Of a stretch of 64,000 bases of DNA, positions 1-64,000 are shown piece by piece (positions within the stretch are counted from its first letter, which is position 1; every line of letters begins with the position of its first letter). Origin of the DNA: an uncultured Acidobacteriota bacterium (GTDB taxonomy: Bacteria > Acidobacteriota > Vicinamibacteria > Vicinamibacterales > CAVVIG01); assembly GCA_902825985.1 (NCBI GenBank), contig CADEDC010000013.1, positions 1 through 64,000 on the forward strand, given 5' to 3'. Both the position numbers and the translations under genes were made by a program. The notes under the pieces were generated by a model. It was not told where the DNA came from. It was given only the letters and a program-made list of their open reading frames with translations, and searched no databases.

Positions 1-34
1 ACCCGGCCTACCCGGCCCACCTGCCCTACCCGCC

Positions 35-1204
35 TTAGTATTTGGGCTGCGACGGATCGACCTTGTCGACCCAGTCCAGGATGCCGCCCTTGAGATTCAG
101 CACCCGCACGAAGCCGACCGACCGCAGGAAGTCGGCCGCCTTGGCACTGCGACCGCCCATTTTGCAGTGCACGATCAGCTCTTCGGCGCTGTCCAGCTCG
201 GCATAACGACGCGGCAGCTCGCCGAGGGGAATCAGTTCGGCGCCCGGAATCCGATTGATCTGGAACTCGTTCGGTTCCCGAACGTCCACGATCCGGACCT
301 TGTCGCCACGGTCGAGACGCTGCTTCAGCTCGACCGACGTGATGTCCAGGCCGTTGCCGCCGGTGCTGATGCCGGTGAGATCGACGGCGGGCCGGATGCC
401 GCAGAACTGCTCGTAGTCGATGAGCGCGGTGACCGTCGGATTCTTGCCGCACACCGGGCAGTCGGGATCTTTCGGCACCTTCAGTTCGCGAAACCGCATC
501 TTGAGGGCGTCGTAGAGCAGGAACCGGCCGACGAGCGGCTCACCGATGCCGGTCAGCAGCTTGATGGCTTCGGTCGCCTGGATGACGCCGATGACGCCGG
601 GCAGCACGCCCAGCACCCCACCCTCGGCGCAGCTCGGTACGAGGCCGGGCGGCGGCGGCTCCGGATACAGGCAGCGATAGCACGGGCCGTGCTTGGTGCC
701 GAAGACCGACGCCTGGCCTTCGAAGCGGAAGATGCTGCCGTACGTGTTCGGCTTGCCGAGAATCACGCAGGCGTCATTCACCAGGTAGCGGGTCGGGAAG
801 TTGTCGGTGCCGTCGAGGATGATGTCGTACGGTTCGAACAGCCGCAGGGCGTTCTCCGACGACAGCGCCTCTTCGTAGGTGTCGACCTGGATGTGCGGGT
901 TGAGCGCCAGCAAGCGATCCCGCGCGGACGCGAGCTTCGAGCGCCCGACGTCCGGTGTTCCGTGGATGATCTGGCGCTGCAGGTTGCTGAAGTCGACGAC
1001 GTCGAAGTCGACGATGCCGATGCGTCCGACGCCGGCCGCCGCGAGGTACATGGCGGCAGGCGACCCGAGGCCGCCGGCGCCAATACAGAGGACGCTACCC
1101 GCCTTGAGGCGCTTCTGCCCCTCGACACCGACCTCCGGCATGATGAGGTGACGGCTGTAACGCTTGATTTCCTCGTTCGACAGCTCGGGTAGTGCGTTGG
1201 TCAT
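35..1204 (-). CDS. moeZ: MoeB/MoeZ-type adenylyltransferase with C-terminal rhodanese domain
   Basis: E1-like enzyme that adenylates the C-terminal glycine of a ubiquitin-like sulfur carrier and, through its rhodanese domain, loads sulfur as a thiocarboxylate. The 389-residue product has the nucleotide-binding GAGGLGS at about residues 42-48, two zinc CxxC pairs (CYRC near 180 and CPVCG near 250), and a rhodanese domain over the last ~100 residues with catalytic Cys347 in the loop CKMGGRS. It is the last gene of a leftward operon after a sulfur carrier, a JAMM peptidase and cysM, so cysteine synthesis is its most likely job, as for mycobacterial MoeZ; it may also serve molybdopterin or thiamin carriers. 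The 45-nt gap to the carrier gene shows no terminator. Confidence 0.92.
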   Translation of the reverse strand: MTNALPELSNEEIKRYSRHLIMPEVGVEGQKRLKAGSVLCIGAGGLGSPAAMYLAAAGVGRIGIVDFDVVDFSNLQRQIIHGTPDVGRSKLASARDRLLALNPHIQVDTYEEALSSENALRLFEPYDIILDGTDNFPTRYLVNDACVILGKPNTYGSIFRFEGQASVFGTKHGPCYRCLYPEPPPPGLVPSCAEGGVLGVLPGVIGVIQATEAIKLLTGIGEPLVGRFLLYDALKMRFRELKVPKDPDCPVCGKNPTVTALIDYEQFCGIRPAVDLTGISTGGNGLDITSVELKQRLDRGDKVRIVDVREPNEFQINRIPGAELIPLGELPRRYAELDSAEELIVHCKMGGRSAKAADFLRSVGFVRVLNLKGGILDWVDKVDPSQPKY

Positions 1205-1249
1205 TGGCGTAACAGGATCCCTGGCTCCGATGGTGTAAGACGCGCCGAC

Positions 1250-1534
1250 TCAGTCGCGCGATCCGCCGGCCACCGACGGAATGATGCTGATGGTGTCGCC
1301 CGCCGACACCGGCGTCTGCTCCTTCTGCAGGTAGCGGATGTCTTCGTCGTTCAGATAGATGTTCACGAAGCTCCGCAGCTTGCCCTGGTCGTTGAACAGG
1401 TGCTGTTTCAGCCCCGCGTGCTTGGTGGTCAAGTCGGTGAGCAGCTCACCCACCGTCGCACCCGCCGCCTCGACCGCGTCCAACTTATCGGTGAACGGCC
1501 TGAGCGGAGTGGGAATCAGGATTTTCGTCGCCAT
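1250..1534 (-). CDS. cysO: CysO/MoaD-like sulfur carrier with a C-terminal SRD extension after GG
   Basis: Small beta-grasp sulfur carrier of 94 residues. The family ends in Gly-Gly, whose terminal carboxylate becomes a thiocarboxylate. Here the di-glycine is at residues 90-91 but is followed by Ser-Arg-Asp, so the carrier must be trimmed before MoeZ can use it. The upstream gene encodes a JAMM metallopeptidase of the family that trims such carriers or releases cysteine from them. The start ATG lies 50 bp inside the peptidase gene, so the two are translationally linked. Neighbours (cysM, mec, moeZ) favour the CysO role over MoaD in molybdopterin synthesis; no other moa gene is in the window. 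Confidence 0.9.
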   Translation of the reverse strand: MATKILIPTPLRPFTDKLDAVEAAGATVGELLTDLTTKHAGLKQHLFNDQGKLRSFVNIYLNDEDIRYLQKEQTPVSAGDTISIIPSVAGGSRD

Positions 1535-1943
1535 GGAGATCGCCCTCGTCGAAGCTGGAACGGTCCTCTTTCAGGAACCACACGGTCATGTCGCGCGCCG
1601 CGCCGGCCATCACCGACACGATGATGTAGGCGAACGTCGGCCACGCGTGATCGAGATCGTACTGGGACGGTCGCGCCGGATGGTCGGGGTGCGAGTGGTA
1701 GAACCCGAGCAGCTCGCCACCGTGCTGCGCGGCCTGCTGCTCGGCCACCCGATAGTCCGACGGCCGCACCATGAACCGCCGCCGCGGCCCTTCCTCGGTC
1801 GTATTCGGCAGCGCGACCACCGCGGTCACCCGGCCGTCACGGCCGACCAGCGCACCGCAGCATTCATGGGGAAATGTCTCCTCGCCATGCCGCCGAATCG
1901 CCGCGCCAGTCCCTGGATCCAGCGTCAGCGGCTGCCTATGCAT
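1485..1943 (-). CDS. mec: JAMM/MPN+ metallopeptidase, Mec-like
   Basis: Zinc metallopeptidase of 152 residues. The JAMM motif is complete: Glu27 (in PHECCG), His83 and His85 (HSH), Ser93 and Asp96. In Mycobacterium the homologue Mec cleaves cysteine from the CysO-Cys adduct; related enzymes in Pseudomonas (QbsD) and Wolinella (HcyD) clip extra residues after a carrier's GG. Both jobs fit here because the neighbouring carrier has a three-residue tail. The ATG at 1943 overlaps the cysM stop by 8 bp, and a longer upstream reading frame is only the cysM shadow. The 3' end overlaps cysO by 50 bp. Confidence 0.9.
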   Translation of the reverse strand: MHRQPLTLDPGTGAAIRRHGEETFPHECCGALVGRDGRVTAVVALPNTTEEGPRRRFMVRPSDYRVAEQQAAQHGGELLGFYHSHPDHPARPSQYDLDHAWPTFAYIIVSVMAGAARDMTVWFLKEDRSSFDEGDLHGDENPDSHSAQAVHR

Positions 1944-2874
1944 CGGCGGTCCAGAACGATTCGCTGAAGTACTTCTCGGCGCCGTCCGGAAACACGGTGA
2001 CGACCACGCCCGCGGTGAGCCGGCGCGCCACCGCCAGCGTGGCGGCGAGCGCCGCACCGGCGCTGATGCCGACGAGCAGCCCTTCTTCGCGGGCCAGACG
2101 CCGCAGCAGCGCATAGGCGTCTTCGGTGCTCACCGCCAGGTCTTCGTCGGCGAGGGTCGGGTCGTAGATTCTCGGCACCATGGCCGTCGCCATGTGCTTC
2201 AACCCCTCGAGGCCGTGGAACGGCGAGTCGGGCTGGAAGGAATAGCACCTGACGCCCGGGTTGAAGCGGCGCAAGGCGCGGCTGGTGCCGACGAACGTGC
2301 CGCTGGTGCCCAGACCGGCGACGAAATGGGTGATGCGACCGCCGGTCTGCTCGATGATCTCCGGCCCGGTCGTATCGAAATGGGCGCGCCAGTTCGAATC
2401 GTTGCTGTACTGGTCCGGGTAGAAGTAGCGATCCGGATCGGCGGCCACCATCCGCCGGACCTCACGAATCGCCCCGTCGGTCCCTTCGAGCGGATCGGTC
2501 AGCACGAGCTCGACGCCAAACGCCCGCAGAATGAGCTTCCGCTCGGGGCTGGCATTCTCGGGCAGGCACAGCTTCACCCGATAGCCGCGGGCGGCGCCGA
2601 CCATCGCGTAGGCGATGCCGGTGTTGCCCGAAGTGGCGTCGACGATGGTGAGGCCGGGCCGCAGCGTGCCGGCCGCTTCGCCGTCGAGAATCATGCGATA
2701 GGCGGCCCGGTCTTTCACGGAACCGCCCGGATTCTGCCACTCGGCCTTGGCGTAGAGCTCGACGCCCGGCGTCTCGCGCTCGAAACTGCGCAGCCGCACG
2801 AGCGGCGTCCGGCCGATCAGGTCGACCACCGACGAAGCAGCGCGATCGGTGACTGAGAAAGAGGACGAAGACAT
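1936..2874 (-). CDS. cysM: Cysteine synthase CysM (PLP-dependent)
   Basis: Fold-type II PLP enzyme of 312 residues in the O-acetylserine/O-phosphoserine sulfhydrylase family. The PLP lysine is Lys54 in GSVKDRAA, the substrate loop TSGNTG is at 81-86, and the phosphate-binding GLGTSGT lies near residue 175. Its place beside a sulfur carrier, JAMM peptidase and MoeZ suggests it is CysM in the mycobacterial sense, which condenses activated serine with the carrier thiocarboxylate rather than with free sulfide. It is the first gene of the operon, with a consensus promoter 21 nt upstream. Confidence 0.9.
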   Translation of the reverse strand: MSSSSFSVTDRAASSVVDLIGRTPLVRLRSFERETPGVELYAKAEWQNPGGSVKDRAAYRMILDGEAAGTLRPGLTIVDATSGNTGIAYAMVGAARGYRVKLCLPENASPERKLILRAFGVELVLTDPLEGTDGAIREVRRMVAADPDRYFYPDQYSNDSNWRAHFDTTGPEIIEQTGGRITHFVAGLGTSGTFVGTSRALRRFNPGVRCYSFQPDSPFHGLEGLKHMATAMVPRIYDPTLADEDLAVSTEDAYALLRRLAREEGLLVGISAGAALAATLAVARRLTAGVVVTVFPDGAEKYFSESFWTADA

Positions 2875-2895
2875 ATGCGACCGGAGCAGTCCGTG

Positions 2896-2923
2896 ATTAT
2901 ACCAGCCGGTGAGACGCTGTCAA
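2896..2923 (-). promoter_or_regulatory. Consensus sigma-70 promoter of the cysM-mec-cysO-moeZ operon
   Basis: On the minus strand, TTGACA (2923-2918) is followed after 16 nt by TATAAT (2901-2896). Both hexamers match the consensus exactly, which is rare in this GC-rich window. The predicted start of transcription leaves a leader of roughly 15 nt before the cysM ATG at 2874. Confidence 0.75.
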
Positions 2924-2981
2924 AAGCCGGATCGGTCCGGCGCGGCAGCTCGACCGATCGGCCCACCTCTGGGCCGGTTGG

Positions 2982-2987
2982 TATACT
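2982..2987 (+). promoter_or_regulatory. Candidate -10 box (TATACT) for the ICMT-like gene
   Basis: TATACT sits 11 nt before the ATG at 2999, with no Shine-Dalgarno between. No clear -35 is visible. It supports the ATG at 2999 over a longer upstream reading frame that starts at 2909. Confidence 0.45.
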
Positions 2988-2998
2988 CGCCTGACCGC

Positions 2999-3640
2999 AT
3001 GCCGACCGGATCGACGACGCACCCGACCGCGCAGTCCGCCGACCAGGATGCCCTGGTACGACTCGGCGGCTGGCTGTTCAAGCAGCGCAGCTGGCTGCCG
3101 GTTCCGATTGTCGTCGCGCTGCTGGTCGTGCCCGCGCCGTCCCGCCCCGACGCCGTCATCTGGGCCGGCGCCGCCCTCGTGGCCGCCGGTGAGGCGCTGC
3201 GGCTGTGGGCCGTCCACCACATCGGCGTGATCTCGCGAACCCGGGCCGAACGGCTCGGCCCGCTCATCTCGACCGGGCCGTTCGGTCACGTCCGCAACCC
3301 GCTGTATCTGGGCAACATCGCGCTGTGGCTGGGATTCACGGTCAGCGCCGGCTTGCGGTGGCTGGTGCCCCTGGTCCTGCTGCTGCTGATGCTCGAATAC
3401 CATGCGATCGTCCGCTGGGAGGAAGGGCTGCTCGCGTCGCGGATGGGGGCGCCGTACCGCCACTACGTGACGACGGTGCCGCGATGGCTGCCACGGCTGC
3501 GCCCGAACGCGCCCGGCGAGGCGGGCGGCGACCCGTCGCTGACCGCCAACGCCTACTCCTGGCGCGACACGCTGGTCAGTGAACGCAGCACGCTGGTCGC
3601 GATCGTGGTGGGCTACGTGCTGCTGTGGTGGAAGGGCTAG
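2999..3640 (+). CDS. Isoprenylcysteine carboxyl methyltransferase (ICMT)-like membrane protein
   Basis: Integral membrane protein of 213 residues resembling the bacterial ICMT/phospholipid methyltransferase family. Several hydrophobic segments are visible, and the family-typical block GPFGHVRNPLYLGN (about residues 98-111), followed by a hydrophobic stretch and EEGLLASRMGAPYRHY, matches the SAM-binding C-terminal half. Bacteria lack prenylated CaaX proteins, so the natural acceptor is unknown; a lipid or small membrane molecule is more likely. Transcribed away from cysM. Its stop overlaps the convergent DNA glycosylase gene by 4 bp. Confidence 0.75.
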   Translation: MPTGSTTHPTAQSADQDALVRLGGWLFKQRSWLPVPIVVALLVVPAPSRPDAVIWAGAALVAAGEALRLWAVHHIGVISRTRAERLGPLISTGPFGHVRNPLYLGNIALWLGFTVSAGLRWLVPLVLLLLMLEYHAIVRWEEGLLASRMGAPYRHYVTTVPRWLPRLRPNAPGEAGGDPSLTANAYSWRDTLVSERSTLVAIVVGYVLLWWKG

Positions 3641-4281
3641 TCGAGCCGGAGGCTCTGCCAGAGATACCAGCTCGCCACGGAACGGTACGGACGCCACGAT
3701 TCGCCGATCTTCAGCAGACGCGTGGGATCGGGACGCGAGCGCAAGCGATACAGCCGCTGCACGGCGGTGACGATCCCGAGGTCGCCGACCGGCAGGACGT
3801 CGGGCCGATGCAGCCGGAACATCAGGAACATCTCCGCCGTCCAGCGGCCGAAGCCCTTCACGGATACCAGCCGATCGATCACCGCTTCGTCGGCCAGCGC
3901 GTCGAGTTCGTCGAGCCGCAGCCGGCCATCGGCGATCCGGGCACACAGGTCGCGCAGGTAGCCGACCTTCTGCCCACTCAACCCGGCCGCACGCAGCCGC
4001 GCGTCGTCGATCGCAGCAAGCGCCGCCGCTCCGGGAATCGTCTGGTCGGGAAACAGCGCCAGCACGCGCCTGAAAATCGTCGCGGCCGCCGCGGTCGACA
4101 GTTGCTGGCTCACGATGGCGCCGACCAGGGCGCTCAGATGATCCTGGCGCTGGCGCTCGGCCAGTCCGCACGGCCCGACCCGGCGTACCACCGCCGCCAG
4201 CACGGGGTCGACGCGCATCAGGTGACGGCGGGCCCGCCGGTAGCCGTCGGCGGTCAGCGGGCGCGGGACGGCACCGGCCAT
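3637..4281 (-). CDS. AlkA-like DNA-3-methyladenine glycosylase (HhH-GPD)
   Basis: Base-excision repair glycosylase of 214 residues for alkylated purines. The HhH hairpin is at about 138-150 (LVSVKGFGRWTAE) and the catalytic aspartate is Asp167 in GDLGI. The IVSQQLS block near 56-62 is also typical of AlkA-type proteins. It lacks the N-terminal extra domain of E. coli AlkA and the iron-sulfur cluster of Nth. It begins directly after the stop of the SIMPL gene on the same strand, so the two are probably co-transcribed. Confidence 0.87.
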   Translation of the reverse strand: MAGAVPRPLTADGYRRARRHLMRVDPVLAAVVRRVGPCGLAERQRQDHLSALVGAIVSQQLSTAAAATIFRRVLALFPDQTIPGAAALAAIDDARLRAAGLSGQKVGYLRDLCARIADGRLRLDELDALADEAVIDRLVSVKGFGRWTAEMFLMFRLHRPDVLPVGDLGIVTAVQRLYRLRSRPDPTRLLKIGESWRPYRSVASWYLWQSLRLD

Positions 4282-4992
4282 CTAGTCGATGACCAGGGTC
4301 AGCGAGACGGTCGCGTGGATCTCGATGGCGCCGGGATCCACCGGGGTGGTGGCCGCGTCCGCCGCGACGCTCCGCGCCATCGCCATCACCGGCACACGGT
4401 AGTCGGGCTGCCGGGAATCGTCGATCCGCAACACCCGGACGATCGAGACGCCGGCGCCGGCCGCCGCCGCCGCGGCGCGGGCCCGCGCGTCGACCACCGC
4501 CAGGCGCAGCGCCTCGCGCTCGACCGACGGACGGTCCTTGATCTCGAAGCGGACGCGATCGATGGCGGTCGCGCCGCCCTGCACCGCCGCATCGATGATG
4601 TCGCCGGTCCGCTCGATCGCGTCGATGCGGACCTCGACCGAGTTGCGGGCGACGTAGTCCTTCGGCACGCGGCGGCCGTTCACGATATCGACGTCCTGCT
4701 GGATGGTGTAGCCGAGCGTCCGAATCGCGTCGCGTGCAATGCCGGCGGCGGTCACCTTCTGCAGCAACGCCGTCATGCCGGCGGCGTTCTGCTGCTGCGC
4801 GTCCCGCGGTGTGCGCGCCCGCGTCTCGACGGCCGCGACCAGGAACGCCTGGTCGGGGGCGCGGCGGACGGTCGCGTCACCGCGCGTGACGATCGTCGGT
4901 AGCGGCGGCAGGCTCGCAGGCAGCGGGTCCTGCGCGCCGAGCGGGGCGGCGACCGCCAGGATCAGCGCCGACGTCGCGATTGATCGGAGCAT
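4282..4992 (-). CDS. SIMPL (DUF541) domain periplasmic protein
   Basis: A 236-residue protein with a signal peptide (hydrophobic core from about residue 8, cleavage after PLGA near 20) and one SIMPL/DUF541 domain, recognised by the ITVRGD-like start, the middle GYTIQQDV segment and the C-terminal ALRLAVVDARARA helix. Family members are periplasmic or outer-membrane proteins, some linked to oxidative stress, with no enzymatic activity established. The reading frame stays open far upstream (to 6348), but that part is antisense to the CoA-transferase gene; ATG 4992 is the sensible start because the signal peptide begins there. Confidence 0.85.
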   Translation of the reverse strand: MLRSIATSALILAVAAPLGAQDPLPASLPPLPTIVTRGDATVRRAPDQAFLVAAVETRARTPRDAQQQNAAGMTALLQKVTAAGIARDAIRTLGYTIQQDVDIVNGRRVPKDYVARNSVEVRIDAIERTGDIIDAAVQGGATAIDRVRFEIKDRPSVEREALRLAVVDARARAAAAAAGAGVSIVRVLRIDDSRQPDYRVPVMAMARSVAADAATTPVDPGAIEIHATVSLTLVID

Positions 4993-4995
4993 ACG

Positions 4996-5006
4996 TTTAT
5001 AGTCTA
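4996..5006. promoter_or_regulatory. Divergent overlapping -10 boxes between SIMPL and CoA-transferase genes
   Basis: The 18-bp gap holds TATAGT on the plus strand (4998-5003), 7 nt before ATG 5011, and TAGACT on the minus strand (5006-5001), 8 nt before ATG 4992. Both transcripts would then be leaderless or nearly so. The two cannot be used at the same time on one molecule. Confidence 0.5.
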
Positions 5007-5010
5007 GGGG

Positions 5011-6189
5011 ATGGGCGCACTCGACGGCATCTTCGTTCTCGACCTCACGCGGGTCTTGTCCGGTCCGTACTGCACGATGCTGCTGGCCGACCTCGGCGCC
5101 CGCGTGGTCAAGGTCGAGCAGCCGGGCAAGGGCGACGACACGCGGGCGTGGGGCCCGCCGTTCCAGGGTGGCGAAAGCTCGTATTTCATGAGCATCAACC
5201 GCAACAAGGAAAGTGTCACGCTCGACTTCAAGGCACCGGAGGGGCGTGCGGTGCTCGACCAGCTCATCGCGCGGGCCGACGTCCTCGTCGAGAACTTCCG
5301 TCCCGGCACGCTCGAGAAGCTCGGCCTCGACGGCCCCGCGGTAACCGCACGTCATCCCCGGCTCGTGTATTGCTCGATTTCCGGCTACGGGCAGACCGGT
5401 CCACGGCGGCGGGAACCGGGCTACGACGCCGTGATGCAGGCCGAGGGCGGGCTGATGAGCATCACCGGGCCGAGCTCCGGCGCAAGCTACCGCCTCGGCG
5501 TCGCGATTGCCGACGTCGCGACCGGGATGTTCGCCGCCCAGGGGATCACCGCCGCCCTGTACGCGCGCGAGCGCACGGGCACCGGACAGATCGTCGACAT
5601 CGGCATGCTCGACTCGGTCGCGGCTCTGCTCACCTACCAGGCCGGCATCTTCTTCGCCACCGACGTCGCCCCCGGCCGGCTGGGCAACCGCCACCCGACC
5701 ATCGCGCCGTACGAGACCTTCGAGGCAGCCGACGGCGAGTTCGTGATTGCCGTCGGCAACGACGACCTGTGGCGGCGCTTCTGCGCCGTCGCCGATCTCG
5801 ATCTCGGTGACCGCTTTGCGACGAACCGGCAGCGTGTCGGCAGCTACGCCGACCTGCGCCCGATCCTCGCCGAACGCCTGCGCACCCGCTCGCGGGCGCA
5901 GTGGATCGGCGAGCTCACGGCCGCCGGCGTCCCCTGTGGGTCGGTACGCGATCTCGCGGAGCTGTTCGCCGATCCGCAGATCGCCGCCCGCCACATGGTG
6001 GCGGACGTCACCCACGCGACGATCGGCCCGCTCCGGGTCCTCGGCACGCCGCTCAAGCTGTCGGCGACGCCGGCATCGATCCGCAGCGCGCCCCCGACTC
6101 TCGGTCAGCACACGGCGCACGTGCTCATCGACGACTTGCAGTTCACGCAGGCGGACGTCGACGCCCTGCGCGCGAAGAGGATTGTCTGA
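5011..6189 (+). CDS. Class III CoA-transferase (CaiB/BaiF family)
   Basis: Transfers CoA between carboxylic acids; the 392-residue product matches the whole family length. The N-terminus (LDLTRVLSGPYCTMLLADLGA) and the block NRNKESVTLDF are typical, and the catalytic aspartate is Asp139 in GYDAVMQAEGG. The specific acids cannot be read from sequence; family members act on formyl/oxalyl-CoA, carnitine, succinyl-CoA:alkylsuccinates and others. A conserved hypothetical gene begins inside its stop codon (TGATG), so they form a two-gene unit. Confidence 0.9.
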   Translation: MGALDGIFVLDLTRVLSGPYCTMLLADLGARVVKVEQPGKGDDTRAWGPPFQGGESSYFMSINRNKESVTLDFKAPEGRAVLDQLIARADVLVENFRPGTLEKLGLDGPAVTARHPRLVYCSISGYGQTGPRRREPGYDAVMQAEGGLMSITGPSSGASYRLGVAIADVATGMFAAQGITAALYARERTGTGQIVDIGMLDSVAALLTYQAGIFFATDVAPGRLGNRHPTIAPYETFEAADGEFVIAVGNDDLWRRFCAVADLDLGDRFATNRQRVGSYADLRPILAERLRTRSRAQWIGELTAAGVPCGSVRDLAELFADPQIAARHMVADVTHATIGPLRVLGTPLKLSATPASIRSAPPTLGQHTAHVLIDDLQFTQADVDALRAKRIV

Positions 6190-6614
6190 TGGAAACAGCC
6201 GTTGTGCGGAAGCAGGTCTCGGAGACGATCGAACGGGCCCGCCGGGCGGCGCAGGATCGCCGGCTGCGCGCCGACGCCGCCCGGGTCGAGTTCGATGCAC
6301 TCCTCGATCGCACGATCGCGCCGCTCTGCCGCCAGGTCGCCGGCGCACTCAAGGCGTCGGGCTACGCCTTCACCGTCAACACGCCGACCGGTGCGGTGCG
6401 CCTCTCTTCCGAGCGCTCGGCTGACGACTACATCGAGTTGTCGCTGGATGACGGTGGCGAGGATCTCTGGGTGGTCGGGCGCACGCGCCGCACCTGGGGG
6501 CGGCGCGTGCTCGAATCCGATCGCCCGGTCCGGCGATGTCCCGTCACGGACGTCACCGAGGACGACGTGCTGGCATTCCTGCTCCAGGAACTGGAACCGT
6601 TCGTCGAACGGTAG
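6189..6614 (+). CDS. Conserved hypothetical protein, coupled to CoA-transferase
   Basis: A 141-residue soluble protein with a basic, helix-rich N-terminus (residues 1-60, rich in Arg/Ala/Glu) and a C-terminal part with beta-strand character (YIELSLDDGGEDLWVVGRT) ending in an acidic helix. No catalytic motif is recognised. The ATG at 6189 shares one base with the upstream TGA, so translation is coupled. A longer frame starts at 5901 but is the CoA-transferase shadow. Confidence 0.65.
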   Translation: METAVVRKQVSETIERARRAAQDRRLRADAARVEFDALLDRTIAPLCRQVAGALKASGYAFTVNTPTGAVRLSSERSADDYIELSLDDGGEDLWVVGRTRRTWGRRVLESDRPVRRCPVTDVTEDDVLAFLLQELEPFVER

Positions 6615-6642
6615 CGCGCGCGCCGGCCGCCGCCGGGGCGGG

Positions 6643-9324
6643 TCAGGCCAGACGTTCGACCACCGAGGTATCGATGCCCTGCCGTTTGAGCAGGTCGAGC
6701 AGCCCGGCCCGATCCACCGCCCGCCGGTAGGCGTCGCGCACGTCGACCGCGCCGCTCTGCACGAAGCCGACGAGGGCATCGTTCAGCGGCACCATGCCGC
6801 TCTTGCGGCCGCCCTCGATGGCCATCGGCAGCTGATTCAGCCGGCCCTCGGCCAGCAGGCTGGAGACGATCGGCGTGTTCAGCAGGACTTCACGCGCCGC
6901 CACCCGGCCGCCGCCCGACTTCCGCAGCAGCACCTGGCTCACCACGCCACGCAGGTGCTGGGCGACCGCCAGCTGCACCTGCCGGCGATGTTCCGGCTGG
7001 TACATGTCGATCAGACGCTCGACGGCGCCGCTCGCATGGTGCGCCGGCACGCCGCCGATCACCAGCTGCCCGTTGGCCGCCGCATCGAGCGCCACGCTCA
7101 TGAGGCCGGCCGTCCGCAGATCGTCGATGACCAGCACGTCGGGATCCTCGCGCAGCGCCGCCCGGGCGGCCGCCAGCGCGTCGTCGCTGCCACCGCGCAC
7201 TTCGCGCTGACTGACGAACGCCCCCTGCCGCTCGTGCACGACGTTCACTTCGCTCTCGATGGTGATCACGTAGTCGCGACGCGTGCGGTTGATCACGTCG
7301 ACGAGCGACGACAGCAGCGTGCTCTTGCCGTTGGCGCGCGGTCCGGACACCAGGACCAGGCCTTCGCTCTCGGACACCAGACCCTGGATTTCGCGCGACA
7401 ACCCGAGCTGCGCCGCCGACTGCGGCCGCACCGCGACGATGCGGAACACCGCGCCGGGGCCGCGATGGTCGCGGAAGCTCGTGCAGCGCACCGCACCGAC
7501 GTCGGTGAGGTCCATCACCCATTCGGCGGTGCCGCCGGCGTTCGCCTGCAGCGCTGCCGGCTCCGCGGCGGCGCCGAGCAGCAGCGCGTCGATCTCCCCG
7601 GCGCCCAGCGGCGCCGTGCCGTCCAGCGTCTGCACGTCGCCGTCGAGCCGGACCGACGGACGGGTGCCCGACGACAGATACAGCGCAGTGGCGCCGCGGC
7701 TGGCGGCGAGGCGCAGCAGCCGCTCGAGTCCGGCCGCCGCCTGTTCCGACGCGGCGCCGTCGCGGCCACCGCGACCGATCGGCAACACGACAGCCGACTG
7801 CGGCTGATCGGCCAGTGACGGGAACGGCACGAAGGACGAAACCGGGCGCGGCGCGACCGGCAGCGCGTCGATCGGCGCCTGCGGCGACGCCGGCAGCGGC
7901 TCCACCGCACCAAGCCGGCTCGCGGTGAACGGCTCGGGCGCGCTGGCCGCCATGGCAGGCGTCGACGGCGCGAACGGATGGAATTCCTGCGGGGGTGTGG
8001 ACATGTCGGCTTCACTCTCTCGATCGGCCGCGCGTACCTCGGTTGAGGGCGGCGCCGACAGGGTTACGAACGCGGGGGCGGATTCCGGTTCTGGTTCAGT
8101 CACAGACACCGCAGGCTCCGCCGGCGTGTCCACGGGCGCGTCATCGGTCGCCGGCGACGTGCCGGCAGCCGGCTGGCCGGCCGGGCTCTGTGCCTCCGGC
8201 TTGTGGAGGATGGCGGCGGTCGCGAACTCGGCGAGCCAGTTCGCAATGGCGGTCTGCGACACGTTCGGTGCCGGCGCCACCGCGGCGGCAGCCGCAGGCG
8301 ACGTCGGTTCGCCGCCCAACGGTCCCTGGGCGACCGGCGATTCGGCTGGCGCGTCGGCGACCGGCTCGACAGGCGATGCGAGCACCGGCGGTTCGGTGAC
8401 GCCGCCATGCCCGTCGACCGGCGTCGTCACGGCGACCGCGGCGTCGGCCGCCGCGCCGTCGCGCCCGATCATCTCGGCCACGGCCGGCTCGTCGGACATC
8501 GACTCGACGGCCGCACGGTCCATGTCGTGAACCGCAGCCGACCGGTCCACCGCAACCGGCTCGATGTCCAGCAGCGGCGCCACTTCGGTCGCCGAGGACG
8601 ACGGCTCCACCACCTCCATGCGGCTGACCGGCTCGTCTGGCCGTGCGGGAAGCGGTGCGATGACGTCCGGTGCCACCGGGCCGCTCACGTCGTCGGCCGG
8701 CATCGCCGCCGCAGGCGGCGTCGCCGGCCCGGCCGTCTCGATGACGCCCGGGTCGCTGATGGTCACCGATGCACTGGCGGTGGCGGACTCCGGCATGACC
8801 ACACGGTGATCGTCCACGCCGGCCGGAGCTTGAATCGTCTCCGCCTGCGGTGCCGATGTCGGCCACAGCTGGCGTTCCTGCGGCAGGACGAGATCGTCGG
8901 CGGCCGGCGGCGGTCTCAGCGCGTCGGGCGTGGTGAAGCCGGCAAACAGGTCCACCGCCGCCAGATCGTCGTCGGGTGCCGGGCGGCGCCGGATCTCCGC
9001 CCACACGTCGTCGCCGCCGCGGGCCGCGGTGACCGTGAAGTGCTCACCGGGAAACTCGTCGAGCGGTGGAAGCTCGAATTGCGTCGCCCCGACCTCCTCG
9101 AGCGACTTCATCGCGTCGGGCGGCAGCAGCTGCGACACCAGGCCGTTGACGGCGTCGAAGGTGAGCCCACGGGTCGCCAGGTCGATCTGCCCGTTCGGCG
9201 ACACGACATACGGCTTTTCGCCGACGTGCATGACGAGGGCTTCCCCGTCGACGCGCACGATGGCCTGCAGCAGTGACGGTACGAGACTCATGACGGTTTC
9301 CGGCATTGCGGTTTGCACGCTCAT
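6643..9324 (-). CDS. PilT/GspE-like ATPase with long disordered linker and altered catalytic boxes
   Basis: An 893-residue protein in three parts: a PilT-type N-domain (~1-110), a ~400-residue Ala/Pro/Val-rich linker, and a second PilT-like unit from about 530. The P-loop GPRANGKST (661-669) is good. The Asp box reads TIES (usually TIED), Walker B has LVIDDLR where PilT has LVGEMR, and both His-box histidines are replaced (GQL for GHL, GVP for TLH). The C-terminal GGGRVAAREVLLNTP matches PilT well. It could be a pilus retraction-like regulator or a non-motor nucleotide switch. No other pilus gene is in the window. The family is certain, the function is not. Confidence 0.8.
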   Translation of the reverse strand: MSVQTAMPETVMSLVPSLLQAIVRVDGEALVMHVGEKPYVVSPNGQIDLATRGLTFDAVNGLVSQLLPPDAMKSLEEVGATQFELPPLDEFPGEHFTVTAARGGDDVWAEIRRRPAPDDDLAAVDLFAGFTTPDALRPPPAADDLVLPQERQLWPTSAPQAETIQAPAGVDDHRVVMPESATASASVTISDPGVIETAGPATPPAAAMPADDVSGPVAPDVIAPLPARPDEPVSRMEVVEPSSSATEVAPLLDIEPVAVDRSAAVHDMDRAAVESMSDEPAVAEMIGRDGAAADAAVAVTTPVDGHGGVTEPPVLASPVEPVADAPAESPVAQGPLGGEPTSPAAAAAVAPAPNVSQTAIANWLAEFATAAILHKPEAQSPAGQPAAGTSPATDDAPVDTPAEPAVSVTEPEPESAPAFVTLSAPPSTEVRAADRESEADMSTPPQEFHPFAPSTPAMAASAPEPFTASRLGAVEPLPASPQAPIDALPVAPRPVSSFVPFPSLADQPQSAVVLPIGRGGRDGAASEQAAAGLERLLRLAASRGATALYLSSGTRPSVRLDGDVQTLDGTAPLGAGEIDALLLGAAAEPAALQANAGGTAEWVMDLTDVGAVRCTSFRDHRGPGAVFRIVAVRPQSAAQLGLSREIQGLVSESEGLVLVSGPRANGKSTLLSSLVDVINRTRRDYVITIESEVNVVHERQGAFVSQREVRGGSDDALAAARAALREDPDVLVIDDLRTAGLMSVALDAAANGQLVIGGVPAHHASGAVERLIDMYQPEHRRQVQLAVAQHLRGVVSQVLLRKSGGGRVAAREVLLNTPIVSSLLAEGRLNQLPMAIEGGRKSGMVPLNDALVGFVQSGAVDVRDAYRRAVDRAGLLDLLKRQGIDTSVVERLA

Positions 9325-9440
9325 GCACGCTCGCGCGCGTCGTGCCGACGGCCACGCATACGGGAGCGTCCCACCAAGTGATGTCGGCTCGACGCCGGCC
9401 GGCCATTAGCTGATATCGGCGGCCGGCGGCCCGGTGTCGG

Positions 9441-9893
9441 CTACCCCGATAGGGCCCGCGGTTCAGCCGGCATCGCATACAGGCGGACCATCTCGACGTG
9501 CTTGACGCCGCGTGTCTGATAGGCGGCGACGATGCGTTCGGTCCGCAGATACTGCAGCATGCCGTCGTCGGCATAGTCGGGCGCGCCGATCGCGGCCTCG
9601 GCGGTCAGCCGCGGCGCCAGATCGGCAAGCGACATGGCCGGCTCGAACACGATTCGCGACACCGGCAGAAATCCGAAGCGCCTCGTGCGCTCGACGCGCC
9701 GTCGGCGGGCGAACCGGATGAAGATTTCGTTGCTGACGAAGTGGTAGTCGGTCTCGAACCGCGACGCCGCCGCATCCTCGACGCGCAGCTCGCCGATCGC
9801 GCCGAGGGTGCCGAGGTAGGCGACCAGCCGCTGCGTCAGAGCGCCATCGCCCGACCATCTGGAGACGTCACACGACACCGGCGCTCCGCTCAC
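9441..9893 (-). CDS. Conserved hypothetical protein downstream of ubiE
   Basis: A 150-residue soluble protein without recognisable domain. The GTG at 9893 overlaps the ubiE stop as GTGA, the coupling seen repeatedly in this genome, so I prefer it over the longer frame that is antisense or shadow of ubiE. Visible features are a mixed alpha/beta pattern and an Arg-rich patch (RFARRRRVERTRRFGF, about 70-85). Position suggests co-expression with menaquinone/ubiquinone methylation, but there is no direct evidence of a role. Confidence 0.55.
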   Translation of the reverse strand: MSGAPVSCDVSRWSGDGALTQRLVAYLGTLGAIGELRVEDAAASRFETDYHFVSNEIFIRFARRRRVERTRRFGFLPVSRIVFEPAMSLADLAPRLTAEAAIGAPDYADDGMLQYLRTERIVAAYQTRGVKHVEMVRLYAMPAEPRALSG

Positions 9894-10600
9894 CGCACCG
9901 CACGATGGATGGCCATGAAGCCACCGAGCACACGATAGTGCTGGACGGCGCGGAAGCCGCGGGCCTCCATCAACCGGGCCACCGCGGCGGCGCCGGGATA
10001 GCGGTCGATCGAGGCCGGGATGTAGCGATAGGTATCCGGGTCGCCGTGCAGAAGCCGGCCAATCGCGCCACCGACCACGTGCAGATAGGCGAGGTAGGCG
10101 CCGCGGACCAGCGGATGCGACGGGCGGTCGAAATCGAGCGACACCGCGACGCCATGCGGCTTCAGTACGCGGGCCATCTCGTCGATCGCCAGCGTCAGGT
10201 CCGGGACGTTCCGCAGCCCGTAGCCGGTGGTGACGACGTCGAACGACGCCGACCGAAACGGCAGCGCGCACATGTCGCCGACGAGGAAGGTCGGCGGCCG
10301 GCCGCCGGTCGTCTTGCGGCGCGCCAGCACGACCATCCGATGGGTGATGTCCAGCCCGACCACGCGTGGCGCGTGGGCCGCGGCCGCAAAGGCGAGGTCG
10401 CCGGTGCCGGTCGCCAGATCCAGCACGCGGGCCGACGGACCCGGCGCCGCCAGCCCGATCACCCGTGCCTTCCATCGCCGGTCACGTCCGTACGAGAGCA
10501 CCCGGGTGATGAGGTCGTAGCGATCGGCAATCGTCGCGAACAACGTCCGGACGTAGCGGCGCTTGCCCTCCGGGGTCGCGATCTGGTCGCGCAGCGGCAT
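9890..10600 (-). CDS. ubiE: UbiE/MenG demethylmenaquinone methyltransferase
   Basis: SAM-dependent class I methyltransferase of 236 residues, the last step of menaquinone (or a C-methylation of ubiquinone) synthesis. Motif I is VLDLATGTGDLAF, the family-specific GLRNVPD follows, and the C-terminal half has the typical YRYIPASIDRYPGAAAVARLME pattern. ATG 10600 is chosen over a longer frame reaching 10639 because the divergent mntR start is at 10623 and a 22-bp promoter gap is then left. Coupled to a downstream hypothetical by GTGA. Confidence 0.88.
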   Translation of the reverse strand: MPLRDQIATPEGKRRYVRTLFATIADRYDLITRVLSYGRDRRWKARVIGLAAPGPSARVLDLATGTGDLAFAAAAHAPRVVGLDITHRMVVLARRKTTGGRPPTFLVGDMCALPFRSASFDVVTTGYGLRNVPDLTLAIDEMARVLKPHGVAVSLDFDRPSHPLVRGAYLAYLHVVGGAIGRLLHGDPDTYRYIPASIDRYPGAAAVARLMEARGFRAVQHYRVLGGFMAIHRAVR

Positions 10601-10607
10601 GACGCAG

Positions 10608-10613
10608 GATAAT
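10608..10613 (+). promoter_or_regulatory. Candidate -10 box (GATAAT) for mntR
   Basis: GATAAT lies 9 nt before ATG 10623 in the 22-bp gap between ubiE and mntR. The short spacing suggests a leaderless mntR message. A metal-regulator operator could overlap here, but I see no convincing palindrome. Confidence 0.4.
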
Positions 10614-10622
10614 AGCCGGTGC

Positions 10623-11300
10623 ATGCTCCCTTCGAGCACCGTCGAAAACTACCTCAAGGCCATCTACCTTGGCCAGACCGCCCTCACGGGAGGCAGCCGC
10701 CTGGTCCCGATGGGACAGGTGGCGGCGTCGCTTGGCGTGGCCCCCGGCACCGCGACGACGATGATCAAGGCGCTGGCTGAATCGGGCCTCGCCGAATACG
10801 AACCGTACAGCGGCGTGCGGCTGACCGCGTCCGGCGAGAAGCTCGCGGCGCTCGTCCTGCGACGTCACCGTTTGATCGAGCTGTTCCTCGTCCAGGTCAT
10901 GGGGATGAGCTGGGCCGAGGTACACGACGAGGCGGAACAGCTCGAACACGTGGTGTCGGACCGGCTGATCGAGCTGATGGACGAAATGCTCGGACGGCCG
11001 ACGCACGACCCGCATGGCGACCCGATTCCGGATGCCGAGGGAGCGATCGCGGCCGGACATCACGAGAGTCTGCTCACCTGTCCGGTGGCGACGCCGCTCC
11101 GGGTGACACGGGTCGCCGACCAGGATCCGGCATTCCTCCGGTTCATCGAAAGCAACGGCCTCAAGCCGGGTGAGCCGATTGAAGTGGAAAGCCGGGATGG
11201 TGCGGCCGATGCCGTCAGGTTGAAGGGGCCGCGTCGGGCGCCGCTGACCATCGGTGCGCGGGCTGCCTCGAAGCTGCTGGTGGAGGTGCTTCCGTCTTGA
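10623..11300 (+). CDS. mntR: DtxR/MntR-family metal-dependent repressor with FeoA-like C-domain
   Basis: Metalloregulator of 225 residues: winged helix (~1-70), dimerisation/metal domain (~71-140), and an SH3/FeoA-like C-domain (~150-225). Metal ligands can be aligned with His in RRHRLIELF, His in AEVHDEAEQ, and Glu-x-x-Glu-His in AEQLEH. Glu rather than Cys at the position of DtxR Cys102 resembles MntR, so manganese is more likely than iron, although the C-domain is typical of the iron regulators. No metal transporter gene is adjacent. Confidence 0.85.
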   Translation: MLPSSTVENYLKAIYLGQTALTGGSRLVPMGQVAASLGVAPGTATTMIKALAESGLAEYEPYSGVRLTASGEKLAALVLRRHRLIELFLVQVMGMSWAEVHDEAEQLEHVVSDRLIELMDEMLGRPTHDPHGDPIPDAEGAIAAGHHESLLTCPVATPLRVTRVADQDPAFLRFIESNGLKPGEPIEVESRDGAADAVRLKGPRRAPLTIGARAASKLLVEVLPS

Positions 11301-11402
11301 CGGGTGGCGAGGGCAAGGCCCGCGTCCTGCGCCTGCACCGCTGGCCACGGCCGGGAGAAGGCCCGGCTTGCCCCATTCGACGGACGAGGCAGATCGAGCC
11401 GA

Positions 11403-11837
11403 TCAGACGATCGTTTTGGCCACCGGACCGCTGGCCGGTCGACCGTCCCTGGCGCGGCCCAGGACGCGGCGGATTTCCTTGACCAGATCTTCCGGCAGGC
11501 ACGGCTTGGTGACGAACGCGTCGCAGCCTGCCTTCTTTGCCCCCTCCGAGATGCCGGCGAGCGCGTGGCCGGTCAGCGCGACGACCGGTATGCTGGCGGT
11601 GCGGGGGTCGGACTTCAGCCGCCGCGTTGCCTCCCAGCCGTCCATCACCGGCAGTGACAGATCCATCAGGATGATGTCCGGCGATTCATCGGCGGCCCGT
11701 TGTAGAGCTTCCATCCCGTTGGCGGCTTCGATGACCTCGAATCCGGAAAAATCGAGGTACTCGCTATACATCTCCCGGGCATCGGGGTAGTCATCGACGA
11801 GCAGCACACGCGGTCGATCGCCACCGGTGTTGGTCAT
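11403..11837 (-). CDS. Single-domain (CheY-like) response regulator
   Basis: A 144-residue receiver domain without output domain. Acidic pocket VDD near 14-16, phosphoacceptor Asp in ILMDLSLPVMDG near 59, the Thr switch in VALTGHA and the conserved Lys in VTKPC are all present. A partner kinase is not in the window. Short Arg/Pro-rich C-tail. The start at 11837 is taken as the first ATG that leaves a normal N-terminus; a longer frame reaches 11897. Upstream 196 bp (11838-12033) hold no gene. Confidence 0.85.
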   Translation of the reverse strand: MTNTGGDRPRVLLVDDYPDAREMYSEYLDFSGFEVIEAANGMEALQRAADESPDIILMDLSLPVMDGWEATRRLKSDPRTASIPVVALTGHALAGISEGAKKAGCDAFVTKPCLPEDLVKEIRRVLGRARDGRPASGPVAKTIV

Positions 11838-12033
11838 GCCGGTCCGGGCCTGCTGATTCGAGAGCACATATTTTCCCCAGTTGGACCGCGCACACACCTG
11901 TGACGCAGGAACTACGCCACAGGCAGCAACCTCGGTGCCACGTCAGAGTGCGCACTTGCGCCGTCAGTTCGCGTCTGAAGGCTCAACCATTGCAGCAAAG
12001 AGCGACAACCTGCCTTGATAGCGTCGCGAAACG

Positions 12034-12702
12034 CTACAGCAGGGCCAGAAGCTCTTCCGGTCGGTCGATGACCGGTTGTCCATCCGCCAGTGCCTGCACC
12101 GGAAAGCTGTGGAAGCCGAAGCCGTAGCGGGCGATGCACGACTGCGCTCCGGCCGCCTGGGCGGTCCGCCAGTCGACCGTAGAGTCACCGACCAGGCATG
12201 TGGCTGCCGGCGCGGCTGCCGCCGTGGCGGCAAGCGCCAGCAGCCCGTTCGGGTCCGGCTTGCGCGGATACGGCCCGTCACCGCCGATGACGAGCTGCGG
12301 CTTGAAATAGGGTGCGAGGCCGAGGGCCGCGAGAATCTGCCGGGTCATGCCCAGCGGCTTGTTGGTGAGGACGGCGAGCGCGTAGCGGTCGCTCAACACT
12401 GTCAGCACGTCCGTCACTCCGGCGTATGGGCGTGTGTGTGCGACGAGGCGCCGACTGTAGTGGCCCAGGAAGCGATCGAGCGCGTCGTCCGGCACGGGCT
12501 GCGACACCGCGGCGAAGGCCCTGGCGACCAACGTGGCAGCCCCATCCCCCACCATCAAGCCAAACGCCTCTTCCGGCAGGGCGGTGGCGCCGGAGTCGAC
12601 GAGCAGGTCGTTTGCCGCGTCGGCGATATCGCGTCGCGAGTCGACCAGCGTGCCGTCGAGATCGAACGCGATCAGCGCGAGCGGGCTCAGGCGGCGGTTC
12701 AC
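12034..12702 (-). CDS. gph: Phosphoglycolate phosphatase-like HAD hydrolase
   Basis: HAD-superfamily phosphatase of 222 residues. Motif I DLDGTLVDS (about 14-22), motif II Thr in LTNKPLG, motif III Lys in RKPDP and motif IV GDSTVDW are intact, with the cap domain between motifs I and II as in Gph. Dephosphorylation of 2-phosphoglycolate is the family's usual reaction, but other sugar phosphates are possible. It starts with GTG at 12702 overlapping the queD stop (GTGA), so it is co-translated with queD. A 6-bp hairpin (TAGCGT/ACGCTA, 12019-12036) overlaps its stop but has no U-tract. Confidence 0.82.
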   Translation of the reverse strand: MNRRLSPLALIAFDLDGTLVDSRRDIADAANDLLVDSGATALPEEAFGLMVGDGAATLVARAFAAVSQPVPDDALDRFLGHYSRRLVAHTRPYAGVTDVLTVLSDRYALAVLTNKPLGMTRQILAALGLAPYFKPQLVIGGDGPYPRKPDPNGLLALAATAAAAPAATCLVGDSTVDWRTAQAAGAQSCIARYGFGFHSFPVQALADGQPVIDRPEELLALL

Positions 12703-13103
12703 GTCCCCTGGTAGTCGGCAAACGAATTGGGCGTCTCCCAGACCCGGACGCGGACCACGGGAAGGTTCTCGGCGGCCGCCTGGTCGAAAATCAGTTTGGC
12801 GATCCGCTCGACGGTGGGATTGCTGTCGAGCAGGTAGATGGGCTCGCCGAGCGCCTGCAGCGGTGCCACAAGTGGATCGTCATGCCGGAGCACCATCTTG
12901 TGATCGAGTTCGCGATCGATCCAGCCCTTGACGATCCGCTTGATATCGCTGAAATCGCACACCATGTTGCGGTTGTCGAGTTCCCCGGTGCGGACTTCGA
13001 TCTCGGCCAGGGCGTTGTGGCCGTGCGGATGTTTGCAGATGCCATCGTAGTCGAGCAGGCGATGGCCGTAACAGAACTCGATGCGCTTGGTGACGGAGTA
13101 CAT
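12699..13103 (-). CDS. queD: 6-carboxy-tetrahydropterin synthase QueD
   Basis: PTPS-family enzyme of 134 residues that makes 6-carboxy-5,6,7,8-tetrahydropterin, the second step to preQ0/queuosine. Zinc histidines are His14 (CYGHRL) and the pair in HPHGHN near 26-29. DFSDIK, LDHKM, NPTVE and the late Glu in WET complete the family pattern. The preQ0 synthase gene queC is transcribed divergently 66 bp away, which supports QueD rather than biopterin synthesis. It is followed by gph in an overlapping unit. Confidence 0.88.
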   Translation of the reverse strand: MYSVTKRIEFCYGHRLLDYDGICKHPHGHNALAEIEVRTGELDNRNMVCDFSDIKRIVKGWIDRELDHKMVLRHDDPLVAPLQALGEPIYLLDSNPTVERIAKLIFDQAAAENLPVVRVRVWETPNSFADYQGT

Positions 13104-13169
13104 GGAAGGTGCTACCTCAGGTTTGGCGATTCAAGGATACTGCAATACGATTCGGCAGTTCCGTCTCAC

Positions 13170-13916
13170 ATGCCTGCGACTCCTGCCGCGTCTGCCGCAC
13201 CGACCACGGCCGTGCTGCTCTCCGGCGGCCTCGACAGCGCCGTGCTCCTCGTGGAGGAAGCGGCGCGCGCCGTCGTCCAGCCGCTGTACGTCCGTGTCGG
13301 CCTGGCGTGGGAGTCGGCGGAGCTGCAGGCGGTGCACGCGTTCCTCGCAGAGACGCAGCGCACGGGCGGCGGCACGGCGATCCGCCCGCTGGTGACGCTG
13401 TCGGTGGCCATGGACGACGTGTATCCCGCCGCGCACTGGGCGATGCGCGGTCGGCCGCCCGGCTACGACACGCCGGACGAGGACGTCTATCTGCACGGCC
13501 GCAACATCGTGCTGCTCGGCAAGGCCGGCGTGTACTGTGCGGCGGCTGGCATCGGTCGTCTCGTCCTCGGCACCCTCGGTCACAACCCGTTTCCCGACGC
13601 GACCCCGGAGTTCCGCCGCGCCATGGCCGCGGCGCTGTCGCTCGGCCTGGCGCACCCGCTCGACATCGCCGCGCCGTACGCCGACGACAGCAAGGCGGCG
13701 GTCATCCAGCGAGCGGCGGCCATCGGCGTCGCGCTCGCGTGGACGTTGTCGTGCATGAATCCGGCGATGGTGCCGTCGGCAGCCGCGGCGCCGCGGCACT
13801 GCGGCGCCTGCAGCAAGTGCCGCGAACGGCACGACGCCTTCGTCGACGCGGGGGTGCCCGACCCCACGACCTACGCGGATCTCGGTTTCGTCACGCGGCG
13901 CCGCTCGGCGTCATGA
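13170..13916 (+). CDS. queC: 7-cyano-7-deazaguanine synthase QueC
   Basis: ATP-dependent synthase converting 7-carboxy-7-deazaguanine to preQ0; 248 residues. PP-loop SGGLDSA near 18-24, the block HGRNIVLLGKAGVYCAA, and four zinc cysteines (SCMNP then CGACSKC) at the C-terminus fit QueC. The loop that usually reads DYSGYPDCRPEF is HNPFPDATPEF here, so the protein belongs to a divergent branch. The long upstream frame (from 12426) is antisense to gph and queD. QueE and QueF are not in the window. The last two codons overlap the convergent nagA stop. Confidence 0.82.
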   Translation: MPATPAASAAPTTAVLLSGGLDSAVLLVEEAARAVVQPLYVRVGLAWESAELQAVHAFLAETQRTGGGTAIRPLVTLSVAMDDVYPAAHWAMRGRPPGYDTPDEDVYLHGRNIVLLGKAGVYCAAAGIGRLVLGTLGHNPFPDATPEFRRAMAAALSLGLAHPLDIAAPYADDSKAAVIQRAAAIGVALAWTLSCMNPAMVPSAAAAPRHCGACSKCRERHDAFVDAGVPDPTTYADLGFVTRRRSAS

Positions 13917-15137
13917 CGACGGGATGAGCCGCCCGCCGATGTAGGTCTGCACCACCTGCAGTGCCGGACCGAGGACGACGACGTCGGCGATCGCGCCTTC
14001 GGCGAGCACGCCGTACCCGGTGAGCCCCAATTCACGGGCCGGTGTGGTCGCGCACACGATGGCAGCGTCGACGAGCGGCACCCCCACCGTCTCGATCAGC
14101 AGCCGGAACACGCCATCCATCGTCGCGGTGCTGCCGGCAAAGGTGCCGTCGTCGAGCACGGCCGAGCGGGCACCGGCGACGATGGCCTGCTCGCCGAGGC
14201 GGGCGCGGGCGCCGGCCGGCAGCCCGGCCACCGCGGTGCTGTCGGTGATCGCCAGCACCCGGGCCGCCCCTTTCGCGAACAGCGCCGTGCGGATCATCCC
14301 GGGATGGACGTGGACGCCGTCACAAATGAGCTCGGCCGCGAGTTCGGGCGACTGGAGGACGGCGCCGGCCAGTCCGGGCATCCGGTGATTGAGCGGCGGC
14401 ATGCGGTTGAACAGGTGCGTCGCCTGGCGGGCTCCGGCCGCCAGTGCCGCGATGGTTTCTTCATACGTCGCGCCGGAATGGCCGAGCGACACGCGGTGTC
14501 CGCCGGCGACGAGCCACTGGATCAGCTCCAGGGCGCCGTCGAGCTCCGGCGCGAGCGTGACGATACCGACGTCGGGAGCGGCCGTGGCGATCTCCCTCAG
14601 GATGTCGTCGCCGTCGTAGGCATGACGGTCCTCCCGGTCGCGCCGGATCACCCGGGCATCGGGGCGGCGAAGCCGGTCGAGCGCGAGGCGGGGCGAACGG
14701 AGGCACGCAACCGGCTGCGCGCCGGCGTAGTCGGAATTGATGAAGTTGCTCTCGAGGTGTGCCGGCAGGACACGCGCCGCCAGCCGGTCGGGCTCGGCGC
14801 GCGCCTCGCGCACGCTCTCGAGAAAGATGCGCAGGGCGTGCGGCGCGCACGCCACCGTCGTCGGACAGAAGGCGGTGACGCCGTGGCGGGGCAACAGCGC
14901 CGCGATGCGGCGCACTGCGTTCGGACCGTCGAGCGTGTCCACCCCCTGCAGCCCGTGGGTGTGGACGTCGATGAAGCCGGGGACGATCAGATGGCCGTGC
15001 AGCGGCAACGCCGCAGCGTCGCCGCCGTGGGTGAGTCCGGGACGGATGTCGACGATCCGGCCGTCGTCGATGACGAGCGTGCCCGGCGACAACAGGCGAT
15101 CGGGCAACACCACCGTCGCACCCGAAAGGACCAGCAT
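13911..15137 (-). CDS. nagA: N-acetylglucosamine-6-phosphate deacetylase
   Basis: Amidohydrolase of 408 residues that removes acetate from GlcNAc-6-P in amino-sugar and cell-wall recycling. Typical pieces in order: GFIDVHTHGLQGVD near 55-68, metal-binding Glu in HLES, GHSGAT, ATHLFNRMPP, DGVHVHP and the catalytic Asp in ITDST near 300. HLESNF replaces the more common HLEGPF. The ATG lies one base after the DUF5615 gene stop (TGACATG), so both probably share a transcript. NagB and a sugar transporter are not nearby. Confidence 0.9.
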   Translation of the reverse strand: MLVLSGATVVLPDRLLSPGTLVIDDGRIVDIRPGLTHGGDAAALPLHGHLIVPGFIDVHTHGLQGVDTLDGPNAVRRIAALLPRHGVTAFCPTTVACAPHALRIFLESVREARAEPDRLAARVLPAHLESNFINSDYAGAQPVACLRSPRLALDRLRRPDARVIRRDREDRHAYDGDDILREIATAAPDVGIVTLAPELDGALELIQWLVAGGHRVSLGHSGATYEETIAALAAGARQATHLFNRMPPLNHRMPGLAGAVLQSPELAAELICDGVHVHPGMIRTALFAKGAARVLAITDSTAVAGLPAGARARLGEQAIVAGARSAVLDDGTFAGSTATMDGVFRLLIETVGVPLVDAAIVCATTPARELGLTGYGVLAEGAIADVVVLGPALQVVQTYIGGRLIPSS

Positions 15138-15138
15138 G

Positions 15139-15567
15139 TCAGCCGCGCTTCCAATCCGTGTGGGCGTGCAGCTTTCGGCCGGCGAGCGGCAGCGCGTCGG
15201 TCAGCCGGTCGGAATCGCCGCGAAAGAGCGTCTTGTCGACGCGCGTCAGCAGCCCACACAGCTCCCGCAGGTTGGGCGCGGTGATCACCAGCACGCCGCT
15301 GCCTTCGGCCGGCGGGAACCGGCGATCGTCCAGATAGTCGCGGTCCAGCGTGATGAGCGTGCGGCGCAGCTGCTGCGCCAGGCGGTAGTGTCTGAGGTCG
15401 GGCGCGCGGCGGAGGGCGCTCTCTTCGATCACGTAGAAGACGTCCCAGCCGAGCGTCTGGCGCATGAAGGCCACCAGTCCGGCGGGGACGTTGGCATCGG
15501 CATAGACCCGCGGGCTGGGCGACAGGCGCTCGGCGTGTGGTGCCAGTTCCGACGATAGCGTGCCCAT
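15139..15567 (-). CDS. DUF5615-family PIN-like protein
   Basis: A 142-residue protein resembling the DUF5615/Mut7-C PIN-like fold: VYADANVPAGLVAFMRQ near 21-37 carries the first acidic residue, and TLITLDRDY near 70 the second acidic cluster. PIN-like proteins are often RNases and toxins of toxin-antitoxin pairs with DUF433 antitoxins. No antitoxin-like gene lies next to it; it sits instead between a deoxyhypusine-synthase-like gene and nagA. I therefore regard a toxin role as unproven. Confidence 0.65.
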   Translation of the reverse strand: MGTLSSELAPHAERLSPSPRVYADANVPAGLVAFMRQTLGWDVFYVIEESALRRAPDLRHYRLAQQLRRTLITLDRDYLDDRRFPPAEGSGVLVITAPNLRELCGLLTRVDKTLFRGDSDRLTDALPLAGRKLHAHTDWKRG

Positions 15568-15609
15568 GGCTGCTTCTCCCGCACGACCGCGGCCGGCGCG
15601 GCGGGCGTC

Positions 15610-16809
15610 CTACGCGTCCGTCGACCCGGCGGTGTCCTTTGCGGCGGCAGCATCGCGGTCACGGACGCGTTCCGCTTCCAGCCGCAGCGCGGCGACCAGC
15701 GCGTCGCGCTTGTGTACGAGCTCCTTGCGCGTCCGTCGCCCGTTCGGCCCGCCGACGACGTACTCGCAGAAGAGCGGCAGGGCGATCGTCGAATCGACGT
15801 AGGCGACGACCGTATCCGGCAGCCCGCCCGGGTTGACCTTGCCCCAGCTGACGGCCTCGGCCGGCGTGGCACCGGACAGGCCGCCCCAGACCACCTGGTC
15901 GGTGGTGAACTGGATGAAGTATTCATTGCCGCCCTTGGGAATGCCGTAGACCTCCCACAAGGTCGGCTGCGCCTGCAGGTAGAAGTTCTTGGGCGACCCG
16001 CCGCCGAGGATGACGCAGCCGTTCTTCTCGCCAGCCTGCACGATGGCGCAGATCTCGTTGACGTCCTTGTTCGGATCGATCATGAACCGGCTGCCGTTCA
16101 TCAGCTCGTGATACGCGATGTTCATGCCGATCGAGCTGTCACCCGGCGAGGAGGTGTAGATCGGCACGCCGGCGGCCGCCGCGTTCGCCAGCACTGAGTG
16201 CGCCTCGCAGCCGGGGAACTTCGCGCGCAGGTCCGATCCCAGGCGATAGTGGAAGTCGGCGGTGGATATCGGCTCGTTCAACCCCGATCGGGCGAGGAAA
16301 TCGCGGACGTAGGCGTCGGTCTCGAGCAGCACGGTGGCCGGGAAGAGCACGTCATAGATCCGGATGACGCCTTCCTTGTACAACTGCCGGTCGTCGAGGA
16401 ACGGCGACCCCCGGCGGAGCGTGAAGTTCAGCGCGTAGTGCAGGTCGTGATAGAGGTTCGCGCCGGTCGAGATGATGAAGTCGACCAGGCCGCGCTCCAT
16501 GAGCTCGATGATGCAGCCGCCGAGCCCGGCCGGGGTGAGCGCGCCGGCGACCGTCAGCCCGATGGTGGTGTCGTGCTCGGGCGCCAGCATCTTGTCGGCG
16601 AAGATGCGGCACGCCTCGCCGATGCGGCCGGCATTGAATGCCTGGAACCCGTCGTCGATGAGATGCCGGATCTCCGGGCTGCCCTTCGGACGGTAATAAT
16701 GGATGGCCTTCCCCGACAGGAACGTCTTGTGGGTCTTCTTGGTGGCTCCGGGCGCGCGATGCGGCAAGTCGATCTCCTTGTGGGCGGCGTGCGGAAAATA
16801 GCTTAACAT
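15610..16809 (-). CDS. Deoxyhypusine synthase-family protein
   Basis: A 399-residue protein of the DHS family, NAD-dependent aminobutyl transfer from spermidine. The catalytic-type lysine is Lys274 in GGGSPKNF, and the conserved SGATPAEAVSWGKV follows near 315. The spermidine/NAD-site features TAGALTPAG and the Asp in PGDSSIG are also present. Bacteria have no eIF5A, so the acceptor is not a protein hypusine site; homospermidine or another polyamine conjugate is possible. ATG 16809 is preferred to the frame start at 16890 because family members begin near this point. The last residues are Asp/Ala-rich and variable. Confidence 0.82.
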   Translation of the reverse strand: MLSYFPHAAHKEIDLPHRAPGATKKTHKTFLSGKAIHYYRPKGSPEIRHLIDDGFQAFNAGRIGEACRIFADKMLAPEHDTTIGLTVAGALTPAGLGGCIIELMERGLVDFIISTGANLYHDLHYALNFTLRRGSPFLDDRQLYKEGVIRIYDVLFPATVLLETDAYVRDFLARSGLNEPISTADFHYRLGSDLRAKFPGCEAHSVLANAAAAGVPIYTSSPGDSSIGMNIAYHELMNGSRFMIDPNKDVNEICAIVQAGEKNGCVILGGGSPKNFYLQAQPTLWEVYGIPKGGNEYFIQFTTDQVVWGGLSGATPAEAVSWGKVNPGGLPDTVVAYVDSTIALPLFCEYVVGGPNGRRTRKELVHKRDALVAALRLEAERVRDRDAAAAKDTAGSTDA

Positions 16810-17098
16810 CGCCGGTTGTGCCTCAGCTGGGTCGCCCCCTGGTTGGCGGATGCCTCCGGAGACGCCTGAGACCGCAGCGGCCGGCGGCACGGGCGGCGGA
16901 CGGGGACACGCCGGCAGCGGCCGCGGCGTTCCACCGGTCCGGTTCCCGGCCGCCGCTGCCGGGCCGCCGCCGGCGCGTCGCTGACCGGCGTCACGCGTCG
17001 CTCACCATCGTAAATGGCTGCACAGGGCCCGGTTGTTCGTTTGGCCGTGCGGCTCTCTGTCGGCCTGGATGGATCGGGCCGATAACGGTAGCGTCAAG
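16810..17098. other. Non-coding gap between DHS-like gene and sigma-54 regulator
   Basis: This 289-bp divergent region should hold promoters for both flanking genes. It is very GC-rich with Gly/Arg-biased random frames and no convincing gene. I see no -24/-12 sigma-54 promoter. A TAGCGT (17089-17094) lies 4 nt before the regulator's ATG, a weak -10 candidate. Confidence 0.5.
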
Positions 17099-18457
17099 AT
17101 GGACGACCTGATATTCACCGCGCGGCGGGCCACGGCGGCGGCCGTGCGCAGCGAGCCGGTGGACTGGGAAGCGCGGTTCCGGACGCTGGTGCAGTCACCG
17201 CTGCGGGCCGGCCTGCTCCGTTATCTCAACTCGCGGCAGGAGGAAGCCTTCGACGTCGAAGCCTTGATGCAGACCTTCGGCCGTCTGCGACTCGACGTCG
17301 AGAACTGCGTCCGCGAGCTGGTCGATTTCGGCGTCGCCCGCCAGCTGCCCGATTCGGTGCCGCCGCAGTTCGGCGCCGAACGCCCGGACAACCAGGTGCT
17401 GGCGGAGCAGCTCGATCACTTCCTCGAGCGCCGGGCGACGGTCAGCAGCGAGGACCAGTCGCCGTCGGTCCAGCGGTTCCGCGAGATGATCGGTCGCGAC
17501 GAGAAGATGCTCGTCGTCTTCGAGTGGATCCGCACCGCCGCCAAGTCTGACATCTCGGTCCTCATCCTCGGGCCGACCGGATCGGGGAAGGAGGTCGTCG
17601 CCCGCATGATTCACGAGCTGAGTCGCCGCGGGCCGTCCAAGTTCCAGGCGCTGAACTGCGCCGCCCTCCCCGACTCGCTGTTCGAATCGGAGATTTTCGG
17701 CTACGAGAAGGGCGCCTTCACCGGCGCGCACGACCGCAAGCCGGGACGCCTCGAACTCGCCAACGAGGGCACCCTCTTCCTCGACGAAATCGGCGACATG
17801 TCGCTCATCGCGCAGGCCAAGCTGTTGCGCGTGCTCGAGGAGCGCCGCTTCGAGCGGCTGGGCGGCCAGAAATCGATCGCCGTCGACTTCCGCCTGATCT
17901 CGGCGACCAACCGACCGCTGGAACAGTTCGTCCGCGACGGCCGCTTCCGCGAGGATCTCTACTACCGGGTCAACGCCTTCGCCATCCGGCTGCCGTCGCT
18001 GCGCGAACGCCAGGTCGACATCCCGGTGCTCGCGCAGCGTTTCCTGGCGCGCTATTGCGCCGCCCAGGGGATGCCGCTCGACAGCAAGGGGTTCTCGAAG
18101 GAGGCCATCGACCTGCTGGTCGGCTATCACTGGCCGGGCAACATCCGCGAGCTCGAGAGCACGGTGTCGCGCGCGGCGCTGTCGGCCCCCGGCCGCTCGA
18201 TCCGGGCGAGCGATGTCGAGTTCCTGCACGCCAACGTGCCGACGGCGGCGCCGACCGGCGACCGCCTGCCGTCACTCGCCGAAGCCGAACGCGCCCACAT
18301 CGTGCGGGTGCTCGAGGCGGTGGAGTGGAACAAGAAGGAAGCGGCGCGGGTCCTCGACATCAGCCGTGGCACGCTCTACCGCAAGATCGTCGAATACAAC
18401 CTGGAACCACAACCTCGGGGAACAGCCGGCCGGAAAGGCCGCGAGACCGACGTCTGA
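17099..18457 (+). CDS. Sigma-54-dependent transcriptional activator (AAA+/Fis HTH), no receiver
   Basis: Enhancer-binding protein of 452 residues. An N-terminal ~110-residue helical domain looks like a winged-helix or MarR-like module (LLRYLNSRQEEAFDVEALM) rather than a receiver, PAS or GAF domain. The AAA+ domain has Walker A GPTGSGKE (158-165), the sigma-54 loop GAFTGA (205-210) and Walker B TLFLDEIGD. A Fis-type HTH (NKKEAARVLDISRGTLYRKI) ends the protein. ATG 17099 is chosen because the DDLIF start has no competing site; a longer frame begins at 17033. It lies upstream of a c-di-GMP enzyme and may regulate it. Confidence 0.9.
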   Translation: MDDLIFTARRATAAAVRSEPVDWEARFRTLVQSPLRAGLLRYLNSRQEEAFDVEALMQTFGRLRLDVENCVRELVDFGVARQLPDSVPPQFGAERPDNQVLAEQLDHFLERRATVSSEDQSPSVQRFREMIGRDEKMLVVFEWIRTAAKSDISVLILGPTGSGKEVVARMIHELSRRGPSKFQALNCAALPDSLFESEIFGYEKGAFTGAHDRKPGRLELANEGTLFLDEIGDMSLIAQAKLLRVLEERRFERLGGQKSIAVDFRLISATNRPLEQFVRDGRFREDLYYRVNAFAIRLPSLRERQVDIPVLAQRFLARYCAAQGMPLDSKGFSKEAIDLLVGYHWPGNIRELESTVSRAALSAPGRSIRASDVEFLHANVPTAAPTGDRLPSLAEAERAHIVRVLEAVEWNKKEAARVLDISRGTLYRKIVEYNLEPQPRGTAGRKGRETDV

Positions 18458-18568
18458 ACGCCGTGCGATTCACGCTGAACACGGTTGCCGCCGTCTGCAC
18501 CCCGTTTCAGGGGTGCGCGGTGGCGCGGTGTCGGCGGCGCGCGGCCGTCAGAGGGAGCTGGTAGCCTC

Positions 18569-20995
18569 GTGTCGTTGGCTGCGCGCCTGTACGTCGGCGC
18601 CGTGGTGGTCGGCGGCGCCATCGTCCTCGCCCTGCAGGGCACCGTTCCGACGCACGAACTGCCGCTCTTCCTGGCGCTGCTGTTCTTCTCGTCGCTCGCC
18701 TCGGCGCTCAAGGTCAACCTGCCGCTGACGTCCAGCGGATCGACGATGTCGGTGTCGTACGCCGTCGATTTCGCGTCGCTGCTGTTGCTCGGCGCCGACG
18801 CGACGATGTTCGTGGCGGCGGTCAGCGCATGGGCGCAGTGCACGTTCCGCACGCAGTCGAAGTCACCGCTGCACCGGACGCTGTTCAGCATCGGCTCGCT
18901 GATTCTCACCGTGAAGGCGGCCGGCCTCGTCTTCGCGTGGCTGGGCGGCCCGGCGCCCGGCGAGGCGTTCTCGTTGTGGACGATTCCGCGGCCGCTCGTC
19001 GGCGCGGCGATCGCCTACTTCGTCTGCAACACGACGTTCGTCGCGACCGCCATCGGCCTGACCACCGGCCAGTCGGCGCTGCGCATCTGGAACGAGAACT
19101 TCCTGTGGAGCGCGCCGAGCTACTTCGTCGGGGCTGGCGCCGCCGCCCTCGGCGCGTCGCTGATGGACCGCGGCGGCTACTGGCTGGCCACCATGCTGGC
19201 GGCGCCGATCTACCTGACCTACCGGACCTACAAGGTCTACCTCGGACGCATCCAGGATCAGCAGCGTCACGTCCAGCAGGTCTCCGACCTGCATCTCGCC
19301 ACCATCGAGGCGCTGGCGCTCGCCATCGACGCGAAGGACCAGACGGCGCAGAGCCACATCCGCCGCGTGCAGGTCTATGCGGCCGGCGTCGCCGAGGCGC
19401 TCGGCATGTCGACCAACGACATCCAGGGCGTCAAGACCGCGGCGCTGCTGCACGACATCGGCAAGCTGGCGGTGCCGGAGCACATCCTCTCGAAGCCGGG
19501 GCCGCTGACGCAGGAGGAGTTCCAGAAGATCCGGATCCACCCGCAGATTGGCGCCGAGATCATCAGCGGTGTGCCGTTTCCCTATCCGGTCGCGCCGCTG
19601 ATCATGAGCCACCACGAGCGCTGGGACGGCAAGGGCTACCCGGTGGGCCTCAAGGGCGAGGAGATCCCGCTCGGCGCCCGCATCCTCACGGTCGTCGACT
19701 ACTTCGACGCTTTGATCTCCGACCGCCCGTACCATCGGGCGGCGTCACCGGAAGAAGCAATGGATCACCTGCGGCTCGAGAGCGGCAAGGCGCTCGACCC
19801 GCGCGTCGTCGACGCCTTCATCGCGCTCTACCCGGCGCTGTCGGCGCGGGCCGACCTCGGGCAGGCGCCGGCGCGCAAGCTGACGCGCCTGGCGGCCGAG
19901 AACCCGGTGGCCCGACCGGCGGTCGGCCTCGTGGATCAGGCGCCGACCCGCAGCAACGTCTTCCAGGACATCGCCCTCGCCCACCGCGAGATCTACGCCC
20001 TCTACGAGATTGCGCAGGCCCTCGGCAGCAGCCTCGGCGTGAAGGACACGATGATGCTCATCTCCTCGAAGCTGAGCAACATCGTCCCGTTCTCGTCGTG
20101 CGCGCTCTACCTGAAGGAGAACGAGGACCTGTGCTGCCGATTCGCCACCGGCGTCGAGGCCGACGTCATCGAACGCTTCACGATCCGCTCCGGCGACGGC
20201 CTCGCCGGGTGGGTGGCACGCAACCGGCGGCCGCTCGTCAACGGCCGGCCGAACGCCGATTTCATCGCCGCCGGACACGCCGGCGAGACATCGCTGCGCT
20301 CGGCGCTGGTCTGCCCGCTGCTCTTCCAGGAGCGCTTCATCGGCACCATTGCCGTCTATCACACCGGTGAAGCGGTCTACACGGACGACCACCGCCGCCT
20401 GCTCGATCGCATCTCCGAGCAGGCCGGCGCCGTGCTCTACAACTCCCTGGTCTTCGAGCAGACGCAGGAGGATTCGCTCACCGACTCGCTGACCGGGCTG
20501 CAGAACAACCGCTACATGTTCATGCACCTGACGCGCGAGCTGGCGCGGGCCTCGCGCCTGCGCTCCGAGGTGTCGCTGCTGGTCATGGATCTCGATCACT
20601 TCAAGGAGATCAACGACACCTACGGCCACCACGTCGGTGACCGCGCGCTGCGGGAAGTCTCGTCGACGCTCCGCTCGGCGGTCCGGCCCTACGACGTCTG
20701 CGTGCGCTATGCCGGCGACGAGTTCATCGTCGTCCTCTCCGGGTGCGGCCGCGAGGAGGCCGAGCGCAAGCGCCTGGACCTGCAGCGGGTGCTCTGCAAC
20801 GTCAGCTTCGAGCCGCAGCCGGGGTCGGTCGTGCGCATCGGCGCCAGCATCGGCGCCGCGGTGTTCCCCCACGACGGCGACACCTACGAGACGCTGCTGG
20901 CGACCGCCGACGGCCGCATGTACCACGACAAGATGCAGCGGAAGCGCAGCGCGCAGATGCGGGACCCGGGCGGCAGCATCCAGGCGGTCGGCTGA
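18569..20995 (+). CDS. Membrane HD-GYP/GAF/GGDEF protein, bifunctional c-di-GMP enzyme
   Basis: An 808-residue protein with a multi-pass N-terminal membrane sensor (~1-220), HD-GYP domain (HDIGK near 295 and HHERWDGKGYP near 345), GAF domain (~470-620) and GGDEF domain (~640-795) with active-type AGDEF. The inhibitory I-site RxxD (RPYD) is exactly five residues before AGDEF. It can therefore be expected to both make and degrade c-di-GMP, with product feedback. The GTG start at 18569 follows a GAGGGAG ribosome site; the frame opens earlier (18485) without a good site. It follows the sigma-54 activator by 111 bp. Confidence 0.88.
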   Translation: MSLAARLYVGAVVVGGAIVLALQGTVPTHELPLFLALLFFSSLASALKVNLPLTSSGSTMSVSYAVDFASLLLLGADATMFVAAVSAWAQCTFRTQSKSPLHRTLFSIGSLILTVKAAGLVFAWLGGPAPGEAFSLWTIPRPLVGAAIAYFVCNTTFVATAIGLTTGQSALRIWNENFLWSAPSYFVGAGAAALGASLMDRGGYWLATMLAAPIYLTYRTYKVYLGRIQDQQRHVQQVSDLHLATIEALALAIDAKDQTAQSHIRRVQVYAAGVAEALGMSTNDIQGVKTAALLHDIGKLAVPEHILSKPGPLTQEEFQKIRIHPQIGAEIISGVPFPYPVAPLIMSHHERWDGKGYPVGLKGEEIPLGARILTVVDYFDALISDRPYHRAASPEEAMDHLRLESGKALDPRVVDAFIALYPALSARADLGQAPARKLTRLAAENPVARPAVGLVDQAPTRSNVFQDIALAHREIYALYEIAQALGSSLGVKDTMMLISSKLSNIVPFSSCALYLKENEDLCCRFATGVEADVIERFTIRSGDGLAGWVARNRRPLVNGRPNADFIAAGHAGETSLRSALVCPLLFQERFIGTIAVYHTGEAVYTDDHRRLLDRISEQAGAVLYNSLVFEQTQEDSLTDSLTGLQNNRYMFMHLTRELARASRLRSEVSLLVMDLDHFKEINDTYGHHVGDRALREVSSTLRSAVRPYDVCVRYAGDEFIVVLSGCGREEAERKRLDLQRVLCNVSFEPQPGSVVRIGASIGAAVFPHDGDTYETLLATADGRMYHDKMQRKRSAQMRDPGGSIQAVG

Positions 20996-21064
20996 ACGCC
21001 GACCGTCGACCGTCGACCGGCGCCGCGCCGCGGTCGGTGAGCGGGAGTGGCGCGACGAGTGCGA

Positions 21065-21070
21065 TAGCAT
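21065..21070 (+). promoter_or_regulatory. Candidate -10 box (TAGCAT) for the flavin reductase gene
   Basis: TAGCAT sits 6 nt before the GTG at 21077, again too close for a normal leader. No -35 seen. Confidence 0.35.
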
Positions 21071-21076
21071 AGCCTG

Positions 21077-21772
21077 GTGCTGCTGACGCTGCCGATCCGG
21101 GAGGTGCTGCCGGCAACGCCACGCGCCTGCATCGTCCGCCTCGACCTGCCGCCGGGCACGTTCCCGTTCGTCGCCGGCCAGGCCGTGGCCATCGCCTCAC
21201 ACGGCGGCGAGGCCCGACGGCCGTACTCGATCGCGTCGGCGCCGGCCGACGTCGCGCGAACCGGCTACCTCGAACTGCTCGTCGGACTCGGCAGCGATGG
21301 CACGCCAGGCCCCCATCTGCGGCTGCGGCCGGGCGACCCGGTCGACATCGAAGGACCGTACGGCCGCTTCACCTTCCCCGACTCGCCCCGCGAGCGGCGC
21401 TTCCTGTTCGTTGCCGGCGGCACCGGGATCTCGCCGTTGCGGGCGATGCTGCGACAGGCGTTGGCGCTCGGGTTCACGGACATCGGCGTGCTCTACAGCG
21501 CGCGGACGCCGGACGATTTCGCCTACGAAACTGAACTCCGCGACCTGGCCGCACACGGACGACTCGAACTGCGCCTCACGGTGACGCGCGACACCCGTGC
21601 ACCCTGGCACGGGCACCGCGGCCGCATCGACGCGGCGCTCATCGGGCCGCTGCTGCACGACCCGAAGACGCTGTGCTTTGTCTGTGGTCCGCGGGCGCTG
21701 GTGGAGGCGGTGCCGAGAGCACTCGCCACACTCGCGGTCGCGCCGGAGCGGATCCGCGTCGAGGAGTGGTAG
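21077..21772 (+). CDS. FAD/NAD(P)-binding oxidoreductase (ferredoxin reductase-like)
   Basis: A 231-residue two-domain flavin reductase: beta-barrel FAD domain with RPYSIAS near 48-54 and NAD domain with GGTGISPLRAM near 115-125 and the late CGP (FVCGPRALVE). It has no [2Fe-2S] or PyrK-type cysteine cluster, so electrons must go to a separate acceptor. It could serve as an NAD(P)H-flavin, ferredoxin or monooxygenase reductase; the partner is unknown. The start is GTG. Confidence 0.82.
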   Translation: MLLTLPIREVLPATPRACIVRLDLPPGTFPFVAGQAVAIASHGGEARRPYSIASAPADVARTGYLELLVGLGSDGTPGPHLRLRPGDPVDIEGPYGRFTFPDSPRERRFLFVAGGTGISPLRAMLRQALALGFTDIGVLYSARTPDDFAYETELRDLAAHGRLELRLTVTRDTRAPWHGHRGRIDAALIGPLLHDPKTLCFVCGPRALVEAVPRALATLAVAPERIRVEEW

Positions 21773-21805
21773 AGACGACAGCCGATCCGCCGCTCGGTCG
21801 GCGGG

Positions 21806-22108
21806 CTACGGGTTCAACTGCAGCGTCGACTTCACGTCGCGGACCCCACTGACCTGCCGCGCCAGCTGCACGGCGCGCTGTTCCTCGGACGGCGACTTCA
21901 CCGTGCCCGACATCGTCACCACACCGAGCGTGGTGTCGACGTCGATCTTCATGCCGCCGACCTGCGGATCGTTCAGCAGGACGGTCTTCACCCTCGCCGT
22001 AATCGTGGCATCGTCGATCGTCTCGCCAACCGTCTTGCCGCACGCGGTCAGCAGCATCGGCAGCAGGACGAGCCAGACGGCGGCCCGCCGCGCGAGTTGC
22101 CATGTCAT
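21806..22108 (-). CDS. BON-domain lipoprotein
   Basis: A 100-residue secreted protein. The lipobox LLTAC makes it a lipoprotein, and a single BON domain follows (TITARVKTVLLNDP, then GVVTMSGTVKSP and ARQVSGVRDV), the usual envelope-associated phospholipid-binding module. ATG 22108 is chosen because the signal peptide begins there; an earlier frame start at 22177 adds residues unlike a signal sequence. It may be expressed with the zinc-ribbon-like gene upstream. Confidence 0.83.
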   Translation of the reverse strand: MTWQLARRAAVWLVLLPMLLTACGKTVGETIDDATITARVKTVLLNDPQVGGMKIDVDTTLGVVTMSGTVKSPSEEQRAVQLARQVSGVRDVKSTLQLNP

Positions 22109-22218
22109 CACAAACCTCCAGTTCGACCTCGACGCGCCACAGTCGGGCGCGAGCGGGCGACAGGGGTCAGGCTGCAAGTCGGGTGCCGCGGCGGCGCCGG
22201 GGGGGCTATGCCGGGGGG

Positions 22219-23028
22219 CTATTTGGAGCGTTTGCGGCCGTCGAAACGGCGGGACTGATTGGCCTGCGGCGGCCGGTTGTTTCCGGATCGCTGCGCCGGC
22301 CCACCGCGTGACGAGTTGCCCGGTTGACCCTGACGAGCCCCGCCGAACGGCTGCATGCCACCGGTGCCGCGCTGGTTCGAGCCCTGGTTCGGGCCCTGGT
22401 TCCGGGCCCGGAACCGGTTCGGGCGGCCGCCCGTCGGCGTACGGATGGTGAAGTCGGGTGCCGGGCGTGAGGCAGGCGGTTGCCCTTCCAGGCGCGGCAG
22501 CGTCGCGCGGATCAGCCGACGATGGGCCGGACCTTCCGGCTCGCTGCCGGCAACGTTGCCGAGCGCATCGTCGCGATCGTCCCCGTCGTGATCGTCTCCG
22601 GGCTCGGCGTCGTCGCCGGCATCCCCCCCGGGGACTGCGCGATCGGCGTCGGCGCGCCGGGAGCCACTCAGGCCGAGCGCGGCCTGCACGGCCGCCAGGT
22701 CGCGGGCGACGTCGATGTCTGCGCCATCCCCGGCGTCGGAGTGGCCCGGGTCGGTGTCACCCGGCGTCTCGCCGACGGAGGCGGGAGGATCTGGAGAGAC
22801 CCGCTTCGGGCCACTGGCGATGATCTGGGCGGCCAGCCCCGCCGGTGTGTCCTTCTTGCGCTGGCGCGGCACCTTGGCGTGCTTGTATTCGTGCTCGGCG
22901 TCACACGTCGAGCATCGCGTCAGCCGCACGTCCTCGCCGATCATCGCCACCACGGCGTGATTGGTCAGGCGTCGCTCGCGCGGACAGTAGTCGTCCAGAA
23001 TGTCACCGAGCCGAAGCTGCCGCTGCAT
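22219..23028 (-). CDS. Putative zinc-ribbon protein with long disordered tail
   Basis: A 269-residue protein. The first ~60 residues have a Cys/His pattern (Cys15, His24, Cys39-x2-Cys42, His46, His50) that may bind zinc. The rest is low-complexity: an acidic Asp/Gly stretch in the middle and a Gly/Asn/Gln/Arg-rich tail with short QGxNQ repeats, resembling RNA-binding RGG tails. ATG 23028 follows GGGAG by 7 nt and is preferred to a TTG three bases earlier. The function is unknown; nucleic-acid binding is a guess from composition. Confidence 0.65.
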   Translation of the reverse strand: MQRQLRLGDILDDYCPRERRLTNHAVVAMIGEDVRLTRCSTCDAEHEYKHAKVPRQRKKDTPAGLAAQIIASGPKRVSPDPPASVGETPGDTDPGHSDAGDGADIDVARDLAAVQAALGLSGSRRADADRAVPGGDAGDDAEPGDDHDGDDRDDALGNVAGSEPEGPAHRRLIRATLPRLEGQPPASRPAPDFTIRTPTGGRPNRFRARNQGPNQGSNQRGTGGMQPFGGARQGQPGNSSRGGPAQRSGNNRPPQANQSRRFDGRKRSK

Positions 23029-23125
23029 CAAAAGCTCCCGAGGAACCTCGCGGGCGGGGAAAGAAGCGCGAAAGGCGCAGCAATCTTAACAGAGCTCATT
23101 TCAGAGTCGCAATACCGGCAGATGG

Positions 23126-24529
23126 TTAGGCGTCACGGCGCTCCAGCCAGGCGCGAAAACCGGCCAGGGTGCGCCGCACGGCATCCGGCGACGTCGACTG
23201 CGGCGTCCGCTTGGCGTCAACCGACGCCTGAGGCGTCACCCGGGCAATGACGTCGTCACCGAACAGGTCGCTGCTGCTCCGCCACTCCGCCATCGACAGG
23301 GAATCGAAATCGCGTCCTTCCGCCACCAGGCGCCGGACGAGGGCGCCGACAATCTCGTGGGCGCGCCGGAACGGCACCCCGCGTCCCACCAGGTAGTCGG
23401 CAACGTCGGTGGCCAGCAGCAAGCCGGATGCCGCCCGCGCCGCGCGGTCACGGTTGACCGTCAAGCCGGCCACCACCGCGCGCACGACGCTCAGGCAACC
23501 GGTCATCGTGTCTTCAGCGTCGAAGACCGCCTGTTTGTCCTCCTGCAGATCCTTGTTGTACCCGCTCGGGATCCCCTTGAGGGTCGTCAACATGCCCATC
23601 AGATGCCCAATCGCACGCCCGGTCTTCCCACGTACCAGCTCGAGCGGATCGGGGTTCTTCTTCTGCGGCATCATGCTGCTGCCGGTGCTCAGCGCGTCCG
23701 ACAGCTCGAAGAAGCGGTGCTCGTCGCCGCACAGCACGATGAGATCCTCGGACAGCCGGCTCAGGTGCACCATCGTGAGGGCGCACGCGTAGAGGAACGT
23801 GGCCGCGAAGTCGCGATCGGACGAAGCGTCGATGCTGTTCTCGACGACGCGAGAAAAGCCGAGATCCCCGGCGAGGCGCGCCACGTCGATCGGATAGCTG
23901 GTGCCGGCGATCGCGCCCGAGCCGAGCGGCAGGGCATCCGCTTCGTCCCGCGCCCTCTCGAAGCGGTCGAAGTCGCGCCGGAGCGCCGACGCGTGCGCCA
24001 GGTAGAAGTGCGCGACCAGCACCGGCTGCGCCGGGCGGAAATGCGTGAACGCCGGCATCAGCGCCCCGCCGGCCGCCTCGCCGCCGGCGACGAGCGCCTC
24101 GACGATGCGACGAACCGCGTCCTGCAGCAGCGGGATGCGCCGCTTGAGGTACAGCCGGAGATCGACCGACACCTGCTCGTTGCGCGACCGGCCGGTGTGC
24201 AGACGCCGTCCGGTGTCGCCGAGCCGTTCGACCAGCAGCCGCTCGACGAAGCTGTGGACGTCTTCGTCCGGTCCGCTGACGAATGCCGGGTCCCGACGGC
24301 CGTGCTCGAGCAGCTCGGCGAGGGCGGTATCGAGTGCCTGGACCTCGTCGGCGGTGAGCACGCCGGCGCCGGCCAGGGCCTGCGCCCAGGCGCGGCTGCC
24401 GGTCACGTCGTCTTCGAACAGGCGTCGATCGAAGCCGAACGAGGAGCCCCATTCGAAGGTGGCGGCGTCGGGGGCGGCGTCGAATCGCCCGGACCAGAGA
24501 GGAGTGGCTTCGGAGTCGCTGTTGGCCAT
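23126..24529 (-). CDS. argH: Argininosuccinate lyase
   Basis: Last enzyme of arginine synthesis, splitting argininosuccinate to arginine and fumarate; 467 residues, normal length. The signature loop GSSMMPQKKNP with the catalytic serine is near 290, the substrate-binding TGRSRNEQV near 115, and the N-terminal LWSGRF start is typical. It follows the argG-like gene by 56 bp on the same strand and is part of the leftward argR-argG-like-argH group. Confidence 0.95.
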   Translation of the reverse strand: MANSDSEATPLWSGRFDAAPDAATFEWGSSFGFDRRLFEDDVTGSRAWAQALAGAGVLTADEVQALDTALAELLEHGRRDPAFVSGPDEDVHSFVERLLVERLGDTGRRLHTGRSRNEQVSVDLRLYLKRRIPLLQDAVRRIVEALVAGGEAAGGALMPAFTHFRPAQPVLVAHFYLAHASALRRDFDRFERARDEADALPLGSGAIAGTSYPIDVARLAGDLGFSRVVENSIDASSDRDFAATFLYACALTMVHLSRLSEDLIVLCGDEHRFFELSDALSTGSSMMPQKKNPDPLELVRGKTGRAIGHLMGMLTTLKGIPSGYNKDLQEDKQAVFDAEDTMTGCLSVVRAVVAGLTVNRDRAARAASGLLLATDVADYLVGRGVPFRRAHEIVGALVRRLVAEGRDFDSLSMAEWRSSSDLFGDDVIARVTPQASVDAKRTPQSTSPDAVRRTLAGFRAWLERRDA

Positions 24530-24585
24530 GATGACGTCGTCGATCTGAGTGTGCCGTTCCGGTGTTCAGTCTGGTGTTCGCGCTG

Positions 24586-25599
24586 TCAGCGCGACGGTGC
24601 GTCCACAATCGCGAGTTCCGCCTTGCGCAGCCGGACGCGCACCGTGCCGGTGACCGGGCGTTCGGCCTGCATGACGAAAGCGTCGAGCGCGCCACGCAGC
24701 GGCAGGCACCAGCCGCCGGCTGCCAGCAGTTCGGCGTAGCGCAGGGCGACGGTCGCCGCGAAGGCCTGGGTGCCGGGGTCCAGCCGGCACGCGCGCAGCG
24801 TCTGGTGCGCCGCCTGCAGCACGGTGGCAGCGGGCGCCTCGACCCACCCGTCACCGAGCCAGACCCGTCCGAGCCCGTGCGTCCCGGCAATCGTCCCGAG
24901 GCTCTGCACGAGGTCCGTGAAGGACATCGCCACACCGTTGATGCTGACCGGTGTGCCGCTGTCGAACTGCAGGTCGACCACTGCCGGTTCATCGGGGCAG
25001 GCCGCCGTCGGTCGGGTCAGGGTGAACGCGGCATCGCCCGGCGGCTGGTCCGGGGCGCTGGACGGCAGCGTCCGCCCCCAGAGGTTGAGGTCGACCGTCG
25101 GGCTGCCCGACTCGTACGGTGTGTCCGGGTGGCGGGCGCCCGGATCGGCGACGTCCGCCGCACCACGGTCGGGCGGCGTCCCGGCGGCGACCGCCAGCAG
25201 CGACAGAGCCGGGTTGAGGGCGCGCAGCGGCGTCTCGAGCCGCGCCGCATCGGCGCTGCCGGGTGCCGCGACGTAGGCGACCGCGACCGCCCGTTCGATG
25301 CGCGCCACGTCGACCAGCGTCGGGCCGAGCATCGCCTGGCCGAGCACCCGCGGTGACACGCCGCTGACGCCGGCCCGCAGCGCCGGCAGCACGACATCGC
25401 GGGCGAACGCGTCGCGGGCGTCGACGACGTGGGCTCGCACCGCCCCCGCCGCCAGGGCGCGATCGCGCAGCGATTCGAGCGCCCGCCCCTGGCCGAGATC
25501 GAGGGCGACGGCGATCACGTCGGCGCGATGCCGCTCTCGCAGCCAGGGAATCGCCGCGGTCGTCCGCGGTCCACCCGAATAGGCCAGCACGATGCGCAT
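24586..25599 (-). CDS. Degenerate argininosuccinate synthase homologue
   Basis: A 337-residue protein that aligns along argininosuccinate synthase (normally ~400 residues). The C-terminal domain is well kept: NLWGR, GTIAGTHGLGRV, EAPAATVLQAAH and the final GTVRVRLRK. The N-terminal ATP site is not: the PP-loop is SGGPRTT instead of SGGLDTS, and the TGKGNDQ segment for citrulline/aspartate is replaced by AAPGSADA. About ten residues before EAPAAT are also missing. The frame is intact and lies between argR and argH, so it is maintained. Catalysis by the standard mechanism seems unlikely; a regulatory or structural role, or a second true argG elsewhere, are the alternatives. Confidence 0.75.
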   Translation of the reverse strand: MRIVLAYSGGPRTTAAIPWLRERHRADVIAVALDLGQGRALESLRDRALAAGAVRAHVVDARDAFARDVVLPALRAGVSGVSPRVLGQAMLGPTLVDVARIERAVAVAYVAAPGSADAARLETPLRALNPALSLLAVAAGTPPDRGAADVADPGARHPDTPYESGSPTVDLNLWGRTLPSSAPDQPPGDAAFTLTRPTAACPDEPAVVDLQFDSGTPVSINGVAMSFTDLVQSLGTIAGTHGLGRVWLGDGWVEAPAATVLQAAHQTLRACRLDPGTQAFAATVALRYAELLAAGGWCLPLRGALDAFVMQAERPVTGTVRVRLRKAELAIVDAPSR

Positions 25600-25656
25600 A
25601 TGGCGGCGCTTCAGCGGCCCAGCCGGCCCAGCCGGCCCGGGCGGCGGCCGCCGCGG

Positions 25657-26112
25657 TCAGCGGACGACATAGCGTTCCAGCCGCCTGACGAGGGCGGCGG
25701 CCCGGCGATCGTCGCGGGCGATGACGAGGATGGTGTCGTCGCCGGCGATCGTCCCGACCGCTTCCGGCAGCCGCGCGTGATCCATCGCGACGGCGAGCGG
25801 CTGCGCCTGCCCGGCGCCGGTCCTGACGATGACCAGCTGCTTCACGCGTTCGACGGTGCGGAGGAATTCCGCGGCGGTGTGCTCGAGCGCATCCAGCGGC
25901 GCGCGCGGCGAGCCGCCGCCGTTGCCGCCCGGACGCTGGTAGGCGCCGTCGATCGCCCGCTTCACGAGGCCGAGGTCCTTGATGTCGCGCGAGATCGTCG
26001 CCTGGGTCGCCTCGAAACCGTGCGTCTTCAGGCGGCGACGCAGCGCGTCCTGGCTCTTGAGCGGCTCGCGGTCGATCAGCTCGAGGATGAGGCCTTGGCG
26101 GCGGGACTTCAT
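25657..26112 (-). CDS. argR: Arginine repressor ArgR
   Basis: A 151-residue regulator: winged-helix DNA-binding domain (SQDALRRRL and ATQATISRDIKDLGLVK near 36-52) and hexamerisation/arginine-binding domain with GTIAGDDTILVI near 121-132. A Gly/Pro linker (~63-72) separates them. Divergent from argC across 153 bp and presumably controls both arms of the arginine locus, including itself. The argG-like and argH genes follow on the same strand. Confidence 0.93.
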   Translation of the reverse strand: MKSRRQGLILELIDREPLKSQDALRRRLKTHGFEATQATISRDIKDLGLVKRAIDGAYQRPGGNGGGSPRAPLDALEHTAAEFLRTVERVKQLVIVRTGAGQAQPLAVAMDHARLPEAVGTIAGDDTILVIARDDRRAAALVRRLERYVVR

Positions 26113-26204
26113 GGGTGATCGTGGATATCCGGGTGCACGCTGCGGCCGGCGGCGGGCCGCCGGATGACGACGTCAGGATACAACGAAACGGTGGCGTGCC
26201 TGGC

Positions 26205-26260
26205 GAAAATATTCATCGAATTTCATTGATCGAAGTCGCCACTGATTGTATATCTATACT
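26205..26260 (+). promoter_or_regulatory. argC promoter region with possible ARG-box-like sites
   Basis: This is the only AT-rich segment of the argR-argC gap. 26205-26232 contains ATTCAT and ATTTCAT, half-sites similar to ARG boxes (TGAAT/ATTCA), just upstream of possible promoter hexamers TTGATC (26226-26231), 17 nt, TATATC (26249-26254). A second -10-like TATACT (26255-26260) is 5 nt from the argC ATG. Control by ArgR is expected from context; the exact operator is uncertain. Confidence 0.45.
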
Positions 26261-26265
26261 TTCCT

Positions 26266-27306
26266 ATGCATGGTCCGCTCGAGCCCGGGATGGTCACCAC
26301 GAATCGCACCGCCGCCGCCACCACGCGGGTGGCGGTCGCCGGCGCCACGGGCTATGCCGGGCAGGAACTGCTGCGCGTGCTGGCGCGCCATCCCGGCGTC
26401 CGCCTGACGCTCGCCACGTCGTCGAGCGCCGAATCGGCGGCGCGGCCGTTGCCGGCGCTGGCGAAGATCTGGACCGGCTCGCTGTCGCCGCTCGACGTCG
26501 ACGCCCTCGGCCGCGACGCCGACATCGTGTTCCTCGCCCTGCCCGACTCGGCGTCGGCCGACCTGGCGCCGACGCTGCTCGCCGCCGGCGCGCGGGTCAT
26601 TGACATCTCGGGCGCCTTCCGGCTGCGCGACGATGCGGCCCGGAAGACCTGGTATCCGCACTCCGGCCCGCTGCCCGCCGGCACGGTGTACGGCCTCACC
26701 GAATGGTCGCGGGCGGACCTGCGCACGGCGCGGATGGTCGCCAATCCCGGCTGCTATCCGACGACGTCGCTGCTCGCGTTGCTGCCGCTGGTCAGGGCCG
26801 GGCTGCTGCTCCCCGGTGCCGACATCATCATCGACGCCAAGTCGGGCGTCTCGGGCGCCGGCAAGGCGCCGAAGGAACATACGCACTTCTCCGAGGTGCA
26901 CGGCAGCCTGTCGGCCTACGGTGTGTTCAGCCATCGCCACGGCGTCGAGATCGCGCAGGGCGTCGGCGGCGACGTCACGTTCACGCCGCACCTGGTGCCG
27001 CTGAATCGCGGCATCCTCGCCACCATCTACGTCCGCGTCGCGCCGGCCACGCCCGCCTCGGCGGTGGCGGCCGCGTACGAGCAGGCGTACGCAGAGGCGC
27101 CGTTCGTGCGCCTCACCGGCGGCGCGCTGCCCGAGATCAAGCACGTCGCCAACACCAACTTCTGCGACATCGGCTGGAAGGTCGACCCGTCCGGCCGCGT
27201 CATCCTCGTCGCCGTGCTCGACAACCTCGTCAAGGGGGCAGCCGGGCAGGCGGTGCAGAACATGAACGTCATGATCGGCCTGGACGAGCAGGTCGGCCTC
27301 CTCTAG
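26266..27306 (+). CDS. argC: N-acetyl-gamma-glutamyl-phosphate reductase
   Basis: NADPH-dependent third step of arginine synthesis; 346 residues. Nucleotide-binding GATGYAGQE near 26-34, catalytic Cys in NPGCYPTT near 162-169, KSGVSGAG and the C-terminal NFCDIG are all typical. The product starts about 16-24 residues earlier than many homologues; ATG 26290 is the alternative, but the TATACT box 5 nt upstream of 26266 favours the first ATG as a leaderless start. First gene of the rightward arginine operon; argB follows after 6 nt. Confidence 0.93.
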   Translation: MHGPLEPGMVTTNRTAAATTRVAVAGATGYAGQELLRVLARHPGVRLTLATSSSAESAARPLPALAKIWTGSLSPLDVDALGRDADIVFLALPDSASADLAPTLLAAGARVIDISGAFRLRDDAARKTWYPHSGPLPAGTVYGLTEWSRADLRTARMVANPGCYPTTSLLALLPLVRAGLLLPGADIIIDAKSGVSGAGKAPKEHTHFSEVHGSLSAYGVFSHRHGVEIAQGVGGDVTFTPHLVPLNRGILATIYVRVAPATPASAVAAAYEQAYAEAPFVRLTGGALPEIKHVANTNFCDIGWKVDPSGRVILVAVLDNLVKGAAGQAVQNMNVMIGLDEQVGLL

Positions 27307-27312
27307 GGCACG

Positions 27313-28128
27313 ATGTCGGCACCGCTCGTCGTCAAGCTCGGGGGCGAACTCCTCGAGGATCGAGGTCGTCTCCAGACCGTCACCGGCGCTCTGGCGGGCA
27401 TCGCGCGCGCCGGCGTCCCGCTCGTCATCGTGCACGGTGGCGGCAAGGAGATCGACGCGGCGCTGGCCGCCGCCGGCATCGCGAAGCGTCAGGTCGAGGG
27501 GCTGCGCATCACCGATGAGCCGACGCTCGCCGTCGTCGTCGCGGTGCTCGCGGGCGCGGTGAACACCCGCTTCGTCGCGTCGTTGAACACCGCCGGTACG
27601 GCGGCCGTCGGGCTGACCGGCGCCGACGGCGGCTGCGGCCGCGCCGACGCCGCGCCGCCGCACGTGACAGTCGACGGGCTGGCGGTCGAACTCGGCCGGG
27701 TCGGCGTGCCGGCCGCGACGGCCGACATGACGCTGGTGCGGACGCTGATCCGCGACGGCTTCGTGCCGGTCATCGCCTGCCTCGGCCTCGGCGCCGACGG
27801 CGGGCTCTTCAACGTGAACGCCGACACGTTCGCCGGCCACCTCGCCGCCCGCCTGGCGGCGCGGCGACTGGTCATCGCCGGCACGACGGCCGGCGTGCTG
27901 GACGGCACCGGCGCGACGATGGCGCAGCTCGATCCGGCGGCGGTCGACCGGCTGATCGCCGATCGCACGGCAACCGCCGGGATGATCGCCAAACTGCGCG
28001 CCTGCGGCCACGCGCTGGCCCACGGCGTCGCCGACGTGGTCATCGTCGACGGGCGCGATGGCCAGGCACTGGAACAGGCGGCCGTCGCCGCCGCACCCGC
28101 CAACGCGACGCGGCTGGTCGGCCGCTGA
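27313..28128 (+). CDS. argB: Acetylglutamate kinase
   Basis: Phosphorylates N-acetylglutamate, usually the arginine-inhibited step; 271 residues. VVKLGGELL near 6-14, VIVHGGGKEID near 38-48, the substrate segment AGAVNTRFVASLN, and the late NVNADTFAGHLA and GMIAKLRAC match the family. It lacks the ~20-residue N-terminal helix found in hexameric, arginine-sensitive NAGKs, so it may be the dimeric, less sensitive type; this is inference. argD starts 57 bp later. Confidence 0.93.
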   Translation: MSAPLVVKLGGELLEDRGRLQTVTGALAGIARAGVPLVIVHGGGKEIDAALAAAGIAKRQVEGLRITDEPTLAVVVAVLAGAVNTRFVASLNTAGTAAVGLTGADGGCGRADAAPPHVTVDGLAVELGRVGVPAATADMTLVRTLIRDGFVPVIACLGLGADGGLFNVNADTFAGHLAARLAARRLVIAGTTAGVLDGTGATMAQLDPAAVDRLIADRTATAGMIAKLRACGHALAHGVADVVIVDGRDGQALEQAAVAAAPANATRLVGR

Positions 28129-28185
28129 TGCGCGGCAGCAACCCGGCAGTGCGCTCGTGCGCGAGAGATCGAGATTGAGAGGGCA

Positions 28186-29394
28186 ATGATGACGACGGTA
28201 GCCGACGAGGTGCAAGCTCGGGAGCGGCAGTATCTGCTGCAGACGTATCGCCGCCAGCCGGTGACGTTCGTGCGCGGCGAGGGCGTGCGCCTGTTCGACG
28301 CCGACGGCCGCGACTACCTCGACCTGCTCTCGGGGATCGGTGTGTGCTCGCTCGGGTACGGTCATCCGCGTCTGACCGGTGCCATCGCCGAGCAGGCGCA
28401 GACGCTGCTCCACACGTCGAACCTCTTCTACCACCCGCTCCAGGGGCAGCTGGCCGAACGCCTGACGTCGCTGTCCGGCCTGTCGCGTGCCTGGTTCTGC
28501 AACAGCGGCACCGAAGCGAACGAGGCCTGCCTCAAGTTCGCCCGCCGCTACTGGTTCACCCGCGGCGAGAAGCGGACGCGGATCGTCGCTCTCGAAGAGT
28601 CGTTTCACGGCCGCACCATCGGCGCGCTGTCGATGACGTCGGACGCGCACTATCGGGAGCCGTTCGAGCCGCTGCTGGCCGACGTGACCTGGGTGTCGAA
28701 CAGCGACCCGGCCGCCCTGCTGGCCGCCGTCACGCCCGACACGGCGATCGTCATCGTCGAGCCGATTCAGGGCGAGGGCGGCGTCCGTCCGTTGACAGCG
28801 GCGTTCGCCGCGGCGGTCAACGAGGCGGCGCAGCGCACCGGCGCCCTCGTCATCGCCGACGAGGTGCAGAGCGGCTCGGGCCGCACCGGCGCGCCGTTCT
28901 ACTCCGCCACCATCGGCCTGCGGCCGCATCTGATGGCGCTCGGCAAGGCGCTCGGCGGCGGCGTGCCGGTCGGCGCCGCCCTGATCGGCGACGAGGTCGC
29001 CCGCACCATCGCCTACGGCGATCACGGCACCACCTACGGCGGCAACCTGCTCGCCTGCCGCGCGGCGCTCACCGTGCTCGACGAGCTCGTCGCCGGCGGT
29101 GTGCTGGCGCACGTCGGCCGCATGGCGATCCACATCGAGGGACGGCTGCGCGCGCTGGCGGCGACGCACCGCTTCATCACGGAGGTCCGCGGCGCCGGGG
29201 TGATGTGGGGTCTCGAGCTCGATCGCGACGCCGCGGCGATCGTGCCGCTTGGCCTCGAACGTCGGGTCATCGTGAACCGGACGGCCGACACGGTGATCCG
29301 GCTGTTACCGCCGTTCGTCATCACGGAAGCCGAGTTCGACGAAGCCGTCGGCCGGCTGGACGCGGCGCTGACCGCGATGGGAGCCCAGGGATGA
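28186..29394 (+). CDS. argD: Acetylornithine aminotransferase
   Basis: Class III PLP aminotransferase of 402 residues. CNSGTEANEACLKFAR near 105-120, the PLP aspartate in VIADEVQSGSGRTG and the Schiff-base lysine in LMALGKALGGG near 250 are clear. It acts on N-acetylglutamate semialdehyde with glutamate. ATG ATG at 28186 follows a GAGAGGG ribosome site. Its stop overlaps the next start as ATGA. Confidence 0.93.
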   Translation: MMTTVADEVQARERQYLLQTYRRQPVTFVRGEGVRLFDADGRDYLDLLSGIGVCSLGYGHPRLTGAIAEQAQTLLHTSNLFYHPLQGQLAERLTSLSGLSRAWFCNSGTEANEACLKFARRYWFTRGEKRTRIVALEESFHGRTIGALSMTSDAHYREPFEPLLADVTWVSNSDPAALLAAVTPDTAIVIVEPIQGEGGVRPLTAAFAAAVNEAAQRTGALVIADEVQSGSGRTGAPFYSATIGLRPHLMALGKALGGGVPVGAALIGDEVARTIAYGDHGTTYGGNLLACRAALTVLDELVAGGVLAHVGRMAIHIEGRLRALAATHRFITEVRGAGVMWGLELDRDAAAIVPLGLERRVIVNRTADTVIRLLPPFVITEAEFDEAVGRLDAALTAMGAQG

Positions 29395-29924
29395 GCGAAC
29401 GCCGTTCAATCGTGCTGCGCCCGGCCGGACCGGCCGACGCGAAGGCGATGCATGCGCTGATTGCCACGAACGTCGCCGAAGGCCATCTGCTGCCGCGCTC
29501 GTTCGACGAGGTGCGCGTCCGCGCCCACCGCTTCGTCGTGGCGACGCAGCGCCGCAAGATCGTCGGCTGCGCCGAACTGGCGGCGCTGAGTCCGCGCCTG
29601 GCCGAGGTCCGCTCGCTGGCCGTCCACGTGTCGGTCCGGCACCAGCGAATCGGCACCCAGCTCGTGACCGAGCTGCGTCGGCGGGCGCAGGCGGCCGGCT
29701 ACGATCAGCTGTGCGTGATGACCCACGCCCCCGAGTACTTCGCCAACCTCGGCTTCTCCATCGTGCCTCACCTCTGGGTGCAGGAGAAGGTCTTCACCGA
29801 CTGCGTGCACTGCCCGAAGTTCCGAACCTGCGGTCAATTCGCGATGGTCGTGCCGCTGGACGCACCAGCGGAGGACGCACCGTCGGACGATCGCGTCATC
29901 GCCCTGGCCCATCACGTCGCATGA
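29391..29924 (+). CDS. argA: Short N-acetylglutamate synthase (GNAT, ArgA-like)
   Basis: A 177-residue GNAT acetyltransferase that fits the short NAGS type. Acetyl-CoA motif A is VRSLAVHVSVRHQRIGTQLV near 80-100, and the C-terminal segment has FANLGFS, EKVFTDC and CPKFRTCGQFAM, a Cys-containing pattern common in these NAGS. It makes N-acetylglutamate for the pathway start while the adjacent argJ recycles the acetyl group. Overlaps argD and argJ by ATGA at both ends, a tight operon. Confidence 0.85.
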   Translation: MSERRSIVLRPAGPADAKAMHALIATNVAEGHLLPRSFDEVRVRAHRFVVATQRRKIVGCAELAALSPRLAEVRSLAVHVSVRHQRIGTQLVTELRRRAQAAGYDQLCVMTHAPEYFANLGFSIVPHLWVQEKVFTDCVHCPKFRTCGQFAMVVPLDAPAEDAPSDDRVIALAHHVA

Positions 29925-31141
29925 CTACCACCTCCCATACTCTCGCGATGATCGCGGGCGGCGTCGCCACCCCGGCGGGGTTTCGCGCCGCCGGCATCAG
30001 CGCCGGCATCAAGGCGAGCGGCAAGCCCGACCTCGCCCTCATCGTCTCGGACCGTCCGGCCACTGCGGCGGCGGTGTTCACCACCAACAAGGCGCAGGCG
30101 GCGCCCGTCCTCGTGTCCCGCGAGCATCTGGCCGCCTCGCAGGGCACGGCGCGCGCCATCGTCACCAACAGCGGCTGTGCCAACGCCTGCACCGGCGAGG
30201 ACGGCCTGCGGGTCGCCCGCGGGATGGCCGCCGCAACCGCGGATCTGATCGGCTGCCCGGCCGAGCAGGTGCTGGTCGCCTCGACCGGTGTCATCGGCGT
30301 CAGCCTGAGCCTCGACAAGATCAGGACGGCGCTGCCGCGCGGCATGGCCGCCCTCGGCGCCGACCAGGGCGCCGCCGCGGCGCAGGCCATCATGACGACC
30401 GATCCGTTTCCGAAGGAGGCGGCCATCTGCGTCTCGATCGGCGGTCGCGACGTCCGCATCGGCGGCACCGCCAAGGGCTCCGGGATGATCGAGCCGATGA
30501 TGGCGACGATGCTCGGCTTCCTGACGACCGACGCCGCGGTGCCGCTGCCGGTGCTGCAGCGCGTGCTGCGCGAGGTGGTCGACAACACCTTCAATGCGAT
30601 CACCGTCGACGGCGAATGCTCGACCAACGACTGCGTCATGATCCTGGCGAACGGCGCCAGCGGTGTGACGATCGACGACGCGAGCTATCAGGCGTTCGCC
30701 CAGGCGCTCGAAACCGTCTGCCTGCGCCTCGCCCTCGGCATCGTGCGCGGTGGCGAGGGCGCGACGAAGCTCATCACGATCACGGTGACCGGCGCCGCCT
30801 CCGGCAGCGAGGCACGCACCGCCGCCAAGGCGATTGCCAACTCGCCGCTCGTGAAGACGGCGGTGCATGGCGGCGACCCGAACTGGGGGCGCCTGATTGC
30901 CGTCGCCGGTCGGGCCGGCGTGGCGTTCGACCTGTCGCGCGCCGCGGTCACCATCGGCTCCATCGAGCTCTTCAAGGATGGTCGTCCGTTCGACGAGCAG
31001 GCGCCCGAAGCAGCGAAATACCTGAAGAACGACGACATCAACATCGCGGTCGACCTCGGCTCCGGTTCGGCGTCCGCCACCGTCTGGACGTGCGATCTCA
31101 GCGCCGAATACGTCCGCATCAACGCGGAATACCGGACGTGA
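29921..31141 (+). CDS. argJ: Glutamate N-acetyltransferase ArgJ (ornithine acetyltransferase)
   Basis: Transfers the acetyl group from acetylornithine to glutamate; 406 residues. ArgJ is autocleaved before the Thr of ATML; here Ala195-Thr196 in ATMLGF. TNSGCANACTG near 82-92, STGVIG near 121-126 and the C-terminal GDPNWGRL are present. Because a NAGS gene is beside it, ArgJ need not also make acetylglutamate from acetyl-CoA, so it may be mono-functional; the sequence cannot decide. The stop overlaps argF as GTGA. Confidence 0.95.
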   Translation: MTTTSHTLAMIAGGVATPAGFRAAGISAGIKASGKPDLALIVSDRPATAAAVFTTNKAQAAPVLVSREHLAASQGTARAIVTNSGCANACTGEDGLRVARGMAAATADLIGCPAEQVLVASTGVIGVSLSLDKIRTALPRGMAALGADQGAAAAQAIMTTDPFPKEAAICVSIGGRDVRIGGTAKGSGMIEPMMATMLGFLTTDAAVPLPVLQRVLREVVDNTFNAITVDGECSTNDCVMILANGASGVTIDDASYQAFAQALETVCLRLALGIVRGGEGATKLITITVTGAASGSEARTAAKAIANSPLVKTAVHGGDPNWGRLIAVAGRAGVAFDLSRAAVTIGSIELFKDGRPFDEQAPEAAKYLKNDDINIAVDLGSGSASATVWTCDLSAEYVRINAEYRT

Positions 31142-32151
31142 CACCGAGCCGACCCGCCCCCACTCCGGCACTGCCCGAGCGGTTGCCGACCGTGCGCAAG
31201 GACTTCCTCTCGCTCGCCGACTTCGATGCGGTGACGCTCGAGCACTGTCTCGAGCTGGCGGCGCAGATCAAGGTGGATCGCCTGCTCGGCCACGAGGCGC
31301 CGACGGCGCACGCCCTTGCCGGACGACACGTCGCCATGCTCTTCGAGAAGCCGTCACTCCGCACCCGGACGACGTTCGAGGTCGCCGTCCGCGAACTCGG
31401 CGGCAACGTCGTCGGACTGCAGCCCGACGTCGCGCTCGGCAGCCGCGAACCGGTGGCCGACGTCGCACGCAACCTCGAGCGCTGGGTCGATGCGGTCGTC
31501 ATCCGCACCTTCTCACAACAGCTGCTTGTCGATTTCGCGACGGCGGCGCCGCGCCTGCACGTCATCAACGCCCTGAGCGACGAGGAGCACCCGTGCCAGA
31601 TCGTCGCCGACTGCCTGACCATGCGCGAACGCTGGGGCACGCTGCGCGGCCGCACCCTCGCCTTCGTCGGTGACGGCAACAACGTCGCCAGCTCGCTGGC
31701 GCAGGCGTGCGCCATGCTGGGGGTCAACCTGCACGTCGCCAGCCCCGAGGGCTATCACCTCCCCGGCCCGGCAGTGCAGCGCGCGACCAGCCTCGCCCGC
31801 CACGGGGCGCGGCTCCGCCTGTTCACGGATCCGGTCGACGCCGTGGCCGGCGCCGACGCCGTCTACACCGACACCTGGACGTCGATGGGCCAGGAAGCGG
31901 AAGCCGAGACGCGGCGGCGGGTGTTCGCCCTCTACCAGGTGAATGAGGAGCTGATGTCGCAGGCCAAGCCGGGCGCAATCTTCATGCATTGCCTGCCGGC
32001 CCACAAGGGCGAGGAGGTCACCGCCGAGGTCTTCGAATCGTCCGCCTCGGTCGTTTTCGACGAGGCCGAGAACCGCCTGCACTGCCAGAAAGCGATTCTG
32101 CTGATGCTGCTGAACGGTCCGGCCGCGGAGCCGTCGCTGCCGAGGGTATAA
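31138..32151 (+). CDS. argF: Ornithine carbamoyltransferase
   Basis: Makes citrulline from ornithine; 337 residues with an ~20-residue N-terminal extension. Carbamoyl-phosphate loop KPSLRTRTTFE near 71-81 (usually KPSTRTR), HPCQ near 155 and HCLPAHKGEE near 289-298 are present. GTG 31138 overlaps the argJ stop. The DAVVIRTFSQ block is OTC-like, and the ArgJ product is free ornithine, so I prefer OTC to acetylornithine carbamoyltransferase. A perfect TATAAT for the next gene overlaps its stop codon. Confidence 0.92.
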   Translation: MTPSRPAPTPALPERLPTVRKDFLSLADFDAVTLEHCLELAAQIKVDRLLGHEAPTAHALAGRHVAMLFEKPSLRTRTTFEVAVRELGGNVVGLQPDVALGSREPVADVARNLERWVDAVVIRTFSQQLLVDFATAAPRLHVINALSDEEHPCQIVADCLTMRERWGTLRGRTLAFVGDGNNVASSLAQACAMLGVNLHVASPEGYHLPGPAVQRATSLARHGARLRLFTDPVDAVAGADAVYTDTWTSMGQEAEAETRRRVFALYQVNEELMSQAKPGAIFMHCLPAHKGEEVTAEVFESSASVVFDEAENRLHCQKAILLMLLNGPAAEPSLPRV

Positions 32152-32152
32152 T
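32147..32152 (+). promoter_or_regulatory. -10 box (TATAAT) of the acyl-CoA ligase gene overlapping the argF stop
   Basis: A perfect TATAAT at 32147-32152 contains the argF TAA. The ligase ATG lies 9 nt downstream at 32162, and there is no ribosome site between. A -35 hexamer is not clear. It separates the ligase from the arginine operon. Confidence 0.55.
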
Positions 32153-32161
32153 CGCGGCCGC

Positions 32162-33883
32162 ATGAGCGCCTACGCGCCCTGGCTGGCGCATTACGATCCG
32201 GGGGTGCGCCCGACCCTGGGCCCGTACCCGAACCGGACCCTGCTCGACTACGTGGACGATCACGTCCGCGAGCGTCCGGCGGCAGCTGCGCTCCTGTTCA
32301 AGGGGGCGACCATCACGTGGTCCGACCTGGATCGCCAGAGCGACGCCTTCGCGGCGGCGCTGCGGTCGCTCGGCGTCGGCCGCGGCGAACGCGTCGGCCT
32401 GCTGCTGCCCAACTGCCCGCAGTTCTTCGTCGCCGAGTTCGCCGCCTGGAAGATCGGCGCGATCGTCGCGCCACTCAACCCGATCTACACCGAGCACGAG
32501 CTCGAAGGCCCGCTGCGCGACAACGGCGTCGAGACGATCGTCACGCTCACCCGCTTCTACGATCGCGTGAAGCGCGTGCAGCCGCGCACGCCGCTCAAGC
32601 GGATCATCGCGACCAACATCAAGCACTACTTCCCGTTCGGCTTGAAGCTGCTGTTCACGCTGTTCCGGGAGAAGCAGGACGGCGATCGCATCTCGCTGGC
32701 TGCCGGTGACCACGACTACGGCCGCCTGCTCGCCGCGCACGCCGGCACGCGGCCGGCGCGCGCCCGTCTGACCAGCGACGACCCCGCCGTGCTGCTGATG
32801 AGCGGCGGCACCACCGGCACGCCGAAGGGCGTGCTCGGCAAGCATGGGGTCTACGTCATCACCGGCATCCAGGCGAAGGAGTGGACGCGGACGATCGTCG
32901 GCCACGGCGACAGCGTCATCATGCTGCCGCTGCCGATGTTCCACGTCTACGGACACGTCGGCGTGCAGGGGCTGGCAATCGTCACCGCCAATCCGCTGTC
33001 GCTCGTGCCGAATCCGCGCGACCTGAAGGACCTGCTGGCCACCATCAACAAGGTGCGGCCGACACTGTTCAACGGCGTGCCGACGATGTTCGTCGCGCTG
33101 TTGAATCATCCCGACGTGCAGGCCGGCAAGGTCGACTTCAAGTCGATCAAGGTGTGCATCTCCGGCGCCGCAGCGCTGATGGCCGAGACGAAGCACCGGT
33201 TCGAGACGCTCACCGGCGGCCGCATCATCGAGGGGTACTCACTCACCGAAGCGATGATGGCGCTCGTGGTCAATCCGGTGGACGGGCCGAACAAGACCGG
33301 CTCGGTCGGCCTGCCGCTGCCCGACGTCATGGTCCGCATCTACGACGCCGAGGAGGGCAACCGGATGCTGCCGCTGAAGGACGTCGGCGAAATCTGCTTC
33401 TCGGGTGCGCAACTGATGGTCGGCTTCTGGAACCGGCAGGAAGAGACGTCGCTCGTACTGCGGGATCACGTCGACCCGGATGGGACGCGGCGCTGGCTGC
33501 ACACGGGGGACCTCGGCTACCTGGATGAAGACGGCTACCTGTTCATCACCGACCGGAAGAAGGACCTGATCAAGACCAGCGGCTACCAGGTGTGGCCGCG
33601 CGAGATCGAGGAGGTCCTCGCCGCGCATCCGGCGGTCGCCGAGGTCGGCGTCGCCGGCGTCGCCGACGAGACCAAGGGCGAGGCGATTCGCGCCTGGGTG
33701 GTGCTGCGCGCCGGGCACGCGGCTACGGGAGAAGAGCTGCGGACGTACTGTCGCGAGACGCTGGCGCCGTACAAGGTGCCGTCGAAAGTCGAACTGCGGA
33801 CGGAGCTGCCGAAGACGATGGTCGGCAAGGTGTTGCGACGGGCGCTGCGTGAGGAGGCCGAGGCGGCGCAAACGCCCCGCTGA
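32162..33883 (+). CDS. Long-chain acyl-CoA synthetase (AMP-forming)
   Basis: ANL-superfamily ligase of 573 residues. P-loop MSGGTTGTPKGV near 213-224, EGYSLTEA near 358, TGDLGY and DRKKDLIKTSGYQVWPREIE near 455-480, and the late catalytic lysine in PKTMVGKVLRR identify the family; a FadD-like fatty-acid substrate fits best, but the exact chain length cannot be told. It may activate fatty acids for beta-oxidation or lipid synthesis. Convergent with the hypothetical gene at 33889 (5 bp apart). Confidence 0.9.
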   Translation: MSAYAPWLAHYDPGVRPTLGPYPNRTLLDYVDDHVRERPAAAALLFKGATITWSDLDRQSDAFAAALRSLGVGRGERVGLLLPNCPQFFVAEFAAWKIGAIVAPLNPIYTEHELEGPLRDNGVETIVTLTRFYDRVKRVQPRTPLKRIIATNIKHYFPFGLKLLFTLFREKQDGDRISLAAGDHDYGRLLAAHAGTRPARARLTSDDPAVLLMSGGTTGTPKGVLGKHGVYVITGIQAKEWTRTIVGHGDSVIMLPLPMFHVYGHVGVQGLAIVTANPLSLVPNPRDLKDLLATINKVRPTLFNGVPTMFVALLNHPDVQAGKVDFKSIKVCISGAAALMAETKHRFETLTGGRIIEGYSLTEAMMALVVNPVDGPNKTGSVGLPLPDVMVRIYDAEEGNRMLPLKDVGEICFSGAQLMVGFWNRQEETSLVLRDHVDPDGTRRWLHTGDLGYLDEDGYLFITDRKKDLIKTSGYQVWPREIEEVLAAHPAVAEVGVAGVADETKGEAIRAWVVLRAGHAATGEELRTYCRETLAPYKVPSKVELRTELPKTMVGKVLRRALREEAEAAQTPR

Positions 33884-33888
33884 TCGGC

Positions 33889-34479
33889 TCAGGCGGCGCT
33901 GTGCCGCCGGCCGCGGCGGCGGCCCAACACCACCGCGGCGAGGAGGGCCGTCACCGCGACCGGCCCCCAGAAGGTCCACATCCGGCCCGCCGGCGTCACG
34001 ACGATCACGTCGGGCCACTCGGTCAAGCTGCCGCCGCCGGTCCAGCGTCCGTCCGCCGCCGTATGCCATTCGAGCACCGGCTCTCCGACCGCTGGCCTGG
34101 CGCTTCCCGGGGGTAGAACAACCGTCAGCTGGACGGTCGCGCCGTTCGGCACGGGCGGCATCGCACACCGCAGCTCACGGCGGTCGCCGCTGCCCTGCGG
34201 CCTGTAGGTGGCGTTCGAGCGAAAACCCTGCCCCTCCGCCGAGACATGGCAGCGCCCGTCGTCGAGGAACTCGACCGTGACCGCGGCCGGCCCGGCGGAA
34301 TCGGCGCTGGCGCGCGCCGCACCGCTGCCCGTGGCCGTCCCGGCGACCAGGCGGGTGCCACCCAGCGCCAGCCATGCCGCGAGCCCGGTGGCAACCGCAA
34401 CCAGCTTCACAAGTTCCTTCCAGTCAGTCGCTTGCGAGGGCTCCCTGGACGTGAGCCGGATCTCCGCCGGTTTGCGCAT
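33889..34479 (-). CDS. Hypothetical membrane protein with two transmembrane segments
   Basis: A 196-residue protein: N-terminal TM (about 24-41, VKLVAVATGLAAWLALGG), an exposed beta-rich middle of ~110 residues (residues 60-165, with two Cys), and a C-terminal TM ending in a basic RRRGRR tail. The topology suggests a periplasmic domain held by two helices. No family recognised. An alternative ATG at 34503 would overlap the divergent CDP-alcohol transferase start; 34479 avoids that. The true start is uncertain. Confidence 0.55.
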   Translation of the reverse strand: MRKPAEIRLTSREPSQATDWKELVKLVAVATGLAAWLALGGTRLVAGTATGSGAARASADSAGPAAVTVEFLDDGRCHVSAEGQGFRSNATYRPQGSGDRRELRCAMPPVPNGATVQLTVVLPPGSARPAVGEPVLEWHTAADGRWTGGGSLTEWPDVIVVTPAGRMWTFWGPVAVTALLAAVVLGRRRGRRHSAA

Positions 34480-34501
34480 CTCAGGGTGGAGGAACTTGAG
34501 C

Positions 34502-35248
34502 ATGTCACACGTATCGGCCTCAGCCGGCGCCGCCCACATCCGGGACCACCGAAGCGTGACCGCGGCCATGGAAAAAAGGCTGCTGGTCGCGCTTGCCGGA
34601 CGGTTGCCGCCCTCGATCAATTCGGACCACCTCTCGGCGCTCGGTTTCGCCTCGATCGTCGCAACCGGCGTTCTATTTGCCCTCATCACGGTGACGCCGT
34701 GGGCCGCCTACGCGATCCCGTTCGCGCTGGCGCTGAACTGGTTCGGCGACAGTCTGGACGGAACACTGGCGCGGGTCCGGAATCAGCAGCGCCCACGGTA
34801 TGGCTACTACGTCGATCATGTGATCGATATCGCCGGCACGTCGGCACTGATGGCCGGACTGGCGATGTCGGGCATCATCAATCCGCTGCTGGCACTGGCG
34901 CTGCTCTCGGTCTACCTGCTGCTGTGCGCCGAGTCGTACCTCAGCACGCACGCCTCAGGCGTCTTCAAGATGTCGTTCGTCGGGTTCGGTCCGACGGAGC
35001 TCAGATTGGTGCTGGTCGCCGGGGCGTTGAAAGTGGCCGCGTCACCGGTCGTCACACTGCCGGTGCTGGGTTCACAGCTGCTGTTCGACGTCGGCGGCGG
35101 CGTCGCCCTCGTCGGCATGGCGGGTGCGTTCGCGATCTCGGCGGCCCGCACCACGCGCGATCTCTACAAGGCGGAACCGATCCCGGCCGCCGCCACGTCC
35201 GGCGGTCCGTCGACCGATGAACCGGCACCGCAGGAGTGTGTGGCGTGA
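34502..35248 (+). CDS. CDP-alcohol phosphatidyltransferase family protein
   Basis: Membrane transferase of 248 residues joining a CDP-activated lipid to an alcohol. The motif D-x2-DG-x2-AR-x8-G-x3-D-x3-D is complete (Asp83, Asp86, Gly87, Ala90, Arg91, Gly101, Asp105, Asp109), followed by about five hydrophobic helices. Substrate is not readable (PG, PI, cardiolipin or inositol-like). ATG 34502 is preferred to 34568 because GGAGGA lies 8 nt upstream and homologues have a similar basic-charged N-terminus before the first helix. The next gene starts inside its stop (GTGA). Confidence 0.82.
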   Translation: MSHVSASAGAAHIRDHRSVTAAMEKRLLVALAGRLPPSINSDHLSALGFASIVATGVLFALITVTPWAAYAIPFALALNWFGDSLDGTLARVRNQQRPRYGYYVDHVIDIAGTSALMAGLAMSGIINPLLALALLSVYLLLCAESYLSTHASGVFKMSFVGFGPTELRLVLVAGALKVAASPVVTLPVLGSQLLFDVGGGVALVGMAGAFAISAARTTRDLYKAEPIPAAATSGGPSTDEPAPQECVA

Positions 35249-36348
35249 GCCCTCGCCTGCGGGCGTTCGCCGTCGTCGGCGCGATCGGGTTCGTCGTCCA
35301 GCTCGCGGTGCTGGCGGCACTGCAGCACGCCGGAGCGGCGCTGCCGGTCGCCACCGCGCTGGCCGTCGAAGCAGCCGTGCTGCACAACTTCGTCTGGCAC
35401 GAACGCTGGACCTGGCGCGATCGGACCAGGGTTGCCGGGTGGCGATCCAGACTGCTCCGATTCCACTCTTCGAACGCCCTCGTCTCGCTGGTGGTGAACG
35501 TGGGCCTCACGTCGGCCTTCGCGGGCCTCATGCACGTGCCGCCGCTGCTGGCGAACGCCATGGCGGTCGCGGTGGCCAGCCTGGCGAACTTCCTTGCCGC
35601 GGACCGCTGGGTGTTCGCCCGCGGCCCGGCGATCGCGGTCCTGGCGTCGCTGCTGACGGCGTCAGCCGCGAGTGCGGCCGGCCCGCCGCCGGAGGCGCTC
35701 GTCGCGTGGACACGCCACGTGCAGGAGGTCGAGTCCAGCGGCACGGGTCGACAGACGGATTGTCACCCTGGCGACGAACCGGTTGGCGGCTCGACGAAGG
35801 TGGCCGGCGGCACCATCTTCCGCTGGAGCAGTTGCACCATCGCCAAGGGGGTGACCGTACCGCTGCTCATCGATGCGCTGATCGCCTCCGGCACACCGCC
35901 GCCCCAGGAGGACGTGCTCGAGTCGCGCCTGCTGGCCCGCGACGGCGATCGGCTCCGTGTCTATCTGAAGGTGATACGGCGAACGATCATGACCGTTTCG
36001 TACCACACCGAACACGACATGGTCTTCCGCCGCACGTCGGACCGGCTGGCGACGAGCCGCAGCAGTGCGACGTCGATTGCGCAGACCGACGGCGGCGACC
36101 ACGGCTTCCTGTGGCGGCTGAATTCGTACTGGGTGTACCGGCAGGTGGGAGCTGATGTCCGGATCGAACTGGTGTCGCTGTCGCTCAGCCGCGACGTTCC
36201 CCTGGTGGTGCGGCCGGTCGCGGGACCGCTGATCCGGCGCGTCGCGCGCGAATCGATGGAGCGAACGCTGGACGCCATCCGGCAGTTCGGCGAAAACGCC
36301 GGGCGGCACCCGCGAGCGGTCAGGGTGCGACCGGTCGACGGACACTGA
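35245..36348 (+). CDS. GtrA-like membrane protein fused to an SRPBCC/START-like domain
   Basis: A 367-residue protein. Residues ~5-120 form a GtrA-type four-helix module (conserved HNFVWHERWTW and ADRWVFARG), used in polyprenol-linked sugar flipping. Residues ~140-350 are a soluble domain with the long C-terminal helix typical of SRPBCC lipid-binding folds (RVARESMERTLDAIRQF). GTG 35245 overlaps the upstream stop and sits 8 nt after CAGGAG. Fusion to this domain is unusual for GtrA. Together with the CDP-alcohol transferase it suggests a membrane-lipid job. The 3' end overlaps convergent pxpA by 29 bp. Confidence 0.7.
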   Translation: MSPRLRAFAVVGAIGFVVQLAVLAALQHAGAALPVATALAVEAAVLHNFVWHERWTWRDRTRVAGWRSRLLRFHSSNALVSLVVNVGLTSAFAGLMHVPPLLANAMAVAVASLANFLAADRWVFARGPAIAVLASLLTASAASAAGPPPEALVAWTRHVQEVESSGTGRQTDCHPGDEPVGGSTKVAGGTIFRWSSCTIAKGVTVPLLIDALIASGTPPPQEDVLESRLLARDGDRLRVYLKVIRRTIMTVSYHTEHDMVFRRTSDRLATSRSSATSIAQTDGGDHGFLWRLNSYWVYRQVGADVRIELVSLSLSRDVPLVVRPVAGPLIRRVARESMERTLDAIRQFGENAGRHPRAVRVRPVDGH

Positions 36349-37114
36349 TGCCAGCGCGTTCGAGCGCCAGGCGCACCGCTGCGGCGCGTCTGGCAGCACC
36401 TGGCGCATCGCCGTGGACGCAGAGCGTCTGTACCTGCAACGAAACGACACGGGCGTCGATCGTTTCAACCTCGCCATGCGCCACCAGTCGAACCGCCTGT
36501 TGCGCCGCGATCTCGTCCACATCGATGACCGCGCCTTGCAGCCGACGGGACACCAGTTGCCCATCTGCATCGTAGCGGCGATCGGCAAAGCCCTCGAGCA
36601 CGACGTGAAGCCCGGCCATGGTAGCGGTGCGCGCCAGCGCTGACCCTGGCGGTGCGAAAACGTGCAGGTGACGATCGAACGCGGCGATGGCCCGGACGAT
36701 CGGCGTCGCGAGCACCTCATCGCGGGCCGCCATGTTGTAGAGAGCGCCGTGCGGCTTCACGTGGCGCAACTCGGTGCCCTCTGCCTTCGCGATTCCCGCT
36801 ACTGATGCGATTTGATACAACACGGCATCTTCTACTTCCCAGTCGGTCATCTGCATCTCGCGACGACCGAAGCCGGCGAGGTCCGGGAACGACGGATGCG
36901 CTCCGATGGAGACGCCGCGCGCGGCGGCGGCGCGCACCGTCCGTCGCAGCACGGACGGATCGCCGCCATGGAATCCCGCGGCGATATTGGCCGACGTGAT
37001 GGACGCCAGCAGGGCATCGTCGTCGCCGATCACGTAAATTCCGAAGGATTCGCCGAGGTCGGCGTTGAGGTCGATATGCACGGGGGGATCACACGCCGCG
37101 AGTGGCGGGAACAC
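36320..37114 (-). CDS. pxpA: 5-oxoprolinase subunit A (LamB/YcsF family)
   Basis: A 264-residue protein of the YcsF family; PxpA cooperates with PxpBC in ATP-dependent opening of 5-oxoproline to glutamate. IDLNADLGESFG near 14-25, NIAAGFHGGDP, IGAHPSFPDLAGFGRR, and HVKPHGALYN near 118-127 are diagnostic. The start is GTG at 37114; GTG 37081 (VHIDLN) is an alternative. PxpB/C are not in the window. Ends inside the 3' end of the GtrA-fusion gene. Confidence 0.87.
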   Translation of the reverse strand: MFPPLAACDPPVHIDLNADLGESFGIYVIGDDDALLASITSANIAAGFHGGDPSVLRRTVRAAAARGVSIGAHPSFPDLAGFGRREMQMTDWEVEDAVLYQIASVAGIAKAEGTELRHVKPHGALYNMAARDEVLATPIVRAIAAFDRHLHVFAPPGSALARTATMAGLHVVLEGFADRRYDADGQLVSRRLQGAVIDVDEIAAQQAVRLVAHGEVETIDARVVSLQVQTLCVHGDAPGAARRAAAVRLALERAGISVRRPVAP

Positions 37115-37134
37115 GTGAGTGCGAGGCGTGATTG

Positions 37135-37174
37135 TACAAAAAACAAGAGGGCACCGCGAGATTGCGGCACCCTC
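37135..37174 (-). terminator. Rho-independent terminator downstream of rfbB
   Basis: On the minus strand the stem GAGGGTGCCGC / GCGGTGCCCTC (37174-37164 and 37157-37147) gives 11 bp including two G-U wobbles, with a 6-nt loop, followed by a T-rich tract (TTGTTTTTTGT, 37145-37135). The wobbles make it a stable hairpin only on the minus strand, so it ends rfbB transcription before pxpA. Confidence 0.75.
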
Positions 37175-37359
37175 CTGTGATCATCGGCCTGGCTCCCCCA
37201 GCATTCACGGCGCCCTGCCGTAATCAGACCGACGAACGCAAACCTCTATCGCAAGGTGCGTGCCCGGTTCTGACAGGCCGTTTGCTCAGGATCTTCGCTC
37301 CGCGTGAGAGCTGAACCGTGGCCGAATGGTGATCGCGGTTACGAATCTGCAGCCGCGTG

Positions 37360-38427
37360 TCACGTCGTGCCGAGCCGTTCGCGATCGTAGCGTCCCTGCT
37401 GGATGCGGGTACACCAGTCGCGATGGGTGACGTACCACTTCACCGTGTCGAACATGCCGAGCTCGAACGAATGCCGCGGCGTCCAGCCAAGTTCCGTGCG
37501 GATCTTCGTCGCGTCGATGGCGTATCGACGATCGTGTCCAGGCCGGTCCTTGACGAAGACGCGAAGGTCGCCGTACGACCTGCCCTGCAGCGCCGCGTTC
37601 GTCGCTGCCGGCACGTTGGCTTCGAGCGCGGCGATCAACGTGTCGATCACCTGGAGGTTGGTTCGCTCGTTGTTGCCGCCAATGTTGTACTTCTCCCCCA
37701 GTCGGCCCCGGGCCAGCACCAGCAGGATGCCGGCGCAGTGATCGTCGACCTGCAGCCAATCGCGGATGTTGCCCCCGTCCCCATAGATCGGCAGGTGACG
37801 CCCCTCGAGGCCGTTGAGGATCATCAGCGGGATCAGCTTCTCCGGAAACTGATAGGGCCCGTAGTTGTTGGAGCAGTTGGTGATGAGCGTGGGGAGGCCG
37901 TAGGTGTGGAAGTAGGCGCGCACCAGATGATCCGCGGACGCCTTGCTCGCCGCGTAGGGTGAGTTCGGCGCGTACGGGGTTTCTTCGCTGAACAGCCCAT
38001 CAGCGCCAAGGGTGCCGTACACCTCATCCGTAGAGACGTGGAGGAACCTGAACGCCTGTTTGTCGGCGTCCGACAGCGTGGCGTGATGGCGGCGCGCCGC
38101 CTCGAGCAGGGCGAACGTGCCGACAATGTTCGTCTCGATGAAGGGCCGCGGACCGTCGATCGAACGGTCGACGTGCGATTCCGCCGCTAAATTGAGGATG
38201 GCACGGGGACGCTCGGCATCGAAGAGCGCCCGCATCGCTGCCTCGTTCGCGATGTCTTCTTCGAGAAACCGGACGCGCGGCGAGTCGAGCGCGCCTTCGA
38301 GGTTGTGCAGGCTGCCGGCATAGGTCAGCTTGTCGACGATGACGATGCGTTCGCTGGTGTGGGCAAGACTGTGGCGGACCAGGTTCGAGCCGATGAACCC
38401 GGCGCCGCCCGTAATGATGAGTGCCAT
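37360..38427 (-). CDS. rfbB: dTDP-glucose 4,6-dehydratase
   Basis: Extended SDR dehydratase of 355 residues for dTDP-deoxysugars. NAD site GGAGFIGSN near 7-15, STDEVYG near 131-137, and YAASK near 158-162 carry the Ser/Thr, Asp-Glu and Tyr-Lys catalytic set; RDWLQVDDHC and RPGHDRRYAID are typical RmlB segments. RmlA/C/D are not in the window. A TACAAT box lies 7 nt before the ATG and a strong terminator follows, so it is a single-gene unit. Confidence 0.93.
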   Translation of the reverse strand: MALIITGGAGFIGSNLVRHSLAHTSERIVIVDKLTYAGSLHNLEGALDSPRVRFLEEDIANEAAMRALFDAERPRAILNLAAESHVDRSIDGPRPFIETNIVGTFALLEAARRHHATLSDADKQAFRFLHVSTDEVYGTLGADGLFSEETPYAPNSPYAASKASADHLVRAYFHTYGLPTLITNCSNNYGPYQFPEKLIPLMILNGLEGRHLPIYGDGGNIRDWLQVDDHCAGILLVLARGRLGEKYNIGGNNERTNLQVIDTLIAALEANVPAATNAALQGRSYGDLRVFVKDRPGHDRRYAIDATKIRTELGWTPRHSFELGMFDTVKWYVTHRDWCTRIQQGRYDRERLGTT

Positions 38428-38434
38428 GTCACTG

Positions 38435-38440
38435 ATTGTA
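38435..38440 (-). promoter_or_regulatory. Candidate -10 box (TACAAT) for rfbB
   Basis: TACAAT on the minus strand, 7 nt from ATG 38427, no ribosome site between, so probably a leaderless message. Confidence 0.5.
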
Positions 38441-38451
38441 GGGGGAGTCCT

Positions 38452-39594
38452 TCACACGGCGGCTCCTTCTGGATACTGCAGTGCGAGCTTGAGTTCCTTC
38501 GTCAGCGACTCGACCGTCGTTCCGCCGCGCTTCCACTGTCCCTCGGTCTCGAAGCGGAGATCGCCAATCCGGCGTCCCCACGGGGCGATGACGCGCCCGA
38601 TCGCCCGGAAGTCCGACCGTTCAGCGTGCTCCTGGTCGAGGCGCCGGATGACATCCGGCGCGACACGGATGAAGGCGCGCAGGGCCGCCGCCGAACGGAT
38701 GCTGTACTTGCGGCCGTTCCAGGCGCCGTTGAAGACCAGTGCGACCTGCTTGAAGTAGTTGACGAAGAACTTCTTCGCCTCTTCATGGGCTTCGCCGGGC
38801 CGCCTGCCGCCGTTCATGCCGTCCGACGCGAACAACCTCTTGAACTCCTGCGCGAGCGGCGCCTGTGCCACCCGTCCCTTGCCGACGCCGAGCAGCTTGA
38901 TCTCGTTGTGCAGCGGCGAGTCGTCGCGATCGTTCAGGGCGCGTACCACGTCGTCGGCGGTGGCGAGGGCGTAGTCGCGGTAGAGCTGCCGGCCGGACAG
39001 GCTGACGAGATGGGACGCGTTCAACCGCGTGTGCTTCGCGTTGATCGTGACAAACATCTGCACGACGTGGTCTTCGGGCAACCGGTCGAAGATGATGGCG
39101 GGGACGCTGAAGTCCTCACCCTCGAAGCGATCGATGTCGGCGTGCAGCGCGAGCAGCCGGTGCTGGCCGTCGATCGCGCGAAGAATCCCTTCTCGCTCCG
39201 GGACCCTGAGGATTCCCAGCCGGGGATTGCCGTCGGACGCCGTGAACGACAGCTTTTCGTCGCAGCTGATGATCACCGCGCCAGGGATGGACGGCAGGTC
39301 ACGGGCCTGGCGGCACTGTTCGTAGTACTGGACCAGTTCGTCGATCTTGCGGCGGATGATCTGGCGCTGGTAGGCCTTGTCGCTGGACGCGATCCGGCGT
39401 TCGAGCAGATCCCAGTTCACCTTCGACGGGGTCGACGCGGCCCGCGGCCGTCCGCCCCTGACACCGGCCTGGGAGCCGCTGGCATAGTTCAGCACCTCGA
39501 AACGAACCAGCTTGTCGATATCGCTCGCAGTCAGGGACGCCTGGTAGAACTGCACGCCGAACTGCTGCATCCGAATCGCCGCGACGTTGATCAT
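38452..39594 (-). CDS. Orphan DGQHR-domain (DndB-like) protein
   Basis: A 380-residue soluble protein of the DGQHR family; the signature is at residues 142-146 in RAIDGQHRLLAL, with the supporting pieces SKVNWDLLERR, VTINAKHTRLN and a helix-rich C-terminal half. DGQHR domains occur in DndB/DpdB-type regulators of DNA sulfur or deazaguanine modification, but no other dnd or dpd gene is here. Its role is therefore open. It has its own promoter and is in a gap between rfbB and a membrane acyltransferase-like gene, perhaps as an accessory insertion; base composition looks similar to neighbours. Confidence 0.75.
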   Translation of the reverse strand: MINVAAIRMQQFGVQFYQASLTASDIDKLVRFEVLNYASGSQAGVRGGRPRAASTPSKVNWDLLERRIASSDKAYQRQIIRRKIDELVQYYEQCRQARDLPSIPGAVIISCDEKLSFTASDGNPRLGILRVPEREGILRAIDGQHRLLALHADIDRFEGEDFSVPAIIFDRLPEDHVVQMFVTINAKHTRLNASHLVSLSGRQLYRDYALATADDVVRALNDRDDSPLHNEIKLLGVGKGRVAQAPLAQEFKRLFASDGMNGGRRPGEAHEEAKKFFVNYFKQVALVFNGAWNGRKYSIRSAAALRAFIRVAPDVIRRLDQEHAERSDFRAIGRVIAPWGRRIGDLRFETEGQWKRGGTTVESLTKELKLALQYPEGAAV

Positions 39595-39644
39595 GGGTTC
39601 CTGCCAGCCGACGGCCGGAGTGCCGTCCCCCTCTGAGGCCGGGG

Positions 39645-39673
39645 ATTGTACCGGCCACCCTGCACCATCTCAA
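39645..39673 (-). promoter_or_regulatory. Sigma-70 type promoter of the DGQHR gene
   Basis: Minus strand TTGAGA (39673-39668), 17 nt, TACAAT (39650-39645). A leader of about 45 nt follows, with a weak AGGA about 6 nt before the ATG at 39594. Confidence 0.6.
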
Positions 39674-39691
39674 CGGTTTTCTGCGGATGGG

Positions 39692-40804
39692 TCAAACAGA
39701 GGCGACCGACGGATGCTCACGGCCGAGGCGGCGCTGGGCATCCCACGCCTGCCTCAGCCGATCGCGGACGGGGATGAGCCCGAACATCGCAATCGTGAAA
39801 ACGGTATAGGCGACCGCCATCTGCGGCATGGTCAGCCGGTGATGAATCGGCCCGGTAGCCCAGCCGTAGGCAAGCTGCACATGGACCCAATAGACGAACA
39901 GGGAAGACCGGCCCAGACGGGTGAGCGCCGACAGCTCGACGCCGCGCCGGCGCAAGCTCCGTCCCACCCGATCCAGCAGGCCGAGTGTCAGCAGCAGCAA
40001 TCCGACGCGGACGGCGAAGAACGCCGGCGACGTGCTCCAGAACGCCGAGGCGCCGTAGATCGTCGGCAGGGTCGACGCGTAGAGCCCGAGGCCGAGCACA
40101 ACCGATCCCGCGACCAGGACCGTCCGGTGCACGCGGCGCTCCGACCAGCCGTCCTCGGACCGGGCGATGACCACGCCGGTGGCCGCCCCGGCGAAGACGA
40201 ACCCGGCCCAGGGGAACAGCGTGAACACCGTGTACTCGCCGGCCGGACGCACGTACCATTGCCCCCAGATCGGCAGCGCGTCGACCCACCCAGCGAGTCG
40301 GATCGTCGGCGTCAGCATCGCGATGGCGGTGGCACACAATCCGAACCCGATGACCTGGCCCATCGCCGACCGCAGGCCGCCCCACAACAGTCCGGCCAGA
40401 ACCATCGCCGGCCCCATGATGTTCAGGATGTCGACGCGGAAGATGTGGAGCGCCGAGCCGCCCGGGTTGAACACGAACGAGTGCGCCCGGAACACGAAGG
40501 CGAGGATGAAGATCTCGAGGCCGCGCTGGACGAGCCGCTGCCAGGCCTGCCGACGGCTTCCGGTGTGGCGCCGCAAGCGGTCACCCGAGACGACGAGCGA
40601 CAGGCCCGCCAGCCACAGGAACGCCGGAGCGGCGAACCCACCCAGCAGCCGCAGGTAGCGATAGACGAGCGTCGTCTTCTCCGCCGGCAGCGTCCAGGCG
40701 TCCAGCACGTGCGCCAGGATCATGATCAACACTGCGAGACCGCGCGCCCAGTCGATGGCGTGGAAGCGCGTCGACGCGGTCCGGCGGTCAGGCGCCGATC
40801 GCAA
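39692..40804 (-). CDS. DUF1624 heparan-alpha-glucosaminide N-acetyltransferase-like membrane protein
   Basis: A 370-residue polytopic membrane protein with about ten hydrophobic helices. The start FHAIDWARGLAVLIMILAHVLDAW (residues 14-37) is the DUF1624/acyltransferase signature, with the conserved Asp/Arg/His. The family is related to lysosomal HGSNAT, which uses acetyl-CoA across the membrane; the bacterial substrate is unknown. The start is TTG at 40804, since no ATG/GTG precedes the conserved block; it overlaps the OsmC gene by 17 bp. Confidence 0.72.
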   Translation of the reverse strand: MRSAPDRRTASTRFHAIDWARGLAVLIMILAHVLDAWTLPAEKTTLVYRYLRLLGGFAAPAFLWLAGLSLVVSGDRLRRHTGSRRQAWQRLVQRGLEIFILAFVFRAHSFVFNPGGSALHIFRVDILNIMGPAMVLAGLLWGGLRSAMGQVIGFGLCATAIAMLTPTIRLAGWVDALPIWGQWYVRPAGEYTVFTLFPWAGFVFAGAATGVVIARSEDGWSERRVHRTVLVAGSVVLGLGLYASTLPTIYGASAFWSTSPAFFAVRVGLLLLTLGLLDRVGRSLRRRGVELSALTRLGRSSLFVYWVHVQLAYGWATGPIHHRLTMPQMAVAYTVFTIAMFGLIPVRDRLRQAWDAQRRLGREHPSVASV

Positions 40805-41222
40805 ACGTCACCTGGAAGCCGATGTCCTGACGCAAGGAGTGCCACACGGAGCAGTACTTGTCGTGGGACAGGGCAATCGCCCGTTCCACCGCAGCGCCTG
40901 GTACCTCGCCAAGGACCTCGAAGCGGAGGCGGACGGCGACGAGCCGATGCGGCTCATCCGGCGAACGGTCGCCCTCGAGGTGCAGCCTGATATCGCGCAC
41001 CTGATGGCGGCCGCGGGCGAGGATGTGGGCGACGTCGATGGCCATGCAGCCGCCCAGCGCGGCGGCAAGGGCGGTGACCGGCGAAGGCCCGGCCGCCCCG
41101 CCGCTATCCAGCACCAGCGGCGGCGCAGATGTGTTCGCGTGCGCCGACAAAGGTGTCCGGACCGAGAAACGAAGGTCGCCTTCCCAGGCGAGATCGACGA
41201 TGACCGGCGGCTTTCTGGCCAC
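40788..41222 (-). CDS. OsmC-family peroxiredoxin-like protein
   Basis: A 144-residue OsmC/Ohr-type protein. The two catalytic cysteines lie in LGGCMAID (near 69) and DKYCSVWHSL (near 124). The family reduces organic hydroperoxides or, in the YhfA branch, has an uncertain substrate; the spacing favours the OsmC/YhfA branch over Ohr. No ATG is available; GTG 41222 is chosen because a TACAAT lies 7 nt before it. Co-transcribed with the DUF1624 gene. Confidence 0.8.
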   Translation of the reverse strand: MARKPPVIVDLAWEGDLRFSVRTPLSAHANTSAPPLVLDSGGAAGPSPVTALAAALGGCMAIDVAHILARGRHQVRDIRLHLEGDRSPDEPHRLVAVRLRFEVLGEVPGAAVERAIALSHDKYCSVWHSLRQDIGFQVTFAIGA

Positions 41223-41229
41223 TGCGTGA

Positions 41230-41235
41230 ATTGTA
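41230..41235 (-). promoter_or_regulatory. Candidate -10 box (TACAAT) for osmC
   Basis: TACAAT on the minus strand, 7 nt before GTG 41222. It helps decide the start codon of this gene. Confidence 0.5.
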
Positions 41236-41282
41236 GCCAATCTCGAGCATGAAGCCGCGGTCCAGGGCCGACGTCCTTGAAG

Positions 41283-41288
41283 TAATCT
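41283..41288 (+). promoter_or_regulatory. Candidate -10 box (TAATCT) for the VWFA gene
   Basis: TAATCT lies 6 nt before ATG 41295 on the plus strand; no Shine-Dalgarno is present. Confidence 0.4.
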
Positions 41289-41294
41289 GGATGC

Positions 41295-42239
41295 ATGGTC
41301 ACAGCATGCTTCGGCCTTGCCCGGCGGCGTTTCGGTCGGTGTCTCGTCGGCTGTGCCCTGGCCGCCGCAGTCGCCGTGCCGGTGGTCCCCGCGGCGCAGG
41401 AGCCGGTGTTCCGGTCGGGCACCAAGGTGGTCTCGCTGTTCGCCACCGTGTTCGACGCCAACGGGCGCCTGGTACCAGACCTCGGTCAGGACGACTTCGA
41501 GGTCTTCGACAACGAGAAACCCCAGCCCATCGTCCTCTTCGACAACAAGATTCAGCCGATCTCCGTGGTCATCATGCTCGACACCAGCCTGAGCATGACC
41601 GGCAGCATCAAGCTGCTGCAGCAGGCGTCCGAGCAGTTCGTGCTGCGTCTGCTGCCGGATGACAGTGCCAAGGTCGGGGCGTTCAACGACAAGATCGAAG
41701 TGAGCGACGAGTTCACCAACAACCGCGATCGCCTGATCTCCGGCATCAAGGACCTCGACTTCGGCAACGCGACGCGCCTGTGGGACGCGCTCGGGGCGTC
41801 GCTGGACGAGTTGAAGGGGCTGGACGGCCGCCGCGTGGTGCTGGTCTTCACCGACGGCGACGATCAGGGCAGCCGCACCAGCCTCGGCACGGTCATCGAC
41901 CGGGCCCGCGCCGAAGAGGTGATGGTCTACGCCATCGGCCTCGAGAGCAACTACTTCGACGGCGTCCGCCAGGTGCGGACGCGACCCGATCGCGGGCTGA
42001 AGAAACTGGCGGAGGAGACCGGCGGCGGCTTCTTCGAGCTCGACGAAGGCACCGAACTGGCGGCGACGTTCACCAAGGTCGCACAGGAACTGCACAGCCA
42101 GTACGTGCTGGCGTTCGAGCCGACGAAGCTGGATGGCAAGGTCCACAAGCTCGCCGTCCGCATGAAGAAGACCGGACAGTCGGCTCGCGCCCGCCGCAGC
42201 TACCTCGCCGAGCGGGAGGATCCCACGTCAACCAGGTAG
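41295..42239 (+). CDS. VWFA-related secreted protein (acidobacterial type)
   Basis: A 314-residue protein with a signal peptide (cleavage near 34, VPAAQ) followed by a von Willebrand A domain. The N-terminal strand pair LFATVFDANGRLVPDLGQDDFEVFDN is the hallmark of the VWFA-related family common in acidobacteria. MIDAS residues are DTSLS (96-100), the Thr in NATRLWDAL and Asp in FTDGDD. Likely extracytoplasmic metal-dependent protein-protein contact; partner unknown. A paralogous gene starts at the right edge of the window. Confidence 0.85.
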   Translation: MVTACFGLARRRFGRCLVGCALAAAVAVPVVPAAQEPVFRSGTKVVSLFATVFDANGRLVPDLGQDDFEVFDNEKPQPIVLFDNKIQPISVVIMLDTSLSMTGSIKLLQQASEQFVLRLLPDDSAKVGAFNDKIEVSDEFTNNRDRLISGIKDLDFGNATRLWDALGASLDELKGLDGRRVVLVFTDGDDQGSRTSLGTVIDRARAEEVMVYAIGLESNYFDGVRQVRTRPDRGLKKLAEETGGGFFELDEGTELAATFTKVAQELHSQYVLAFEPTKLDGKVHKLAVRMKKTGQSARARRSYLAEREDPTSTR

Positions 42240-42295
42240 CCCGACCTCACCGAACGCAAAGCGCGCCGAGGTCGGGCGCACCGTCGGGCGACGGC

Positions 42296-42382
42296 TTAGA
42301 CGAGCATCGCCGCGACGATCGCCAGGCCAAGCATCGCCGCCACGGCCCACTCTGCACTCCCCGAGAAGCTCCATTCGCGCAC
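42296..42382 (-). CDS. 28-residue membrane peptide
   Basis: GTG at 42382 is followed by 28 codons to TAA at 42296. GGGAG lies 7 nt before the start, a strong ribosome site. The peptide has a polar, Trp-containing N-terminus (VREWSFSGSAEW) and a single hydrophobic helix (AVAAMLGLAIVAAMLV). This is the composition of a single-span small membrane protein. It is in the gap between convergent-divergent VWFA and cyaY genes and is too short for standard gene calls. No family is known to me. Homologues with the same length and synteny would confirm it. Confidence 0.55.
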   Translation of the reverse strand: MREWSFSGSAEWAVAAMLGLAIVAAMLV

Positions 42383-42432
42383 GTCAGTTCTCCCAGTTGC
42401 TTTTGCGTTAGACGCAGCCGGCCGGGGGAATG

Positions 42433-42438
42433 TTTAAT
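42433..42438 (+). promoter_or_regulatory. Candidate -10 box (TTTAAT) for cyaY
   Basis: TTTAAT ends 6 nt before ATG 42445 in an AT-rich patch of an otherwise GC-rich gap. It argues for the ATG at 42445 over 42430, which would lie upstream of the box. Confidence 0.45.
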
Positions 42439-42444
42439 AGACCC

Positions 42445-42765
42445 ATGACGGCTCTGACCGAACAGGACTTCCGCGTCCGCAGCGACGACGCCATTCAGCA
42501 GGCGCGGAAGGCGCTGCTGCCGCTGGCGGATGCCGAGGGATTCGAAGTCGAAACCCACGACGGCGTGCTCGATCTCGTCTTCGAAGAGCCGAGTGAGACG
42601 AAGTTCGTCGTCTCACCCAACGCCCCAGTCCGGCAGATCTGGGTTTCGGCGATGGCGCGAAGCTACAAGCTGACGTGGACCGCCGAGCGTGCCGAATTCA
42701 TGCTCGAGGGTGAAACCCTGGCTGAACTGCTTGCCCGGCTCGCCCGCACCTTCCTGGACTCTTAG
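42445..42765 (+). CDS. cyaY: Frataxin-like iron donor CyaY
   Basis: A 106-residue protein, the length of E. coli CyaY. The N-terminal helix carries acidic residues, GVLDLVFEEPSETKFVVSPNAPVRQIWVS matches the frataxin beta-sheet with the signature Pro-x-Arg-Gln-Ile-Trp, and the C-terminal helix ends LLARLARTFLDS. It binds iron and modulates iron-sulfur cluster assembly. No isc/suf gene is in the window. Transcribed alone; gap to next gene 194 bp. Confidence 0.82.
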   Translation: MTALTEQDFRVRSDDAIQQARKALLPLADAEGFEVETHDGVLDLVFEEPSETKFVVSPNAPVRQIWVSAMARSYKLTWTAERAEFMLEGETLAELLARLARTFLDS

Positions 42766-42788
42766 ACCCCGTTGCGCGTGATTCGGCC

Positions 42789-42825
42789 CCACGCGTGTCA
42801 CCATCCACCTCTGCCTGACGCGTGG
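42789..42825. repeat. Inverted repeat after cyaY
   Basis: CCACGCGT (42789-42796) and ACGCGTGG (42818-42825) are perfect 8-bp inverted arms separated by 21 nt. No T-tract follows. It may be a factor-independent-like stop for cyaY or a regulator site for the lipoprotein gene at 42960. The rest of the 194-bp gap shows no gene. Confidence 0.3.
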
Positions 42826-42959
42826 CGGATCGATCCGCTGTCTTTTCGGTCCGACGCCGGTTACGCTGCAGCCATCAGCTCAGGCGCCGATAGACCGGTA
42901 TCGGGGTCGGTCTGCCGGGTCATGTCGACCTCGCCGGTTCTCGCTGAGGAGGAGAACGC

Positions 42960-43640
42960 ATGTCTCGCACATTTCGTACGGGGAACGTCGCGCTGGCGGT
43001 CGGCCTGTCGGTTCTGGTGGTCGCCTGCGGCGGCGACAGCCGCCAGGAAGCGGCGGTCGAGGAGCTGGAGAAGGGGGCGGAGCAGCTCAAGCAGGCCGCC
43101 AGCGGCTCCGAGAACAGCGCCGAGCAAATGGCCAAGGGTCTCGAATCGATGGCCAAGGGGTTCGGCGCCATGGCCGGCGGCGACCCGAACGCCAAGCCGG
43201 TGGACCCGGTCAGCTTCCGCGACCTGATGGCCACCTTCCCGGAGTCGTTCGCGGGGTGGGAACGCGGCAAGCCGACGGGCGAACGGATGTCGAGTCCCGT
43301 CAACTTCTCGGCCGCCGAAGTGCGCTTCAGGAAGGGCGAGTCGTCGCTCGAGCTGAAGATCACCGACTCGGGCTTCAACCAGATGCTGATCGCGCCGTTC
43401 GCGATGTTCCTCACCGCCGGCTACGAAAAGGAGACGGAGAAGGGATACGAGAAGTCGGTCAAGGTCGGAGACTACCCAGGCTGGGAAGAGTGGAACGACG
43501 AGGGCAAGGACGGCGAGCTGAACGCGATCGTCAACAAGCGTTTCATGGTGCAGGTGCAGGGACGCAACATCGACGGACCGAAGACCATGCACGACCTCGT
43601 GGCGGCGACGAATCTCAAGCAGCTGGCCGACACGAAGTAG
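42960..43640 (+). CDS. Lipoprotein of unknown function
   Basis: A 226-residue lipoprotein. Signal peptide with lipobox VVACGG (Cys22), then a charged helical/coiled segment (27-75, EELEKGAEQLKQAA), and a C-terminal folded domain of ~150 residues (from PVSFRDLMATFPE) with alternating strands. No known domain recognised. ATG 42960 follows GAGGAG by about 5 nt. Transcribed separately from neighbours. Function unknown. Confidence 0.7.
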   Translation: MSRTFRTGNVALAVGLSVLVVACGGDSRQEAAVEELEKGAEQLKQAASGSENSAEQMAKGLESMAKGFGAMAGGDPNAKPVDPVSFRDLMATFPESFAGWERGKPTGERMSSPVNFSAAEVRFRKGESSLELKITDSGFNQMLIAPFAMFLTAGYEKETEKGYEKSVKVGDYPGWEEWNDEGKDGELNAIVNKRFMVQVQGRNIDGPKTMHDLVAATNLKQLADTK

Positions 43641-43668
43641 CCGACCCGCACGAAGCGGTGCGCCGGGC

Positions 43669-44679
43669 TCACCCGGGCATGCCAAACCGGAACGGATCGG
43701 CGGGGTCGGCCACGAACCGATGCTCGCCGGTCAGCCAGACTTCTCCTTCGATTGTGGGGATCACGGCCGGACGCTCGCCCACCATGGTCCGCTGCGCGAC
43801 CCGACCGGTGAGCCGGGCACCGGAAATCCCCTCCATCACGAACGTCCCGGCGTCTCCGAGCAATCCCATCACGTCGAGCACCGCCATGACCGCGGACATG
43901 CCGGTGCCGGACGCCGATCGCCCGGCCGCACCGCTCGCCAGCACCGTGACGTTCCGCAGATGCGCGTCGCCGCCACCCGCCGGGGCGGTGAACACGGTCC
44001 CGGCGAGGCCGCGGTGGCCGTCGTCGAGCGGGTGCGCGACGACCAGCTGCGCATCGACGGCATCACGCAGGTCGCGGCTGATCTGACGCAGCATCGGCAA
44101 CGTCTCGGCGCTCACGCCGAGCCCCAGTGATTCAGCATCGACGATGGCGTAGAACGCGCCGCCGAAAGCGACGTCGGTTCTGACGAGCCGGCCGCCGGCC
44201 CGCACCGACACGCCACCCGCCAGGACGAACGACGGGACGTTGGTGAACGTGACCCGTGGATCGGGCGCCGTGGCGCCGGCGGCGCCGGCACCGGCGGCGG
44301 CGCGCGCCCGGACGGTGCCGGCGACGGTGTCGTAGGTGACCGACCGACCGTCGCCACCCGGCACGAGCAGGCCGCGCGTCAGCGCCAGCATGGTCGTCGC
44401 CATGACGGCGTGGCCAGCCATCGCGGCATAGCCGTCCGCGTTCATCAGGATGAGGCCGGCGTGCGAGCCGGGCGACACCGGCTCGGTGAGCATCGCGCCG
44501 GTCATGTCGCGATGGCCGCGCGGCTCGCGCATCAGCAGGGCGCGGACGTGGTCGGCGTGCCGCTCCATCCACGCGGTCTTGTCGCGCATGTGCCTGCCGC
44601 GCGGGGTCGGCGCCCCGTCCGTGATCAAACGGACCGGCGCCCCTCCGACGTGCGCATCGACGGTGGTCAGCACAATCAT
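43669..44679 (-). CDS. Proline racemase/hydroxyproline epimerase family protein lacking both catalytic Cys
   Basis: A 336-residue protein of the PrpF/ProR fold family with the characteristic VDAHVGG start, NADGYAAMAGHAVMA and GRSASGTGMSA motifs. In proline racemases and 4-hydroxyproline epimerases these motifs read MCGH and DRSPCGT; here the residues are Ala88 and Ser257, and the Asp is replaced by Gly. Trans-3-hydroxyproline dehydratases have Cys and Thr. So it lacks the acid/base pair of known members. It may act on another substrate, or only bind. ATG 44679 is the only sensible start. Bcp is divergent. Confidence 0.8.
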   Translation of the reverse strand: MIVLTTVDAHVGGAPVRLITDGAPTPRGRHMRDKTAWMERHADHVRALLMREPRGHRDMTGAMLTEPVSPGSHAGLILMNADGYAAMAGHAVMATTMLALTRGLLVPGGDGRSVTYDTVAGTVRARAAAGAGAAGATAPDPRVTFTNVPSFVLAGGVSVRAGGRLVRTDVAFGGAFYAIVDAESLGLGVSAETLPMLRQISRDLRDAVDAQLVVAHPLDDGHRGLAGTVFTAPAGGGDAHLRNVTVLASGAAGRSASGTGMSAVMAVLDVMGLLGDAGTFVMEGISGARLTGRVAQRTMVGERPAVIPTIEGEVWLTGEHRFVADPADPFRFGMPG

Positions 44680-44718
44680 TACACTGGGAAACGCAGCGTG
44701 TGCAGTGAAGGAGGCATC

Positions 44719-45186
44719 GTGTCGCTCATCGAAACAGGTCGCAAAGCACCGGCGTTCACCTTGAAGGATCAGGAGGGAAAAGTCCACAAGCTCTCGGACC
44801 ACGCCGGCCGCCCGGTGGTCCTGTACTTCTATCCGAAGGACGATACGCCGGGTTGTACGAAGGAAGCGTGTGCCTTCCGTGACTCGCTGCCGGACTTCAG
44901 GAAGAGCAAGGCGGCGGTGTTCGGTGTGAGCATCCTCGACGAAGCGAGCAAGAAGCGGTTCGCTGCGAAGTACGACCTCACCTTCCCGCTGCTTGCGGAC
45001 GAAGACCACGCCGTCGCGGACAAGTACGGCGTGTGGCAGAAGAAGTCGCTGTACGGCCGCAGCTTCATGGGTATCGCCCGGACGACCTACCTGATCGACG
45101 GGGCTGGCAAGGTTGCCAGGCGGTGGGACAATGTGAAGGTGGATGGGCATGCCGACGCGGTGCTGGAGGCAGTCAAGCTCCTCTGA
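44719..45186 (+). CDS. bcp: Thioredoxin-dependent peroxiredoxin Bcp
   Basis: A 155-residue atypical 2-Cys peroxiredoxin of the BCP/PrxQ class. Peroxidatic Cys46 and resolving Cys51 in the block PKDDTPGCTKEACAFRD. FGVSILDEASKKRFAAKY and FPLLADED are also typical. Reduces H2O2 and alkyl hydroperoxides using thioredoxin. GTG 44719 is preceded by AAGGAGG; the upstream open frame is antisense to the racemase-family gene. Confidence 0.92.
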   Translation: MSLIETGRKAPAFTLKDQEGKVHKLSDHAGRPVVLYFYPKDDTPGCTKEACAFRDSLPDFRKSKAAVFGVSILDEASKKRFAAKYDLTFPLLADEDHAVADKYGVWQKKSLYGRSFMGIARTTYLIDGAGKVARRWDNVKVDGHADAVLEAVKLL

Positions 45187-45276
45187 ACCCGCCGCCCGAC
45201 GCATCAGCCACTGCCGGCGCCGCGGTACGGGTGGTGCACCCCATCTCACGGGCAAAGCGAGACGGGTGGGTCACCC

Positions 45277-46458
45277 ATGAGACTGATGTGCAGTGCCGGG
45301 CTTGTGACGCTGTTGTGGCTCATCCCGGCCTCCGTCGCCGCTACAGACGAGTCGGTCCGTCTCCGGGCGCTGGCGAGCGAGCAGCTGTACAGCCTCGACC
45401 TCGATCTGGCGGCCGCCACCTACCGGCGGGCCATAGCGGCGGATCCAGCTGACTCCGCGGCGCATCGCGGGCTCGCCAGCGCGTTGTGGGCGCGAACCGC
45501 CTTCGATCGGGGCACCTTGACCGTCGACAGTTTCATCGGCCGGGTGAGCGGCGCACGCGTGAAGACGGTGCCGCCGCCGCCGGCGGTGGCCACCGAGTTC
45601 CGGCAGGCTGTCGACACGGCGGTCACCCTGGCCCGCGCCCGTGTCGACCGCAGCGGTGACGACATCGACGCGGTGTACGAGTACGGCGCCGCGATCGGTC
45701 TGCGGGCGTCGTACACCGCGACGGTCGACGGGAGCATCGTGGCGGCGTTCCGCGCGGCCCGGGGTGCGTTCGACGCGCACGAACGGGTGCTCTCACTCGA
45801 CCCCGCCCGCCACGACGCCGGCCTGACGGTGGGGATGTACCGGTACATGGTGTCGGCCCTGTCACGGCCGCTGCGGATCATGGCCTACGTCGCCGGCTTC
45901 GGCGGCAATCGTGACCGGGGCCTGAAGCTGGTCGAGAGCGCCGCCGGATATGCCGGTGACAGCCAGACCGACGCGCGCCTCGCACTGGTCATGCTCTACA
46001 ACCGGGAGCGCCGCTACGATGACGCGCTCGCGCAGTTGCGGGCGCTACGGGAGCGCTACCCGGCCAACCGCCTGCTCTGGCTCGAAACCGGGGCGACCGC
46101 GCTGCGGGCGAAGCGTCCGGCCGACGCCGACGCGATCCTCGGCGAGGGCATCGCTCGCCTGGCTCGCGACGACCGGCCACGCATGTTCGGCGAGTTGGCC
46201 CTGTGGTTCTACAAACGCGGCGCCGCGCGCGCGGCGCTGGGCCGTGACGCGGACGCTCGCGCCGACTTGCAGCAGGCGCTCTCGACCGACGGGCGCGACT
46301 GGGTGCACGGCCGGACGCACCTGGAGTTGGGCAAGCTGGCGCTCGAGGCCGGCCGCCGCGACGAGGCGCGCCAGGCTCTGCAGCGCGCGGCCGTGCTATG
46401 CGATCGCGATCAGGACGGCTACACGGCTGACGAAGCCCGCAGGTTGATGAAGCGCTGA
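45277..46458 (+). CDS. Secreted TPR-repeat protein
   Basis: A 393-residue protein with a signal peptide (cleavage near 22, SVAATD). Several TPR-like helix pairs are visible: residues ~32-65 (ASEQLYSLDLDLAAATYRRAIAADPADSAAHRGLASALW), ~235-300 and ~305-390. The central region (100-230) is less clear. Such proteins are scaffolds in the periplasm. No enzymatic domain. Located after bcp in the same direction but 90 bp apart, and no clear functional link. Confidence 0.72.
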   Translation: MRLMCSAGLVTLLWLIPASVAATDESVRLRALASEQLYSLDLDLAAATYRRAIAADPADSAAHRGLASALWARTAFDRGTLTVDSFIGRVSGARVKTVPPPPAVATEFRQAVDTAVTLARARVDRSGDDIDAVYEYGAAIGLRASYTATVDGSIVAAFRAARGAFDAHERVLSLDPARHDAGLTVGMYRYMVSALSRPLRIMAYVAGFGGNRDRGLKLVESAAGYAGDSQTDARLALVMLYNRERRYDDALAQLRALRERYPANRLLWLETGATALRAKRPADADAILGEGIARLARDDRPRMFGELALWFYKRGAARAALGRDADARADLQQALSTDGRDWVHGRTHLELGKLALEAGRRDEARQALQRAAVLCDRDQDGYTADEARRLMKR

Positions 46459-46618
46459 GGTCGTCGGCTGCCCTGTTCCGGGGACAGCAGTACCGCCCGC
46501 CGCCGCTCCCCCACTGGAATCACCGTAATTCCGGCCGTTTCGCACGCGTCGAGGCATGGCATGTCGCTTGAACTTCAACGCCGCAGCACTTGGTTGCGTG
46601 GAAGGGACGAGAGACACC

Positions 46619-47263
46619 ATGTTCAGGACACATCGACTGCTTCCGGCGCTGCTGCTCGCGGTGGTCGCGACGGCGACGCCAGCCTGCGCCTCTTCCGGCG
46701 GCTGGTCGGGTAACTACCCCCAGGGAAGGCGCGTCAGCGTCGACCCGCGGGCCTATGACGTCGGCTACCGCGAGGGCTTCGAACAGGGTCGCGACGATGC
46801 ACGCCGCGGCCGCGCCTTCGACTACTCACGCCACGGCGAGTATCGCGACGGCGATCGGGGCTACAACGGCGGCAACCGCAACACGTATCGCCGGGTGTTC
46901 CGCGACGGCTTTGCCGCCGGCTACGACGACGCCTACCGGCAGTTCGCGCGCGGCAACGGTCGCACTGGCGGGTGGAACGGCCCGAATGGCCCGCGACCCG
47001 GCAACACCCGCGTCCCGGCACCGCGTGGCGACCGCCGCTTTGGGTCACTGGCAGTCGACAACGGCTACCGCGACGGCTACGCCCAGGGGCGTGAAGACGC
47101 GCGCGACGGCGACCGCTACGACCCACGCCGGGCGAAGCGCTATCGCGACGGCGATCACGACTACAACGACCGGTATGGGTCGCGGGACGACTACAAGCGC
47201 GACTACCGTGATGCGTTCCAGCGCGGTTACGACCAGGGCTACCGCGAAATCCGCCGACGATAG
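46619..47263 (+). CDS. Secreted protein with two ~62-residue YRDG-rich repeats
   Basis: A 214-residue protein with a signal peptide and a Cys near 23 (TPACAS), possibly a lipoprotein but the lipobox is imperfect. Two copies of a ~62-residue unit (residues 49-109 and 149-211) share GYR(E/D)GxxQGR(D/E)DAR, YRDGDxxYN and a late (R)DxFxxGYDxxYR. A Gly/Asn/Pro linker lies between them. It is rich in Tyr, Arg, Asp and Gly and low in hydrophobic residues, so it is probably not a globular enzyme. No domain known to me. Confidence 0.65.
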   Translation: MFRTHRLLPALLLAVVATATPACASSGGWSGNYPQGRRVSVDPRAYDVGYREGFEQGRDDARRGRAFDYSRHGEYRDGDRGYNGGNRNTYRRVFRDGFAAGYDDAYRQFARGNGRTGGWNGPNGPRPGNTRVPAPRGDRRFGSLAVDNGYRDGYAQGREDARDGDRYDPRRAKRYRDGDHDYNDRYGSRDDYKRDYRDAFQRGYDQGYREIRRR

Positions 47264-47281
47264 TGCGGCGGAAGGCGGGGG

Positions 47282-47316
47282 GAGAACGGGGGCCGTGCGA
47301 TACGGCACCCGTTCTC
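47282..47316. terminator. Strong hairpin between convergent genes, probable bidirectional stop
   Basis: GAGAACGGG (47282-47290) pairs with CCCGTTCTC (47308-47316), and inside it GCCGT (47292-47296) with ACGGC (47302-47306), separated by one G/A mismatch; loop GCGAT. It lies in the 60-bp gap between the repeat protein (+) and MscS-like (-) genes. No U-tract is seen on either side, so rho-independent action is uncertain. Confidence 0.5.
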
Positions 47317-47323
47317 TGCTTCG

Positions 47324-48736
47324 TCACAGACGCAGAAAGCGCCTCACCCGGTCGATGAACGATGCCGCCGCCTCTGGCGCGGCACTACTGGCGCCGCTGG
47401 CGCGCGCCTGCTGCAGTTCGGCGGCACGTTTCGCGGTGGCGGTGCCAATCACCTCCACCGCTGCCGGATTGGCGAGCACGAACGTGCGGAACGCCTCGAG
47501 CTGGATTTCGAGGACGTCGACGTCGGTCGTCGCCCGGACGGTGGCGTTGCGCGTCGCGCCGGTCAGGAGTGACATCTCGCCGAAGAAGCTCCCCTCGCCC
47601 AGCCGCGCCACTTCGCGCTGCTCCGGCTCGAGCACTACGACGGCGGCGCCACGGACGATGACGAACATCGAGGCTCCGACCTCGCCCTGCCGGACAATCG
47701 CCTCGCCCGCCGCATAGGTCAGCGACCGCGCGACCTGCGCCAGTTGGGTGACGGCTTCGTCGGACAATGCCGCGAAAATGTCGACCCGGCGGATCGCCGC
47801 CTGGGCGACCGCCGCGTCCGTGCCCGCCGCCGGCACATCACCCTGATACTCGACCTGGATTGGATACGGAATCGACACGCCGGCACGCCTGAACCCGTAG
47901 TAAATCGCCGACCGCATCCGATCGCGCTGCCGCTCGTCGTTCGAGAAGTCGGTGGTCCAGACGCGAACGCGATAGGTGATCGCCGACGAGGCGAAGTCGG
48001 CGAGCAGGACCTCCGGCGGCCGCACCGCTACGAGTGCGGGGTCGTCGCGCAGCGCCGCCAGAATGGTCGACTTCACGAGATTCGGCGCCACGTCGTAGCT
48101 GGCGCCGACTTCCACCTCGATCCGGCATTCGATTGTCGGCTCCGAGTAATTGGTGATGGTGTCTTTCGACAGCGTGCTGTTCGGGACGATGACGAAGTTC
48201 CCGGCCTTGGTCCGGATCTTGGTGGCCCGCCACGTAATCTCGCTGACCTGACCGTCGACATCGGCAATCCGCACCCAATGCCCGACGCGGAACGGCTTCT
48301 CGATCTGGATCGCCAGTCCGGCGAACAGGTTGCCCAGCGTATCCTGCAGCGCAAAGCCGATGACGACGGCGCCGACCGCCGTCGTGGCGAAGATGCGCTC
48401 CTGCAGGATGACGGTCGCGACGATGGCGAACAGGACGATGACGATGGTGTCCTGGACGATGTTCGGGAACCTGTCCGGCACCCGGTCGACGCGCCAGGGA
48501 TTGACCGCGAGCGCTACGAGGCCGTTGATGACGCCGAAGGCGAGCAGCAACGGCAGCACCGGGGTCAGCGTGTCGCGCAGCCCGGGCGACAGCGAGCCGA
48601 ACGTCGTCGCCGCCGCCACGGCGGCGTGTGCGGCGAACACGACGGCGGTCGCGAGCAGGCGTCCGCGTACGTGCCGGTTCGCGGTCGCGAGGCGCAGGAG
48701 CAGCGTCGCGAGGAGCAGCGCCAGACCGGTGATCAT
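47324..48736 (-). CDS. MscS-type mechanosensitive channel with C-terminal cyclic nucleotide-binding domain
   Basis: A 470-residue membrane protein: about four TM helices (~1-130), the MscS pore/beta domain (AVVIGFALQDTLGNLFAGL, IADVDGQVSEITWRATKIRT, VPNSTL; about 130-300) and a cNMP/Crp-like domain (~318-435, with GEGSFFGEMSLLTGATRNATV as phosphate-binding cassette). Gating by ligand in addition to membrane tension is suggested. Such fusions occur in several bacteria. Transcribed alone towards the terminator hairpin. Confidence 0.87.
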   Translation of the reverse strand: MITGLALLLATLLLRLATANRHVRGRLLATAVVFAAHAAVAAATTFGSLSPGLRDTLTPVLPLLLAFGVINGLVALAVNPWRVDRVPDRFPNIVQDTIVIVLFAIVATVILQERIFATTAVGAVVIGFALQDTLGNLFAGLAIQIEKPFRVGHWVRIADVDGQVSEITWRATKIRTKAGNFVIVPNSTLSKDTITNYSEPTIECRIEVEVGASYDVAPNLVKSTILAALRDDPALVAVRPPEVLLADFASSAITYRVRVWTTDFSNDERQRDRMRSAIYYGFRRAGVSIPYPIQVEYQGDVPAAGTDAAVAQAAIRRVDIFAALSDEAVTQLAQVARSLTYAAGEAIVRQGEVGASMFVIVRGAAVVVLEPEQREVARLGEGSFFGEMSLLTGATRNATVRATTDVDVLEIQLEAFRTFVLANPAAVEVIGTATAKRAAELQQARASGASSAAPEAAASFIDRVRRFLRL

Positions 48737-48829
48737 CGAAGGCGCGATGGTAGCAAAAAACCGCGCGGCCCGGCACCGGACGACCGGACGGTCGCCCGGG
48801 CAGCGGCCCGCCGGCGGCGGCGCGTAGCC

Positions 48830-49177
48830 TCAGCCGATGGCTTTCTGCAGCTGGCCGATCGCACCCACCGTGTCGAATGACGTGCTGGCGAACGGCGTGC
48901 CGGCGCCGATGGCGGCTTCAGCCTCGGCGAACTTGCCGTCGTTGATCAACGCCGCCACCTTGCCGGCCTGGACGTGGAACGCCGCGTGTTTCGTCTTGCA
49001 GTCGACGTATTGGCCCAGGGCGGCATGACGGGTCGCCTCGCCGTGCAGCCATTTGCCGAACTCGCAGCAGTTGTCCGCCGCAATCGTCGCGATGTCCATG
49101 CGCTCCTTGCGGGCAATCGCCAGGCGGAACTTGACCTTCCAGTCGTTGTGGGCCTTACCGGCCTTTGCGAAATCCAT
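48830..49177 (-). CDS. Stand-alone CZB zinc-sensor domain protein
   Basis: A 115-residue helical bundle with the CZB 3-His/1-Cys zinc pattern: His10 (KAHNDWK), Cys38 in CCEFGKWLHG, and His64/His68 in KHAAFH. In most bacteria CZB is attached to chemoreceptors or diguanylate cyclases; here it has no partner domain. GAGGAG lies ~7 nt before the ATG. It may be a zinc sensor acting on another protein. The neighbour tRNA is upstream on the same strand. Confidence 0.78.
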   Translation of the reverse strand: MDFAKAGKAHNDWKVKFRLAIARKERMDIATIAADNCCEFGKWLHGEATRHAALGQYVDCKTKHAAFHVQAGKVAALINDGKFAEAEAAIGAGTPFASTSFDTVGAIGQLQKAIG

Positions 49178-49348
49178 TCACCTCTCCTCACACGGCGGCA
49201 GCCGGTTCGCGAGCACCGGGCCTTGTGCCATCTGATGAGTCGGCAGATTGCCGGCCGAATTGAGCCGGTGACTGAAGATGCCGTGCAGACCGCAACCGCC
49301 AGCGGCGAAGCGGTGACGCGGTGCGAGCGGATGGACGAAGGAGGTGGG

Positions 49349-49423
49349 TGGTACCGGTACGGGGATTCGAACCCCGGTCCCGTGGCTGAGAACCACGTGT
49401 CCTGACCCCTAGACGATACCGGC
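49349..49423 (-). tRNA. tRNA-Glu (anticodon CTC)
   Basis: On the minus strand a full cloverleaf: acceptor stem GCCGGTA/TACCGGT (one G-U at the first pair), anticodon stem CGTGG/CCACG with loop TTCTCAG (anticodon CTC), T-arm GGTTCGAATCC and an encoded CCA at 49351-49349. 75 nt with CCA. It is a single tRNA, not in a cluster. Confidence 0.9.
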
Positions 49424-49461
49424 TCTTCGTCGAATAGGAACTCTGAATGGTAGCAAACTTG

Positions 49462-49467
49462 TAGAAT
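49462..49467 (+). promoter_or_regulatory. Candidate -10 box (TAGAAT) for the M23 peptidase
   Basis: TAGAAT lies 7 nt before ATG 49475, in the short gap to the tRNA gene. No ribosome site is seen. Confidence 0.45.
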
Positions 49468-49474
49468 CGCGTCT

Positions 49475-50857
49475 ATGGTCCGATGGATTCTCGCCCTGCT
49501 CGTCCTCGTCCTGGCGGCCGCCGGCGGCCTGTTCGCCCTCGCGGGCCGCAGCGTCCCGCTCTCGATCGAGATCACTCAACCTCAGCGCATCGTCGGGCAG
49601 GCCGGAACACTGGAGGTGCTGGTCGGCGCCCCCGACGCCCGCGTCGACACGCTGACGATCGCGCTCGAGCAGAACGGCACGACGGTGCCGCTGTTCGCGC
49701 TCGATGCGCCGCAGACCGGTGCCATCGCCCAGGCCGACGCCGACCATCTGAAGATCACGCGGCCGTTCGGCAAGCAGAGCGTGCCCGAACTGCAATCAGG
49801 AGCAGCCCGGGTGGTGGTGAGGGCGACCCGCCGCAGCTTCCTCGGGCTTCGCACATCGGCTGCGAATGCGGCGCGCGACGTGCAGATTCGGCTGGAGCCG
49901 CCGCGGGTGGCCGTGCTGTCGACGCACCACTACGTCAATCACGGCGGCGCCGAGATGGTCGTCTATCGCGCGACGCCGCCGGACGTCACCTCGGGGGTGC
50001 GGGTGGGCGACATCGAATACCTGGGCTACCCGGCCAGCGGCGCCGGCCTCGCCGGCGCCGACGAGAACACGAAGGTGGCGTTCTTTGCCTTGCTGCACGA
50101 TCAGGATCTCGACACGCCGATTGCCGCCTTCGCGCGCGACGAAGCGGGCAACGAAGTGAAGACGTCGTTCGTCGAGAAGGTGTTTCCGAAGCCGTTCCGC
50201 AAGAGCCGTATCGCGATCGACGACCGGTTCCTGCAGCGTGTCGTCCCCGAGATCCTGACGCACGCACCGGAACTGAAGGTAGCGCCGGCGTCCGCCGACC
50301 TCGTCGAGGAGTTCGTCAAGGTCAACAGCGACCTGCGCCGGCTGAATGGCGAGCGGATCCTGGGCCTGGCGCAGGCCACCGACCCGGCGAAGCTCTGGAG
50401 TGGCCCGTTCCTGCCGCTCGGCAACGCCCAGGTCGAAGCCGGCTTCGCCGATCATCGCACCTATTTCTACAAGGGCAAGGAAATCGACCAGCAGGTGCAT
50501 CTCGGGTTCGACCTCGCGGTCACCTCGGCGATCCCGGTCGCTGCCGAAAACAGCGGCAAGGTGCGGTTGGCGGAATGGCTGGGCATCTACGGGAACTGCG
50601 TCATCCTCGATCACGGCATGGGCATCGGGTCGTTGTACGCACACCTCTCGGTCGTCGACGTGAAACCGGGCGACAGCGTCACCAAAGGCCAGGTGCTCGG
50701 CCGGAGCGGCATGACCGGTTTGGCGGCCGGCGATCACCTGCATTTCACGATGCTCGTCGGCGGCCGGCCGGTGAACCCGGTCGAGTGGTGGGATCCGCAC
50801 TGGATTCAGGATCGCGTCGACCGTAAGTTGGGGTCCGCCGAGGCGGCCGGCCGGTGA
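49475..50857 (+). CDS. M23-family metallopeptidase (peptidoglycan endopeptidase), membrane-anchored
   Basis: A 460-residue protein with an N-terminal membrane anchor (residues 4-24). The long middle (30-300) has no known domain. The M23/LytM domain is C-terminal: zinc residues in HLGFDLA (HxxxD) near 345-351 and HLHF near 425. GIGSLYAHLS and GDSVTKGQVLGRSGMTG are typical. It hydrolyses peptidoglycan cross-bridges or acts as an activator in division; its specificity is unclear. Head of a short plus-strand run of genes. Confidence 0.87.
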   Translation: MVRWILALLVLVLAAAGGLFALAGRSVPLSIEITQPQRIVGQAGTLEVLVGAPDARVDTLTIALEQNGTTVPLFALDAPQTGAIAQADADHLKITRPFGKQSVPELQSGAARVVVRATRRSFLGLRTSAANAARDVQIRLEPPRVAVLSTHHYVNHGGAEMVVYRATPPDVTSGVRVGDIEYLGYPASGAGLAGADENTKVAFFALLHDQDLDTPIAAFARDEAGNEVKTSFVEKVFPKPFRKSRIAIDDRFLQRVVPEILTHAPELKVAPASADLVEEFVKVNSDLRRLNGERILGLAQATDPAKLWSGPFLPLGNAQVEAGFADHRTYFYKGKEIDQQVHLGFDLAVTSAIPVAAENSGKVRLAEWLGIYGNCVILDHGMGIGSLYAHLSVVDVKPGDSVTKGQVLGRSGMTGLAAGDHLHFTMLVGGRPVNPVEWWDPHWIQDRVDRKLGSAEAAGR

Positions 50858-50935
50858 GGTCTGCCCGGTCGATGGGGTATCATGAAGCTCTACTCTGATC
50901 GTTGAACCACGCACTTTTCTTCGTAGGAGTTACCA

Positions 50936-51742
50936 ATGCGTTCGCGTCATCTCCGGATGCCGGCCCTGAGCCTGACCCTCGTTGCGGTCTTGGCGGCGTG
51001 TGGGGGCGGCAACTCGGAAGCACCCCAGTCGAGCGAAGCGGCGTCACCGGCCGGCGGCAGCCAGAAGATCGACCCGGCGACCACCGGTGACCTCAAGGGC
51101 ACCGTCGTCATCAACGGTCCCGCTCCCGAAAACACGCCCATCAAGATGAACGCCGACCCGATGTGCCTGCGCGCCGCCAAGGGTCCGCAGTTCCAGGAAA
51201 CCTACAAGGTCGGCAGCGACGGCAGGTCGCTCGGCAACGTCTTCGTCTATGTGAAGGACGGCCTCGGCAATTTCGTCTACGACCAGCCGTCCGAGCCGGT
51301 GACGTTGAACCAGGAAGGCTGCCACTACATCCCGCATGTGTTCGGCATTCGCGTCGGCCAGCCGCTCGAGATCGTGAACAGCGACGCCACCCTGCACAAC
51401 ATCCACGGCATACCGAAGAGCAACCAGGAGTTCAACCAGGGCCAGCCGATGCAGGGGATGAAGACCACGCACACGTTCACCGTTCCGGAAGTAATGGTGC
51501 CGTTCAAGTGCGACGTCCACGGCTGGATGAACTCGTACGTCGGCGTGATGACGCATCCGTTCTTCGCTGTCAGCGATGCCGACGGGAAGTTCGAGATCAA
51601 GGGGCTGCCGGCCGGCACGTATACCATCGAGGCCTGGCACGAAGCGCTGGGCACGGTGACGCAGACCGTGACGATCACCGCGAAGGGCTCGGCGGACCTG
51701 AACTTCACCCTGGACGTCGCCAAGGCCACCGCCACGAACTGA
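50936..51742 (+). CDS. Cupredoxin-like lipoprotein with carboxypeptidase-regulatory domain
   Basis: A 268-residue lipoprotein (lipobox LAACGGG). The middle part (about 55-205) resembles plastocyanin/methylamine utilisation cupredoxins: NSDATLHNIHG supplies a His, and VPFKCDVHGWM supplies Cys, His and Met in type-1 copper spacing. The C-terminal ~65 residues are a carboxypeptidase regulatory-like beta domain (GKFEIKGLPAGTYTIEAWHE). TAGGAG precedes the ATG. Linked with heme O synthase and DUF420 genes, it suggests periplasmic electron transfer or copper delivery to cytochrome oxidase. Confidence 0.82.
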   Translation: MRSRHLRMPALSLTLVAVLAACGGGNSEAPQSSEAASPAGGSQKIDPATTGDLKGTVVINGPAPENTPIKMNADPMCLRAAKGPQFQETYKVGSDGRSLGNVFVYVKDGLGNFVYDQPSEPVTLNQEGCHYIPHVFGIRVGQPLEIVNSDATLHNIHGIPKSNQEFNQGQPMQGMKTTHTFTVPEVMVPFKCDVHGWMNSYVGVMTHPFFAVSDADGKFEIKGLPAGTYTIEAWHEALGTVTQTVTITAKGSADLNFTLDVAKATATN

Positions 51743-51750
51743 CGGGCCTG

Positions 51751-52647
51751 ATGATTCGATCCGCCCCCGTCCCCGTGGCCATGGGCCGCCGTACCGGCTC
51801 CGCGCTCGCCGACTTCGTCGCGCTGACGAAGCCACGTCTGAACGGGCTCGTGGTCGCCACCAGCGCGGCCGGCTACTATCTCGGCGCCCCCGGTGCCCTG
51901 GAATTGAAGCCGCTGGCGCTCACGGTCATCGGCACGGCGTTGGTGGCTGCCGGGTCGGCGGCACTCAATCAAGTGCTCGAGCGGGACACGGACGCACTGA
52001 TGGTCCGGACCCGGATGCGGCCGCTGCCCGACCGCCGGGTCGCACCGCTCGACGCGGCGATCTTCGGCCTGGCGCTGTCGGCCGCCGGCGTCGGCCTGCT
52101 CGGCTGGGCGGCCAATGTCCTGGCGGCGATGCTGGCCCTCTTGACCCTGGTCGTCTACGTCGCCATCTACACACCGATGAAGCGGCGTTCGGACTTCGCC
52201 ACGATCGTCGGTGCCATTCCCGGGGCGCTGCCACCGCTCATCGGCTGGGCGGCCGGCCATGGTTCACTGTCGTCCGGGGGCTGGGCCCTCTTTGCCATCG
52301 TCTTTCTCTGGCAGATTCCGCACTTCATGGCCATCGCGTGGCTCTACCGGGAGGACTACGGCCGGGCCGGATTCCCGATGCTGCCGGTCCTCGACCCGGC
52401 CGGCCGGATCGCCGGCCGGCAGGCGCTCCTGTACGCGGTCGCCCTGCTGCCTGTCAGCCTGATCCCGGCGGTCATCGCCGTCACCGGTCCGGCCTACTTC
52501 TGGCTCGCACTGGCCCTCGGCACCGGTCTCATTGCGCTGTCGTGGCGCTTCTCCCACGCCCCGACGGAAGCCACGGCGCGCGCGCTCTTCTTCGGCTCGA
52601 TCATCTATCTGCCGCTCGTCTGGGCAGCGATGATCGTGACCCACTGA
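51751..52647 (+). CDS. ctaB: Protoheme IX farnesyltransferase (heme O synthase)
   Basis: UbiA-superfamily prenyltransferase of 298 residues with about nine TM helices. First Asp-rich motif NQVLERDTDALMVRTRMRPLP near 71-91; second region YTPMKRRSDFATIVGAIPGALPP and DYGRAGFPML near 205 are typical CtaB/CyoE. It makes heme O for cytochrome oxidase. ATG 51751 follows the cupredoxin stop by 8 nt, and the DUF420 gene follows 18 nt later. The oxidase subunits are not in the window. Confidence 0.93.
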   Translation: MIRSAPVPVAMGRRTGSALADFVALTKPRLNGLVVATSAAGYYLGAPGALELKPLALTVIGTALVAAGSAALNQVLERDTDALMVRTRMRPLPDRRVAPLDAAIFGLALSAAGVGLLGWAANVLAAMLALLTLVVYVAIYTPMKRRSDFATIVGAIPGALPPLIGWAAGHGSLSSGGWALFAIVFLWQIPHFMAIAWLYREDYGRAGFPMLPVLDPAGRIAGRQALLYAVALLPVSLIPAVIAVTGPAYFWLALALGTGLIALSWRFSHAPTEATARALFFGSIIYLPLVWAAMIVTH

Positions 52648-52665
52648 CGACCCGGTGGCCGTGAC

Positions 52666-53091
52666 ATGACACTCCAGGATCTGCCGGCGGTCAATGCGAC
52701 GTTGAACGCCATCTCCGGCCTCCTGCTGTTCATCGGCTGGCTCCAGATCCGGGCGCGCCGCCTGCAGGCGCATCGCCTCGTGATGCTTGCGGCATTCGCG
52801 ACGTCGACAGTGTTCCTGGTCTGCTATCTCGTCTATCACGCGCAGGTCGGCTCGGTGCCGTTCACGAGACAGGGGTTCGTCCGTCCGGTCTACTTCACCA
52901 TCCTGGTATCGCATATCGTCCTGGCGGCCTTCACCCTGCCGTTGGCGCTGGTCACGCTGTCGCGGGCACTTCGCGAACGCTTCGCCCAGCACCGCGCCAT
53001 CGCCCGCTGGACGTTGCCAATCTGGGGGTACGTCTCGGTGACCGGCGTCCTCGTGTACGTCCTCCTGTACCACCCGACCTGGCTCTTCTGA
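52666..53091 (+). CDS. DUF420 membrane protein (cytochrome oxidase-associated)
   Basis: A 141-residue protein with four TM helices and several conserved His (His36, His58, His87, His108) in HRLVM, VYHAQVG and SHIVLA. DUF420 genes nearly always lie beside cytochrome oxidase or heme O/A synthesis genes, as here next to ctaB. Heme or copper binding has been suggested for the family. Function is not proven. Confidence 0.83.
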   Translation: MTLQDLPAVNATLNAISGLLLFIGWLQIRARRLQAHRLVMLAAFATSTVFLVCYLVYHAQVGSVPFTRQGFVRPVYFTILVSHIVLAAFTLPLALVTLSRALRERFAQHRAIARWTLPIWGYVSVTGVLVYVLLYHPTWLF

Positions 53092-53183
53092 GCGGGGCAT
53101 CGGGTCCAACCGCGACCGGGCCCCCGTGGCAGGCCGTACGGCTATACTTGCTGAAACCCGCGCGGTCGCTGCGAGGAGCCTTC

Positions 53184-54140
53184 ATGGGTGAGCGTCATCC
53201 GAGACCCGCCGTCGTTCCCGTTATCGTCACCTTCGTCGTGGCCATCCTGCTGGCGGCCAGCGCCGTCGCACAACCTCCGGGTCGCGTCACGGGGGTGGTG
53301 CGGGACGAGGACGAACAGCCAATCAAGGGCGCCACGGTCGTGGCGCAGAGCACCAGCGTCGGCTTGAGCTACACATCCTCGACCGACGAGAAGGGGCGTT
53401 TCTTTCTGCTGGGACTGCGCCCCGGCGAGTGGGTGTTCATGGCCAGCGCGCCAGGGTTTGCCGGAAACGGCTCGCGCATGAACGTCCGCGCCGCGTCGAA
53501 CCTCAATCCACCGATGCTGTTCAGCCTGCGCCGCAACGGCCCTGGCGCCGGTGGCGCGCTCGAAAAGGTCACCGCGAAGGATCTTCAGGAGAAGATCGAG
53601 AACGCCGAGAGACTCCTCGGCCAGAAGAAGTACGACGACGCCATCAGCGCGTTCCGCTCGATCATGTCTTCCGCGGAGCCACTGGCCTTTCTGAATCTGC
53701 AGGTCGCATCGGCCTACGTCGCCAAGAACGACCTGGCGCGGGCCCAGGCCGCCTATGAAGATCTGCTGAAGGTGGATGCGACCCACGAGAAGGCGCTCGT
53801 CGGCATCGCCGAGATCAAACAGAAACAAGGGGACCCGGCGGCCGCACAGGCGTTTCTGTTGAAGGCAGCGGAGTCCGAGGGCACCGGCCGCGAAGTGTTC
53901 CTGGCGCTGGGTGAGTTCGCCGCCACGGCCGGCAAGCCCGAGGAAGCGGCCAGCTGGTTCACCAAGGCCAGCACGGCCGACCCGTACTGGGGACGCCCTC
54001 TGTTCCGCCTCGCACAGCTGGCATCGGCGAAGGGCGACAACGCCGCCGCCGAAGGCTTCATGCAGCGCGTGATCGCTGTCGATCCGACGTCGCCGGAAGC
54101 GGGCCTCGCCAAGAACGCACTCGGACAGTCGGGCTCGTAA
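53184..54140 (+). CDS. Secreted carboxypeptidase-regulatory/TPR protein
   Basis: A 318-residue protein with a signal peptide (cleavage near 30, AVAQP). A carboxypeptidase-regulatory beta domain (31-110; RVTGVVRDEDEQPIKGATVVA) is followed by three or four TPR motifs (120-310; KYDDAISAFRSIM, ARAQAAYEDLLKV). ATG 53184 follows GAGGAG by 5 nt; an in-frame ATG at 53148 lacks a site. The stop is directly followed by the GTG of the sulfatase-like gene, so they form a unit. Confidence 0.78.
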   Translation: MGERHPRPAVVPVIVTFVVAILLAASAVAQPPGRVTGVVRDEDEQPIKGATVVAQSTSVGLSYTSSTDEKGRFFLLGLRPGEWVFMASAPGFAGNGSRMNVRAASNLNPPMLFSLRRNGPGAGGALEKVTAKDLQEKIENAERLLGQKKYDDAISAFRSIMSSAEPLAFLNLQVASAYVAKNDLARAQAAYEDLLKVDATHEKALVGIAEIKQKQGDPAAAQAFLLKAAESEGTGREVFLALGEFAATAGKPEEAASWFTKASTADPYWGRPLFRLAQLASAKGDNAAAEGFMQRVIAVDPTSPEAGLAKNALGQSGS

Positions 54141-56360
54141 GTGTCGCGCGCGTTCCGCTACAACCTGATTCTGGGGCTGGTCGCACTCGGGACCAGCCTG
54201 GCGGCGGTCGCCGGCTGGCGCTTCGCGAAGGCGTCGGCGCCGGTGAACGGGCCGATCGTGCTCGTGACGGTCGACTCCTTGCGCGCCGACCGGCTGCACA
54301 CCTACGGCAGCAGCCGCATCACGACACCGGCGCTCGACGCGCTGGCCGCCGACGGCGTCGTGTTCGAACGCGCCTTCGCGCACGTACCGCAAACGCTGCC
54401 GGCCCACGCGTCGCTGCTCTCCGGCCGCCTGCCCCCGGCGACGGGCGTGCGCGACAATGTCGGCTTCTCGATCCCCGAATCGCTGCGGCTGGTCTCCACG
54501 ATGCTGGCAGACCGCGGCTACGCCACGGGTGGCGTCGTCTCGTCCTTCGCGCTGCGCAGGGAGACCGGCCTCTCGAGAGGCTTCGCGTTCTTCGATGACG
54601 AGCTCACACCCGCCGATGCGTCGACGCCCGACGCCGGTCCCACCGTCGAGCGTGACGGCGCGGAATCCGAGAAGCGGGCGGAACGCTGGTTGAGCGGCGC
54701 CGGCACGTCGCGCGCCTTTCTGTTCCTGCACCTCAACGAGCCGCACGCGCCGTACGCCCCACCGGCGGCGAACCGGCCGGTGGACGGGCCCGGGCGTGAC
54801 GCCGCCTACGACGGTGAGGTCGCCTACACCGACGAACTGGTGGGCCGCCTGATCACCTACCTGAAGAAGCAGCAGCTCTACGACGAATCCACGATCATCG
54901 TCGTCGGCGACCACGGTGAGGGTCTCGGTGCCCATGGCGAACAGCAGCACGGCCTGCTGCTGTTCGACGACACGATCCGGGTGCCGTTGATCATCAAACA
55001 GGCCGGCTCGGTCGGCGGAGGACGCCGCGTCAGCGAGCTGGTCCAGCACGTCGACATCGTCCCGACGATTCTCGACCTGGCGAAGGCCCCGACTCCTGGC
55101 GGGCTGCCGGGCCGCTCGCTGCGGCCGCTGCTCGAGGGCACCGACACGCTGGGCCCCCGCATCGCTTACGCCGAGTCGCTCTTTCCCGCCCTGCAGTATG
55201 GCTGGCCGGCTGCCCACACCGTGACGGATGGCCGCTTCCGCTACGTCACCGGTCCGACGCCGGCGCTGTTCGACCTCGAGGCGGACCCGGAGAGTCACAC
55301 GGACGTGTCGGCCGCGCACCCGGAAGCACTGACGCGGCTGGCTCGGGCGCTCGACGAATTCATGAACGCGACTGAAGCACCAGGAGCCGTGCCGCTTGCC
55401 CTGTCGCAAGTCGAGCGCGAGCCGATGCTGGCGCTCGGCTATCTCGGCCCGCGGGCATTCGCCGCATCGCTCGGCGCGGAGCAGACGGCCGTGCCGGACG
55501 ATGCCGCGGCATTCGTCGATACCTATCGGGCCGCCATGACCGAGGTGTCGCGTCGGCGCTGGCTGCCGGCTATCGAGCGATTGCGGATGCTGGCGCGCGC
55601 CCACGCCGATCGCCCCGATGCCTGGGCCGCGCTCGGCGCCGTCGCCGAGCAAGCCGAGCGCCCGGAGGTTGCGGCCGAGGCGTATCGCCGGGTTCTCGTG
55701 TTGGTACCGGAAGCCGTCGACCTGCGCGCCCGCCTCGCCGACACGCTGCTGCGCGCGAGGCGCCTCGACGAATCGCAGGACGAGGCCGAGCTGATTGCCC
55801 AATCGGACGCCATACCAGCCCAGGCGCGAGGACTGGCGCTGCTTGCCCGCATCGCCGCCGCCAGGCACGACCCGGCGGCGGCACGAATCCAGGCCCAACG
55901 GCTGACCGATCTGGATCCGACGTCGCCCGTGCCGTCATACGTCGAAGGGCGGCTGCTGGTCGACCGCGGTCACCTCGAGGCAGCGCTCGCCGCACTCGAC
56001 CGCGCCGCCGAGCTCGCGCAGGAGACGCCGGTCGCCGACCTGCATCTGCTGCGCGGCGAAACGCTCGTCAAGCTCGATCGCCAGGCCGAAGGGGAAGACG
56101 CCTTCCTCACGGAGCTTCGGCAGTTCCCGGCCAGCTCGCGCGCGCATGTGGCGCTGGCAACTCTCTACCAGGGCCAGGGCCGGCTTCAGGAGGTCGTGCG
56201 CACGATGTCCAGGCTGACCGTGTTGCGGACCGCCGAGTCGTTCGAACTCGCGGCGCGCTCGTGGACCTCCTTCGGCGACCGCGCGCGGGCGGACGCCGCT
56301 CGCGCCGAGGCCGAGCGGCTGTTCTCGCCGGCCGCGGCAGCGCACCTCACGCAGCAGTAG
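54141..56360 (+). CDS. Membrane-anchored sulfatase-fold enzyme with Thr nucleophile and TPR tail
   Basis: A 739-residue protein: N-terminal anchor (9-29), alkaline-phosphatase/sulfatase domain (37-410) and TPR region (~460-735). Metal ligands are Asp45 (TVDSLRAD) and Asp/His in VVGDHGEGLGAHGEQQHG. The nucleophile position has Thr85 in TLPAHASLLSG instead of Cys-x-Pro-Ser-Arg, so no formylglycine can form. Thr is used by phospho-transferases of this superfamily such as LtaS and EptA, so a phosphodiester substrate is more likely than a sulfate ester. The start is GTG right after the upstream stop. Confidence 0.82.
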   Translation: MSRAFRYNLILGLVALGTSLAAVAGWRFAKASAPVNGPIVLVTVDSLRADRLHTYGSSRITTPALDALAADGVVFERAFAHVPQTLPAHASLLSGRLPPATGVRDNVGFSIPESLRLVSTMLADRGYATGGVVSSFALRRETGLSRGFAFFDDELTPADASTPDAGPTVERDGAESEKRAERWLSGAGTSRAFLFLHLNEPHAPYAPPAANRPVDGPGRDAAYDGEVAYTDELVGRLITYLKKQQLYDESTIIVVGDHGEGLGAHGEQQHGLLLFDDTIRVPLIIKQAGSVGGGRRVSELVQHVDIVPTILDLAKAPTPGGLPGRSLRPLLEGTDTLGPRIAYAESLFPALQYGWPAAHTVTDGRFRYVTGPTPALFDLEADPESHTDVSAAHPEALTRLARALDEFMNATEAPGAVPLALSQVEREPMLALGYLGPRAFAASLGAEQTAVPDDAAAFVDTYRAAMTEVSRRRWLPAIERLRMLARAHADRPDAWAALGAVAEQAERPEVAAEAYRRVLVLVPEAVDLRARLADTLLRARRLDESQDEAELIAQSDAIPAQARGLALLARIAAARHDPAAARIQAQRLTDLDPTSPVPSYVEGRLLVDRGHLEAALAALDRAAELAQETPVADLHLLRGETLVKLDRQAEGEDAFLTELRQFPASSRAHVALATLYQGQGRLQEVVRTMSRLTVLRTAESFELAARSWTSFGDRARADAARAEAERLFSPAAAAHLTQQ

Positions 56361-56403
56361 CGGCCCCGCCGGGCGCGGTTCGGCTACCGCTGCGCAGACG
56401 GCA

Positions 56404-59400
56404 TCAGAACTGGAACTTCACGGTCACAAAGCCTCGAGTACCTTCCTCGAATAGATCGGCCATCCCGTAGCGCGGATCGTAGGCGTTGGCGCCATCGGGC
56501 GTCGCCAGGATCAGGCTGTTGACGTCGTAGCCCTGCCGCAGGTCCACGTCGGTCAGGTCGATGAACGACGAGGCGCGATCCGGGATGATCGCCCCCTTGT
56601 TCAGATAGTTGAAGATGTGCCGAGTCGTCTTCTGATTGAAGAGGTTCGTCACGTTCAGTTCGAACCGAAGGCGCCGGCTGGTGAGGAACCGCAGCTCGTG
56701 CGTCACGAGCAGGTCGGTGCGGGTGAGCGCGGGCGTGCGGCCCATGTCGCCACGGCCGTAGACGAACGCATCGGCGCTGTTGGTCGTCGTGACATAGGTC
56801 GAGATTGGCGTGCCGCTGCCGCCGTAGAAGAAGGCGCCAATCTGCGTGCCCCAGGGCAGGTCGTAGGAGCCGAACAGCTTCAGCACGTGCGGACGGTCGG
56901 TCGCGAGACGCCCGAGCACGTTGAGGTTGCCGCGGCTGTCCCAGAGCAGTTCGTCGATGTCCCACGCCCGGTTCACGTTGCCGCCCGGGCGGGCGATGCT
57001 GCCGGCCTGCTGCTGCGCCGTGGCCGACGTGCCGCCCGTCGTCGGCGTCGTCACTTCGTCCGACGACGCGAGACCGGCGTAGTTGCCATACAGACGGCTG
57101 AGCGTGTAGTTGGCGCTGAAGAACCAGCTGCCGGAGAAGCGGCGGTTGTAGCCGAGCTCGAGGGCGTCGTACTGACGCTTTGGCCGCGGAGTGGCCTGGC
57201 CGAGCGGCGTCGCCCCGTAGGGGAACTGGATGGCCGTCTGGCCGCGACCGGGGTTGCCAATGAGGTAGCCTTCCGAGCCCTGGGCGTTCAGGTAGCCGAT
57301 GTCCTCGATGGTCTCGAGCAGGTCGTTGTGGATGTAGCGGGCGGTCGCCACGGCGTTGTTGCCGACCTGATACTCGAGACCGCCGCTGACGCTCGACTGC
57401 TTCATCGGCCGGATGTCGGGATCGATGGCGTCGGCGAACGACGGCACGCGGCGATCGCGGCACGTGCCGGGCGTTACCCAGATGTCGTTGCCCGGCATGT
57501 TGTTCAGGTTCAGGCTGTTGATGTCCAGCGAGTTGAGGCCGCGGTAGTGGGTGCACCAGGTCTCGGCGCCGAACGAGCCGCGCGGCAGCTGGTACTTCGT
57601 CCAGTCATAGTACAGCCCCCAGCTGCCGAACACCTTCATCCGGCCATCGCCGTACACGTCGTAGGCGGCGCCCAGCCGGGGGGCCAGCTTGTCGGCGAAC
57701 GTGAAGTGGAACGCCGTCTCCTGGTAGTCCGGCCGGAAGGTCGGCACCTTCTCGTCTTCGGTGCGGATGCCGAGGTTGAGCGTCAGCTTGTTGCCAACCG
57801 TCCACTGGTCCTGGATGTACAGCGCGTGAATGTCCGACCCGGCCCGGTTCTGGATGCGGCGATCGTGCACCTCGTAGTAGCCGTAGGTGCCGCGTCCGGT
57901 CTGGCCGCCGAAGGCGAAGGAGGTGTTCCAGAAGATGTTGACGTAGCCTCCCGGGTAGTACGAGTTGATGTCGTTGACGACGTGCTGGTAGCCGTAGCCC
58001 GCCTTCAACGTGTGGAATCCGCCAAGGCTGAAGACGCGGTTGTAGTCGACATTGAAGTTCGCCCGCTTCGTCGTGTCGAAGTCGGTGATCTGCGCGCGCG
58101 GCGTGTTCGTCAGGCCGCTGGGTCCCTGCAGGCCAGCCGGCAGGACATTGTTCAGTGTCGTCGTCGCATTCCCGTACTCCCATGGCGTGGTCTGCGGGAT
58201 GCCGGTATCGGAGTAGCGGTCGTGGAAATAGCCGCCGCGGAAGCTGAGGAAGGAGTTGTCGGTGAGACTCACGTCGGCGGTGGCGCTGGTGTTCACCTGG
58301 TTGATCTCGTAGCCGCGGCCGACGTTCGGATCGATCGACGCCTTCGTCGTCAGCAACTGGTTCGCCTGCGGTCCGTCGTAGGCGCTGAGCGTGCCGGTCG
58401 CCGTGGTCGGCGTCCACAACGTCGACCAGTTGACGTTGACCCGGCGGCTGTTGTACGTCAGCTTGCCGAATGCCTGCTGGCGCCAGATGTCGCGGTCCAC
58501 CTCGCCGTTGGCGTCGGTGAAGCGGTAGTCGTTGGTGTTGAACTCGTTGCGCGGTGAGAACGAGCCGAAGAAGAACAGCCGATCCCTGACGATCGGGCCG
58601 CCGAGCGAACCGCCGAACTCGTTGAAGTTGCGCGTCTGCTCGTCGTCCTGGATGAAGAACGCCGTCCGCTCCTGCAGCGGCTCGAGCACCAGTCGCCTGA
58701 CCGGCGCGGCGGCCAGCGCGTTCCCCTCCCAGTAGTAGTGTCCCTCGCCGCGGAACACGTTGCCACCGCTCTTGGTCACGGCGCTGACCACGCCGCCGAG
58801 GGCGCCGCCGAACTCCGCCGAGATGCCCGAGGTCTTGACCTGGACTTCCTGAAGGTATTCGAACACCGTGTTCTGCCGCGACTGGCCGTTGACGAGCGAG
58901 TTCGTCACGATGCCGTCGACGGTGAACGAGTTCTCGGCGCCGCTGGCGCCGTTCACCTGCATGCCGCCCTCGATCTCACCCTGGTTGACCGACGGCGCCG
59001 TGAGGGCAATGGACTGGAACGTCCGGGTCTTCGGCAGCCGGTCGAACTGTTCCTCGCTGACGTTGTGCGCGACCAGCGTGCTGCGATTGTCGACGAGCGG
59101 GGCTGCCTCGGCGGTCACCTGCACGGTCTCCGTCACGGCGCCGACCTGCAACTGCGCGTCGAGCGTGAACGTGCGTCCGAGCGAGACGCTGATATCCTGC
59201 CGCTCCACACGGTTGAAGCCGCTCAGCTCGAACGCCACACGATAGCGTCCGGGATTGAGGTCGGGCGCGTTGTACTTGCCGGACGCATCGGTGACGAACG
59301 TCCGCGGCTCGCCGCTGGTCACGTTGGTGATGACGACGGTGACGCCGGGCATGGCGCCCCCTTGCTGATCGGTCACCGTACCAGTCAGGCTGCCGAACCG

Positions 59401-59481
59401 TTCCTGTGCCAGCGCATGGCCTGCGGCGCCGATAAACAGCGCGAGCAGACACACGCCCAGAATGCTCAATCGCATCCGCAT
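56404..59481 (-). CDS. Oar-like TonB-dependent outer-membrane receptor (paralogue 1)
   Basis: A 1025-residue outer-membrane protein with a signal peptide (cleavage after HALAQ near 26), a carboxypeptidase-regulatory domain (~28-115; GSLTGTVTDQQGGAMPGV), a plug (~130-260; VDGIVTNSLVNGQSRQNTVFEYLQEVQV) and a large barrel ending in the aromatic C-terminus VKFQF for BAM recognition. A classical TonB box is not obvious. It likely imports large or sugar/siderophore substrates, but the substrate is not readable. ATG 59481 is set by AAGGAG 6 nt upstream; an in-frame ATG at 59553 is not needed. It is a tandem paralogue of 59887-62967. Confidence 0.9.
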   Translation of the reverse strand: MRMRLSILGVCLLALFIGAAGHALAQERFGSLTGTVTDQQGGAMPGVTVVITNVTSGEPRTFVTDASGKYNAPDLNPGRYRVAFELSGFNRVERQDISVSLGRTFTLDAQLQVGAVTETVQVTAEAAPLVDNRSTLVAHNVSEEQFDRLPKTRTFQSIALTAPSVNQGEIEGGMQVNGASGAENSFTVDGIVTNSLVNGQSRQNTVFEYLQEVQVKTSGISAEFGGALGGVVSAVTKSGGNVFRGEGHYYWEGNALAAAPVRRLVLEPLQERTAFFIQDDEQTRNFNEFGGSLGGPIVRDRLFFFGSFSPRNEFNTNDYRFTDANGEVDRDIWRQQAFGKLTYNSRRVNVNWSTLWTPTTATGTLSAYDGPQANQLLTTKASIDPNVGRGYEINQVNTSATADVSLTDNSFLSFRGGYFHDRYSDTGIPQTTPWEYGNATTTLNNVLPAGLQGPSGLTNTPRAQITDFDTTKRANFNVDYNRVFSLGGFHTLKAGYGYQHVVNDINSYYPGGYVNIFWNTSFAFGGQTGRGTYGYYEVHDRRIQNRAGSDIHALYIQDQWTVGNKLTLNLGIRTEDEKVPTFRPDYQETAFHFTFADKLAPRLGAAYDVYGDGRMKVFGSWGLYYDWTKYQLPRGSFGAETWCTHYRGLNSLDINSLNLNNMPGNDIWVTPGTCRDRRVPSFADAIDPDIRPMKQSSVSGGLEYQVGNNAVATARYIHNDLLETIEDIGYLNAQGSEGYLIGNPGRGQTAIQFPYGATPLGQATPRPKRQYDALELGYNRRFSGSWFFSANYTLSRLYGNYAGLASSDEVTTPTTGGTSATAQQQAGSIARPGGNVNRAWDIDELLWDSRGNLNVLGRLATDRPHVLKLFGSYDLPWGTQIGAFFYGGSGTPISTYVTTTNSADAFVYGRGDMGRTPALTRTDLLVTHELRFLTSRRLRFELNVTNLFNQKTTRHIFNYLNKGAIIPDRASSFIDLTDVDLRQGYDVNSLILATPDGANAYDPRYGMADLFEEGTRGFVTVKFQF

Positions 59482-59499
59482 CGTGTGCTCCTTCGTGAT

Positions 59500-59580
59500 G
59501 GGAGAAGCCGACCGGGTTCTCCCGATAGGTGGGACCGAACGGTGATTCAGCATGACGAATCACCAAGAGGCTGGGCCGAA
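59500..59580 (-). promoter_or_regulatory. Structured 5' leader of TonB-receptor gene 1
   Basis: On the minus strand, from 59580: UUCGGCCC (59580-59573), 8 nt, hairpin 1 GGUGAUUC/GAAUCACC (8 bp, 8-nt loop GUCAUGCU; 59564-59541), 17 nt, hairpin 2 GGGAGAA/UUCUCCC (7 bp, 10-nt loop; 59523-59500), then 18 nt with AAGGAG to the ATG. The same architecture with identical inner spacing precedes the paralogous receptor gene. A TATTCT (59606-59601) upstream is a possible -10. Confidence 0.6.
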
Positions 59581-59814
59581 GCGACCGTCACAATGAATTC
59601 AGAATAGGTCGCTCACACGGCGGGAGGTGATTGGAAAGCGGATACTGCCGAGGGACTGCGGCGGGGGAGTTCGGGTTTTCGTATCGTCGGATCTGGTTCA
59701 GTCGTGTTTCAGAACTCAGCGCTCGCCGGCCTGGATGGCCGTCGTCGTTCGATGATCCGCTGGCCGTCTGACGGCACGAAGAACGGTCGAGCCCGACCCG
59801 CGCCTCCATGGAAC
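59581..59814. other. Gap upstream of the receptor leader with no gene seen
   Basis: Between the structured leader and the terminator of the paralogue I find no supported gene. A TATTCT (minus, 59606-59601) is a possible -10 for the receptor. Short frames here have no ribosome site. Confidence 0.4.
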
Positions 59815-59845
59815 AAAAAAAGGGGAGCCTCGCGGCTCCCCTTTT
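59815..59845 (-). terminator. Rho-independent terminator of TonB-receptor gene 2
   Basis: AAAAGGGGAGCC (59818-59829) and GGCTCCCCTTTT (59834-59845) pair perfectly over 12 bp with loop TCGC. On the minus strand a run of 7 T (59821-59815) closes it, so it ends the receptor gene at 59887-62967; on the plus strand only four T follow, so it may act both ways weakly. Confidence 0.9.
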
Positions 59846-59886
59846 CGTCGGTCAGTTCACTCCGGCGCAGCCGGAGCCGGCGAAGG

Positions 59887-62800
59887 TCAGAAGGTGAACT
59901 TCACCGTCACGAAGCCGCGCAGACCGTCCTCGAACAGGTCGGCCTGCCCGTAGCGCGGATCGTAGGCGCTGGCACCATCCGGGGACGCGAGGATCTTCTG
60001 GTTCACATCGAACCCCTGGCGCAGGTCGACGTCGCCGAGATCGATGTACGACGACGAGCGATCCGGAATGATCCCGCCCTTGTTGAGGAAGTTGTAGAGG
60101 TGCCGAGCCGTCTTCTGGTTGAAGATGTTCTGCACGTTCAGCTCGAAGCGCACGCGCCGGCTGCCGACCAGCCGCAGTTCGTGCGACAGGAGCATGTCGG
60201 TGCGGGTCAGCGCCGGCGTGCGGCCCATGTCGCCACGACCGTATACGATCATGTCCGCGGAGTTGGTCGTCGTCACATAGGTGGAGATCGGCGTGCCGCT
60301 TCCACCGTAGAAGAAGGCACCGATCTGCGTGCCGAACGGGAAGTCGTAGGAGCCGTACAGCTTGACGACGTTGGGCCGGTCCGTGGCCAGGCGACCGAGC
60401 ACGTCGACGTTGCCGCGGCTGTCCCACAGCAGTTCGTCAGCATCCCATGCGCGGTTCACGTTGCCGCCCGGGCGCGCGATGCTGCTGCCCGACTGCTGGG
60501 CCACGCTGGACCCGCCGCCGGTCGTCGGCGTCGAGATTTCGTCGGACGACGCGAGACCGGCGTAATTGCCGTAGAGGCGGCTGATCGTGTAGTTCGCGCT
60601 GAAGAACCAGGCGCCGGAGAAGCGGCGGTTGTAACCGAGCTCAAGGGCGTCGTACTGGCGCTTCGGGCGCGGCGTCGGCTGACCAAGCGGCGTCGCCGTG
60701 TAGGGGTACTGGATGCTCGTTACACCGCGACCGGGGTTGCTGATCAGGTAACCCTCGTCGCCGGCCGGCGTCAGGTAGCCGACGTCCTCGATGGTCTCGA
60801 GCAGGTCGTTGTGGACGTATCGCGCGGTGACCACGGAGGTGCGACCGAGCTGGTACTCCATGCCGCCCGACAGGCTCGACTGCTTCATCGGCCGCAGATC
60901 CGGGTCGATGGAATCGCCGAACGACGGGACGCGGCGGTCACGGCAGCCACCCGGGTTCGAGAACCACAGGTCGTTACCCGGCAGATTGCTCAGGTTCAGG
61001 CTGTTGATATCCAGCGAGTTCAGACCCCGATAGTAGATGCACCAGGTCTCGGCGCCGAACGAACCGCGCGGCAGTTCGTACTTCGTCCAGTCGTAGTAGA
61101 GCCCCCAGCTGCCGAACACCTTGAAGCGGCCGTCGCCGTGGACGTCGTAGGCCGCGCCGAGGCGAGGCGCCAGCTTGTCGGCGAAGGTGAAGTGGAAGGC
61201 GTTCTCCTGGTAGTCCGGACGGAACGTCGGGATCTTCTCGTCCTCCGTGCGAAGACCGAGGTTCAGGGTCAGCTTGTTGCCGATCGTCCACTGGTCCTGG
61301 ATGTAGAGGGCGTTGATGTCCGCACCCGCCTTGTTGGAAATGCGGCGATCGTTGACTTCGTAGTAGCCGTAGGTACCGCGGCCGGTCTGACCGCCGAACG
61401 TGAACGACCGATCCCAGAAGATGTTCACGTAGCCGCCGGGATAGTACGAATTGATGTCGTTGACGACGTGCTGGAACATGTAGCCGGCTTTCAACGTGTG
61501 GAACCCGCCCACGTTGAAGACGCGGTTGTAGTCGGCGTTGAACGACCAGCGCTTCGTCGTGTCGTAGTCGGTGATCTGCGCGCGCGGCGTGTTCGCGAAG
61601 TTGGCCGGTCCCTGCAGGGCTGCCGGGAGGACGTTGTTCAGCGTCGCCGTCGACACACCGTAGGTCCACGGCGTCGTCTGCGGGATGCCGGTGTCGGTGT
61701 AGCGGTCGTGGAACACGCCGCCCTTGAGGCTGAGGAACGAATTGTCCGTGAGGGTGATATCGGCCAGCAGGCTGGTGTTGACCTGGTTGCTCTCGTAGCC
61801 ACGGGCCTTGTTCGGGTCGAGGCTGGCGCGGGTGCGAAGGATCTCGTTCGCGGCAACACCGTCGTAGGCCGCGAGGATGCCGGTCTGCGTGGTCGGCGTC
61901 CACAGCGTCGACCAGTTCAGGTTCATCTTGCGCGTGGCCATCGTCAGCTTGCCGAAGGCCTGCTGCCGCCACGTGTTGCGTTCGACCGCGCCCGGGCCGT
62001 CGGTGAAGCTGTAGTCGTTGTTGCTGAATTCGTTGCGCGGTGAATACGACCCGTAGAAGAACAGCCGATCCTTGATGATGGGACCGCCGAGCGAACCGCC
62101 GAACTCCTGCTGGCGGCGCGTCTGCTCCGCATCCTGGATGTACGACGAAGTACGCTCATTCTGCGGCTCGAGCACGAGGCGCTTCACGGGTGCCGCCCAC
62201 AGGGCGTTGCCGTCGTAGTAGTAGTGCCCCTCGCCGCGGAACACATTGCCGCCGCTCTTGGTGACGGCGCTGACGACGCCGCCGAGCGCGCCGCCGAACT
62301 CCGCCGCGATGCCCGAGGTCTTGACCTGGACTTCCTGGAGGTATTCGAACACCGTGTTCTGCCGCGACTGGCCGTTGATGAGCGAGTTGGTGACGATGCC
62401 GTCGACCGTGAACGAGTTCTCGGCGCCGCTCGCGCCGTTCACCTGCATGCCGCCTTCGATTTCGCCCTGGTTCACCGACGGAGCGGTGAACGCGATGGAC
62501 TGGAACGAACGCGTCTTCGGCATCCGGTTGAACTCTTCCTCGGTGACGTTGTGCGCGATCAGCGTGCTGCGGTTGTCGACGAGCGGCGCGGCCTCGGCCG
62601 TCACCGACACCGTCTCCGACACGTTGCCGACCTGCAGCTGGGCGTCGAGCGTGAACGAGCGGCCGAGCACGACCAGGATGTCCTTGCGCTCGACCTTGTT
62701 GAAACCGCTGATCTCGAAGGTGACCGTGTACCGGCCCGGGTTCAGATCGGCGGCGTTGTACTTGCCGTTCGAATCGGTCACGAACGTGCGGGATTCAGCG

Positions 62801-62967
62801 GTGACCTGGTTGGTGATGACCACGGTCACGCCGGGCACGGCGCCGCCCTGCGAATCCGAGGCGACGCCGGACAGGGAACCGAACCGTTCCTGGGCGAGGG
62901 CGCTGCTCGTCGTGCCCAGCACGAGCGAAAGCAGACACACTCCGAGAATGCGTAAACGCATTCGCAT
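59887..62967 (-). CDS. Oar-like TonB-dependent outer-membrane receptor (paralogue 2)
   Basis: A 1026-residue paralogue of the downstream receptor with the same order: signal peptide (cleavage near 26, SALAQ), carboxypeptidase-regulatory domain (GSLSGVASDSQGGAVPGV), plug with VDGIVTNSLINGQSRQNTVF, barrel and C-terminal VKFTF. Long stretches are identical to paralogue 1 (for example SAVTKSGGNVFRGEGHYY), so the duplication is fairly recent or is homogenised by gene conversion. Differences cluster in a few loop regions of the barrel, as expected for substrate change. ATG 62967 is set by AAGGAG 8 nt upstream; a longer frame reaches 63084. Terminated at 59815-59845. Confidence 0.9.
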   Translation of the reverse strand: MRMRLRILGVCLLSLVLGTTSSALAQERFGSLSGVASDSQGGAVPGVTVVITNQVTAESRTFVTDSNGKYNAADLNPGRYTVTFEISGFNKVERKDILVVLGRSFTLDAQLQVGNVSETVSVTAEAAPLVDNRSTLIAHNVTEEEFNRMPKTRSFQSIAFTAPSVNQGEIEGGMQVNGASGAENSFTVDGIVTNSLINGQSRQNTVFEYLQEVQVKTSGIAAEFGGALGGVVSAVTKSGGNVFRGEGHYYYDGNALWAAPVKRLVLEPQNERTSSYIQDAEQTRRQQEFGGSLGGPIIKDRLFFYGSYSPRNEFSNNDYSFTDGPGAVERNTWRQQAFGKLTMATRKMNLNWSTLWTPTTQTGILAAYDGVAANEILRTRASLDPNKARGYESNQVNTSLLADITLTDNSFLSLKGGVFHDRYTDTGIPQTTPWTYGVSTATLNNVLPAALQGPANFANTPRAQITDYDTTKRWSFNADYNRVFNVGGFHTLKAGYMFQHVVNDINSYYPGGYVNIFWDRSFTFGGQTGRGTYGYYEVNDRRISNKAGADINALYIQDQWTIGNKLTLNLGLRTEDEKIPTFRPDYQENAFHFTFADKLAPRLGAAYDVHGDGRFKVFGSWGLYYDWTKYELPRGSFGAETWCIYYRGLNSLDINSLNLSNLPGNDLWFSNPGGCRDRRVPSFGDSIDPDLRPMKQSSLSGGMEYQLGRTSVVTARYVHNDLLETIEDVGYLTPAGDEGYLISNPGRGVTSIQYPYTATPLGQPTPRPKRQYDALELGYNRRFSGAWFFSANYTISRLYGNYAGLASSDEISTPTTGGGSSVAQQSGSSIARPGGNVNRAWDADELLWDSRGNVDVLGRLATDRPNVVKLYGSYDFPFGTQIGAFFYGGSGTPISTYVTTTNSADMIVYGRGDMGRTPALTRTDMLLSHELRLVGSRRVRFELNVQNIFNQKTARHLYNFLNKGGIIPDRSSSYIDLGDVDLRQGFDVNQKILASPDGASAYDPRYGQADLFEDGLRGFVTVKFTF

Positions 62968-62992
62968 TGGATATGCTCCTTGAATTGGTGAC

Positions 62993-63073
62993 GAGAGAGA
63001 CTCGGCCTGCTCCCTCAGCGAAGGTGACGTGCAGGCGGTTCCGCGTGACGAACCGCCACTTTCCGGGGCCGAA
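62993..63073 (-). promoter_or_regulatory. Structured 5' leader of TonB-receptor gene 2
   Basis: On the minus strand: UUCGGCCC (63073-63066), 8 nt, hairpin 1 GGCGGUUC/GAACCGCC (8 bp, 8-nt loop GUCACGCG; 63057-63034), 17 nt, hairpin 2 GAGGGAG/CUCUCUC (7 bp with one G-U, 10-nt loop; 63016-62993), then 25 nt with AAGGAG to the ATG. Spacings 8, 17 and loop lengths 8 and 10 equal those of leader 1, and two base pairs of hairpin 1 differ by compensatory change. Confidence 0.6.
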
Positions 63074-63335
63074 CTGCTATTCACGATGGATTAATGGTAG
63101 TTGTACGGTCGAGTCGACAGCCCAGGAAATAGGCCCGATCTGGGGTGTTTGCGGCTGAAATCCAAAATTTCGGAACGTACAGCCCAGATAGAGGCTCCGA
63201 GAGGACTCTATGGCCGTCTTTCATAGGTTTTTCGTTATGGTCGAGCCTTCAGCGGGTGCTCGACCGGCGGCGTTCGCGACGGACTCCCCGCCGCAGCCGG
63301 CGCCGACACGGGTCTGGTCGTCGTCGGCCGGCGGT
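63074..63335. other. Divergent gap between receptor gene 2 and the VWFA-related gene
   Basis: No gene seen in these 262 bp apart from a possible N-terminal extension of the next gene (ATG at 63237 in frame). It includes AT-rich patches (63160-63170, 63211-63240) that may hold promoters for both directions. No clear -10/-35 pair on the receptor side. Confidence 0.4.
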
Positions 63336-64000
63336 ATGCTCGCGACACCGTGCCGGGCGGCCCGTCCCATCGTGTGCACTGCCGCGGTGCTGCTCGTGCC
63401 CTGGCTCGCCTCAGCCGGACAACAGCTGGCCGCCTCGCGCGTGATGCTCGCAACCGTACTCGACCGCGACAACCGGCCGACCGTCGACGTGCTGCCGGAC
63501 GACTTCGTCGTCGAGGAGGGCAACGACGAACGCGAGATACTGCACGTCCAGGTCGCCGACTATCCGGTCACCCTCCTGCTCGACAATGGCGCGGACGCCG
63601 CCGACAGCTTCGCGGCCATACGGCAGGCGGCCGGCCGATTCATCCGCCGGATTGGCCAGCGGCCGATCGCGGTCGGCACCCTGGCCGATCCGCCGACGCT
63701 GGTGGCGTCATTCGACGACGAGAGAGCGGCGGTCCTCGCCGCCATCGAGCGGATCACTGCCGTCGCGCGAACGCCGCTGCGGCCCCTGGGCCTGCTGACG
63801 CAAGCGGCGACCCGGATCGCGCAATTCGGCTCGCCCTTCTCCGTCGTCGTGGTCATCTCGGCCGGTGCGGTCGACCCCTCGGAACAGCCCGAGAGCGACC
63901 GTATCGCGCCGATTGTCGACAGCGGCGCCGCGGTCCATGTCATTGCGCTGCGGCCCGCCGGCCTCGCCGCCGACGGCGACGCGCCCGACTTGCTGCGCGC
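63336..64000 (+). CDS. VWFA-related secreted protein, truncated by the window edge
   Basis: The frame is open to the end of the window (221 complete codons shown). A signal peptide (residues 1-27, IVCTAAVLLVPWLASA) is followed by the VWFA-related N-terminal pair of strands (LATVLDRDNRPTVDVLPDDFVVEEGNDERE) and the start of a VWA domain. The MIDAS first loop reads LLLDNGAD where active VWA has DxSxS, so it is probably not metal-binding. ATG 63336 is chosen because the signal peptide starts there; an in-frame ATG at 63237 would add 33 non-signal residues. Similar to the gene at 41295. Confidence 0.72.
   Translation, partial: MLATPCRAARPIVCTAAVLLVPWLASAGQQLAASRVMLATVLDRDNRPTVDVLPDDFVVEEGNDEREILHVQVADYPVTLLLDNGADAADSFAAIRQAAGRFIRRIGQRPIAVGTLADPPTLVASFDDERAAVLAAIERITAVARTPLRPLGLLTQAATRIAQFGSPFSVVVVISAGAVDPSEQPESDRIAPIVDSGAAVHVIALRPAGLAADGDAPDLLR

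Follow-up and report, generated by a model that had tools for sequence, protein, structure and literature searches.

Two tandem genes for Oar-like TonB-dependent receptors, on the minus strand of the window (the whole stretch of DNA analysed, 64,000 nucleotides from an uncultured member of the Acidobacteriota), are preceded by leaders that share a stem-loop, hairpin 1, whose pairing is kept across two compensatory base-pair changes. The sharing of this hairpin is sound and better than chance. No other searched genome has the leader, so that it looks like a local, lineage-specific mRNA leader rather than a widespread new RNA class. Each genome in this group of Acidobacteriota encodes Oar-like receptors by the dozen (the one studied here has 77 matching stretches), and a literature search found nothing published on how individual receptors of this kind are controlled in such bacteria. 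Should the duplicates indeed share a leader conserved for its RNA structure, control after transcription would be indicated, a small claim that concerns one duplication.

The two loci contain the following elements, given in window coordinates:

56404..59481, minus strand: receptor gene A (Pfam PF13620, PF25183, PF00593, PF07715)
59887..62967, minus strand: receptor gene B, tandem paralogue of gene A (Pfam)
59488..59493, minus strand: Shine-Dalgarno sequence AAGGAG of gene A (from sequence)
62976..62981, minus strand: Shine-Dalgarno sequence AAGGAG of gene B (from sequence)
59500..59523, minus strand: hairpin 2 of leader A, GGGAGAA-10 nt-UUCUCCC, 7 bp, loop CCCGGUCGGC
62993..63016, minus strand: hairpin 2 of leader B, GAGGGAG-10 nt-CUCUCUC, 7 bp with one G-U
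59541..59564, minus strand: hairpin 1 of leader A, GGUGAUUC-GUCAUGCU-GAAUCACC, 8 bp, loop GUCAUGCU
63034..63057, minus strand: hairpin 1 of leader B, GGCGGUUC-GUCACGCG-GAACCGCC, 8 bp, loop GUCACGCG
59573..59580, minus strand: conserved block UUCGGCCC of leader A (sequence alignment)
63066..63073, minus strand: conserved block UUCGGCCC of leader B (sequence alignment)
59601..59606, minus strand: weak candidate -10 element TATTCT of gene A, at an aligned position common to B
63094..63099, minus strand: weak candidate -10 element TACCAT of gene B, at the same offset as in A

The product of gene A (MRMRLSILGVCLL...) combines a CarboxypepD_reg domain, a plug and an Oar-like beta-barrel of the TonB-dependent receptor family, and the proteins of genes A and B are 80% identical. 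Between the tandem genes, 3' of gene B, lies a strong intrinsic-terminator-like hairpin (GGGGAGCC...GGCTCCCC) with the T-run TTTTTTT, at about 59813-59846, which comes from direct reading of the sequence and is absent from the terminator scan output. Because of this hairpin and T-run after gene B, transcription of gene A probably starts from a separate promoter. Convergent with gene A, a sulfatase domain fused to TPR repeats is encoded at 54141-56360 on the plus strand.

The leaders align over 90 columns with no gaps, and both run in the order UUCGGCCC, 8 nt, hairpin 1, 17 nt, hairpin 2, AAGGAG, ATG, which agrees with the coordinates, element order and spacings of 8 and 17 given in a first-pass annotation of this DNA. 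The UUCGGCCC block (UUCGGCC) and most of the hairpin-1 loop (GUCAYGC) are kept between leaders, and substitutions affect 9 of 30 stem positions and 32 of 60 unpaired ones. Hairpin 1, which starts about 85-90 nt 5' of the start codon, has an 8-bp stem and an 8-nt loop in both leaders and is predicted to form in both, with a mean pair probability of 0.84-1.00 in the thermodynamic ensemble. As the annotation had it, two of its pairs differ with pairing kept: 2 of 8 pairs have changed, both in a compensatory manner and with no pair broken, and all four stem substitutions sit there. That a hairpin is kept despite sequence drift suggests that the RNA shape matters.

Hairpin 2 had been described as differing at most positions while still pairing. 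It can indeed be drawn in both leaders, but the description was overstated, because no more than 3 of its 7 pairs differ, two by double changes and one by A-U turning into G-U. Folding predicts its formation in leader A alone. Specifically, its pair probability is 0.93-0.98 in leader A and 0.00-0.05 in leader B, where it stays unformed because its strands pair otherwise; in the fold of leader B that ends at the start codon, the bases of the hairpin-2 loop are taken up by pairing with the UUCGGCC block. Stems 1 and 2 together hold four double changes and no broken pair among 15, in a comparison of two sequences only. The total folding energy is ordinary for both leaders (z of -0.84 and -1.09), and receptor leaders generally display no fold-energy enrichment (mean z -0.3). 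The proposed selection on the RNA fold is thus supported for hairpin 1, with its compensatory pairs and its predicted formation in both leaders; the case for hairpin 2 is weaker, as that hairpin is predicted not to form in one of them. The leader observation of the first-pass annotation is partly confirmed. Its interpretation is supported in part: selection on the fold has support, and the proposed cis-regulation through a ligand, a protein or a small RNA stays hypothetical.

The kept pairing could also be residual homology of the duplication, combined with luck and the picking of the most striking spot in 64 kb. Compatible with this are the basis of the covariation, which is a single pair of leaders from one duplication, the prediction that hairpin 2 does not form in B, and a shuffle control that was reached by 32 of 500 shuffles and has little power with two rows. 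However, the same number of substitutions placed randomly kept all pairs with P 0.016 for stem 1 and 0.0096 for stem 2, and a neutral simulation of diverging, ungapped 105-nt leaders, run 20,000 times, never yielded an 8-bp Watson-Crick hairpin common to both leaders and carrying two double changes, and yielded a common 7-bp hairpin (at most one G-U) once, chance figures for which it is relevant that the site was picked by eye out of the 64 kb. Additionally, the four-fold sites of genes A and B are 39% diverged, so time amply sufficed for leader drift. We therefore give luck only a slight chance. When the pairing partner is shifted by 1 to 3 columns, pairing drops from 100% to 47-63%.

Our analysis tentatively favors, at somewhat below even confidence, a lineage-specific 5'-UTR stem-loop that tunes how stable or how well translated the mRNA of an outer-membrane protein is, or presents its loop to a small RNA (sRNA) or protein. 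The leaders would be homologous 5' UTRs, each about 110 nt long, copied along with the receptor genes in the duplication, and hairpin 1 would have been retained as an RNA structure. Most probably it would protect the transcript from decay and keep the Shine-Dalgarno region open, like in E. coli ompA, and the GUCAYGC loop and the UUCGGCC block may also form a landing site to which a small RNA or a protein binds. That hairpin 1 is transcribed, and that it affects transcript stability or translation, is what we infer here. In the own genome, 5 of 37 receptor genes (A and B included) and 0 of 62 other genes have a perfect upstream hairpin with a stem of 8 bp or longer, unrelated in sequence; leaving out A and B, the count is 3 of 35 in a small sample. 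Such hairpins of unrelated sequence at receptor genes fit a generic structural role, which is only suggestive.

Stabilizers of the ompA type sit at the 5' end of the mRNA, and the fact that hairpin 1 may not be at the 5' end argues against a stabilizer. The ompA 5' UTR of E. coli, which is cited as an mRNA stabilizer (PMC7509114), resembles the present leaders in that the mRNA encodes an outer-membrane protein and has a stem-loop in its leader, with the Shine-Dalgarno sequence outside the stems. In contrast, there is no sequence relation between the two, and stabilizing activity and a terminal hairpin position are features of ompA. RNA structure in a receptor leader is also found at shuA, where a FourU-type RNA thermometer is reported (PMC3660397); as a difference, no hairpin here pairs with the Shine-Dalgarno sequence in both leaders. 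A search for a Shine-Dalgarno-covering stem common to both leaders, as in an RNA thermometer, found only partial, differing pairings. The cobalamin riboswitch of btuB is likewise a structured leader of a TonB-dependent receptor gene, whereas the leader here is far shorter and has no Rfam match.

Instead of acting as a generic stem-loop, the leader might regulate in cis by responding to a ligand or an sRNA, and UUCGGCC might form a pseudoknot with the hairpin-2 loop. UCGGCC can pair with the hairpin-2 loop GGUCGG in A or GGCCGA in B (6 and 7 pairs), but this pairing was spotted after the fact, random loops would allow it with a chance of 0.04 and 0.008 per loop, and its register is off by one column between leaders. 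A precedent exists in Caulobacter, where the mRNA of the TonB-dependent receptor chvT is controlled by the sRNA ChvR (PMC6237742). Both cases concern the 5' part of an mRNA for a TonB-dependent receptor, with the difference that chvT is regulated by a trans-acting sRNA and no sRNA is known for the present leaders. Against a responsive RNA, riboswitch classes are usually more widespread, and neither an Rfam match nor homologous leaders in the genomes searched were found, which leaves this reading rather unlikely. In its most specific form, an undescribed and narrowly distributed cis-regulatory RNA in which hairpin 1, the GUCAYGC loop and the pairing of UUCGGCC with the hairpin-2 loop control the duplicated Oar-like receptors of one Acidobacteriota lineage, it would be improbable. 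Attenuation, which the annotation had listed among the possible modes of control, is unlikely because neither hairpin has a U-run after it, in either leader, as a terminator would.

The main rival to the 5'-UTR stem-loop is a DNA operator: the 24-bp interrupted palindrome would bind a dimeric transcription factor controlling both genes, and the RNA hairpin would be incidental. The half-sites GGYGRTTC are symmetric around a conserved center, a position near a promoter is usual for operators, and allowing up to 2 mismatches the palindrome has 65 sites in the own genome versus 21 for a reversed control of unmatched composition. Yet only two of these sites are free of mismatches (the two described here) and one has 1 mismatch, the rest having 2. 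Furthermore, an operator should retain its base identity, and here the half-sites have changed jointly in two pairs; the palindrome would also sit downstream of the candidate -10 element. An operator is accordingly possible but unlikely.

If transcription started just 3' of the candidate -10 element of gene A, both hairpins would be transcribed. The -10 proposal itself is weak, since the motif is not enriched over shuffles or upstream of other receptors and no consensus promoter was found in either leader. A sigma-54 promoter inside hairpin 1 (TGG...GC) was rejected for its spacing of 11 instead of 10. A coding explanation was considered as well, given in-frame extensions in both leaders (ORFs starting at 59553 and 63084), and was rejected: the aligned leaders are in different frames relative to their start codons, a TGA interrupts the shared frame of A, and the differences follow no clear three-base period (14, 16, 11).

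Beyond the two loci, the search for further homologous leaders with covarying stems, which the first-pass annotation had envisaged, came up empty at all three levels: own genome, order and sampled phylum. Specifically, a covariance model of both leaders found only these two in the own genome, no credible further copy in 162 genomes of the order and nothing credible in 11 relatives with looser filters, and across 396 phylum genomes a hairpin pattern with one mismatch gave no other match whose arms pair. Weak covariance-model matches elsewhere (25 bits or less) were taken as chance: the best spans the 3' end of a receptor gene (L042/L065), and two others adjoin unrelated genes (L145 and L146, the latter without the stems). 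Among the one-mismatch pattern matches in other phylum genomes, the arms are unpaired outside the pattern-fixed bases, and those of a viral-contig match (L116) do not pair either. The 28 other receptor loci examined in the own genome lack such a leader. An RNA class requires several independent homologues, and only two tandem copies were found. The annotation's remark that the leader belongs to no known class holds, as no family of Rfam 15, including the cobalamin riboswitch, gave a covariance-model match up to E 5, and the literature search found no description of such a leader.

Orthologues of the receptors with 52-73% protein identity are present in the same family and order, and hairpin 1 is missing at the equivalent place in every orthologue whose upstream region was examined, so that this receptor family does not need it. 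The same-genus genome compared contains no close orthologue (best match 37% identity). The upstream regions of other receptor genes carry elements of their own. One same-family orthologue without hairpin 1 (L045) carries in its leader, about 100 nt ahead of the start of the receptor gene, a 9-bp inverted repeat, GCAAGCGAG...CTCGCTTGC, whose loop measures about 36 nt. Four orthologues from three or four genera (L037, L038, L040, L047) have in common the element GGTACG(C/T)A-N-(T/C)TTCC, located about 63 to 127 nt upstream of ATG and similar to a -24/-12 (sigma-54) promoter with CC replacing GC, and GGCAC-N6-TGC lies upstream of more distant receptors (L054, L056, L057). Finally, receptor genes of one genus (L058, L061, L062, L063) share TTCGTCCCAYATT, which L063 has in variant form, at a distance of about 100-190 nt from the start; their ribosome-binding region around CTTTCCAAAGGAGG is very conserved.
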